DNA of 39,194 nt from Paludibacteraceae bacterium. Its GTDB lineage: Bacteria; Bacteroidota; Bacteroidia; Bacteroidales; Paludibacteraceae. A program made the translations under genes and the position numbers. The first letter of the stretch is position 1; the number at the start of each line of letters is the position of its first letter. This document shows, one piece after another, positions 1 through 39,194 of the stretch. The stretch lies in contig JAFSXJ010000130.1 of NCBI GenBank assembly GCA_017444065.1, forward strand, positions 1-39,194, in the 5' to 3' direction. Under the pieces are notes generated by a model. The model saw only the letters and a program-made list of their open reading frames with translations. It did not search any database and was not told the origin of the DNA.

Positions 1-825
1 GACTTGCAACTCATCACAAAGGAGCAGTTCGATGCCGAAGAGGCAAGCCCCATCATCCTTGAGAACGACAACTTCGAGACAATTGACACCATCATCTTCA
101 ATCCTGTTACCTTTGAGGTGACTATCGGAGGCAAGATAGCCCAACCGGTAACAGCCATCGACGTTCTTTCCGACCTTGCTGAGGAACCGACGTACATCAG
201 TTCGTCGTCCGTCAGGAAGGAGTACCTCGGCGCAAAGGTGTTCTTCGACAAGGACAGCGAAGTGGAGATTAACGGTGTCGGTGACCTTGAGAAAGCATAC
301 AACCTCGACTGGATGGAGTACCTGGGCGGCAACAAGGTTAAGTTCCTCGGTGACAAGGGCATGTACTACCTGTCGTACAAAGTGGCGGAGGACTACCTCG
401 TAGTAGAACCGCTGTACGACCTGACCGAGCCTGACGTGATGTACCTGTGCGGTGTAGGTATGGGTCAGCCCTCATGGACGCCTAAGGCTACCAGCGGCTG
501 GGGATTTGACAGCCCGAACCAGAACCTCGTAGGCCGACTCATCGCTCCGAAGACATACCAGTTCACCGTATATATGCTCAATGATACGGAGAACACCGAT
601 CACCCGGGCTTCGGCAGTGTGAACTTCAAGTTCTTCCACCAGCACGGCTGGGGTGGTGAGGAGACGTCGTTGGACTACACGCAGAACGGTCTGAACATCG
701 TCAGCTCCAACGAGGATAGCAATGTCGGCAACTGGTGGTCAAGTTCTGAACCGTTGTTCGAGGGCATCTACCGCATTACGCTGGACAAGAATAAAATGGA
801 AACAAAATATGAGAAAGTGCGCTAA
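1..825 (+). CDS. Surface glycan-binding protein (SusE/SusF position), C-terminal part
   Basis: The reading frame is open from the first base and ends at a TAA at 823-825, so the gene begins before the window and only about 274 codons are visible. The TTG at 4 is inside the gene, not a start. The visible part is rich in Trp, Tyr, Gly and Asp and looks like a stack of beta-sandwich modules; the last ~120 residues (from GWGFDSP) have the aromatic-rich look of SusE/F-type glycan-binding domains. Its position directly before a GH30 lipoprotein, with one base between stop and next start, matches surface glycan-binding proteins of Bacteroidetes polysaccharide loci, where they bind glycan at the cell surface and SusC/SusD would lie upstream. 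The family call rests on context and overall character; I see no catalytic motif. Confidence 0.6.
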   Translation, partial: DLQLITKEQFDAEEASPIILENDNFETIDTIIFNPVTFEVTIGGKIAQPVTAIDVLSDLAEEPTYISSSSVRKEYLGAKVFFDKDSEVEINGVGDLEKAYNLDWMEYLGGNKVKFLGDKGMYYLSYKVAEDYLVVEPLYDLTEPDVMYLCGVGMGQPSWTPKATSGWGFDSPNQNLVGRLIAPKTYQFTVYMLNDTENTDHPGFGSVNFKFFHQHGWGGEETSLDYTQNGLNIVSSNEDSNVGNWWSSSEPLFEGIYRITLDKNKMETKYEKVR

Positions 826-826
826 T

Positions 827-2323
827 ATGAAACACCTGCTGATTCTATCCCTTGCAGTCCTGCTCATGGCAGGCTGCAAGGATCCGAACACCAATCCGGA
901 CAACCAAAAACCCGACACCCCGACTACGCAGCATGACCTGATGACCTATATCACCACGGCGGACAACACGATGCACTTCGACAAGGTGGGCAAGAACTTC
1001 TCAGAGGGGCTGAATATGAGTCCGGAGATAACGTTGACGCTTGACCCCAAGACACGTTACCAGACCTTTGACGGTTTCGGTGCCGCCATCACGGGCGCAA
1101 GTGCGTATAACCTCAGCCGGATGCCTGCTGATGCGCGTGCCAAACTCCTCAAGGAGACTTTCAGCGTAAGCGAAGGCATGGGGTACAGTTATGTACGTGT
1201 ACCTATCGGCGGTTCGGACTTCAACGTGCACAGCAACTATGACTACACTTGCTGCGACCAGTTCGGCATCGAGAACTTCGCCCTCACATCCGACGAGACG
1301 GATTATATCATCCCTATCCTGAAAGAGATTCTTGCTATCAATCCGGACCTGAAGATTATGGGCACGCCCTGGAGTTGCCCGAAATGGATGAAGGTGGATG
1401 ATGTGGATAAGAAAGGCGCGTACAACTCGTGGGTAGGCGGTTATCTCAATCCCGACTACTATCAGGATTACGCCATGTACTTCGTGTATTGGATTCAGGC
1501 GTTCGAGCGTGCCGGTGTTCCTATCGAAAGTGTGACCGTGGAGAACGAGCCGCTTAACTGGGGCAACTCAATGTCGCTGTACATGCCCTGGCAGCAGGAG
1601 CGTGATTTTGTCAAGACGGCTCTTGGTCCGACCTTCGAGGCAACAGGCCTGCAAACCAAAATCATCGTCTTTGACCACAATTACAACTACGATGGCAAGG
1701 AAGACCAGAACGACTATCCGCTCAAGATTTACAACGACGCCACTGCTGCCAAGTACATTGACGGTGCAGCCTATCATAACTATGGCGGCAGTCCGACAGA
1801 GTTGGAGCAGATTCACCAGGCTGCGCCCGACAAGAATCTGTACTTCACCGAGGCGTCCATTGGCACATGGAACAGCGGCAATGACATGAGTGTGTCGCTC
1901 ATGAGCGAGATGAAGAACACCTGTCTGGCTACGGTTATGCGCTGGTGCAAGGCGGTCATCGTGTGGAACTTCATGCTGGATGACAACAACGGCCCTCACG
2001 GTGGTGCAGGCGCATGCTCAACATGCTTTGGCGCGGTGGATCTGTCCAGCAAGGACTATACCACGCTCACCAAGCGCAGCCACTACTACGCCATTGGTCA
2101 CCTGAGTAAGGCGTTCAAGACCGGCTCGACGCGCATTGGCGTCAAAGGCTATCAGCCCTCAAACGTCACGATATGTGCTGCCGAGAACCCTGATAGCACC
2201 TATGGTGTGGTACTGATGAATGAGAACAGCGAGGGTGTGAAGATGCAGATTGAGGCAGGCAGCAAGTATTTCAGCCTGACTCTTCCGGGCAGAAGTGTCA
2301 CAACCTGTGTTATCCCCCAATAA
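827..2323 (+). CDS. GH30 family glycoside hydrolase, lipoprotein
   Basis: A 498-residue glycoside hydrolase of the GH30 (glucosylceramidase-like) family. The ATG at 827 is preferred over the upstream GTG because it gives a clean lipoprotein signal ending LLMAGC with Cys17 as the lipidated residue, and it sits one base after the previous stop. The (beta/alpha)8 barrel starts near YQTFDGFGAAITGASA; the acid/base Glu241 is in VENEP and the nucleophile Glu342 in YFTEAS. A Cys pair (ACSTC) and a C-terminal beta domain follow. Many Bacteroidetes enzymes of this type are GH30_3 endo-beta-1,6-glucanases, so beta-1,6-glucan is a reasonable but unproven substrate. As a lipoprotein next to a glycan-binding gene it is probably at the outer membrane. 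A second GH30 with different targeting lies at 9099-10634. Confidence 0.9.
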   Translation: MKHLLILSLAVLLMAGCKDPNTNPDNQKPDTPTTQHDLMTYITTADNTMHFDKVGKNFSEGLNMSPEITLTLDPKTRYQTFDGFGAAITGASAYNLSRMPADARAKLLKETFSVSEGMGYSYVRVPIGGSDFNVHSNYDYTCCDQFGIENFALTSDETDYIIPILKEILAINPDLKIMGTPWSCPKWMKVDDVDKKGAYNSWVGGYLNPDYYQDYAMYFVYWIQAFERAGVPIESVTVENEPLNWGNSMSLYMPWQQERDFVKTALGPTFEATGLQTKIIVFDHNYNYDGKEDQNDYPLKIYNDATAAKYIDGAAYHNYGGSPTELEQIHQAAPDKNLYFTEASIGTWNSGNDMSVSLMSEMKNTCLATVMRWCKAVIVWNFMLDDNNGPHGGAGACSTCFGAVDLSSKDYTTLTKRSHYYAIGHLSKAFKTGSTRIGVKGYQPSNVTICAAENPDSTYGVVLMNENSEGVKMQIEAGSKYFSLTLPGRSVTTCVIPQ

Positions 2324-2377
2324 GAATATAATGAGCAATCATTATATAATAGTTAACTATTTAAAAACAAAAACATC

Positions 2378-3616
2378 ATGAAAAAGTTATTTACTTTTGC
2401 AATGGCATTGATGGCCGCAATGGCTATTAACGCTACCGACTATTATTTCGCAGGCGCAGCGAATGGTTGGAGCAACAACAACGACAGTTACAAGTTTGTT
2501 GAGGTAGAAGGTGTTCTCACCCTTGAAGTAGAGGATCTGTACGGCGACTTCAAGGTTACCGAGAACGGATCATGGCATCCTCAGCACGGTGCTGCAGCAT
2601 CAGGTGAAGGTGTAGCGCTGAACGGCAGCTACAACCTCGTAAAATGTGACGACAGCGAGGGCGAGAAAGACGCTCCCGCGAACTGCACGATTCTTATCCC
2701 TGAGAATCAGACAGAGGGTGCTGACTATCGTTACAAGAACGCCAAGCTCACGCTTAACGCCGCTAATCCTGACGCACTGGTTATCTCGCTGGTATCAGGT
2801 ACGCTGTATGATCACAGTGCTGCACCGAAGACCTATCAGATTGTAGGCGCATTCAACAGTTGGGATGCAGCCGGTGCTCCTTCGTTCGAGGATGTGAACG
2901 GTGTGCTTACGGTTACGGTTGAGAACCTCAGTGGTACGTTCAAGATCATCGAGGATCACGCTTGGACCAATCAGTGGGCGACGAACTGGGAGACCGGTGC
3001 CGGTCTGGCTATGGGTGAGCCGTACGTACTCGGTGCGAAGGGTGAGAAGGAACCGGATAACCTCTCATTGGCTAATCCGTTCGGCGGCTACAAGAACGCT
3101 GTGCTCACGCTTGACATCAGTGGCGAGAATTTCGTTCTTACGCTCGTTAGCGGTACGTTCGAGCAGATGCAAGCCGACTGGTATATTCCCGGCAGCAAGC
3201 TCGGCTGGAACTGCGATGCGACGACGAAGTTCGACGCTGTGGAAGGTCAGACAAACACCTACGAGTTGCTGCTGGCTGAGTTCGGCGGAGAGTTCAAGGT
3301 TGTATATGGAGACTGGGCAGTCGAGTTCGGTGCACCGAAGGGCGAAGACGGAAACTGGAACGTGAACACTCCTATAGAACTTGCCTTCCCCTGCGACAAC
3401 ATGAAGCCCGAAGATCCTGACGCTGTTTATCAGGATGTGACGCTCACTCTTGTAGTGGATTATGAGAAGGTGGAAGCAACCCTGACTATTGCTACCGAGG
3501 GTTCGGCTGTTGAGACAGTCAAGCTCAACGCCAAGAGCATCAAGCGCATCGAGAACGGACAGGTTGTTATCGAGAATAACGGCGTTCGTTACCATGTGAA
3601 CGGCATTGCCCAATAA
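2378..3616 (+). CDS. Secreted protein with three SusE/F-like binding repeats
   Basis: A 412-residue exported protein with a Sec signal peptide (MKKLFTFAMALMAAMAINA, cleavage near residue 19) and no lipobox. Three repeats cover about residues 21-143, 152-263 and 267-373. Each opens with a YYFAGAANGW / YQIVGAFNSW / WYIPGSKLGW motif and contains GDFKV / GTFKI / GEFKV followed within a few residues by Trp. This is the layout of carbohydrate-binding beta-sandwich domains such as those of SusE/SusF. No catalytic motif is visible, so a glycan-binding role is inferred. The last ~27 residues form a tail, IENGQVVIENNGVRYHVNG, that closely resembles the end of the second GH30 in this locus. A poly-A-rich leader precedes the ATG and a hairpin follows the stop. 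Confidence 0.7.
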   Translation: MKKLFTFAMALMAAMAINATDYYFAGAANGWSNNNDSYKFVEVEGVLTLEVEDLYGDFKVTENGSWHPQHGAAASGEGVALNGSYNLVKCDDSEGEKDAPANCTILIPENQTEGADYRYKNAKLTLNAANPDALVISLVSGTLYDHSAAPKTYQIVGAFNSWDAAGAPSFEDVNGVLTVTVENLSGTFKIIEDHAWTNQWATNWETGAGLAMGEPYVLGAKGEKEPDNLSLANPFGGYKNAVLTLDISGENFVLTLVSGTFEQMQADWYIPGSKLGWNCDATTKFDAVEGQTNTYELLLAEFGGEFKVVYGDWAVEFGAPKGEDGNWNVNTPIELAFPCDNMKPEDPDAVYQDVTLTLVVDYEKVEATLTIATEGSAVETVKLNAKSIKRIENGQVVIENNGVRYHVNGIAQ

Positions 3617-3630
3617 GCATGCCGGTTTAG

Positions 3631-3657
3631 TCACGGGAGGCCGATTACCTCCCGTGA
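3631..3657 (+). terminator. Intergenic hairpin, weak terminator or attenuator
   Basis: A perfect 10-bp stem (TCACGGGAGG with CCTCCCGTGA, 7-base loop) lies 14 bases after the stop of the three-repeat protein and about 40 bases before the next ATG. Only three Ts follow, then CTAC, so termination may be partial. It may set unequal expression of the two flanking secreted proteins, or protect the 3' end of the upstream message. Confidence 0.5.
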
Positions 3658-3694
3658 TTTCTACAAAAATTGATAACCATTAAAAACAACTTAT

Positions 3695-6600
3695 ATGAAA
3701 CGCTCTACTCTTCTTCTGGCAGTGCTCTGCATGCTGAGTTTTGCCCACGCGGAGACTGTTACCCGCACGTTCTATTTCGACTTCGGTATGGATGGTGGTA
3801 CGCGTGGCACCCTTACCACCTCGCCTGACGCCAACGGGCACTACTGGAACAATATCGGCGACAAGGAGGTTGCAAGCAACAAACCCTCGCAGGATTATGT
3901 GTATACCATCGTTGATGCAGCCAATACGGCGACGGATGTCAAGGTTCAGTTAGCCGGCACGAAGTTCACCGCTAACGGTATGTCCGGCGGTGGCGGTCTG
4001 CTTGAGCCAGATGCCGAACTGCTGGGTGACCTGGCTGTAGCAACAGCAACATCCGACTATCTGTTTGCGTCGAACAGCGAGCATTGCACAATAGAGATCA
4101 GCGGTCTGGATGAGGCGAAAGGCTATCAATTCAAGGTTTTTGGCAGCCGTGTGGCGACCGACGTACGCATCAGTGATTACACGTTCCGCGGCGCATGGGC
4201 TATACAGGGTATCCTGCAGGCTGCTGGAAGCGGCATTGGTGCCAACGGCGAGAACCAGAACACAAGCAATGTATGGCTCACGCCGGTAATGAAGCCTTCT
4301 GCTGACGGCAAGATCAGTCTGACCGTACATCGCAACTATGCCGCATCGCAGCCGTACTTCCCCATCAACTGCATGCGTATGCAGGAGATGACCGACCTGC
4401 ATGTGGCACAGAAAGAGATTTACATCGACTGTGGTCACAACGACGGCAGCAATGGCGAACTGACTGCTGCACCGGATGCCAACGGCATATACTGGGTGAA
4501 CCTCTATGACAACAGCACCTCTGCCGCACCGGTTGCACTGACCTATAAGGACGGATCAGCTGTGAATGGCGGAGCGAATGTGACTATCGCCACTGCGTTC
4601 TCCCGCAACGGCTATATCAACGGCGGTAACACGGCGGAGACCTATTCGGCGTTGCTGGGCGTGTTCGGGCAGAAATCTGTTGCCGGCGACTACTTCTTCG
4701 TTAACAAGAAGGTCGCACAGATGAAGTTCAACGGGCTCAATCCTGACAGGGCGTATGTCTTTTATATCTTCGGTTCGCGCGCGTACAACTCCTCGTTCGG
4801 GCAGACCGTGGACAAACTCAAGCTGGAAGGTCTGACCACCGTTACCGGCACGCACCACACAGGAGGTAACGGCATGTGCTACTCCGGCGCGTCCAACGGC
4901 TGGAACGAGGATGCCTTCACCGTGATGGAGCCTGTCTTCCCCGATGCCGACGGAGCTATCATGCTCACCCTGAGCGATGAGCGTGGCAGTTACCAGCATA
5001 TCAATGCCATGCGCATCGAGGAGTATAGCGATTATGCCAAGCCAACGCCTGCCGAGGAGACCAAGTATGCCGCCTTGCTGATGAAAGGTACGGCGGTTGA
5101 AGGCGGACAGGTGGCAATGTATCTGCGTGCCGCTGACGGCAAGACCGAAGGCACGTCGTTCGAGACCTTCTGCCGCATGACCAACGGCGGTACATTGTCG
5201 TTCGAGACACCCGAAGGAACGAAACTATCCGAGACAACCTGCGCCCTGGCGGATGGCATCTATCGCATCGTTTACAATACTACAGCCAAGACCTTCAGCT
5301 CGCTGGCCATCAATCGTGTTGGTCTGGTTGGTAACATCACCACTGCCGGCTGGAATGCGGCAGGCGTGGCACTGACCTATCGTGGAAACGGCGTATGGCG
5401 CGACACGCTTGACCTACCGGCTTATACCACAGGTGAAGATGCAGAACGCGGACAGTTCTGCATGAATAGCTCATGGGACTATACCGTTAAGGCACGCGAC
5501 GGCAAGGAGGGTATAGTCGGCTTTACACCCGACCAGTCGGACTGCGGCTTCAGCGTTGAGGACATACCTATGCGTCACGGTCGTAAGGATGTGATGCTTG
5601 ATATGCAGAACTTCATCTACAGCATAGAGTGCATGGAGATTACCGACAACAAGATAACCTTCTTCGGCTCGTCGGTTTGCAACGGTCAGGGAGCGGAAAC
5701 GGTCAACTATGTTAAGCACGGCTATGCTTGGCAATTCGGGCAACTGCTTGCGGCGCGCCATGAGGCGGACAGTAACCTGCCCGAGTACGAGTACTCCAAC
5801 AGTTCCATCAACGGAAACAACACCCTCAATCTCCTTGCACGATACCAAGGGCACATGTATGGCGACTGCGGCAAGTATGTCGTTATCGGCCTTGGTCTGG
5901 GTAACGAGGGTATCCACGGTGCCGCTAATCAGCAGGCTATATACGACCAGTGGAAGACGAACATGGGCAAACTCATCGACCTCGGAGAGGACGAGGGAAA
6001 AGTGGTCATCGCTTCCAACAACTACACGCGTGGCGACTACAATGCTACCGATTATGGCTATGTCAAGCAGATGAACCTTGAGATGCATGAGTGGGATATA
6101 CCGACCATCAACCTTCTGGGCGCGGTGGATAACTGCAAGGGCAACGGTCAATGGGCGGACGGTTACCAGAACGGGGACGACATCTACCACCCCAACCACA
6201 CGGGGCACACCGAGATGATGCACACAATCGTACCGTCACTGTTTGACGCACTGGCTGCTGGCAAAGCCAAACCCGCACGCCAGACAGGCGAAGGTGTAAC
6301 CCTGACTGCCAAGCAGAAGATTGAGTTTGTGCCCGAAGACGAGGTGCACGCATTCACACTTGCGTTCCGCGTCAAGAACATCAGTGCGTTGAAACTCGCG
6401 CTGACCGCCAGCGAAGGCACTGCTCCTGAAGTAGGAAGCACTATTGCCGACGACAACTGGCACACGCTGGTCGTTTCGCACTACTATGCTGCAGGCAAGA
6501 CATACATCTATATTGATGGCGTACAGCAAGGTGATGCGCTCAGTGGCAAGATGGTTCTCGGCAAAGTGACTGTCAGTGGCCTGTGCACCATCAGCGACCT

Positions 6601-6895
6601 CAGTTTCTGGCGGGCTGGTATGAACGCCGACGAGGTGGCAGCCTTCATCGCCGGCAGGATGCTCTGCTCATCGCTCGAAATATATTGCCCGCTCAACGAT
6701 GGCGCTGTCACTAACCTCGCGCAATCAACCAACACCATTAGCCTCATCACCGACGAAAGCACCGCTATTGGGCAGATAGAGGACAAAAGGGTAAATGACA
6801 AAATGGTAAATGGTTTTACAGTCCTCGGCCAGCCTGCCGCACCGTCCTTTCGCGGCGGAGTGGTGATTGTGGACGGCAAAAAGGTTATACGCTGA
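3695..6895 (+). CDS. Large secreted SGNH/GDSL hydrolase with duplicated N-terminal and LamG domains
   Basis: A 1066-residue exported protein; the signal peptide ends at FAHA (residue 19). Two homologous domains follow, at about 25-232 and 241-445. Each opens with a DxGxxxGxxGxLTxxPDANGxYW pattern and closes with an INCMRM/INAMRI motif. A CBM-like stretch (VGLVGNITTAGWN) leads to an SGNH hydrolase domain at about 650-860. Its block I is FFGSSVCNGQG with Ser660 as the expected nucleophile, block III is GLGLGNEG (Gly736-Asn737), and the Asp/His pair is D829-I-Y-H832 before PNHTGH. A concanavalin/LamG-like domain spans about 880-1030 (DNWHTLVVSHYY, TYIYIDGVQ). SGNH enzymes of this kind are often esterases that deacetylate glycans; the actual substrate is unknown. 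The protein ends in GGVVIVDGKKVIR, a possible sorting tail. Confidence 0.72.
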   Translation: MKRSTLLLAVLCMLSFAHAETVTRTFYFDFGMDGGTRGTLTTSPDANGHYWNNIGDKEVASNKPSQDYVYTIVDAANTATDVKVQLAGTKFTANGMSGGGGLLEPDAELLGDLAVATATSDYLFASNSEHCTIEISGLDEAKGYQFKVFGSRVATDVRISDYTFRGAWAIQGILQAAGSGIGANGENQNTSNVWLTPVMKPSADGKISLTVHRNYAASQPYFPINCMRMQEMTDLHVAQKEIYIDCGHNDGSNGELTAAPDANGIYWVNLYDNSTSAAPVALTYKDGSAVNGGANVTIATAFSRNGYINGGNTAETYSALLGVFGQKSVAGDYFFVNKKVAQMKFNGLNPDRAYVFYIFGSRAYNSSFGQTVDKLKLEGLTTVTGTHHTGGNGMCYSGASNGWNEDAFTVMEPVFPDADGAIMLTLSDERGSYQHINAMRIEEYSDYAKPTPAEETKYAALLMKGTAVEGGQVAMYLRAADGKTEGTSFETFCRMTNGGTLSFETPEGTKLSETTCALADGIYRIVYNTTAKTFSSLAINRVGLVGNITTAGWNAAGVALTYRGNGVWRDTLDLPAYTTGEDAERGQFCMNSSWDYTVKARDGKEGIVGFTPDQSDCGFSVEDIPMRHGRKDVMLDMQNFIYSIECMEITDNKITFFGSSVCNGQGAETVNYVKHGYAWQFGQLLAARHEADSNLPEYEYSNSSINGNNTLNLLARYQGHMYGDCGKYVVIGLGLGNEGIHGAANQQAIYDQWKTNMGKLIDLGEDEGKVVIASNNYTRGDYNATDYGYVKQMNLEMHEWDIPTINLLGAVDNCKGNGQWADGYQNGDDIYHPNHTGHTEMMHTIVPSLFDALAAGKAKPARQTGEGVTLTAKQKIEFVPEDEVHAFTLAFRVKNISALKLALTASEGTAPEVGSTIADDNWHTLVVSHYYAAGKTYIYIDGVQQGDALSGKMVLGKVTVSGLCTISDLSFWRAGMNADEVAAFIAGRMLCSSLEIYCPLNDGAVTNLAQSTNTISLITDESTAIGQIEDKRVNDKMVNGFTVLGQPAAPSFRGGVVIVDGKKVIR

Positions 6896-7167
6896 ATCCG
6901 GCATCAGAAAGTTGCTCATTTACTGTATGTTCGAATCTTCATCGGGGTTGATTCGGAAGCAAATCGAAGGCATTTCGAGGTTTTATCGGACTTTGCATGA
7001 AGTCCCCCACACAGCCTCTGCACCCCAATGAAATTAGTTTATGGTTATTGATGTCTTTGGCTCATTTTTGACCAACGTTTAATAAGTGCACAGGATAATT
7101 CCCTTTAGTCGGAGTATTATCACTAAAAGCAACAAATTGTTTAATATTAACCAAAAAATCTGTATAT
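6896..7167. other. 272-bp intergenic region
   Basis: There is no ORF of note, no strong hairpin and no clear TAnnTTTG element with correct spacing. The last ~30 bases are an A/T-rich leader of the kind used in place of a Shine-Dalgarno site in this phylum. A promoter for the next gene is likely here but I could not place it. Confidence 0.4.
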
Positions 7168-8931
7168 ATGAAACGTTCGTTTACTTTATCCACACTCTTA
7201 TTCATGTCCCTTCTCATGTTTGCGGGCAATGGCGAGGGATCCTGTGGTGTATATTTGCTCGTTAACGGAACATCACAAAACTATCGTTTGACCAGTACGG
7301 ACTGGGGAAACAACGGCATAACGGCATCTCTTAACGGTTGTACTGAATTATCAGGCGTAGATTTGGGAACAATTAAGACCCTTACTTTATGTGGCGGTCA
7401 AATGACTGCATGGGCAAATGAGAACGACTATTATGAAGACAACTCGTTCCGTGTGGCATACCGCGTATATAAACAAGGAGAAACTGCACCTGAAGAGTGG
7501 GAGACCTTATCATTGGATGAACTGACTTATCGGCAGGACAACAACTATCGTTACGAAGCCACCGACAAAACAATTGACTTACGTGCTATGACAGATGGTC
7601 GCGGCGGCACATGGGTTTTTGAGGCAAAGATGCTGGGACACAAATACTGGAATAACGGCAGTTCTTCCGACTCATGGGACACCAATCATGACCCTGAATC
7701 GGCAACCTTTACTCTGCCAGGCACCTACTACATTACAGGAGCAGGTGGCAATGATGCCAACGGAAATTGGTGCGATGGCAAGAACTGGACGAGTGCAACC
7801 GATGTTACTATGAGTAGTAGTTCGCACACTTTCTATAATGTGGCAGCAGGTACTTACGGCTGCAAAGTGACAAGCGGTTCGTGGGGCGCAAATAATGAAT
7901 TCGGCTACGCTGAAATAGATATTGAAGCAAGCGACGCCAACATCTGGAGCAAGGAGAATAACAATATTTCCATCATAACAGACGCGCCGTCGGACATTAC
8001 GATTCATTTCAATGCGTGCACTGGCAAGGTGTCTGTTACCAGCACACTCGGACGGTTTGTACGCTTGCCCTATTCGGTAGTAGGAGATCCTGTCTTAGGG
8101 GTAAACTGGGAACCGACAAATACTGCTACCGAAATGACGCGTTTGGATGACGGCACTTATCAGTATACATTACGTGACCAAGAACTGACTGCTGGCAGCG
8201 GAAAGCAGTTCAAGATTGTGGGCGGTCATGCGTGGAGCACATATCAAGCTCCGGCATCCGGAGATTTCACTGTGGATATTCCCGAAAATGGCACTTATGA
8301 TCTGATATTTGATTTTAACCCGACGACCGACCTTGCTACCTGTTCGTTGATGCTGCACCACGATGTGAGTATCTCCGCGTACGGATACAGCACCTTCTAT
8401 AGCGACAGGGCATATATCGTACCTGAGGGATTGACAGCAACCATCTTTACGGGCGTGAGCGGTGAAGCTCTGACCGGCGAGAGTATCACAATTATTCCTG
8501 CTAACACGGGAGTGGTGCTGCAAGGCACACCTAATGCAACCTATACGTTGTTGCAGACCACTACAAGCGACTCGTATCCCGCCAACCTGCTGCAAGGCAC
8601 TGTCAGCGCAACGGTAATCAGCAACAGCTATGTGCATTATATCCTTGGCGTCAACAGCGGTAATTGCGGTTTGTACTGGCCTAACGGCACAACGGAAGGT
8701 GTCGGCTCCTTCACCAATGGCACCGGCAAAGCATATCTTGAACTCAGCCCTGCGGCTGCACCGGCACGGGTGCGCGGATTTGTATTATCCGGTACCAACA
8801 CCGCCACAGCTGTTGAGAATATCAGCAGCGACACCCCCGATGTATATTACGACATACTCGGGCGCAAGGTGGTTGAACCGAAACAGGGAAACATATACAT
8901 CCGCAACGGCAAAAAAACAGTACTGTTCTAA
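7168..8931 (+). CDS. Secreted multidomain glycan-binding-type protein, function unknown
   Basis: A 587-residue exported protein with an N-terminal signal (MKRSFTLSTLLFMSLLMFAG). The first ~170 residues form a beta-rich domain (VYLLVNGTSQNYRLTSTDW). The middle carries modules with GTYYITGAGG and FKIVGGHAWSTYQ, similar in pattern to the binding repeats of the protein at 2378-3616. The C-terminal third has a YGYSTFYSDRAYIVPEGL segment that I recognise as frequent in secreted Bacteroidales proteins but cannot assign a function to. The end, YYDILGRKV...IYIRNGKKTVLF, is the short tail common on exported Bacteroidales proteins and resembling T9SS type A sorting sequences. No catalytic motif is seen. 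Its codon use is more A/T-rich than that of its neighbours at the 5' end. Confidence 0.6.
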   Translation: MKRSFTLSTLLFMSLLMFAGNGEGSCGVYLLVNGTSQNYRLTSTDWGNNGITASLNGCTELSGVDLGTIKTLTLCGGQMTAWANENDYYEDNSFRVAYRVYKQGETAPEEWETLSLDELTYRQDNNYRYEATDKTIDLRAMTDGRGGTWVFEAKMLGHKYWNNGSSSDSWDTNHDPESATFTLPGTYYITGAGGNDANGNWCDGKNWTSATDVTMSSSSHTFYNVAAGTYGCKVTSGSWGANNEFGYAEIDIEASDANIWSKENNNISIITDAPSDITIHFNACTGKVSVTSTLGRFVRLPYSVVGDPVLGVNWEPTNTATEMTRLDDGTYQYTLRDQELTAGSGKQFKIVGGHAWSTYQAPASGDFTVDIPENGTYDLIFDFNPTTDLATCSLMLHHDVSISAYGYSTFYSDRAYIVPEGLTATIFTGVSGEALTGESITIIPANTGVVLQGTPNATYTLLQTTTSDSYPANLLQGTVSATVISNSYVHYILGVNSGNCGLYWPNGTTEGVGSFTNGTGKAYLELSPAAAPARVRGFVLSGTNTATAVENISSDTPDVYYDILGRKVVEPKQGNIYIRNGKKTVLF

Positions 8932-9007
8932 CTATTCTTCGAGAACCTTTTGAAGACTGATCGAACGACATTCATATGTAATAAAACAACTACAATTCGC
9001 TGCAACA

Positions 9008-9124
9008 ATGAAAAAGATATATATGCAACCTATCACTGAGTGTATGCTGCTTGCGCCATGCGCAGCCATCCTCAAAGTGTCGAATCTCAACAACGATTAT
9101 GCAGACCCCGATTCTCAATTGTAA
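9008..9124 (+). CDS. Small 38-residue ORF overlapping the next gene
   Basis: An ATG at 9008 opens 38 codons (MKKIYMQPITECMLLAPCAA at the start, ending DYADPDSQL) closed by TAA at 9122-9124. The MKK(I/Q)Y-x-(Q/T)P-x-(T/I)E beginning is a pattern I know from numerous short hypothetical proteins of Prevotella and Bacteroides. It overlaps the start of the second GH30 (ATG 9099) by 26 bases in another frame, so its translation could couple to or compete with that gene. It may be a real small protein, a leader peptide or chance; function is unknown. Confidence 0.45.
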   Translation: MKKIYMQPITECMLLAPCAAILKVSNLNNDYADPDSQL

Positions 9125-10634
9125 ACGCGCGCTGACTGCTATGTTGTTGATGGCGGTCAGCACCGTTCTTTGTGCGCAGACGGGCACATCGGAAGCATGG
9201 GCGACCAATAGCAGCAAACGCATGGAGCATCAAGCCGCGGCGGCGTTATCCGCGACCACAAGTGCCTCAGTACGTATCGTTCTGCATCCCGAGCAGACCT
9301 ACCAGACTATTGATGGCTTTGGTTGGATGCTTAATCAGGGCAGTGCCAAGCTGCTGATGCAGTTGCCTGCCGACAAGCGGCGTGCTACGCTTGAGGAGTT
9401 GTTTGGCTCTGACGGGTTGAATGCTTCCATGGTACGTGTAGCTATTGGCGCATGTGACTTGAGCGAGAGCGACTATACCTATGCCGACAGCAAGGACGAG
9501 ACCCTGTCCAACTTCGTCATCGCACAGCAGGACCTCACGACCGTTGTGCCCGTGCTACAGGAGATAATCACCATCAATCCCAAGGTGAAAGTGCTGGCGT
9601 GCTCATGGACCGCACCTACATGGATGAAGACTGGCACTGCATGGTACAATAGTTATGTGGACGGAACACTCAAAACCGATTATTACAACCTGTATGCAGA
9701 TTACTTCATCAAGTACATCAACGCTATGTCGGCATGGAACATCCCCATCTGGGGTATCAGTGTGCAGAACGAACCGCTCAACAACCACAACGACCCCAGC
9801 ATGACCTGGACCAAAGAGGCGATGTACAAGTTCATCGCAGGCAGCCTCGGACCCAAGCTCCGCGAAAGTGCGTACAACAACGTGCGGATAATCGCCTACG
9901 ACCACAACTGCGACGTGACGGATTTCCCCATCCATGTGGCGAAAAGCAAGTATGTCTACGGTACGGCATTCCATCTCTATGCTGGTGACATTTCTGCCCT
10001 TGCTAACGTGTATAACAGCACCGGCAAACCCGTTCTCTTCACCGAGCAATATACGGGCAAGGACGGCGACTTCTCCGGTGACCTCGACTGGCATACGCAG
10101 AACGTTATACTCGGCTCGCTTAAAAACATGTCCACCACCGCATTGGAGTGGAATCTCTGCTCCGACCCGAACTACAGCATTCACACCTCCGGAGGCTGTA
10201 CGACTTGCAAAGGGGCGCTGACCGTCAACGGCAGTTCTCTCACGGCGCGGAACGTCAGTTACTACATCATCGGTCATGCATCGCGCGTCATTGATGCGGG
10301 TGCGGTACGGATAGGAGCCGCCTCGTCGGCATCCAACCTCAATTATGCCGCCTGCCAAAACCCCGACGGCAGCATAGGTGTCGTCGTATATAACAGTTCC
10401 GACCAGGCACGTACTCTGGCAGTCGCCCTGCCCGACCAGAGTGGGCAGACCCTCTACGCCGACCACACGCTGCCCGCCAAAGGCGTCCTGTCGGTACGTA
10501 TCCGCAGTCATAGCAATACTGCCACTGAACAACTCACCGCCGAACGGTGCGCTGCCAAGACCATTGAGAATGGTAGCTTGATCATCAACCACAATGGTCA
10601 TCGATACAATGCCTTGGGGTTGCAAATAAGGTAA
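9099..10634 (+). CDS. GH30 family glycoside hydrolase, secreted
   Basis: A 511-residue GH30 hydrolase. The ATG at 9099 gives a signal peptide (MQTPILNCKRALTAMLLMAV, then STVLCAQ) without a usable lipobox, unlike the lipoprotein GH30 at 827-2323. The upstream start at 9051 would place a charged, non-signal stretch first. The domain begins at YQTIDGFGWMLNQGSA; acid/base is Glu225 (VQNEP) and nucleophile Glu316 (LFTEQYTG). A Cys pair (GCTTC) is conserved with the other GH30, and the two look like distant paralogues. The protein ends with IENGSLIINHNGHRYNALG, almost the same pattern as the tail of the three-repeat protein at 2378-3616, which suggests shared export or anchoring. Beta-1,6-glucanase activity is possible by family; exo- or endo-action cannot be told. 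Confidence 0.88.
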   Translation: MQTPILNCKRALTAMLLMAVSTVLCAQTGTSEAWATNSSKRMEHQAAAALSATTSASVRIVLHPEQTYQTIDGFGWMLNQGSAKLLMQLPADKRRATLEELFGSDGLNASMVRVAIGACDLSESDYTYADSKDETLSNFVIAQQDLTTVVPVLQEIITINPKVKVLACSWTAPTWMKTGTAWYNSYVDGTLKTDYYNLYADYFIKYINAMSAWNIPIWGISVQNEPLNNHNDPSMTWTKEAMYKFIAGSLGPKLRESAYNNVRIIAYDHNCDVTDFPIHVAKSKYVYGTAFHLYAGDISALANVYNSTGKPVLFTEQYTGKDGDFSGDLDWHTQNVILGSLKNMSTTALEWNLCSDPNYSIHTSGGCTTCKGALTVNGSSLTARNVSYYIIGHASRVIDAGAVRIGAASSASNLNYAACQNPDGSIGVVVYNSSDQARTLAVALPDQSGQTLYADHTLPAKGVLSVRIRSHSNTATEQLTAERCAAKTIENGSLIINHNGHRYNALGLQIR

Positions 10635-10646
10635 AGGAAAACGAAA

Positions 10647-10674
10647 CACCGTCTCAATGAGGCGGTGCTTTTCT
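10647..10674. terminator. Bidirectional terminator between GH30 and smpB
   Basis: An 8-bp stem (CACCGTCT with AGGCGGTG, one G-T pair, 5-base loop 10655-10659) is followed by CTTTTCT on + and preceded by GAAA on +. It sits between two convergent genes and probably serves both. Confidence 0.7.
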
Positions 10675-11134
10675 ATCGCGTATTCTTTAGCATCTGTGCT
10701 ACCTCGCGACGGTCATCGGCTTCACGAAGGGACTGACGCTTGTCGTACGAGTGCTTGCCTTGGCAGAGTGCAATCTCCAGTTTGGCGAGCCCCTTGTCGG
10801 TGATATACATTCGCAGCGGAATGATGGTCTTGCCCGTATCCTTCGTTGCCTTCTGCAGTTTGCGAAGTTCACGTTTCGTGAGTAGCAGTTTGCGGTCACG
10901 AAGCACGTCATGGTTGGCGTAACTGCCGAACTGGTACTGGGCTATATGCATCTGCTTGGCAAACAGCTCGGTGCCCACAAATTGGCAATACGAATCAGCA
11001 AGGCTCGCCTTCGACTCGCGGATGGACTTGATCTCCGTGCCGAACAACTGGATACCGGCTGTATAACGCTCCAGTATCTCGTAGTCGAATGTCGCACGAC
11101 GGTTCTTGATATTTACCTCACTCTTAAGATGCAT
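10673..11134 (-). CDS. smpB: SsrA-binding protein SmpB
   Basis: A 153-residue SmpB, the protein partner of tmRNA in rescue of stalled ribosomes. The ATG at 11134 is chosen because it gives MHLKSEVNIKNRRATFDYEI, the usual N-terminus; the longer frame to 11164 runs into the promoter. Typical features are GTEIKSIRESKASLADSYCQ, YQFGSYANHD, the RKLLLTKRELRKL stretch and the basic tail GKHSYDKRQSLREADDRREV. Length is normal. It is a single gene with its own promoter (-7 at 11162-11169), divergent from the DUF5606 gene. No tmRNA gene was seen in the window. Confidence 0.97.
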   Translation of the reverse strand: MHLKSEVNIKNRRATFDYEILERYTAGIQLFGTEIKSIRESKASLADSYCQFVGTELFAKQMHIAQYQFGSYANHDVLRDRKLLLTKRELRKLQKATKDTGKTIIPLRMYITDKGLAKLEIALCQGKHSYDKRQSLREADDRREVAQMLKNTR

Positions 11135-11161
11135 AGTTTGCAAATATTCCGAAAAAGTGTA

Positions 11162-11193
11162 CAAAGTTACAAAAAGATTTGCAAATATGCAAA
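11162..11193 (-). promoter_or_regulatory. smpB promoter (Bacteroidetes type)
   Basis: On the minus strand the -33 TTTG is at 11190-11193 and the -7 TAACTTTG at 11162-11169, 20 bp apart. It overlaps the divergent DUF5606 promoter in the -33 region. Confidence 0.75.
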
Positions 11194-11209
11194 TATTTTG
11201 CTATCTTTG
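11178..11209 (+). promoter_or_regulatory. Promoter of DUF5606-nif3-zinc ribbon run
   Basis: The -33 TTTG is at 11178-11181 and the -7 TATCTTTG at 11202-11209, with a 20-bp spacer. The start codon at 11272 leaves a leader of about 55 bases. Confidence 0.78.
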
Positions 11210-11271
11210 TGCCGAAATTCCGTAAAAGGGGTATTCCTGTTGGAATTTGAATATTGAAATAGAACGATAAT

Positions 11272-11805
11272 ATGCTTAAGAACATTTTAGCTATCACCGG
11301 CAAGCCGGGGCTGTACAAACTCCTTAGCCGCGGCACAAACATGCTGATTGTTGAGTCTCTTGTTGACGGCAAACGTATGCCGACCTATTCGCGCGACAAG
11401 ATTGTATCGCTGGCAGAGGTGTCAATGTACACCACGGGCGATGACGTGTCGCTGAGCGAGGTGCTGAATGCCGTAGGCAAGAAGTACCAGTTCAAGGCCA
11501 TTGAGTTGGATGCCAAGAAGGCGGACAATGACGAGCTCCGGGCGTTCTTTGCCGAGGTGCTCCCGACGTTTGACCGTGACCGCGTTTACCCGTCGGACAT
11601 ACGCAAACTCATCGCTTGGTACAACCTGCTTATCAGTGCAGGATTCACGGACTTCACCCTGCAAGAGGATGAGGAAGGCAAGGAGACCTTAGCGCAAAAA
11701 GAAGAGAAGAAAGCCGACAAACAGGTCAATGTCAAGGCGAACGTCAAGACCAGCAAGTCTGCCGCCAACAGCGTTAAGACAGGTGTCGGAACGAAAAGAG
11801 GTTAG
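11272..11805 (+). CDS. DUF5606 family protein
   Basis: A 177-residue cytosolic protein that I recognise as the Bacteroidetes DUF5606 family from its start (MLKNILAITGKPGLYKLLSR) and the segments MLIVESLVDGKRMPTYSRDK and YPSDIRKLIAWYNLL. The first ~140 residues are conserved-looking; the rest is a low-complexity Lys/Glu/Ala-rich tail. There is no signal peptide or membrane segment. The function is not known. Its TAG overlaps the GTG start of the nif3 homologue by one base, so the two are probably translationally coupled. Confidence 0.85.
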   Translation: MLKNILAITGKPGLYKLLSRGTNMLIVESLVDGKRMPTYSRDKIVSLAEVSMYTTGDDVSLSEVLNAVGKKYQFKAIELDAKKADNDELRAFFAEVLPTFDRDRVYPSDIRKLIAWYNLLISAGFTDFTLQEDEEGKETLAQKEEKKADKQVNVKANVKTSKSAANSVKTGVGTKRG

Positions 11806-12587
11806 TGTTACTCAAAGATATAATTGATATCATAGAATCTGTAGCACCGCGGAGACAGCAGGAGGTGTGGGATAATTCGGGGTTGCAGATTGGTGACGGC
11901 AGCAGAGATATTCACTCTGTGTTGCTTACGGTGGACGTATCGGAAGCCGTGGTCGCAGAAGCGATAAAGGAAGGTTGTGACATGATATTGTCGCACCATC
12001 CTTTGCTTTTTCATGGACTCAAGCATATCACCGGTTCAACGCCGCAGGAGCGTTGTGTTGCAGAAGCCATCCGTCACGGCATATCTATCTACTCTTCGCA
12101 CACAAGCATGGACAAAGCCTTGCGAGGCGTATCAGGACGCATGGCGGAGCAACTGGGCTTGCAGGAGATGTGCATCCTTGTTCCCTCACCTGAAGACGCA
12201 CGCGTGGGGTTAGGTGTCATTGGCAACCTGCCTAATCCGATGCTCTGGTCGGCGTGGCTCAAACACGTGCAACTGGTGTTCGGCGCGGATTACGTACGTT
12301 ACACCGAACCCGTACGGCCAACCATTCAACGTGTTGCGCTGTGCGGCGGTGCAGGAGCAGAGTTTATCCCTGAGGCGATAGCAACAGGTGCGGATACCTA
12401 CCTCTCCGCCGACATGAAGTACCACGACATGCAGGCCGCAGCCGGACAGATAATGGCTGTCGATATCGACCATTGGGTATCAGAGCACTTCACACGCGAC
12501 ATCTTTGCCGAACTGCTGCAAGGAAAGGTGGAGGTGAAAATGTCACAGGCTGATGCTTCGCCTATACATGTTTTGATACAAAACTAA
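11805..12587 (+). CDS. Nif3-like dinuclear metal-centre protein
   Basis: A 260-residue protein of the Nif3/YbgI (GTP cyclohydrolase I type 2-like) family. The GTG start overlaps the preceding TAG (TAGTG). Expected metal ligands are visible: His64 and His65 in SHHPLLF, His99 and Asp103 in SSHTSMDKAL, His223 and Glu227 in DHWVSEHF. Family members form hexameric toroids with two metal ions per subunit; the cellular role is unsettled. It is the short form (about the length of E. coli YbgI) without the inserted PII-like domain of some homologues. The gene for a zinc-ribbon coiled-coil protein follows after 40 bp, a pairing often seen in Bacteroidetes. Confidence 0.92.
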   Translation: MLLKDIIDIIESVAPRRQQEVWDNSGLQIGDGSRDIHSVLLTVDVSEAVVAEAIKEGCDMILSHHPLLFHGLKHITGSTPQERCVAEAIRHGISIYSSHTSMDKALRGVSGRMAEQLGLQEMCILVPSPEDARVGLGVIGNLPNPMLWSAWLKHVQLVFGADYVRYTEPVRPTIQRVALCGGAGAEFIPEAIATGADTYLSADMKYHDMQAAAGQIMAVDIDHWVSEHFTRDIFAELLQGKVEVKMSQADASPIHVLIQN

Positions 12588-12627
12588 CCGGACTTTTATC
12601 TTTTGATTAATAATAAAATCACCCAAT

Positions 12628-13377
12628 ATGAGAAAAGAAGAAAAAGAGCTCTCCATTGAGCAGAAACTGAAAGTGCTGTACGAGTTGCAGCGCGTGAACT
12701 CGAAGATTGACGAGTTGCGCACCCTGGCTGGCGAGTTGCCTCAGGAGGTAAAAGACATGTCTGACGAGGTCGAAGGTCTGAAAACCCGTCTCACGAACAT
12801 TGAGAATGACATCAAGGACCTCGAAACGAAAATCAGTGACCGTCGCGTGCAGATTGAGAACGACAACGCTTCTATCTCGCGCTATAAGGAGCAGCAGGAC
12901 AATGTGCGCAACAACCGCGAGTACGACAACCTGTCGAAGGAGATTGAGTACCAGACCCTCGACATCGAGCTTTGCCAGAAGCGCATCAAGGAGCACACGG
13001 CCGCCTTGGAGCAGTTGCATGCCGATAAGATTAAGACCACAAGCGACATTGAGGAGCGTACGGTTGACCTGACCAACAAGCGTCAGGACCTCGACTCTAT
13101 CCTTGCAGAGACGAAGGAGCAGACCGAAACCCTCATCCTCAAGACTACTGATCTGGAGCGTCAGATTGACGAACGCCTCCTCACCGCCTTCAAGCGCATC
13201 CGCAAGAACGCACGCAACGGTCTGGCCGTTGTTACCGTTGAGCGCGACTCCTGTGGAGGTTGCCACAGCAAGATCCCAGCTCAGCGCCAACTTGACATCC
13301 GTATGCACAAGAAGATCATCGTGTGCGAATTCTGCGGACGTATCCTCGTTGACCCCGAGATTGAGAAGGTGAAATAA
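12628..13377 (+). CDS. Coiled-coil protein with C-terminal C4 zinc ribbon
   Basis: A 249-residue protein of the CT398-like family. Residues ~1-190 are a long charged antiparallel coiled coil (KVLYELQRVNSKIDELRTLA, many heptads). It ends in a C4 zinc ribbon with Cys209-GG-Cys212 and Cys233-EF-Cys236. Relatives are proposed to act as nucleic-acid-binding or chaperone-like proteins, but the function is not established. It follows nif3 in the same direction and is probably the last gene of the DUF5606-nif3 transcript, since a strong hairpin terminator lies about 100 bases after its stop. Confidence 0.88.
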   Translation: MRKEEKELSIEQKLKVLYELQRVNSKIDELRTLAGELPQEVKDMSDEVEGLKTRLTNIENDIKDLETKISDRRVQIENDNASISRYKEQQDNVRNNREYDNLSKEIEYQTLDIELCQKRIKEHTAALEQLHADKIKTTSDIEERTVDLTNKRQDLDSILAETKEQTETLILKTTDLERQIDERLLTAFKRIRKNARNGLAVVTVERDSCGGCHSKIPAQRQLDIRMHKKIIVCEFCGRILVDPEIEKVK

Positions 13378-13472
13378 GCACTACTAACAGATTCTTCTGT
13401 ATCCCTATTTAGTGTTTTGTGCCTGATATATATTCCTGCTTCGGATATCTATTCTTCCCTTTGGGCACAAAG

Positions 13473-13502
13473 AAAAGCGGAGGTCGAATGACTTCCGCTT
13501 TT
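13473..13502. terminator. Strong bidirectional terminator
   Basis: A 13-bp stem (13473-13485 with 13490-13502, one G-T pair) around a GAAT loop; the outer stem is AAAAGCGGA/TCCGCTTTT, giving U-runs in both directions. It ends the zinc-ribbon transcript on + and the tRNA-Met transcript on -. Confidence 0.85.
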
Positions 13503-13504
13503 CG

Positions 13505-13579
13505 TGGTCCCACTAGGGCTTGAACCTAGGACCCCCTGATTATGAGTCAGGTGCTACTAACCAACTGAGCTATGAGACC
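13505..13579 (-). tRNA. tRNA-Met (CAT)
   Basis: A 75-nt cloverleaf on the minus strand. The acceptor GGTCTCA pairs with TGGGACC, discriminator is A and CCA is not encoded. The anticodon stem is CCTGA/TCAGG around CTCATAA, giving CAT (13542-13544). The T loop is TTCAAGC. The D stem has three pairs with a C-T mismatch at 13-22, which is tolerated. It has no promoter of its own and follows the outer-membrane protein gene by 24 bases, so it may be co-transcribed. Elongator Met is most likely; a lysidine-modified Ile tRNA cannot be excluded. Confidence 0.92.
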
Positions 13580-13603
13580 CCGCGTTTGATAACGCTATTT
13601 GTT

Positions 13604-14905
13604 TTACTCTGCACGGTAACGTGCAGCCATATCCTTGGCTTCCTGCTTGGTGATGGAAAGCTGACAATCGTTGAGCTTAGGCACCTTCAGCACGCACTTC
13701 GGCAGAATGAGGTTCGGGTCGGGTGCCACACTTCGGTTGGCGAGCCACAGATAAACCCAGCAGAACGTATTGTTGTAATACTTGCGTGCCAAGCGGCTGA
13801 GCGACTGCCCTTCAACAACCACTGCTACTGCCTCCGACTCCCATCCGGGATAGAGTTCAAGATCGCAGCGTCCATCGGTTTTCTGCTCCGTAACTACAGG
13901 AGCCGGTGCCTCTGTCGGCTGTTTCTCTCCCATCACGACAGTGTCACGATGGATAACTACAATCGTGTCACGGTGATATACAACCAGCGTATCAACCACA
14001 TGCGGACGTTTGCGACGGTTGGGGTGAGACTGGTAATACTTCTCCTCAAGCACCTCAGTTGACGAAACGTTCATCACATGGTTCTTCTTCTTGGCGGCAA
14101 TCTTCCAGCGGAGCAGCAACTCAACGTCATACATGCCGTCATTACGCTTGTTCGCCTTGTCCATGTAGCGGTTATCAACATAATCGTTGAGGAACATGTT
14201 GTACTGGAATCGTGCACCTAAGGCAATCTGGCGCGACACATTGAACTCTGCCGATGCGCCCAGAGGAACAAAACCTACCATCTCGTACTTGTCATGCGCA
14301 TGAGCGTCGTCGCCGTCCTTCACGTACTTGCCGGCATCGCTGACCTCGCCTTTGGCATTCAACTCACCCGTGTCATGGAACGATACGCTGTTCTTGTACA
14401 TCGTACCGCCTATACCGGCGAACACGCTCAGACCGAAGATGTCCGTCACGGCACGCGGGAACCACGCGTTGATGATGTCAAACGTCAGATAAACCTGACC
14501 GCGGTGCATCATGGCCTTGTGCATCAGCGAACCCTTGGGAAGAACAAGCGAACTTGTGCCGTCCACGTCGCGGAATGACTCTGAGTCGTTCACCGTCTTC
14601 ACTTGCGGCATGGCAAAGGTATAACCCAAACCGATACCCCACATTGGCGAGAAGTTGTACTCAAAGTTCAAGCCGGCTGACGGATAACCGAAATTGGAGA
14701 ACCGCTCGGTCGGATAGTCGCCGTTGAACACATTCACACCGCCATGAAAGATAAGTGAGAAACCTGTCGTTTCCCATGCCATATTTGCTGTTTCCTTGTA
14801 GGGGTGTACGCCCAACTCCTCGCTGGTGGCCTCCTTCTTGTCAGCCATAGCCGAAACAAAAGCGCCACACAAGGCAACAATAAGCAGTAAAGATTTAACG
14901 CGCAT
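13604..14905 (-). CDS. Outer-membrane beta-barrel protein with C-terminal LysM-like domain
   Basis: A 433-residue exported protein. The ATG at 14905 gives a signal peptide (MRVKSLLLIVALCGAFVSAM) and the promoter lies just upstream. Residues ~30-290 have alternating amphipathic beta strands (FSLIFHGGVNVFNGDY, WGIGLGYTFAMPQ, SVFAGIGGTMYKN, IALGARFQYNMFLNDYV) typical of a porin-like or OmpA-type barrel. A linker near 305-328 repeats the unit HRDT(I/V)VV. The C-terminus (~363-410) reads VEGQSLSRLARKYYNN, then LANRS and LPKCVLKVPK, like a LysM peptidoglycan-binding fold. It may tether the outer membrane to the cell wall. The exact family is not recognised. Confidence 0.7.
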   Translation of the reverse strand: MRVKSLLLIVALCGAFVSAMADKKEATSEELGVHPYKETANMAWETTGFSLIFHGGVNVFNGDYPTERFSNFGYPSAGLNFEYNFSPMWGIGLGYTFAMPQVKTVNDSESFRDVDGTSSLVLPKGSLMHKAMMHRGQVYLTFDIINAWFPRAVTDIFGLSVFAGIGGTMYKNSVSFHDTGELNAKGEVSDAGKYVKDGDDAHAHDKYEMVGFVPLGASAEFNVSRQIALGARFQYNMFLNDYVDNRYMDKANKRNDGMYDVELLLRWKIAAKKKNHVMNVSSTEVLEEKYYQSHPNRRKRPHVVDTLVVYHRDTIVVIHRDTVVMGEKQPTEAPAPVVTEQKTDGRCDLELYPGWESEAVAVVVEGQSLSRLARKYYNNTFCWVYLWLANRSVAPDPNLILPKCVLKVPKLNDCQLSITKQEAKDMAARYRAE

Positions 14906-14978
14906 ATCTATTACTAATTTAGTTCTAAAATGGGTATCGCGGCACATGACCACGGGCGATTATCGCACAAATTGCATG

Positions 14979-15010
14979 CAAAGATACAATAAATTTTTGA
15001 ATTATGCAAG
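14979..15010 (-). promoter_or_regulatory. Promoter of barrel/LysM-like gene
   Basis: On the minus strand CTTG (15007-15010), 20 bp, then TATCTTTG (14979-14986). The start codon at 14905 leaves a leader of about 65 bases. Confidence 0.75.
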
Positions 15011-15057
15011 AAAAATCAAAAAAAAGTTATTAAAAAAATAAAAAAAAGTGTAAAGGA

Positions 15058-15089
15058 CTTGCATATTTGCATATTTTTTCGTAACTTTG
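15058..15089 (+). promoter_or_regulatory. pta-ackA promoter
   Basis: CTTG at 15058-15061, a 20-bp spacer, and TAACTTTG at 15082-15089. The region before it is a long A/T-rich tract (about 14990-15050). The pta start codon follows 63 bases after the -7 element. Confidence 0.75.
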
Positions 15090-15152
15090 TAATGTTTTTA
15101 TCTCAATAGGGACATACATTCATACGGGAACAAATCTTAAACATTTATTAAT

Positions 15153-16151
15153 ATGGACATATTGAATTCGATGTGCGCGCGTGCGAAGAAAAATCCGCAG
15201 CGCATTGTGCTACCTGAAGGCGATGAGCCTCGCACTTTGGAGGCAGCCAATATCATTTTGGAGCAAGGTCTCGCCAAGCTCATACTGATCGGTAATCCTG
15301 AAACTATCCGTCGCATGGCGGCAGAAAAGGGTTATACTCACATTGACCAAGCCACCATCTTTGACCCACAGACTGAGCCGAAGATGGCGGACTACGCCAA
15401 CCTGCTCTTCGAGTTACGCAAAGCCAAGGGCATGACCGAGGAAGAGGCTGCCAAGAAGGCAAAGGACCCACTGTACTTAGGCTGCCTGATGATCAAGGCA
15501 GGCGATGCCGACGGCGAGGTGGCTGGAGCACGCGGCACAACCGCCGACACTATCCGTCCGGCTTTCCAGATCCTGAAAACCAAGCCCGGCTGCAAGATCG
15601 TGTCCGGCGCATTCTTGATGATCACGCCCGCTAAGCATCTGGGCGATGAAGGCGTACTGGTGTTCGCCGACTGCGCTGTCAATCCTAACCCTAATGCTGA
15701 GGAACTGGCGCAGATTGCCGTATCCACAGCCGAGACAGCACGCGGCATAGCAGGCATCGAACCGCGCGTAGGCATGCTCTCGTTCTCCACCAAAGGTTCA
15801 GCCAAGCATGAGAACGTCGATAAGGTGACAACTGCCCTTGCTATGGCAAAGGAACTTGCTCCGGACCTGCAGATTGACGGCGAACTACAAGCGGATGCAG
15901 CACTTATCCCGAGCGTAGGCGAGAAGAAAGCACCGGGCAGCAAGGTGGCGGGGCATGCCAACGTACTCATATTCCCCGACCTGCAGGCGGGAAACATAGG
16001 CTACAAACTCGTGGAGCGTTTCTCTGGCGCAGACGCCATAGGGCCAATCCTGCAAGGCATAGCAGCTCCTGTGAACGACCTGAGCCGCGGATGCAAGGTG
16101 CAGGACATAGTACAAATGGTGGTCATCACGGCCAATCAGGCAATCAAGTAA
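15153..16151 (+). CDS. pta: Phosphate acetyltransferase
   Basis: A 332-residue class I Pta that interconverts acetyl-CoA and acetyl phosphate in the cytosol. The start MDILNSMCARAKKNPQRIVL, the GDEPRTLEAA motif, MIKAGDADGEVAGARGTTAD and the C-terminal NDLSRGCKVQDIVQMVVITA are characteristic, and the length is normal for the short form without a DRTGG domain. Acetate kinase follows after 31 bases, forming the usual acetate-producing, ATP-yielding pair of fermenting Bacteroidales. Confidence 0.97.
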   Translation: MDILNSMCARAKKNPQRIVLPEGDEPRTLEAANIILEQGLAKLILIGNPETIRRMAAEKGYTHIDQATIFDPQTEPKMADYANLLFELRKAKGMTEEEAAKKAKDPLYLGCLMIKAGDADGEVAGARGTTADTIRPAFQILKTKPGCKIVSGAFLMITPAKHLGDEGVLVFADCAVNPNPNAEELAQIAVSTAETARGIAGIEPRVGMLSFSTKGSAKHENVDKVTTALAMAKELAPDLQIDGELQADAALIPSVGEKKAPGSKVAGHANVLIFPDLQAGNIGYKLVERFSGADAIGPILQGIAAPVNDLSRGCKVQDIVQMVVITANQAIK

Positions 16152-16182
16152 TCAAGTAATAAAGCATTAAATCCGAATAATC

Positions 16183-17379
16183 ATGAAAATCTTAGTTTTG
16201 AATTGCGGTAGCTCGTCTATCAAGTATGCGTTGTACAATATGGATGACCGGAGTGTCATGACCTCAGGCGGCGCAGAGCGCGTCGGTTTGGACGGTGCAT
16301 TTGTGAAAGTCAAACTCGCTAATGGTGAGAAGAAGCAGATTATGCACGACATGCCCGAACATACCGAAGGTGTCAAGTTCATCTTCTCTCTGCTCACTGA
16401 TCCCGAGATAGGTGTCATCAAGAGCCTGAAGGAGGTCGATGCCGTAGGTCACCGTATCGTGCATGGCGGCGAGAAGTTCGCGCAGTCAGTTCTGATTACT
16501 CCCGAGGTGATCAAGACTCTTGAGGAGGTCAGCGATCTGGCTCCGCTGCACAACCCTGCTAACCTCAAGGGTATCCGTGCAGTTGAGGAACTCATGCCCG
16601 GACTGCCGCAAGTAGGCGTGTTCGATACAGCTTTCCACCAGACTATGCCGCAGTACAGTTACATGTACGCACTGCCGTACGAGGTTTACGAGAAATATAG
16701 TGTACGCCGTTACGGTTTCCACGGCACATCTCACCGATATGTGAGCGCGCGCGTTTGCGATTACCTTGGAGTGGATTACAGCAAGCAGCGCATTATCACC
16801 TGCCATATCGGCAACGGCGGTTCGCTGGCTGCTGTGAAGAACGGCAAGTGCATGGACACAACGATGGGGCTCACGCCACTCGAGGGTATCATGATGGGTA
16901 CACGCAGCGGTGATGTAGATGGCGGTGCTATTACGTTCCTGGAGAAAAAACTCGGCTTGAATCCCGACCAGATGTCCGACCTGCTGAACAAGAAGTCAGG
17001 CGTAGCCGGTATATCAGGCGTAGGTTCGGATATGCGCGATTTGGAGGCGGCAGTAGCGGCAGGCAACAAACGTGCCCAGCTCGCTACGGATATGTACAAC
17101 TACAAAATCAAGAAGTATGTCGGTGCGTTTGCAGCCGCCATGGGAGGCGTGGATATCATCGTGTTCACTGCAGGTGTGGGCGAGAACCAGGCCTCAATGC
17201 GTGCTGCCGTATGTCGCGACATGGAGTTCATGGGAGTGAAGGTGGACGAATCACTCAATGCCACTATCCGCGGCAAGGAGGCTGTCATCTCTACACCGGA
17301 CTCGAAAGTGAAAGTAGTTGTTATCCCCACGGACGAAGAACTGATGATTGCCAGCGATACGGCTGATTTGATCGGCTAA
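16183..17379 (+). CDS. ackA: Acetate kinase
   Basis: A 398-residue acetate kinase that makes ATP and acetate from acetyl phosphate. It shows the ASKHA phosphate-binding start LVLNCGSSSIKYALY, the GHRIVHGG motif, the FDTAFHQTMP segment, YGFHGTSHRYVS, HIGNGGS and GVGEN(Q) near the C-terminus. The length is normal. It is downstream of pta in one transcript. The 57-base gap to the GH13 gene contains a small tandem repeat. Confidence 0.98.
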   Translation: MKILVLNCGSSSIKYALYNMDDRSVMTSGGAERVGLDGAFVKVKLANGEKKQIMHDMPEHTEGVKFIFSLLTDPEIGVIKSLKEVDAVGHRIVHGGEKFAQSVLITPEVIKTLEEVSDLAPLHNPANLKGIRAVEELMPGLPQVGVFDTAFHQTMPQYSYMYALPYEVYEKYSVRRYGFHGTSHRYVSARVCDYLGVDYSKQRIITCHIGNGGSLAAVKNGKCMDTTMGLTPLEGIMMGTRSGDVDGGAITFLEKKLGLNPDQMSDLLNKKSGVAGISGVGSDMRDLEAAVAAGNKRAQLATDMYNYKIKKYVGAFAAAMGGVDIIVFTAGVGENQASMRAAVCRDMEFMGVKVDESLNATIRGKEAVISTPDSKVKVVVIPTDEELMIASDTADLIG

Positions 17380-17390
17380 TCCCTGATTTT

Positions 17391-17417
17391 TCCAGAATAT
17401 CCAGAACATCCAGAAAC
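17391..17417 (+). repeat. Three 9-bp tandem units in the ackA-GH13 gap
   Basis: TCCAGAATA, TCCAGAACA and TCCAGAAAC stand head to tail, sharing TCCAGAA. It is too short to call functional; it may be a slippage product in the spacer. Confidence 0.6.
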
Positions 17418-17436
17418 CAGAGCAAAAGCCTGACCC

Positions 17437-19074
17437 ATGAGTAAAGTAATCATCTATCAATGCTTCCCCCGCTGGTTCACCAACTACGTGAGCGTGCGTG
17501 TGCCTAACGGTGACAAAGCCATCAACGGGTGTGGTACCTTTGCCGGCATCAACGCCAAGGCACTGAAGGGCATTCTGGAGCTTGGCGCGACGCATGTGTG
17601 GTACACGGGTGTGCTGCGTCACGCTACCGCCGAGTTCAACACCCCGAGTATCACCAAGGGAAAAGCCGGCAGTCCGTACGCCATCACCGATTACTATGAC
17701 GTGGACCCCGATTTGGCTACCCATCCGGGTAAGCGCATGGCGGAGTTTGAGGCACTCATCGCGCGCACCCACAAGGCGGGACTGAAGGTCATCATTGACT
17801 TTGTACCTAACCATGTATCGCGCGAGTACCACTCGACCTGCCGTCCTGCCGGTGTGGAAGATCTCGGAGAACATGACCATCCCGAATGGGCGTTCTCGCC
17901 GCTGAACAACTTCTACTATATCCCCGGCGAAGCGTTCAGCCCCCAGTTCGATATCCAAGGCTACCATGAGTATCCCGCCAAGGTGACGGGCAACGACTGC
18001 TTCACGGCTCATCCGTCAGTCAACGACTGGTATGAGACTGTCAAGCTCAACTATGGCGTGCATTACATGGGTGGCGGCGAGAAACAGTTCAATCCTATAC
18101 CTGACACCTGGCGTAAGATGTCAGATATCCTGCTCTTCTGGGCAGGCAAGGGCATTGATGCGTTCCGCGTGGATATGGCGCACATGGTGCCTGTGGAGTT
18201 CTTCGACTGGGCCATCCGTCGCGTCAAGGCTGTGTTTCCAAAGGTGCAGTTCATTGCGGAGATTTACGATCCCGGCATCTACCGCCAGTACATTGCTGCC
18301 GGCTTCGACTACCTGTATGACAAGGTCGGTATGTACGACTACTTGCGAGATGTGACCAGCAAGGACTATTCGGCGGAAGGAATATCCTACCGTTGGCAGG
18401 TCAACGGCGATATACTGGACAAGATGCTATACTTCCTTGAGAACCACGACGAACAACGTCTGGCTTCGGGATTCTTCTGCGGTAGTGGACGTGCAGCTGA
18501 ACCGGCAATGATTGTTGCCGCCACGCTTGGAACCAATCCTGTGATGATCTATTCCGGTCAGGAGGTAGGCGAAAAAGGGATGGATGTCGAGGGGTTCTCG
18601 GGCATGGATGGCCGTACGACCATCTTCGACTATTGGGGCGTGAAGAGCATCCAGGCTTGGGCGAACGAAGGCAAGTTCGACGGTGCGGGTCTGGACGACG
18701 AGCAGCGCGAGCTTCGTGCGTTCTACTGCAAGTTGCTGCAGATAGCCAAGACCAATCCTGCCATCGGCGAAGGCAAGATGTACGACCTCGAATACGCACA
18801 AGGCGAAGGATTCAACCGCCAGCAGCAGTTCGCCTTCCTGCGCAAGCACCAGAAGGAGACGCTGCTCATCGTTGTCAACTTCGACGACCATCAGGTCGAC
18901 GTACCTGTGACAATCCCGACGGACGCATTCATCTACCTGCAGATGGATGAGAAGTTCAGCGTGCACGCCGAGGATCTGCTCACCGGCACCGTGCACGAAG
19001 GTCCGCTGATGGCATCCGTTCCGTTCCGTATCACCCTGCCCGCTTGGACAGGAGCAATACTCAAACTGCGATAA
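17437..19074 (+). CDS. Cytosolic GH13 alpha-amylase family enzyme
   Basis: A 545-residue GH13 enzyme without a signal peptide, so cytosolic. Conserved regions are seen in order: DFVPNH (region I), GIDAFRVDMAH with nucleophile Asp246 (region II), FIAEIYDP with acid/base Glu275 (region III) and ENHDEQR with His337-Asp338 (region IV). A C-terminal all-beta domain ends in WTGAILKLR. It probably hydrolyses or transglycosylates imported alpha-glucan oligosaccharides or stored glycogen; the specificity cannot be read from the motifs. It lies between acetate kinase and the UbiA-type gene, whose ATG immediately follows its TAA, suggesting one transcript. Confidence 0.92.
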   Translation: MSKVIIYQCFPRWFTNYVSVRVPNGDKAINGCGTFAGINAKALKGILELGATHVWYTGVLRHATAEFNTPSITKGKAGSPYAITDYYDVDPDLATHPGKRMAEFEALIARTHKAGLKVIIDFVPNHVSREYHSTCRPAGVEDLGEHDHPEWAFSPLNNFYYIPGEAFSPQFDIQGYHEYPAKVTGNDCFTAHPSVNDWYETVKLNYGVHYMGGGEKQFNPIPDTWRKMSDILLFWAGKGIDAFRVDMAHMVPVEFFDWAIRRVKAVFPKVQFIAEIYDPGIYRQYIAAGFDYLYDKVGMYDYLRDVTSKDYSAEGISYRWQVNGDILDKMLYFLENHDEQRLASGFFCGSGRAAEPAMIVAATLGTNPVMIYSGQEVGEKGMDVEGFSGMDGRTTIFDYWGVKSIQAWANEGKFDGAGLDDEQRELRAFYCKLLQIAKTNPAIGEGKMYDLEYAQGEGFNRQQQFAFLRKHQKETLLIVVNFDDHQVDVPVTIPTDAFIYLQMDEKFSVHAEDLLTGTVHEGPLMASVPFRITLPAWTGAILKLR

Positions 19075-20055
19075 ATGGCTAAGTTTCGCGATTACATGAC
19101 GCTGGTTCGTTGGCAAAACCTGCTGATGACGGCTGTCGTACTGTTTGTTATGGAGAAGTGGGTGGCGACACCCCTTCTCCGTGTAGCATGCTTCGGTGAG
19201 CAGTTGCCGTGGTGGCTATTCATGTTAATTGCTCTTGCTACGGTGCTGATTGCTGCCGGAGGGTATGTCATCAATGATTATTTCGATGTCAAGATTGATG
19301 CCATCAACCGTCCCGACCGGCTCATAGTAACCCGTAGCGTGAGCAAGCAACAGGCTATGCGGCTGTTTCAGATTCTGACAGCATTAGGTATCGTATGCGG
19401 TCTTGTGGCGTCATGGTTCGTGCGCAGTTGGGTGACGGCAGTTATCTTCGTGTTTGTCCCAGGACTGCTGTGGTTCTACTCGGCGTCGTACAAGCGGCAG
19501 TTCATCGTCGGCAATCTGATTGTCGCACTTGTGTCGGCACTCAGTCCGCTGTTGATAGCCGTCAGCAATGTGGCGTACCTCAAGCTGCGCTACAGTAATG
19601 TCAACGGCATCAATGTGCTTGACTACACGCCTGTCAACCTGCCTACTGCTCTTTATATGTGGATAGGCGGCTTTGCGGCGTTCGCGTTCCTCGGTACGCT
19701 TATCCGCGAGATTATCAAAGATATGCAAGACCAGATGGGTGACCGCGAACTGGAGTGCCATTCGCTGCCGGTCGTGCTCGGCGAACAGACGACGAAGATT
19801 ATCGTCACCGTACTGCTTCTGCTGATGGCTGGTGCGCTGGGGTGGCTCGCGTGGCGGGTCATTCCTTTCCCGCACACATGGAGCAGTCTGCATATCCGTT
19901 ATGTCGTGCTCGGCTTGCTCGTACCGATAGCCTGCGTAATATGGCTGCTTTGGTCTGCACGTATATCGTCCGACTACCGTACCACACAAGCCGTGATGAA
20001 GTTCGTGCTGCTGATGGGTGTATTGTACAGTTTTGTCATCAACCGAATGCTATGA
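19075..20055 (+). CDS. UbiA-family membrane prenyltransferase
   Basis: A 326-residue integral membrane protein with about eight or nine hydrophobic segments. It has both Asp-rich motifs of the UbiA superfamily: N67-D68-YF-D71-VKI-D75 and D216-MQ-D219 with QMGDRE following. Bacteroidetes members are commonly annotated as geranylgeranylglycerol-phosphate geranylgeranyltransferase-like; the true substrate here is not known. It starts directly after the GH13 stop and its TGA overlaps the maf ATG (ATGA), so translation of the three is likely coupled. Confidence 0.88.
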   Translation: MAKFRDYMTLVRWQNLLMTAVVLFVMEKWVATPLLRVACFGEQLPWWLFMLIALATVLIAAGGYVINDYFDVKIDAINRPDRLIVTRSVSKQQAMRLFQILTALGIVCGLVASWFVRSWVTAVIFVFVPGLLWFYSASYKRQFIVGNLIVALVSALSPLLIAVSNVAYLKLRYSNVNGINVLDYTPVNLPTALYMWIGGFAAFAFLGTLIREIIKDMQDQMGDRELECHSLPVVLGEQTTKIIVTVLLLLMAGALGWLAWRVIPFPHTWSSLHIRYVVLGLLVPIACVIWLLWSARISSDYRTTQAVMKFVLLMGVLYSFVINRML

Positions 20056-20639
20056 ATATCATTTTAGGTTCGCAGTCGCCGAGGCGCAGAGAGTTGTTGC
20101 GCGGTTTGGATATACCCCATACGGAAGTCTGCATCGATGCCGACGAGTCATACCCTGCCGGACTGCAAGGCGGTGATATACCTATGTATATTTCTCGTGC
20201 GAAGGCGGAGGCGTACCTGCGCATGCACATGTTAGAGGATGACGACCTGCTCATCACCTCCGATACTATCGTCTGGCTGGATGGTGAGGTGCTTGGCAAG
20301 CCTCGCGACGAACAGGATGCCCGTCGCATGCTTCGCGCGCTCAGCGGCAGGACACACCAGGTTTATACCGCTGTCACCTTTGCCCAAAGCGGTACACTGA
20401 CTACCAAGGTGGACTGCACCGACGTGACCTTCGAACCGCTCACCGAGACCGATATCGATTATTACGTCACCACGTATAAGCCGCTGGACAAAGCAGGGGC
20501 TTACGGCATCCAGGAGTGGATAGGTTACATCGCAGCCAGCCGTATCAACGGTTCGTTTTATACCGTTATGGGGTTGCCCACGCACCTTGTGCACCGCTAC
20601 CTGTCCAATCACCAGGTTCCTGTGAACCTGAAGTATTAG
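20052..20639 (+). CDS. maf: Maf-like nucleotide pyrophosphatase
   Basis: A 195-residue Maf/YceF family protein, which hydrolyses non-canonical or modified nucleoside triphosphates. The ATG at 20052 overlaps the preceding TGA by four bases and gives the standard start MNIILGSQSPRRRELLRGL; the frame stays open far upstream but that part is inside the UbiA gene. Other motifs are the ITSDTIVWLDGEVLGKP region and DKAGAYGIQEW. Length is normal. It is the last gene of the pta-to-maf run. Confidence 0.95.
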   Translation: MNIILGSQSPRRRELLRGLDIPHTEVCIDADESYPAGLQGGDIPMYISRAKAEAYLRMHMLEDDDLLITSDTIVWLDGEVLGKPRDEQDARRMLRALSGRTHQVYTAVTFAQSGTLTTKVDCTDVTFEPLTETDIDYYVTTYKPLDKAGAYGIQEWIGYIAASRINGSFYTVMGLPTHLVHRYLSNHQVPVNLKY

Positions 20640-20693
20640 ACATACTTTACGCCATGCCAATATTCGAAACTAAAATAATAATTAACAACCAAT

Positions 20694-21812
20694 ATGAAAA
20701 CAATTACAAACTCTACAAAATGGTTTTGCATGCTTTGCATGATGGCTGCGATACAGTCATGCGGCATTGATATGCCAAAGTCCAAACCTTCATCATTTGA
20801 AACATTGACAGTCACCAAATCTGACATTACGCTGCCGATGAAATTCAGTGCCAAGATGCGCGGTCAGAACGACGCCACCATCATGCCTCAGGTGAGCGGT
20901 CAGTTGACGCAGATATGCGTAAGCGAAGGCCAGCAGGTGCAGAAGGGGACAGTGCTATTCAAGATTGACTCGCGTAATGCAGAGTTGGAACTGGAAGCTG
21001 CTCAAGCAAATCTGCTGGCAGCTGAGGCCAACGAGAGCAGCGCAAAGATGGAATGGGAGTCGAACAAGAACCTCTTCCATAAGAACATCGTCAGCCGCTA
21101 CATGCTGGACAATGCAGAGAACAACTACAAGCAGGCGCAAGCGTCTGTACGCCAAGCCCAGGCAACCGTCAACCGTGCTCATGTGAACCTCGGTTTCTGT
21201 ACAATCACCGCACCAGTGACGGGTGTCATCGGCAGTATTAACTACCGTGTAGGCGATCAAGTTTCGCCAGCCTCGCAGTTGACGCTGCTGAGCGGTAACG
21301 AGAAGATGCAGGCAGAGTTCTCCCTCAATGAGTCACTGATTGAGGAGCAGGTGTCATTGGGACTATCGAAGAGCGATGTGGAGAAGTACCTCCATTCGCT
21401 GCCCGACGTGACGTTTGTGATGAAGAATGGAACGGAGTATCCTAACAAGGGACGTATCACGAGCCTCACCGGCGTGGTGGATGCCACAACGGGTACGCTT
21501 GCCTGCAAGGCGACATTCCCGAACCCCGATGGACATTTGTTCTCAGGTATTCAGGGCACTGTGGTATTGCCAATGGATGAGAAAGATGTAATGGTTATAC
21601 CGCAGTTGGCTGTAGTCCGTCTGCAGGACAAACGCCTCGTATATGTCGTGCAGCCGGACAGCACGGTTGTATCGGCTACCATTACAACCGAAGATACCGG
21701 TAACGGCAAGGATGTGATAGTCACTTCGGGTCTGAACGTAGGCGACCGCATCGTTACGGTAGGCGCCAACAACGTACAAGAGGGACAACGGGTGCTTTAC
21801 CCTGAAAACTGA
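20694..21812 (+). CDS. RND efflux periplasmic adaptor, lipoprotein
   Basis: A 372-residue membrane fusion protein (AcrA/MexA type) that links an RND pump to an outer-membrane channel. The signal ends MAAIQSC with Cys23 as the lipid anchor. It shows the biotinyl-lipoyl halves (VSEGQQVQKGTVLFKIDSRN and VNLGFCTITAPVTGVIGSIN), an alpha-helical hairpin rich in Ala/Gln/Glu between them, and a beta-barrel/MP domain that includes DRIVTVGANNVQEGQRV. The pump gene starts 7 bases after its stop. A 54-base gap precedes it; I saw no matching promoter there. Confidence 0.95.
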   Translation: MKTITNSTKWFCMLCMMAAIQSCGIDMPKSKPSSFETLTVTKSDITLPMKFSAKMRGQNDATIMPQVSGQLTQICVSEGQQVQKGTVLFKIDSRNAELELEAAQANLLAAEANESSAKMEWESNKNLFHKNIVSRYMLDNAENNYKQAQASVRQAQATVNRAHVNLGFCTITAPVTGVIGSINYRVGDQVSPASQLTLLSGNEKMQAEFSLNESLIEEQVSLGLSKSDVEKYLHSLPDVTFVMKNGTEYPNKGRITSLTGVVDATTGTLACKATFPNPDGHLFSGIQGTVVLPMDEKDVMVIPQLAVVRLQDKRLVYVVQPDSTVVSATITTEDTGNGKDVIVTSGLNVGDRIVTVGANNVQEGQRVLYPEN

Positions 21813-21819
21813 TTCCTAA

Positions 21820-24800
21820 ATGCAAACATCTATGAAAGGCAATATATTCATCAACAAATATGTGATGGCATGTGCGATATCGATTGTCATCATGTTGGTG
21901 GGCTTCATCAGCATCGTCACTCTGCCTATTGAGCAGTATCCTAACATTGCGCCACCTACAGTACGTGTAACAACTTCATACACAGGAGCTGACGCCAACA
22001 CTATCATGAAATCTGTGGTGCAACCACTGGAAGAGAGCATTAACGGCGTGCCTGGTATGACTTATATCACCTCATCAGCTTCCGCATCGGGCGAAGTTTC
22101 CATACAGGTGTATTTCAAGCAAGGTATCGACCCTGATCTGGCAGCCGTCAACGTGCAGAACCGTGTCAGCAAAGCCACGGCACTCCTGCCATCGGAAGTG
22201 ACCAAAGTGGGTGTGCAGGTGATGAAACAACAGAACAACATCCTGCATATCGGTGCACTCAAATCGACCGACGGCAAGTATGACGCAGACTTTATCTCCA
22301 ACTACATAGACATCAACATCAAGCCCCGTCTGATGCGTATCACCGGTGTGGGTGACGTGATGTCGCTGGGTAACACATACGCCCTGCGTATATGGCTCAA
22401 GCCGGACGTAATGGCGCAGTATGGTCTTGAACCGAATGATGTGTTTGTCGCTATCGGCGGGCAGAGTTTTGTGGCAGCTACGGGTTCGCTGGGCGAACGC
22501 TCGGAGAATGCGTACCAGTACTCCATGGAGTACAAGGGTACACTCAAAACTGTCGAGGAGTTCAACGACATAGTGCTTCGTACGACGGACGGCGGTCACC
22601 TGCTGCACCTGAGTGACGTAGCGGATGTGGAGATAGGTGCGGTCAGCTATAACTTCACCTCGAACATCGACGGAAAGCCCGGTACGTTGTTTATGGTGTT
22701 CCAGGCACCGGGGGCCAACGCCACGGAGGTAAACGCACGCATTCATCAGTTGTACGAGGAACTCAAGCCAACTATGCCTGCTGGCTTGGAGTTCGAAATC
22801 CTTCAGACCTCCGATGACTTCCTCTTTGCCGCTATCCACAATGTGGTTGAGACTCTGGTCATCGCCATCCTTCTGGTTATTCTGGTCGTATATTTCTTCC
22901 TTCAGAGTTTCAAGGCAACCATTATCCCGTCGATATCCATTATCGTGTCGCTGCTGGGTACGTTCGCCATTGTCAAATTGGCCGGATTCTCGCTTAACAT
23001 ACTGACGCTCTTTGCCTTGGTTCTCGCCATCGGAACGGTGGTTGACGACGCGATAGTCGTCGTCGAAGCGGTGATGGCGAAGATGGAAGGCGGTATCAGT
23101 GATGCCCGTGAGGCAACCCGTCAGGCGATGAGCGAAGTATCAGTTGCGGTAGTGTCGTGTACACTCGTCTTCATGGCAGTGTTCATACCTGTAGCATTCA
23201 TGCCGGGAACATCCGGAAGCTTCTTCCTGCAGTTCGGCGTGACGTTGGCTTCGTCAGTAGGATTGTCATGTGTCTCGGCGTTGGTACTTTGTCCCGCTTT
23301 GTGCGCATTGATGATGAAGTTCGACCCGAACGAGAATGAGAAGAAAAGTTTCAACTACTATGTAAAGAAAGCCTATACTGTCAGCTATAATGCTATCGCC
23401 GGCAAGTACAAGAGCGGTGTGCAGAAGTTCATCAAACGCCCGTGGGTGTCATGGGTGCTGCTGGTGGGTGCTGCTGTGCTGCTTGTTTTCGCAATGAAGG
23501 GGCTGCCGTCAGGTCTTGTGCCGCAGGAGGATCAGGGTGTATTTTTTGCCGAGGTGCGTGCTCCTGAAGGATGTACGCTTCACGAGACTGAAGAGATTGT
23601 AAGCAAGGTAGAGGAAAAAATCAAGAAGATTCCCGAACTGGAGAGTTACGCCGTCGTTAATGGCTACGGTATGATGTCCAACAGTTCGGCAAGTTCCTAT
23701 GCTACCCTCATCATCCGCCTCAAGAACTGGGATGACCGTCCGGGCATGAACCATCTCATTGATCTTGTGTATTCCCGTTTCGCGATGGATTGTCAGGAGA
23801 TAAAGAACGCTGTCGTCATTCCGTTCCAGATGCCGCAGGTACCGGGTTACGGTTCAAGCAACTCGGTCAACCTTGTGCTGCAGGATACACAGGACCGCCC
23901 GATGTCAGAGTTCAACGAAGATGCCATGAAGTTTATCGCCCGTCTCAACGAACGGCCTGAGATTATGCTGGCTATGAGTACGTACTCCGAGCGTTTCCCT
24001 AAATACGAAGTGAGCATTGATGCCGCTCAATGCGACCGCGCAGGTGTTACGCCGGCAGCGGTGCTCAACACCCTTGGTTCATACTGTGGTGGTGCCTATG
24101 TGGGCAACTTCAACCAGTTCGGCAAGGTTTATCGTATCATGGCGAATGCTTCACCCGAGTACCGTCTTGACCCGTCGAGTCTCCATAACATCTTCGTGCG
24201 TGTGGGCAACGGTAAGATGGCACCTATATCGGAGTTCGTCACCCTGAAAGAGATTGTCGGCTCGGCTTCGGTGGAGCACTTCAACCTGTACCAGAGTATC
24301 ACCTGCGGTGTGATGGCCGCAAGCGGCTGTTCGGAAGGCGATGCGCATAAGGCTATAGCGGAAGTATTCAAGGAGACGATGCAGGCCGGCTACAGTTACG
24401 AGTACGGCGGCAGGTCACGTGAGGTGGAAGAGACTGCCGGCAGCAATGCTACTGCCCTCATCTACCTCGTCTGCGCCATCCTTATCTATCTCATCCTTGC
24501 CTCGCTCTATAACAGCTGGTTCACGCCTTGGGCAGTGCTACTCAGTGTACCGTTCGGCCTGATGGGTTCGTTCGGTGTTACCTACCTCGTTTCGCTGCTG
24601 CACCTGCCGGGCATGGAGAATAACATCTACTTGCAAACCGGTGTTATTATGCTCATTGGTTTGCTCGCCAAGACCGCCATCCTTATCACCGAGTTCGCAC
24701 AGGAGCGCCGTGCACAAGGTATGAGTATCCGCGATGCGGCGTTTGCTGCCTGCGAGGAGCGTCTGCGTCCGATTCTGATGACTGTTGTTACGATGATTGC

Positions 24801-26358
24801 CGGTATGATTCCGCTTATCATCGCGGGTGGTGCAGGTGCTAACGGCAACCGTGTGCTTGCCTTGGGCGTTACCGCCGGTATGGCCGTTGGTACACTTGCA
24901 CTGCTGTTCGTCGTACCTACGTTCTTCATCGTCTTCCAGACGCTGCATGAGAAATTCCAAGGCGGTGCGCCGGTGGAGGCCAGGCAGGTAACAGTCTTGC
25001 TTGCGGTATGCGTGATGAGCATAGCATTCACGAGTTGTGGAATATACGGCAAGTACCAGTCGCAATCGGAAGTATCGTCCGACCTGTACGGCAAGACCGA
25101 TGATATAACTGCAGCCTCAGCTGACAGTTCGATAGCCACGCTATCGTGGCGTGAGGTGTTTGTTGACCCGACGCTACAGAACTTGATTGACAGCGCATTG
25201 GCACGTAACACCGACCTCAACTCGGCACGCATAGCCATCGAGCAGTCGCAAGCGTCTCTCAAAGCAGCCAAACTTGGTTACCTGCCGTCGTTGTCATTGG
25301 CTCCGCAAGCCGGCTATAGCGGCAACATCACGGGCAATGCGTACGCACCGGTATATAACGTGCCCATTCAGATGAACTGGGACATTGACATCTTCGGCAC
25401 AAACTACAATCAGGTGCAGAAATCCAAAGCGCTTGTCCGTCAGGCGGAGATACGCAGACAGGCGGTGCAGGCTAACCTCGTTTCTGCAGTGGCGCAGCAG
25501 TACTTTACGCTGCAACTTCTGGATCGCCAACTGGAGATACTCACCCGTACTGACAGCCTGTGGAACATCTCGCTTGAGACGCAGCGCGCGCTCTTTGAGA
25601 ACGGCAAAGGCTACTCGACCGGCGTAAGCCAGATGGAGAATTCCTACCTGAACGTCAAGCGGCAGATTATCGAGGTGCAGCGCAGCATACGCAGCGTGGA
25701 GAACAGCATCTGCAAGTTGCTTGCTGTCACGCCGCAACATATAGAGCGCAGTGCGTGGAGTACGTTCACGCTGCCTGATCGGGTCAGCACGGGAGTGCCG
25801 GCTCAACTGCTGACCAACCGTCCGGATATACAGATTGCCGACCAGCAGCTTGCCGAGGCGTTCTACAACACGCAGGCGGCACGCTCGGCGTTCTATCCCA
25901 AACTGTCGCTGCAAGGGATACTTGGCTGGGGCAACAGCAGCGGGCAGATACCTAATCCTGGTGCACTGCTGTTCAATGCGCTCGCCTCACTCACACAGCC
26001 TATCTTCGCACAGGGCAGGTTGCGCGCCAATCTGAAGATAAGCAAACTGACGCAGGAGGATATGCAGCGCAAGTACGTACAGACCGTCATCAACGCCGGT
26101 AATCAGGTCAACGAAGCACTTGCCGACTGTCAGACTGCCAAGGAGAAAGACGTGTTGTACAAACGGCAGGTTGAGGTGCTTACTGATGCGTACGACGGCA
26201 CGCACGAACTGATGGATGCCGGCAAGGCGAACTACCTCGAGGTGCTCACATCGCAAGAGACGCTGCTTTCTGCACAACTCAACGAGGCAACGAACCTTTA
26301 CGATGGGGCACGAGCACTCATAACCTTGTACATCGCACTTGGTGGTGCAACCAAGTAA
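21820..26358 (+). CDS. RND efflux pump fused to NodT/OprM-type outer-membrane lipoprotein
   Basis: One uninterrupted 1512-codon frame. Residues 1 to ~1045 are a complete HAE1-type RND transporter: TM1 near 8-32, porter domains, the proton-relay Asp409-Asp410 in GTVVDDAIVVVE, Lys951 in LLAKTAILITEF, and TM12 ending at VFQTLHEKF. A short linker (QGGAPVEARQ) leads to a hydrophobic stretch VTVLLAVCVMSIAF and the lipobox FTSC with Cys1073. Residues 1073-1512 are an outer-membrane factor of the NodT family (TLSWREVFVDPTLQNLIDSA, LTNRPDIQIADQQLAEA, YLEVLTSQETLLSAQLNEA). These parts are normally separate genes. Possible readings are a true fusion matured by signal peptidase II, internal initiation (an in-frame GTG lies at 24973), or loss of a stop through sequence error. 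Confidence 0.9.
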   Translation: MQTSMKGNIFINKYVMACAISIVIMLVGFISIVTLPIEQYPNIAPPTVRVTTSYTGADANTIMKSVVQPLEESINGVPGMTYITSSASASGEVSIQVYFKQGIDPDLAAVNVQNRVSKATALLPSEVTKVGVQVMKQQNNILHIGALKSTDGKYDADFISNYIDINIKPRLMRITGVGDVMSLGNTYALRIWLKPDVMAQYGLEPNDVFVAIGGQSFVAATGSLGERSENAYQYSMEYKGTLKTVEEFNDIVLRTTDGGHLLHLSDVADVEIGAVSYNFTSNIDGKPGTLFMVFQAPGANATEVNARIHQLYEELKPTMPAGLEFEILQTSDDFLFAAIHNVVETLVIAILLVILVVYFFLQSFKATIIPSISIIVSLLGTFAIVKLAGFSLNILTLFALVLAIGTVVDDAIVVVEAVMAKMEGGISDAREATRQAMSEVSVAVVSCTLVFMAVFIPVAFMPGTSGSFFLQFGVTLASSVGLSCVSALVLCPALCALMMKFDPNENEKKSFNYYVKKAYTVSYNAIAGKYKSGVQKFIKRPWVSWVLLVGAAVLLVFAMKGLPSGLVPQEDQGVFFAEVRAPEGCTLHETEEIVSKVEEKIKKIPELESYAVVNGYGMMSNSSASSYATLIIRLKNWDDRPGMNHLIDLVYSRFAMDCQEIKNAVVIPFQMPQVPGYGSSNSVNLVLQDTQDRPMSEFNEDAMKFIARLNERPEIMLAMSTYSERFPKYEVSIDAAQCDRAGVTPAAVLNTLGSYCGGAYVGNFNQFGKVYRIMANASPEYRLDPSSLHNIFVRVGNGKMAPISEFVTLKEIVGSASVEHFNLYQSITCGVMAASGCSEGDAHKAIAEVFKETMQAGYSYEYGGRSREVEETAGSNATALIYLVCAILIYLILASLYNSWFTPWAVLLSVPFGLMGSFGVTYLVSLLHLPGMENNIYLQTGVIMLIGLLAKTAILITEFAQERRAQGMSIRDAAFAACEERLRPILMTVVTMIAGMIPLIIAGGAGANGNRVLALGVTAGMAVGTLALLFVVPTFFIVFQTLHEKFQGGAPVEARQVTVLLAVCVMSIAFTSCGIYGKYQSQSEVSSDLYGKTDDITAASADSSIATLSWREVFVDPTLQNLIDSALARNTDLNSARIAIEQSQASLKAAKLGYLPSLSLAPQAGYSGNITGNAYAPVYNVPIQMNWDIDIFGTNYNQVQKSKALVRQAEIRRQAVQANLVSAVAQQYFTLQLLDRQLEILTRTDSLWNISLETQRALFENGKGYSTGVSQMENSYLNVKRQIIEVQRSIRSVENSICKLLAVTPQHIERSAWSTFTLPDRVSTGVPAQLLTNRPDIQIADQQLAEAFYNTQAARSAFYPKLSLQGILGWGNSSGQIPNPGALLFNALASLTQPIFAQGRLRANLKISKLTQEDMQRKYVQTVINAGNQVNEALADCQTAKEKDVLYKRQVEVLTDAYDGTHELMDAGKANYLEVLTSQETLLSAQLNEATNLYDGARALITLYIALGGATK

Positions 26359-26369
26359 ACACATCAGAC

Positions 26370-26963
26370 ATGGCAAACAAATATCTGAATACCGAATTAC
26401 TGGACAAAGCAATCATCTTTGCCGTGAAGGCTCACCACAACACTGAGCGACGCGGCAAAGGCTTTCCGTATATCGTTCACCCGATGGAAGCGGTGGAGAT
26501 AGTAGCCACAATCACCTCTGACCAAGAGTTGCTGGCTGCGGCTGCGCTACATGACACGATTGAAGATACGGATGTCACAGAGGAAGATATCCGCCGCGAG
26601 TTCGGCGACCGCATAGCCGGGCTGGTGCATGCTGAGAGTGACCAGATTAACGGAGAACTGTTCGATAGTTCTAACGGTGACGAGGCCGCTACATGGCATG
26701 CACGCAAGCAGGCGGCTATCAACCGTCTGGCAGCTGCCCCATATGAAGCAAAGATTGTGGCGATGGGGGACAAACTCAGCAACATGCGCGCTATAGCACG
26801 CGACTATGCACTGAAAGGTGACGAACTGTGGAACATATTCCACGTGAAAGACAAAGCTTCGCACGCATGGCATTACCGCGGTCTGGCAGAGTCTCTCAAA
26901 GAACTGGACGACACCTTTGCCTACCGTGAGTTCGTCACGCTCGTCAATCAGATATTCGGATAA
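26370..26963 (+). CDS. HD-domain protein, stand-alone (p)ppGpp hydrolase-like
   Basis: A 197-residue HD-superfamily protein matching the hydrolase domain of RelA/SpoT and small alarmone hydrolases (MESH1 type). Visible residues are RRGKGFPYIVHP (His37), the HD motif LHDTIEDT (His61, Asp62, Glu65, Asp66) and MGDKLSNMR (Asp134, Asn138). There is no synthetase, TGS or ACT domain. It probably cleaves (p)ppGpp or a related nucleotide in the cytosol; substrate is inferred from the family. It begins 11 bases after the RND-channel fusion and ends before a strong terminator, so it may share that transcript. Confidence 0.85.
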   Translation: MANKYLNTELLDKAIIFAVKAHHNTERRGKGFPYIVHPMEAVEIVATITSDQELLAAAALHDTIEDTDVTEEDIRREFGDRIAGLVHAESDQINGELFDSSNGDEAATWHARKQAAINRLAAAPYEAKIVAMGDKLSNMRAIARDYALKGDELWNIFHVKDKASHAWHYRGLAESLKELDDTFAYREFVTLVNQIFG

Positions 26964-26991
26964 GAACCCGGGTAGAGCCGGTATGAGCAAA

Positions 26992-27028
26992 AAGAAAGAG
27001 GTCACATCGTGTTTGTGACCTCTTTCTT
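26992..27028. terminator. Bidirectional terminator between HD gene and tRNA-Gln
   Basis: A perfect 15-bp stem (AAGAAAGAGGTCACA with TGTGACCTCTTTCTT) around a 7-base loop. It lies 28 bases after the HD gene stop and 4 bases beyond the 3' end of tRNA-Gln on the other strand, so it suits both. Confidence 0.85.
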
Positions 27029-27032
27029 CTTG

Positions 27033-27103
27033 TTGCTCAACCAGGACTCGAACCCAGACAGACAGAACCAGAATCTGTAGTGCTACCATTACACCATTGA
27101 GCA
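27033..27103 (-). tRNA. tRNA-Gln (CTG)
   Basis: A 71-nt cloverleaf on the minus strand. Acceptor TGCTCAA pairs with TTGAGCA, discriminator A; CCA is not encoded. D stem GTG/CAC, anticodon stem ACAGA/TCTGT around TTCTGGT, giving CTG at 27069-27071. The T loop is TTCGAGT, and its stem has two G-T pairs. It has its own promoter 10 bases upstream and a terminator just downstream. Confidence 0.93.
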
Positions 27104-27113
27104 AAAGCGGATG

Positions 27114-27145
27114 CAAAAGTACAACAATTTTCTGAAATATGCAAA
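27114..27145 (-). promoter_or_regulatory. tRNA-Gln promoter
   Basis: On the minus strand TTTG (27142-27145), 20 bp, TACTTTTG (27114-27121). Transcription would start only a few bases before the mature tRNA. Confidence 0.75.
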
Positions 27146-27224
27146 TATTTTGTCAAAAAAAAGACGCATAAATGTCATTTTCCTCTATATTTATAAGGTT
27201 GATGTGCATTTTTGGGGCAATTCA

Positions 27225-27256
27225 TTTGCAAAAATGCAAAAAAAATCGTATCTTTG
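27225..27256 (+). promoter_or_regulatory. Promoter of polyprenyl synthase-yicC
   Basis: TTTG at 27225-27228, a 20-bp spacer, TATCTTTG at 27249-27256. The ATG at 27288 lies 31 bases further on. Confidence 0.78.
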
Positions 27257-27287
27257 TGCTCGCGTTTTGTGCAACGTAGCCCATATA

Positions 27288-28289
27288 ATGGATGTAGCAT
27301 TACAAATACGGCAACCGATAGCAGAGGCTTTTCATGAGTACGAGAGCCTCTATGAACAGACAATGCGTTCTGACAACGCATTGCTTGACCAGGTGCTCCG
27401 GTACATATCTGCCAAACGTGGCAAGCAGTTACGCCCGACTCTGGTGTTGCTGGCTGCCAAGTTGTGCCGGAGCATAAGCGACAAGTCTATCCGCGCCGCT
27501 GTAGCACTGGAGATGCTGCATAACGCCTCGCTCGTGCATGACGATGTGGTTGATGACTCGGTTATGCGTCACGGCGTAGCTTCGGTTCACGAGAAGTGGA
27601 CGAACAAAGTGGCAGTGCTCGTAGGCGACTGGATGCTGGCAAAGATGATTGGCATGGTTGGGGAGATTCGCAACGCGCAAATACTGTCTATCGTCTCGGA
27701 TATGGCGCGCGCGCTGTCTTCCGGCGAACTGATTCAGCTGCATGCAGGCAGCTCGATGTGGATAAGCGAGGAGCAATACTTCGATATCATCGGCAAGAAA
27801 ACGGCTGAACTCTTTGCCGCCTGCACCGAAACAGGCGCGGTGTCCGCAGGATGCAGTTGCCGGCAGCAGACCGCGATGCGCACATACGGCTACGAGCTCG
27901 GGCTGATATTCCAACTCAAGGATGACGTACTTGACTACTCGGATGCCGAAGAGGTGGGCAAACCAACGATGGGCGACATACGCGACGGAAAGGCAACCTT
28001 GCCTCTGCTGATTGCACTGCAGCGAGCACCGAAAGACGAAGCATCTCACATCCGGGAGATAGCCGAAGAACTGAACAACCAGCAGCGGTCGCTATCCACG
28101 CAGACGCAAAGCGAGATTGAGCAAGAGATAAAGAACTTCGTCATGCGATACGATGGTGTGCGATACGCATACCAGCAGATGCGCTTGCACCGGACAAAAG
28201 CCGAGGAGACCCTGAAGGTCTTCCACGACAGCGAGACGAAGCAGTCGCTACTCACGCTGCTGGATTATATAATATCAAGACTATATTAA
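27288..28289 (+). CDS. Polyprenyl diphosphate synthase
   Basis: A 333-residue trans-prenyltransferase that extends an allylic diphosphate with isopentenyl units, supplying long isoprenoid chains such as the menaquinone side chain. The ATG at 27288 is chosen because the promoter lies at 27225-27256, so the longer frame from 27111 cannot be translated from it. Key motifs are GKQLRP (45-50), the first Asp-rich motif HDDVVDDS (Asp85-Asp86 to Asp89), GKKTAELF and the second motif KDDVLDYS (Asp212, Asp213, Asp216). Chain length cannot be read. yicC follows after 6 bases. Confidence 0.93.
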   Translation: MDVALQIRQPIAEAFHEYESLYEQTMRSDNALLDQVLRYISAKRGKQLRPTLVLLAAKLCRSISDKSIRAAVALEMLHNASLVHDDVVDDSVMRHGVASVHEKWTNKVAVLVGDWMLAKMIGMVGEIRNAQILSIVSDMARALSSGELIQLHAGSSMWISEEQYFDIIGKKTAELFAACTETGAVSAGCSCRQQTAMRTYGYELGLIFQLKDDVLDYSDAEEVGKPTMGDIRDGKATLPLLIALQRAPKDEASHIREIAEELNNQQRSLSTQTQSEIEQEIKNFVMRYDGVRYAYQQMRLHRTKAEETLKVFHDSETKQSLLTLLDYIISRLY

Positions 28290-28295
28290 CGCGCT

Positions 28296-29189
28296 ATGAT
28301 ACAATCGATGACCGGCTACGGTAAGGCCGAAAGCAAATTGGGAACCAAACGACTGGTGGTGGAAATCAAGAGTCTGAACTCCAAGCAGCTTGATATGAGT
28401 GTGCGTCTGTCACAGGCGTTCCGTAGTCAGGAACTACAAGTGCGCAGCATGCTCGGCAAGCAGTTGGAGCGCGGCAAGGTGGATGTAGCCATCTACACCG
28501 AAGAGTTGACCGATGAAGTGCAAGCGGGCAGTTTTACGCCGATTAACCGCGCGGCATACGCCTTCCACCTGCATGAACTGCGCGAACTATGCCCCGAGTT
28601 GACCGATGCCGAACGCGCCCAAGCCGTGCTGAGTATGCCGGATGTGACCAAGACCGAGGAGCAATCATCCGTCACCGATGAAGAGTGGCAAACCGTAGAG
28701 CAGGCTATCAACGAAGCCGTGCAGCACTTCATCGCGTTCCGCACGCAGGAAGGTGCTGCGCTGGAAGCAATGTTCACGGAGAAGCTGGATGCCATTAGTG
28801 CCCTGCTGGCAGAAGTTGAGCCGTACGAGAAAGGGCGCGTGGAGAACATCCGCCAGCACCTGCTATCGGGGCTGGACAAACTGGCGCAAGAAACGCGCAA
28901 GCAGGTTGATGCCAACCGCTTGGAGCAAGAACTGATATTCTACCTTGAGAAACTGGATATAACCGAGGAGAAGGTGCGCTTGAGAAACCACATTCGTTAC
29001 TTCCGCGAGACGATGGGTAGCGACAATCCTGTAGGCGTTGGCAAGAAACTCGGGTTCATTGCTCAGGAGATGGGACGCGAAATCAACACTCTGGGCAGCA
29101 AGAGCAACCAGAGTGAGATGCAAATCATCGTCGTGAAGATGAAAGATCTGCTCGAGCAAATCAAAGAGCAGGTACTGAACGTCCTGTAA
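28296..29189 (+). CDS. yicC: YicC family protein
   Basis: A 297-residue YicC/YloC family protein. The start MIQSMTGYGKAE and the C-terminal GREINTLGSKSNQSEMQ are diagnostic, with a long helical middle part. Members have been described as endoribonucleases acting in RNA turnover and stationary-phase physiology. It ends 31 bases from the convergent ybeY gene, with no obvious hairpin between them, so the two messages may overlap at their 3' ends. Confidence 0.95.
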   Translation: MIQSMTGYGKAESKLGTKRLVVEIKSLNSKQLDMSVRLSQAFRSQELQVRSMLGKQLERGKVDVAIYTEELTDEVQAGSFTPINRAAYAFHLHELRELCPELTDAERAQAVLSMPDVTKTEEQSSVTDEEWQTVEQAINEAVQHFIAFRTQEGAALEAMFTEKLDAISALLAEVEPYEKGRVENIRQHLLSGLDKLAQETRKQVDANRLEQELIFYLEKLDITEEKVRLRNHIRYFRETMGSDNPVGVGKKLGFIAQEMGREINTLGSKSNQSEMQIIVVKMKDLLEQIKEQVLNVL

Positions 29190-29220
29190 TCACTATTACC
29201 CAACAATCATACTTACGTGC

Positions 29221-29658
29221 CTATTCGTAGGCGATGAGTGCCAGCGCCAGGTCTTCCTTGCGGGTCATCTCGGTTTTGGTCTCCGGCGTCTTGTCACCCT
29301 GACCGGTCAGGTGCAGCAAGCCGTGGGCAAGAATGCGCAGCAGTTCGCGTTCGGCAGGCACACCAACCTCCGCAGCATTGCTCTGCACCGTTTCCCATGA
29401 GATAAATATATCGCCGTTGATGCACCTGGGCGTTGTATAGTCGAAGGTGATAATGTCGGTATAATAGTCATGCCCGAGGAACTCGCGGTTGACCGCCAGT
29501 TCTTTTTCATCGGAGCAAAGGATATACGTCAGTTCGCCTATCGAGAAATCATAGCACGCCGCCACCCGCCTGAGCCAGCGTTGCAGGCGAAGTTGCTCAC
29601 GGTCGACAAGTGCGATGCGCTCCTCGCCAAGCGAACTATCGTAAACGAAACAAATCAT
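29221..29658 (-). CDS. ybeY: Endoribonuclease YbeY
   Basis: A 145-residue metal-dependent RNase for 16S rRNA 3' maturation and ribosome quality control. It shows the STDIITF-like segment (YTDIITFDY), GDIFIS and the zinc motif HGLLHLTGQGDKT with His112 and His116. The third ligand position, His in E. coli, is Asp122 here, as in Bacteroidetes homologues that read GxxDKT. Its ATG overlaps the stop of the upstream SpmA-SpmB gene by one base, and it is the last gene of the minus-strand run from tsaB. Confidence 0.94.
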   Translation of the reverse strand: MICFVYDSSLGEERIALVDREQLRLQRWLRRVAACYDFSIGELTYILCSDEKELAVNREFLGHDYYTDIITFDYTTPRCINGDIFISWETVQSNAAEVGVPAERELLRILAHGLLHLTGQGDKTPETKTEMTRKEDLALALIAYE

Positions 29659-30890
29659 CAGTGGAAGAACAAGTAGCCTAACAGTATGGCTGCAACTATT
29701 CCGGCAAAGTCAGCCAGTAGCCCGCACGCGAGCGCGTAGCGCGTATCTTTAATATTTACGCTACCGAAATAGACAGCCAGGATGTAGAACGTGGTATCCG
29801 TCGAGCCTTGCAGGATACTTACCAGCCGTCCGACAAACGAGTCTGCACCGTATTGCACCATCGCATCAACCATCAGTCCGCGAGCACCCGAGCCGGACAG
29901 CGGGCGCATCAAAGCTGTGGGCAGCGCAGGCACGAAATCGGTGTTCAGCCCCACAGCCGCAAAGCACCATGCCATGCCGCTGACCAGCAAATCCATTGCA
30001 CCGCTGGCGCGGAACATACCGATTGCCACAAGCATGGCAATCAAGTACGGCACAATCCCGATAGCCGTACCGAAACCGCCTTTCGCACCCTCGATAAATG
30101 CGTCATACACGTTCACCTTCTTCACCATGCCGGCGATGATGAACCAGCAGATAACGCCTAACAGCAGCACTGCCGCCAGCACAGCCGACCAACGACTGAC
30201 AGCCTCTTGCGGAAAGTACATCGCAGCGGCAATCACTCCGCCGACGAAGACTGTCAAGCCTCCTAATGTGCCTAATATGACTTTATCCAATAAGTTAATC
30301 CGTTGAATGAGAGCGACAGCTACCACGCCGGTGATAGCAGCGAAGTATGTAGCGAGCAGTATCGGCAGGAACACATCGGCAGGGTTAGCAGCACCGAGTT
30401 GTGCGCGGTAGGTCATGATGCTGACAGGCACGAGGGTCAATCCGCTCGTAACGAGCACCATGAACATAATCATCGGGTTGGAAGCACGCGACTTGTCGGG
30501 GTTGGTCTCCTGCATCTCTTTGAGTGCCTGCAAGCCGAGCGGCGTGGCGGCGTTGTCGATGCCTAACATAGTGGCACTGATGTTCATCAGCATCGAACCG
30601 AAAGCCGGATGGCCTTTCGGCAGGTCAGGGAAGATGCGCGTGAAGAACGGGCTGACGCCACGTGAGAGCTGGTTGACCACCCCTGCCTGTTCACCGATCT
30701 TCATGATTCCCATCCACAGCGACAATACGCCTGTCAGACCGATACTGATCTCAAAGCCTGTCTTCGCGCTCGAGAAGGTCGAATCCAAGATGGCGGACAT
30801 AACGCTTGCGTCACCCATGACAAGCCACTGGATGCAGCCCACCAAGACCGCAATCAGTATCAATCCTATCCAGATGTAGTTCAGTGCCAT
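29658..30890 (-). CDS. SpmA-SpmB fusion, nucleoside-recognition (Gate) domain membrane protein
   Basis: A 410-residue integral membrane protein with two Gate domains. The first half matches SpmA (SMLMNISATMLGIDNAATPL), the second SpmB (MRPLSGSGARGLMVDA, SFVGRLVSILQGSTDTTFYI). In Bacillus the two separate genes act in spore maturation; in the non-sporulating Bacteroidetes the fused form is common and its role is unknown, perhaps small-molecule transport. Start and stop codons overlap those of its neighbours by one base each (TAATG with the epimerase, TGATG with ybeY). Confidence 0.92.
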   Translation of the reverse strand: MALNYIWIGLILIAVLVGCIQWLVMGDASVMSAILDSTFSSAKTGFEISIGLTGVLSLWMGIMKIGEQAGVVNQLSRGVSPFFTRIFPDLPKGHPAFGSMLMNISATMLGIDNAATPLGLQALKEMQETNPDKSRASNPMIMFMVLVTSGLTLVPVSIMTYRAQLGAANPADVFLPILLATYFAAITGVVAVALIQRINLLDKVILGTLGGLTVFVGGVIAAAMYFPQEAVSRWSAVLAAVLLLGVICWFIIAGMVKKVNVYDAFIEGAKGGFGTAIGIVPYLIAMLVAIGMFRASGAMDLLVSGMAWCFAAVGLNTDFVPALPTALMRPLSGSGARGLMVDAMVQYGADSFVGRLVSILQGSTDTTFYILAVYFGSVNIKDTRYALACGLLADFAGIVAAILLGYLFFH

Positions 30891-32446
30891 TACTTCTCCC
30901 AGTTATTGAATATTTCGCTGCCATAGACATTGTTTTCGTCCGGCTCATGCAGCGGAGTCCATATCTGCGCAAAGAACGGGTTGTGTTTCGCAACCTCGTC
31001 CCAATGCCAGGGACGCTCGCTCTCTGTCTCGCAGATGATTCCCCTGTACGGGAAAGGCATGTCACCGGGTGCCCAGTGTCCGCCTAAGAGTATCAGCCGC
31101 GGTGTAGCCTCAAACACCTCGCCCGAGGCTGACTGCCACTGCAGCGGTGTGTCCCATAGTTCAAGCCCCTTGGTTTTTACCTTATCGCTAATCAGTTTGC
31201 CTCCGCGGAACGCAGCAGCCATTTGCAGGTCGGCTACAGTGAGTTCCTCCATAGGTTTCGACTCGTCGTAACCGTGGTCAAGGATGATTGCCTCACGGCT
31301 GTTGTGACTGAGGTCCATGTGCTTCCAGTCAGGAATGCTGTTGTATGCCTTCAGGCTGCCGTAGTAGGCATGAATGCGCTGCTCGATATTATGTTTAATC
31401 CACCATTGCGTACCGTGCTCTTCGCTGTACGCCATCGCGCGCATAGCAAGTTTGACGATATGCGGCACGAGTTTCGCCGCCTTGGTGATACGGGCAATCT
31501 TTATTCCTTTCGGCACGCTCGGTGACTTGGCCATCTTGGCGAAATACTCCTTGACAGGTATATTGGCGCGGAAGGGAACGAGCTCGTTTAGTTTGTCGCT
31601 GTCCAAATACCACATGCCGTGGAAGTTACGGGTGGTGAACCACTTGGTGTCAAATATCTGCTGCGGTTTCGGGCAACCGATTGCATCCAGCAGCAGGCAC
31701 TCGAACTCGTAGTTCGACAGGCGGTACTCCTCGCCCGAGCCGATGTTGTAGTAGTTCTTCCAGAACGACTCAGGCACCTCGTCTCGGCAGACGCCTTCCA
31801 GCAGTCGTCCGCTATCTTCCACTGTAGCCCACTCCAGCACGCCGCGAATGGGTACGTGGAACATGATCGGGTCGTAGTTCTTCAGGATAGCCGGATAAAG
31901 GATGCCCGACTGCCGTAGTGACACCCATTGTTTGATAGGCGAACCGGTGATGATGCGTTCCGCCTGCACCTTGGTCAAGCCGTAATGGTCGTAAGCCGAC
32001 ACGCATATCGGGTCACCTGTTCTGCCCCAATGCAGCGGCTCACGGCGGTCGCCCATCTGCGCCACGCTGCCTATATACACCACCTTCGGCTGCTTGTCGT
32101 CGGGTTGTGCCAGCACGGCGTTTCGTACGTTTTCGGCAGCGGTAATATTTGTTTTGTAGGTAGCCTTCGGGCGGTAGTCCGCAGCCGGTGACACCATCCC
32201 GCCAACGTGCAGCACGACATCAGCACCGCTGACTCCTCGAAGCACATCGTCAAAACGCGTCAGGTCACCCCATACAACGGACAATGCAGGGTATTGAGCC
32301 ATCAGGGGCTCAAGCATGGCTTTATTCTTGTTGCTCGGGCGGGCGAGCACGCGCACGTCGTAACGCTCAGGATAACGGAGCAACTCCGTCATACCCGCTT
32401 TACCCATCGTGCCTGTTGCGCCTGTGAGGAATATAGTTTTTTTCAT
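30890..32446 (-). CDS. NAD-dependent epimerase/dehydratase with long C-terminal extension
   Basis: A 518-residue protein whose first ~320 residues are an extended short-chain dehydrogenase: TIFLTGATGTMGKAG nucleotide-binding loop at the N-terminus and a Ser127, Tyr155-GLT-Lys159 active site. The ATG at 32446 gives this proper start; the longer frame to 32611 overlaps the antiporter gene. The remaining ~190 residues are not part of the usual fold, are rich in Trp, His and Pro (LLGGHWAPGDMPFPY, RPWHWDEVAKHNPF) and I do not recognise them. The substrate is probably a nucleotide sugar or related compound. It is preceded by the antiporter (28 bases) and overlaps SpmA-SpmB by one base. Confidence 0.85.
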   Translation of the reverse strand: MKKTIFLTGATGTMGKAGMTELLRYPERYDVRVLARPSNKNKAMLEPLMAQYPALSVVWGDLTRFDDVLRGVSGADVVLHVGGMVSPAADYRPKATYKTNITAAENVRNAVLAQPDDKQPKVVYIGSVAQMGDRREPLHWGRTGDPICVSAYDHYGLTKVQAERIITGSPIKQWVSLRQSGILYPAILKNYDPIMFHVPIRGVLEWATVEDSGRLLEGVCRDEVPESFWKNYYNIGSGEEYRLSNYEFECLLLDAIGCPKPQQIFDTKWFTTRNFHGMWYLDSDKLNELVPFRANIPVKEYFAKMAKSPSVPKGIKIARITKAAKLVPHIVKLAMRAMAYSEEHGTQWWIKHNIEQRIHAYYGSLKAYNSIPDWKHMDLSHNSREAIILDHGYDESKPMEELTVADLQMAAAFRGGKLISDKVKTKGLELWDTPLQWQSASGEVFEATPRLILLGGHWAPGDMPFPYRGIICETESERPWHWDEVAKHNPFFAQIWTPLHEPDENNVYGSEIFNNWEK

Positions 32447-32474
32447 CTGAATACGGATTTCTGACTTCTGATTT

Positions 32475-34079
32475 CTATTTCTTGTTGTCGCGAATCTTTC
32501 TCCATGCGCGAATGATATACTCGCGTGTATTGGCAACCAGCTCTCTTGCGGCAAAACGCTGCTCTTCTGCCTGTTCTTCCTCTTTGTAGCGGTTAGCCAT
32601 CTCCACATCATTGTCGGTCAGCACGAGCAACTGATCGCCATCCTGCAGTTCGCTTTGACCGGTCGGAACGAAGAAGTCCTCGCCGCGGCGTACCATGATG
32701 ACCAGTGTCTGTGGCGGCAGGTTAATCTCGCGCAGGTGATTACCGTTCACAAGCATATCCCACGTCACCTCAATCTCTGTGGCGGAAGACTGTATCTCCT
32801 CCGGCAGTTCGATATCAAAGTGCACCAGTTTCTTCAGTTTGACGGGCTCGGTAGCCACCTGTAGCCGTTTAGCCATGCTCGACAGGCTTGTGCCTTGCGT
32901 GAGCAGCGATACAATCGTACAGAGGAAGATGATATTGAACAGCAGGTCGGCATGCTCCACGCCGGACGCCTTGCACATCACGGCGAAGATAATCGGCACC
33001 GCACCTTTCAGCCCGACCCAACTGAGGAAAAGTTTGTCCTTGTTGACAAAGTTCTTGAACGGAATCATGCACGCGAACACCGCCAGCGGACGAGAGATAC
33101 AAACCATCACTATACTGATGAGCAGTCCTGCGAGCAGCACATGCCAGTTCAGGAGTTCGTGCGGACGAACCATGAGTCCCAACATGAGGAACATCACGAG
33201 TTGTGAGAGCCATGTCAGACCGTCGAAGAACGATTTTGTCTGATGCTTGCGGGTGAACTTGCTGTTGCCGATAATCAGGCCTCCCACATAGACCGCCAGA
33301 TAGGCGTTGCCTTTCATGTAGTAAGTCACACTGAAGATGAAGATGCACGCCGTGAGCACCATTATCGGATAGAGCGATTCATTGGAGAGGCGGGTGCGAC
33401 GCATGAGTTCCACCAGTCCTTTGCCGAAGAAGAATCCTATGACTGTGCCCATAACCAACTGGACAACAATGGTCTGAACGATTTCCAGCCCGGACACCTG
33501 TGTCGAAGCTGTCACCACACCGATGAGCGTGGTGGTCAGCACGTATGCCATCGGATCGTTAGCACCGGACTCCAACTCCAGCAACGGACGAAGATTATGC
33601 TTCAGCCCTATGCCGTTGGTGCGCAGGATAGAGAACACCGATGCCGAATCGGTTGATGACATCGTAGCCGCCATCAGCATAGCCATACTCAGAGGGATGG
33701 TGTCCAAGGCGTCTATCCAGCCGAACACGTAGAACAGGATTATTCCCGTAATGGCAGCGGTTATGAGTACTCCCAGGGTGGCGAGTGTCACGCCGGGAGC
33801 TATCACCGGACGAATATCCGTGAGCTTGGTATCCATGCCGCCGGAGAACAGGATGATACACAGCGCTATCGTACTGATTGCTTGTGCTGAACCTGTATTG
33901 ATGATGTAGCCTACACCATCCTCGTTGAACAACGCACCGATGCCGTCCGGACCGAACAGCATTCCAACTACCAGAAACAGCAGCAAGGCAGGCACGCCGA
34001 ACTTGTAACCGATCTTGTCGGTAAATATACTCGCAAAGAACAAAAGCGAGAGAACCAATAATACTAATTCGACCTGCAT
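32475..34079 (-). CDS. Potassium/proton antiporter (CPA1, CvrA/NhaP2 type)
   Basis: A 534-residue antiporter with about twelve membrane segments and a cytosolic C-terminal regulatory part. Typical motifs are FGVPALLLFLVVGMLFGPDG, the ALCIILFSGGMDT segment, SSTDSASVFSILR and LLELESGANDPMAY with the Asn-Asp pair of the transport site, and WVGLKGAVPI. Near residues 430-500 lies a TrkA_C-like domain (LREINLPPQTLVIMVRRGED, LQDGDQLLVLTDND). It resembles E. coli CvrA/NhaP2, which exchanges K+ for H+. It sits three bases after the thioredoxin gene in the minus-strand run. Confidence 0.93.
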   Translation of the reverse strand: MQVELVLLVLSLLFFASIFTDKIGYKFGVPALLLFLVVGMLFGPDGIGALFNEDGVGYIINTGSAQAISTIALCIILFSGGMDTKLTDIRPVIAPGVTLATLGVLITAAITGIILFYVFGWIDALDTIPLSMAMLMAATMSSTDSASVFSILRTNGIGLKHNLRPLLELESGANDPMAYVLTTTLIGVVTASTQVSGLEIVQTIVVQLVMGTVIGFFFGKGLVELMRRTRLSNESLYPIMVLTACIFIFSVTYYMKGNAYLAVYVGGLIIGNSKFTRKHQTKSFFDGLTWLSQLVMFLMLGLMVRPHELLNWHVLLAGLLISIVMVCISRPLAVFACMIPFKNFVNKDKLFLSWVGLKGAVPIIFAVMCKASGVEHADLLFNIIFLCTIVSLLTQGTSLSSMAKRLQVATEPVKLKKLVHFDIELPEEIQSSATEIEVTWDMLVNGNHLREINLPPQTLVIMVRRGEDFFVPTGQSELQDGDQLLVLTDNDVEMANRYKEEEQAEEQRFAARELVANTREYIIRAWRKIRDNKK

Positions 34080-34082
34080 TAT

Positions 34083-34523
34083 TTATTTGTCTTTGGGTTT
34101 CTTGAGCAGATAGTCGTCGATTATCTCAACGATGTTCTCCTTGGGGTACAAGCCTTTCAGCAGTATCGGCTCGCCGTCCACGGGGATATACAGCACCTGC
34201 GGGATACTGTTGATGCGGAACACGGCTGCCAGTTCGCGTTCGCGCTCGGTATCCACCTTGTAGAACTTCACCTGGTCGCAATAGGTCTGACTGAGTTCCT
34301 CCATGATGGGTGCCAGTCGTTTGCATGGTCCGCACCATGTGGTGTAGAAGTCAATCACGCAGGGTTTGTCACCCTTGTATTGCCATTCGGTATTGGCGGT
34401 ATAGTCGAATATCCGCGCCTTGAACTCGTTCGTGCTCAGGTATGTCACGTCGTCAGCCGCCACAGGCAGGGTGATGCCTATGGCCAGCACGGCGGTTAAC
34501 AGGATGGTTCGTAGTGTTGTCAT
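34083..34523 (-). CDS. Exported thioredoxin-family protein
   Basis: A 146-residue thioredoxin fold with a signal peptide (MTTLRTILLTAVLAIGITLP, then VAA) and the active site Trp63-Cys64-Gly-Pro-Cys67-Lys68. The cis-Pro loop is NSIPQVLYIP. It should work in the periplasm, reducing or exchanging disulfides of envelope proteins. Its ATG overlaps the porW stop by four bases (ATGA), which suggests a functional link with the secretion component, though this is inference. Confidence 0.93.
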   Translation of the reverse strand: MTTLRTILLTAVLAIGITLPVAADDVTYLSTNEFKARIFDYTANTEWQYKGDKPCVIDFYTTWCGPCKRLAPIMEELSQTYCDQVKFYKVDTERERELAAVFRINSIPQVLYIPVDGEPILLKGLYPKENIVEIIDDYLLKKPKDK

Positions 34524-37276
34524 TGTTGTTGTGATTGCATAAATTCGTTATAGTCGCTCATCGTCTTGCCGTTGCCGATGAGGTTGCTGTTCGTCTCGGT
34601 GATAGGTATGACGGTTATCTGCCTGTTCTCGAGCAGGGCTTTTATCTCCGGGCTTTCCATCTGTATGCCTATGTACCACTCGGCTTCATCCATGCTGTCC
34701 AGACCGCTCACGCGCAGGGTTGGTCCTGCACTGTACGCGGGCAGGGCGGTAAGGTCGAAGTCGCGGATGAGGAATCGTGTGAAGTTGAACAGTGCCACCT
34801 CGTACAGCAGGTTGTTCAGCTCGGCTTGTATCTCGTCGTCCTTCAGCTTCTTGTCGTTCGGATAGAGCATGAGCACGAACGCCCTGTCGTTGCGCTCGGC
34901 GGAGAACTGTACGGTCGAATCGGCAGCCTGCTCTTCCGCCTGCATATCTTCGCGTTTGGTTGACAGCGTGCTGATTGCTCCACCCTGCTGGCTCTCCATA
35001 CCCTGCCCGAGCATAGCGAGCATGTCGCGGCTCATGGCTGCCGGTTCGGAGTCCGGATAACGGGCAATCATGTCTTTCAGCGCCTCGGCGAACGCTTCCT
35101 TGCCCTCGGTACGCGCTTTCGCCACGGCGTTCAGGAACAGGAACCGCGGCATCAACGGCGAGAGCGGGTAGTTCTGCTCGGCATACTGCGTGTTCGCCTT
35201 GACCGTGCTGAACCCGCCGACGCGGAACGCGTTGTATGTCGCCTCATAAACGGAGTCTTGCTCTGCCGCCATCTGACGAAGACGGGTGAAGTATTGCGGG
35301 TCGGACACTATCTGTGCCTGCTTGCTGTCGGGGTACTTGCTGATTATAGCCTGCCGTGCAACCTCGGCGTCGGCTGGCCTGTTGTCCTTCAGCGCATCGA
35401 GGTAACGGATGTAATAGAGTTCAACGCATCGCTTGTCTTGCGGGAAGCGGCGGCAGAACTCCTCGAAGGAAGCCTCGGCTTGTGCGGTGTCCTGCAGTTT
35501 GTCCTTGTAGATGAATATCATCTTGAACAGTGCGTCGGCAATCAGCGAATCGCTCTCGGCAAAGTCCTGCGGCGTGCGTGGTATCTGCTGCATGTAATAC
35601 GCGGGGTCATATACGTCCGTGACGCGCGGTTTGACGGTGGCTGTGCTGTCGGCAGGTATGCTGTCGTTCGGCTCGCCCTCGAAGTTCTCGTCATTCTGTT
35701 CGGTCGGCGGTGTCCAGTCGCCTGACGATGCTTTGCTTCGCCGGCGCCAGTTGTCCTCCAGCGGTCGGTTGCCCCAACGGCGGTTGAACTCCTGCTTGCC
35801 GTTGCGCATCAGCTGCACGTTGTAGAAGTACCATTGTCCCGCTTCGCCGGTGCCGCCGATCATTTTCGATGTGTTGACGCTGCTCAGCCCCTTGTCGCGG
35901 TTCTCACGTTCCTTCTGCGCCGCTTTGGCGGAGTCCTCGGCTTCGGCTTTGCAGAGGTCGGCTACGATCTGCTCGGCAATCTTCTGTTGCTCCTCTTCGC
36001 TGAGCGTGCTCAGTCGTTGGAGTGAGTCCTGCAGCACCACCGTGCCATACTCCGTGCTCAGTTCGTCAAGCACCTCCGCGAGCACGCGTACGCGCTGGTA
36101 GCTCTCCGATTCGGCAGGCAGGATGGTTATAGCCTCCGAGTAACACGGTGCAGCCTTGGCGTAGTTGCGGCGGGTGTAATAGATGTCACCGGCTTTCAGG
36201 AGCACGGCAGCTTTATCCATTCCGTTCTTCTCGCTCTTCTCAATGGCAAGTTCGTAGTTCTCCAGCGCATGTGCCGTGTCGCGTTGCGCCAGATAGATGT
36301 CGCCTATTGCGCCGTAGAGCACATCGAGCTGCTCGCGGTACTTGTAGTTCCGCGCCATGCTCTTCAGTTGGCGGACAGACTTCTTCTTGTCGGGCGAGAC
36401 GAGTGCCATGCGTATGCGTGCATTGAAATCCATCATCACCGGTGGGTAGAGCTGCGTGCACTTCTTGTACGCCTGGTAGGCTTCGGCAGGTCGGTTCTCG
36501 GTCTCGTAGAGTTGTCCGAGCACGTATGCGAATCGTGCGCGGTTTCCCTTGCGTTTCTCGTCGGGCATAGCGAGCTTGACGAACGGGATAGCGTCCTTGT
36601 ACTGTTTTGTCTTGAGCTTGATATCCGCTGTTGAGGAGGCATACAGCGGGGCATGTTTGCGGTTGAGGTTGTCCGCCTGCACCTTGCTGAGCATATCTTC
36701 GGCTTCGTACAGCCAGCCCATCTCGGCGTACGCACGCGCTATCCAGAGCTGACATTGCGCCACCACATCCGCATCGTACTCGTAATGACGGATGATGTAG
36801 TTGAATGTGCCCACTGCGCCGATGAAGTCTCCCTTGTGGAACTCCGCCTGCCCGAGCAGCAACCACGCTTTCGACAGTTCGGAGTTGAACTCCTCCTGCT
36901 TGAGCCACGCCTTGTACTTGGGGTCTTTCGTGCGCTTGGAGTCGGGTTTGGGTTTGACCTTGATGGAGTGCAGCTTGATGCACTTGCGGCACTTCTCTAT
37001 CGTTATGTCCATCTTTCCCGTTGACGCTTCGGCAGCCTTGTGGTCTGACACGGGATAGAGCGGCAGCATCTCGCCGTAGTTGTCCTCGTGCGCATCGGTT
37101 ATCTGCTGCAGACCGTCAATATAGGCGTTCTTGCCGTTGAACTCGATGTTGTATTTCGTTTTAGTCCGGTGATACCAACGGCTCAGACCCGTGTTCTTCT
37201 GCGTCGAACACGAACTCATAGCCATAAGCATGGCAAGCAGTAATATGATATGTAATCTGTTTATCATTGACTTCAT
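34520..37276 (-). CDS. porW: T9SS-associated TPR lipoprotein PorW/SprE
   Basis: A 918-residue lipoprotein with a signal ending MAMSSC (Cys23). The start of the mature part (STQKNTGLSRWYHRTKTKYN followed by IEFNGKNAYIDGL) and the next ~150 residues match PorW (Porphyromonas) and SprE (Flavobacterium), lipoproteins required for the type IX secretion system. Several TPR-like helix pairs follow (SKAWLLLGQAEFHKGDFIGA; LWIARAYAEMGWLYEAEDML), then a low-complexity middle (~490-560) and more helical repeats. The family is known to help connect the T9SS motor to the outer-membrane translocon. The other T9SS genes are not in this window. It lies between tsaB and the exported thioredoxin. Confidence 0.88.
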   Translation of the reverse strand: MKSMINRLHIILLLAMLMAMSSCSTQKNTGLSRWYHRTKTKYNIEFNGKNAYIDGLQQITDAHEDNYGEMLPLYPVSDHKAAEASTGKMDITIEKCRKCIKLHSIKVKPKPDSKRTKDPKYKAWLKQEEFNSELSKAWLLLGQAEFHKGDFIGAVGTFNYIIRHYEYDADVVAQCQLWIARAYAEMGWLYEAEDMLSKVQADNLNRKHAPLYASSTADIKLKTKQYKDAIPFVKLAMPDEKRKGNRARFAYVLGQLYETENRPAEAYQAYKKCTQLYPPVMMDFNARIRMALVSPDKKKSVRQLKSMARNYKYREQLDVLYGAIGDIYLAQRDTAHALENYELAIEKSEKNGMDKAAVLLKAGDIYYTRRNYAKAAPCYSEAITILPAESESYQRVRVLAEVLDELSTEYGTVVLQDSLQRLSTLSEEEQQKIAEQIVADLCKAEAEDSAKAAQKERENRDKGLSSVNTSKMIGGTGEAGQWYFYNVQLMRNGKQEFNRRWGNRPLEDNWRRRSKASSGDWTPPTEQNDENFEGEPNDSIPADSTATVKPRVTDVYDPAYYMQQIPRTPQDFAESDSLIADALFKMIFIYKDKLQDTAQAEASFEEFCRRFPQDKRCVELYYIRYLDALKDNRPADAEVARQAIISKYPDSKQAQIVSDPQYFTRLRQMAAEQDSVYEATYNAFRVGGFSTVKANTQYAEQNYPLSPLMPRFLFLNAVAKARTEGKEAFAEALKDMIARYPDSEPAAMSRDMLAMLGQGMESQQGGAISTLSTKREDMQAEEQAADSTVQFSAERNDRAFVLMLYPNDKKLKDDEIQAELNNLLYEVALFNFTRFLIRDFDLTALPAYSAGPTLRVSGLDSMDEAEWYIGIQMESPEIKALLENRQITVIPITETNSNLIGNGKTMSDYNEFMQSQQQ

Positions 37277-37368
37277 TTTTCCTTTTCGGATGTATTCTTA
37301 GGCAGATTTTCGGCTTACGGTGAGGGAGTTATGTAGGACATAATGACCGCACCAAAGTCGGAAAGCTG

Positions 37369-38094
37369 TCAAGAAGACGCCGAAAATAGTCCTTTGATGT
37401 GGGCAGGGGCAGCAATGAACTCCTTCAGGTAGTTCGGCTCGAAGTAAGCAATGTCCTTGCCGTTGATTACGCGCACTATATCCCCGCGGCCCTTGCATGC
37501 TTCCGCCAGCCGTCCCGCCTCTGCGCCGGTGGGCACGATGCCGTCTATCCATCGTGCGTTCGGGTGACTAATCACCTGCTTGCATTTCTCCGCGCCGTTG
37601 CCGCAGAAGTACACCACATGCTCGCGGAGCACCTCGGCAAAACTCTGCTCGTCGATAATCATCGCTGCCAACGGCTGCACATTGTTCAGCTCTGCGTCGT
37701 ACAGCGCGCAATATACCTCCATCCGCCGTGCGTCAATCATCGGGCAGATGAGTGCATCTTTTATCGGGGCCCCCGCCGCGGCAATAGCAGCACTTGCGAT
37801 AACTGCAAGCGTCGGCACGGCTATCAGCGGCAGCCCTGCACCGTAGCACAGGCCTTTGGCGAGCGATGCGCCTATACGCAGACCGGTGTACGAACCCGGT
37901 CCTTCCGACAGCACGATACCTTCTATCGTCAGACCGCGCTCCGCAGACTCGGCCTGCAACGACTGCACATACGTTGGCAGCAGCGCCGCATGATTGCTCC
38001 CGCAGAGGTTAAGCCGTTCGGCTACCACCTCTCCACCTTGCAACAACGCCGCCGAACAGACGTCGGTTGAACTATCCAATGCTATCGTTGTCAT
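37369..38094 (-). CDS. tsaB: tRNA threonylcarbamoyladenosine protein TsaB
   Basis: A 241-residue TsaB, the non-catalytic partner of TsaD in making t6A37 of ANN-decoding tRNAs. The ATG at 38094 gives the usual MTTIALDSSTDVCSAALLQG start; a GTG five codons upstream is less likely. Conserved parts are SEGPGSYTGLRIGASLAKGL, the PTLAVIA stretch and CPMIDARRMEVYCALYD. It is first in the seven-gene minus-strand run and has a recognisable promoter. The 92-base gap to porW contains only a short TTATGT/ACATAA inverted repeat. Confidence 0.95.
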   Translation of the reverse strand: MTTIALDSSTDVCSAALLQGGEVVAERLNLCGSNHAALLPTYVQSLQAESAERGLTIEGIVLSEGPGSYTGLRIGASLAKGLCYGAGLPLIAVPTLAVIASAAIAAAGAPIKDALICPMIDARRMEVYCALYDAELNNVQPLAAMIIDEQSFAEVLREHVVYFCGNGAEKCKQVISHPNARWIDGIVPTGAEAGRLAEACKGRGDIVRVINGKDIAYFEPNYLKEFIAAPAHIKGLFSASS

Positions 38095-38173
38095 ATGCGT
38101 TATACTCACTATTTAACCTATGTGCGCACGCTCAAAATGCACGCTCGCGTCTGCGTGCACACATAACGGGCTG

Positions 38174-38205
38174 CAAAGATACGAAAAAAATCCCACATTT
38201 GCAAA
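38174..38205 (-). promoter_or_regulatory. tsaB promoter inside a terminator
   Basis: On the minus strand TTTG (38202-38205), 20 bp, TATCTTTG (38174-38181). The -33 element is in the loop of the terminator hairpin 38191-38215 and the spacer contains its stem and T-run. Confidence 0.75.
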
Positions 38206-38215
38206 CATTGTGGGA
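38184..38215 (-). terminator. Terminator overlapping tsaB promoter
   Basis: A 7-bp stem (TCCCACA/TGTGGGA, 11-base loop) followed on the minus strand by seven Ts (38184-38190). On the + strand it is also followed by AC and seven Ts. It is the second of two hairpins after tRNA-Met. Confidence 0.7.
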
Positions 38216-38235
38216 CTTTTTTTGCAAAAAAAGCA

Positions 38236-38262
38236 AAAAAGATGCCCGACGGACATCTTTTT
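38236..38262 (-). terminator. Terminator of tRNA-Met
   Basis: A 9-bp stem (AAAAAGATG with CATCTTTTT, 9-base loop) one base beyond the 3' end of tRNA-Met, with a T-run on the minus strand. Confidence 0.75.
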
Positions 38263-38263
38263 G

Positions 38264-38337
38264 TAGCGGGACCCAGGATTGAACTGGGGACCTCATGATT
38301 ATGAATCATGCGCTCTAACCAGCTGAGCTATCCCGCC
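38264..38337 (-). tRNA. tRNA-Met (CAT)
   Basis: A 74-nt cloverleaf on the minus strand. Acceptor GGCGGGA pairs with TCCCGCT (first pair G-T), discriminator A, CCA not encoded. D stem GCTC/GAGC, anticodon stem CATGA/TCATG around TTCATAA, giving CAT (38301-38303), T stem CCCAG/CTGGG. It lacks the initiator signature. It is a second CAT tRNA besides that at 13505; one of the two could be the lysidine-modified Ile tRNA. Confidence 0.92.
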
Positions 38338-38354
38338 TTCGCGTTCGCCGAAGA

Positions 38355-38384
38355 CCGATAAAAACATCGCGATGTTTTTGTCGG
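38355..38384. repeat. 30-bp inverted repeat without spacer in the tRNA-Met leader
   Basis: CCGATAAAAACATCG is followed directly by CGATGTTTTTGTCGG; 14 of 15 positions pair and one is T-G. It lies 17 bases upstream of the mature tRNA 5' end and inside its predicted leader. No T-run follows on either strand, so it is not a standard terminator. Confidence 0.7.
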
Positions 38385-38423
38385 AGAGGAGGAAGTGCGA
38401 GCCGCTTCCGACGAAAGCGGGTG

Positions 38424-38455
38424 CAAAAGTACGACAAAAATTCGGGAATTGCAAA
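38424..38455 (-). promoter_or_regulatory. tRNA-Met promoter
   Basis: On the minus strand TTTG (38452-38455), 20 bp, TACTTTTG (38424-38431), the same -7 sequence as for tRNA-Gln. It implies a leader of nearly 80 bases before the tRNA. Confidence 0.7.
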
Positions 38456-38463
38456 TTTTGCCG

Positions 38464-38681
38464 TTACTTTTTTGTCCAGTCCACACACTTTTCCCCGATT
38501 TTGCACATGAAGATAGCATTTCCGTGTTCAACAAGTGCCCCCTGCAGCAAATCAGGGTGCGCTTTCGTAATTACAGCCGCTTTGTAGCGTCGTAGCTCTC
38601 GATGGTCTTCGATTGGATGAGTACCGTGGTGTCACCGCGCTGCACGTTGAAGTTCGCCGTGTCCCGTGGGAGGGATAAAGG
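38464..38681 (-). pseudogene. Possible remnant of a broken gene
   Basis: Two short protein-like stretches lie in different minus-strand frames. One (38571-38681) reads RDTANFNVQRGDTTVLIQSK and onward to TAA at 38571, in frame after the stop of the sigma-like gene. The other (38464-38631) ends AVITKAHPDLLQGALVEHGN...EKCVDWTKK and stops at 38464. A single frameshift near 38584-38590 would join them into one plausible C-terminus. Neither stretch has a convincing start codon. The product is not recognised. It may instead be non-coding; the rest of the gap between tRNA-Met and the sigma-like gene holds the tRNA promoter and leader. Confidence 0.3.
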
Positions 38682-39011
38682 TTAATATTCGAGAGAAGCG
38701 CCTCTATTATATAGCCTTTTTGCTACAACCTTCAAGTGCTCAATTGTGCGCCTAATGGACTTATTGACAGCCTGTTGAGAAATTTTCAACTTGTCAGAAA
38801 TTTCACGCTCGCTTCGACGCCGGTGCAAGTTCTTGTAGAACGTGACGAACGTGTTTACAAAGTCGCCAATCTGCGCATGCTGCGAGTGTTCGTAGAGAGC
38901 AATGTACGTGTCATGCAACAGGTCCTCGTCGAAGATGTGCAGTCGTCGCAGGGCCTTCAGAATATGCGTTTGACAGGCAAGGAAGGTCTTGCCAAATTGT
39001 TGTGCATCCAT
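38682..39011 (-). CDS. Small sigma-70-like DNA-binding protein
   Basis: A 109-residue cytosolic protein. The ATG at 39011 (MDAQQFGKTF) is preferred to a TTG two codons upstream. DEDLLHDTYIALYEH resembles sigma factor region 2, and REISDKLKISQQAVNKSIRR resembles the region 4 helix-turn-helix. At this length it is shorter than normal ECF sigma factors (about 160-190 residues), with the linker between the regions reduced. It may be a reduced sigma factor or a regulator of a mobile element. The identification is by pattern only. It follows the end of an unknown gene by 45 bases on the same strand. Confidence 0.55.
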   Translation of the reverse strand: MDAQQFGKTFLACQTHILKALRRLHIFDEDLLHDTYIALYEHSQHAQIGDFVNTFVTFYKNLHRRRSEREISDKLKISQQAVNKSIRRTIEHLKVVAKRLYNRGASLEY

Positions 39012-39056
39012 AATCAATATCGGGTTACTATCGGTTTGGGTCCGTCTTGCCCCCGA

Positions 39057-39194
39057 TTAAGGTGGCCGTTTTGGCTCTTGACGGTAGCTTTCGTCGGGAA
39101 AAGAACGTGCTCCGTTGTAGTTGGCAGGCATAGTGCCGGAATAGTTTCGTGGCGCGTTCTCACGGATGGCTTGCATCGGGTTGTAATGAACGAA
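39057..39194 (-). CDS. C-terminal end of an unknown protein, partial
   Basis: An open minus-strand frame enters from the window edge and ends at TAA (39057-39059), giving 45 residues rich in Asn, Pro, Arg and Tyr (NPMQAIRENAPRNYSGTMPA ... YRQEPKRPP). No domain is recognised. Its direction and spacing suggest co-transcription with the sigma-like gene. Confidence 0.45.
   Translation of the reverse strand, partial: FVHYNPMQAIRENAPRNYSGTMPANYNGARSFPDESYRQEPKRPP

Follow-up and report, generated by a model that had tools for sequence, protein, structure and literature searches.

A recurrent in-frame fusion of an RND pump and an outer-membrane channel across an internal lipoprotein-type signal in Bacteroidota

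Structure of the fused gene

The window, by which we mean the whole stretch of 39,194 nucleotides analysed here, is contig C78 of a Paludibacteraceae draft genome that is 80.6% complete and consists of 145 contigs. On its forward strand, positions 21820-26358 form one frame, open for 1512 amino acids under translation table 11, in which an RND permease, an internal lipoprotein-type signal and a NodT-type channel follow one another. The initial annotation had described such a 1512-residue frame joining pump and channel, with an internal lipobox at Cys1073, and this description is confirmed by translation, by Pfam and NCBIfam models and by homologues. The frame is separated by 7 bases from the adaptor gene before it, whose product has a lipoprotein-like N-terminus of its own (QSC), and by 11 bases from an HD-domain gene after it. 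The features of the locus are as follows.

20694..21812, + strand: periplasmic adaptor (membrane fusion protein), from Pfam HlyD_D23 and NCBIfam RND_mfp (259.2 bits, cut-off 94.9)
21820..26358, + strand: single fused gene, 1512 amino acids, from ORF translation, Pfam/NCBIfam and homologues translated from DNA
21820..24954, + strand: RND permease part, residues 1-1045, from Pfam ACR_tran (residues 8-1039) and likeness to CmeB (5t0o, E 1.5e-215)
24955..24987, + strand: linker FQGGAPVEARQ, residues 1046-1056 (11 residues), expected to be cytoplasmic from general RND topology; contains an in-frame GTG at 24973-24975
24988..25035, + strand: internal signal, residues 1057-1072, a hydrophobic stretch with lipobox VTVLLAVCVMSIAFTS, from translation, lipobox scan and conservation among homologues
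25036..25038, + strand: lipobox Cys1073, predicted point of lipidation and of LspA cleavage; Cys present in 54/54 fused homologues
25036..26355, + strand: predicted mature channel part, residues 1073-1512, with SilC, CusC and OprM as relatives

The pump half carries a full-length RND domain, ACR_tran scoring 908.5 bits over residues 8-1039 against a Pfam gathering cut-off of 28. It also contains GTVVDDAIVVVE, which we take to be the TM4 proton-relay motif with its Asp pair, as expected of an HAE1 RND permease. CmeB, MexB and AcrB are among the related solved structures. Two NCBIfam subfamily models fall below their cut-offs, TIGR00915 just so (939.8 bits, cut-off 940.35) and NF000282 more clearly (1054.6, cut-off 1250), so we claim no subfamily name for the pump; the TIGR00915 cut-off is exceeded by two fused homologues, L150 and L166. 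In the channel half, OEP is matched in two stretches, the better at residues 1328-1508, with 178.6 bits against a gathering cut-off of 22, and the solved relatives are SilC, CusC and OprM (best E-values 5.1e-36, 1.5e-35 and 2.7e-34). The outer_NodT model of NCBIfam is covered almost end to end (model positions 2-459 of 460, residues 1065-1509) at 193.9 bits, below its cut-off of 210.05, and 'NodT-type' is therefore used here for a likeness and not as a filed name; L150 and L166 pass this cut-off too. The lipobox and Cys expected at the head of a NodT-type channel are present and conserved, but internal, and lipidation is a prediction.

The HAE1 systems CmeABC, MexAB-OprM and AcrAB-TolC use the same pump and channel families, with an adaptor gene beside the pump gene, but their pump and channel are separate polypeptides, whereas in the window they share one frame. 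Compared by description, the CusA-type RND-TolC fusions of Bacteroidetes likewise combine an RND permease with a C-terminal TolC-like domain, but are of the heavy-metal type, unlike the HAE1 type of the window.

In its own genome the fused channel matches NodT far better than any other frame does; the four weaker matches lie in frames of 448-494 amino acids, and the three further RND places found lie in frames of 1053-1086 amino acids (lengths from search tables). Genes for LspA and Lgt are both present in the same draft. Elsewhere in the window, three large frames lie between a pair of proteins of glycoside hydrolase family 30 (722-2323 and 9051-10634); two of these frames (2378-3616 and 3695-6895) have no Pfam match at E 1e-6, while the third (7168-8931) contains a pullulanase X25 domain; the region 722-10634 is perhaps a polysaccharide-use locus.

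Sampling and occurrence

Related loci were collected through genus, family, order and named-contig searches. They comprise the best matches listed per search together with hand-picked places and are not a random sample; since they were picked by rank and hint among the matches listed, the numbers of fused and split loci given below are not prevalence figures. A pump end was present in 166 loci, eight of which have no channel beside the pump. Loci were called fused or split from direct translation only; frame lengths in search tables were not used, because translation uncovered an in-frame stop, and hence a split pair, at L157 and similar places. This gave, with identical entries set aside, 50 fused and 93 split loci in which the channel adjoins the pump. 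For the pump tree, duplicates and two short loci (L086 and L106) were dropped, leaving 141 loci, 48 fused and 93 split; the two short ones were returned for the lipobox counts, which thus cover 50 fused loci. One of them, L086 (G030:C70), has its pump part in more than one frame, and the same genome holds a split pair, L072. A first round of hint-picked regions (20, one a 10-base stub) yielded the NodT-type fusions L165, which repeats L150, and L166, and a fusion of another kind, L170; a second round of 15 included four that were fused. These four extra loci, from other families (L206, L207, L208 and L214), bring the fused proteins to 54 in all.

The fusion is real, recurrent and conserved in this family. 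In fetched DNA, the same single fused frame was seen in at least 35 of the 101 genomes of the genus, some of these relatives being 83-89% identical over the match, and it recurs across Bacteroidota, other families included. The window comes from a single incomplete draft genome, and an assembly or sequencing error could in principle have removed a stop codon; with the frame repeated in so many genus genomes and in other families, such an error is so improbable that we reject it for the family. Among homologues, which the initial annotation had proposed to search, the single frame and the Cys both recur. Relatives with a stop or frameshift between the domains, which it had named as evidence against the fusion, do exist, beside the fused genus genomes just counted. 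Given split relatives with overlapping or in-frame stop and start codons, fusion is better described as a condition of a common gene pair that was derived or came by exchange than as an error.

A plasmid search with residues 861-1512 produced no proven fusion among the 15 matches listed; several of these are annotated with separate pump and channel, and one (H3, a Phocaeicola plasmid), unannotated and known from the match alone, is in one piece. The initial annotation did not know this form among HAE1 pumps. Although it recurs across Bacteroidota, a full-text literature search for such fusions and for internal lipoprotein signals likewise listed no paper recognisable as describing an HAE1-channel fusion, which, with subscription papers mostly outside its scope, is weak evidence of absence. 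The passages considered from PMC8277102 and PMC4827864 describe no such fusion.

The junction

All 50 fused loci, and the four extra ones, have a hydrophobic stretch that ends in a lipobox-like site and a Cys. This Cys is kept in 54/54 fused proteins and forms the sole complete Cys column of the alignment, the next best reaching 50. A PROSITE-type lipobox pattern fits the junction in 51 of the 54 and fails at three (L089, L115 and L123), all with Pro at -2. The same pattern fits a Cys within the pump, at residue 484, in 46/54; it was accordingly rejected as sole evidence for being unspecific, and our argument is built on conservation of the Cys instead. (At one split locus, L076, the lipobox script missed the Cys, which was set by hand.)

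Around the Cys the sequence is loosely kept. The distance from pump end to Cys ranges from 25 to 54 residues across the 50 fused loci, always in frame, and between positions -25 and -4 the commonest residue falls below 40% at 20 of 22 positions, the hydrophobic positions included in this variation. The exceptions lie next to the Cys, where -1 is Ser in 48/50 and the following residue Gly in 46/50. Codon differences in the linker (645 replacement against 255 silent, over 64 non-independent pairs) indicate weak constraint, and we do not therefore argue for strong selection on it. The eight residues preceding the uncharged stretch have a median of two Lys/Arg and no acidic residue in fused loci; the window has a weak n-region by this measure, its linker offering a single Arg, preceded at a distance of two residues by a Glu.

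The uncharged stretch before the Cys has a median length of 17 in fused and 13 in split loci. Among independent pairs, with a threshold of 16, it is longer in the fused member in about six of ten and never the reverse (sign test, median p 0.03), the same test giving p 0.125 at thresholds 14 and 15; a Mann-Whitney test, whose very small p ignores kinship, was not used. Mean hydrophobicity of the stretch does not differ between fused and split loci (p 0.46). The lengthening in fused forms is suggestive; it would be in keeping with a thirteenth membrane helix, and would fit a membrane anchor as well.

Start codons of the channel

The channel might also be started independently inside the fused frame, the fusion being incidental. 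Usable starts are indeed kept in some loci, such as an ATG 22 codons before the Cys in L041 and, 21 codons ahead of it in the window, the in-frame GTG at 24973-24975, which may serve as a separate start. They are not conserved, however: no ATG, GTG or TTG occurs 14 or more codons before the Cys in 17 of the 50 fused loci, no ATG does so in 25, and an ATG followed by Lys or Arg ahead of the hydrophobic stretch is missing from 40. Split channel frames, by comparison, have at least one ATG before the aligned part in 93/93 cases. In 74 of the 93 split pairs no more than 30 bases separate the pump stop from its nearest ATG, and in 34 the ATG and the stop overlap as ATGA. Among the nearest split relatives (e.g. 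L043, L044 and L061) the channel occupies another frame with an overlapping ATG; in other split members of the genus (e.g. L013, L015 and L017) an in-frame stop is followed by an ATG.

One sister group records how such a junction may have closed. When fused L041 is aligned with split L043, L044 and L046, a gap in L041 covers the ATGA of the others, and the comparison shows, at the level of sequence, a fusion by loss of a stretch containing the overlapping stop and start. The deletion that fused L041 thus took the old stop-start overlap with it, which also counts against separate translation. With 17 fused loci devoid of a usable start codon, a conserved independent start is rejected as a general rule, and we regard separate translation of the channel as quite improbable. 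The initial annotation had named an independent channel start as an observation that would overturn its reading; across the family such a start is not conserved, and in the window itself the GTG may provide one.

Phylogeny of fused and split loci

On the pump tree, fused loci are interspersed with split ones. Over the 141 loci (FastTree) there are 11 changes between the two states, 10 of them forced by starred branches; a thinned pump set of 94 loci (IQ-TREE) has 13 changes, 12 forced, and the channel tree (137 loci) has 9, 8 forced, although several of its branches are long and leave individual joins uncertain. These changes may be gains or losses, which the counts do not separate.

Some apparent reversals look like exchanges of channels between lineages. 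The pumps of two split loci, L018 and L083, are closest to those of fused loci, and their channels to those of other, mostly split, groups, while the pump of fused L010 is nearest to a split locus and its channel to the fused group of the window. In these three loci, judging by the two trees, the channel and junction appear to have been exchanged together, so that whether a locus is fused or split follows its channel.

This pattern bears on whether fusion is of any benefit. Fusion and stop-start overlap could be equivalent forms of translational coupling, joined neutrally and with no advantage proper to the fusion, an account that is compatible with a cut polyprotein. It draws on the interleaving of the two states, with at least 10 forced changes, and on the frequency of the ATGA overlap among split pairs. 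Against it stands one pump-tree clade of 30 fused loci and a single split one, the channel of which is nearest to that of another group, although this asymmetry may reflect a one-way ratchet and not selection. We consider neutral joining a possibility of some weight, if not the favoured one.

Length of the periplasmic arm

The arm between the Cys and the first helix motif of the channel measures 25-41 residues in 49/50 fused loci and 31-40 residues in 70/93 split loci, counts that leave out the one fused and 23 split loci lacking the helix motif. Fused arms are therefore about as long as split ones or shorter, and at most one residue longer (41 against 40). Counted from the Cys, residue 31 of the window's channel is aligned to residue 30 of chain 3pik_A (CusC), which presumably begins at the mature Cys of CusC, making the arm about as long as that of CusC.

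These lengths bear on a second fate that the initial annotation had offered beside a cleaved polyprotein, namely a permanent tether, in which the chain stays uncut, the signal serves as a thirteenth helix and the channel is joined to the pump across the periplasm. The longer uncharged stretch of fused forms agrees with it, and nothing in the sequence forbids an uncut chain. By the dimensions of AcrAB-TolC, however, a tether would need to bridge roughly 150 angstrom, whereas 25-41 residues reach about 90-145 angstrom when fully stretched; 26 residues would be too short, and 41 would come near. Fused arms have not been lengthened relative to split ones, and on these lengths the tether is disfavoured; it also assigns no role to a Cys kept in every fused protein. 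We rate it as unlikely. The polyprotein, in turn, is favoured by that invariant Cys, by the LspA and Lgt genes of the same genome and by the lack of a conserved independent start.

Fusions and insertions of other kinds

In L170 (1631-5998, - strand) one frame joins a pump most like RND_permease_2 (best model) to a TolC-type channel; the junction ends in SFNINA-Q, which resembles a signal-peptidase-I site. In the nine relatives examined a stop codon follows the pump, and six of the nine show a channel start in the same frame with an ordinary signal. From this one case of a retained type-I-like internal signal, the retention of internal signals may extend beyond lipoprotein channels. Separately, in two RND pumps with 1147 and 1152 open codons (L171 and L172, from G129 and G512) the halves are parted, after the position of window residue 510, by an insert (71 and 66 residues, respectively) that contains hydrophobic stretches and perhaps forms two extra helices.

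Discussion

We propose that the fused product is probably a pump-channel polyprotein that LspA cuts into a pump and a lipoprotein channel, cleavage being deduced from the features of the junction. RND permeases end in the cytoplasm, so the linker and hydrophobic stretch would have the orientation of a lipoprotein signal. With the pump in the membrane and the end of its twelfth helix on the cytoplasmic side, this short linker and stretch would act as an internal lipoprotein signal for export of all that follows across the inner membrane. Lipidation of Cys1073 by Lgt and a cut before it by LspA would then free the channel, an N-terminally acylated lipoprotein, which would go on to the outer membrane. 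Because LspA cuts before the Cys, the old signal should remain with the pump as a thirteenth helix. Pump and channel would arise one for one, matching a trimer of the one with a trimer of the other, a ratio that split relatives may approach through overlapping stop and start codons. We infer each of these steps, from export to the benefit of a fixed ratio. Directly visible are the fusion and how it recurs, a lipobox that is conserved, the want of a channel start in many relatives, and the genes for both enzymes.

Two kinds of arrangement offer parallels. In Bradyrhizobium, fbcH encodes a cytochrome b/c1 polyprotein that is cut at an internal signal; like the gene of the window it places a polytopic membrane protein before an internal cleavable signal (a predicted one in the window) and an exported partner, but there the enzyme is the ordinary signal peptidase and the partner a c-type cytochrome, in place of a lipoprotein signal and an outer-membrane channel. 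The full-text literature search, aimed at this precedent as well, listed no paper on it. Nearer at hand, the relatives with an ATGA overlap (e.g. L061 and L084) encode the same proteins in the same order, with translational coupling likely, but as two proteins, the channel having its own ATG and usually a charged n-region, whereas the window encodes one.

A broader account can be offered tentatively, at somewhat less than even confidence: that across Bacteroidota HAE1 pumps have repeatedly become LspA-cut polyproteins, each yielding, one for one, a pump of 13 helices and a channel that is a lipoprotein, with the signal lengthened into a permanent helix and the loss of the channel start acting as a one-way ratchet, undone mainly by channel swap. 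Where annotation presumes separate genes, the channel of these bacteria may be misnamed. Were the polyprotein reading true, the lipoprotein signal peptidase would be the processing enzyme of a polyprotein, the numbers of pump and channel would be tied together, and these genes would be naturally fused material with which to ask whether the assembly of tripartite efflux pumps uses pre-paired parts.
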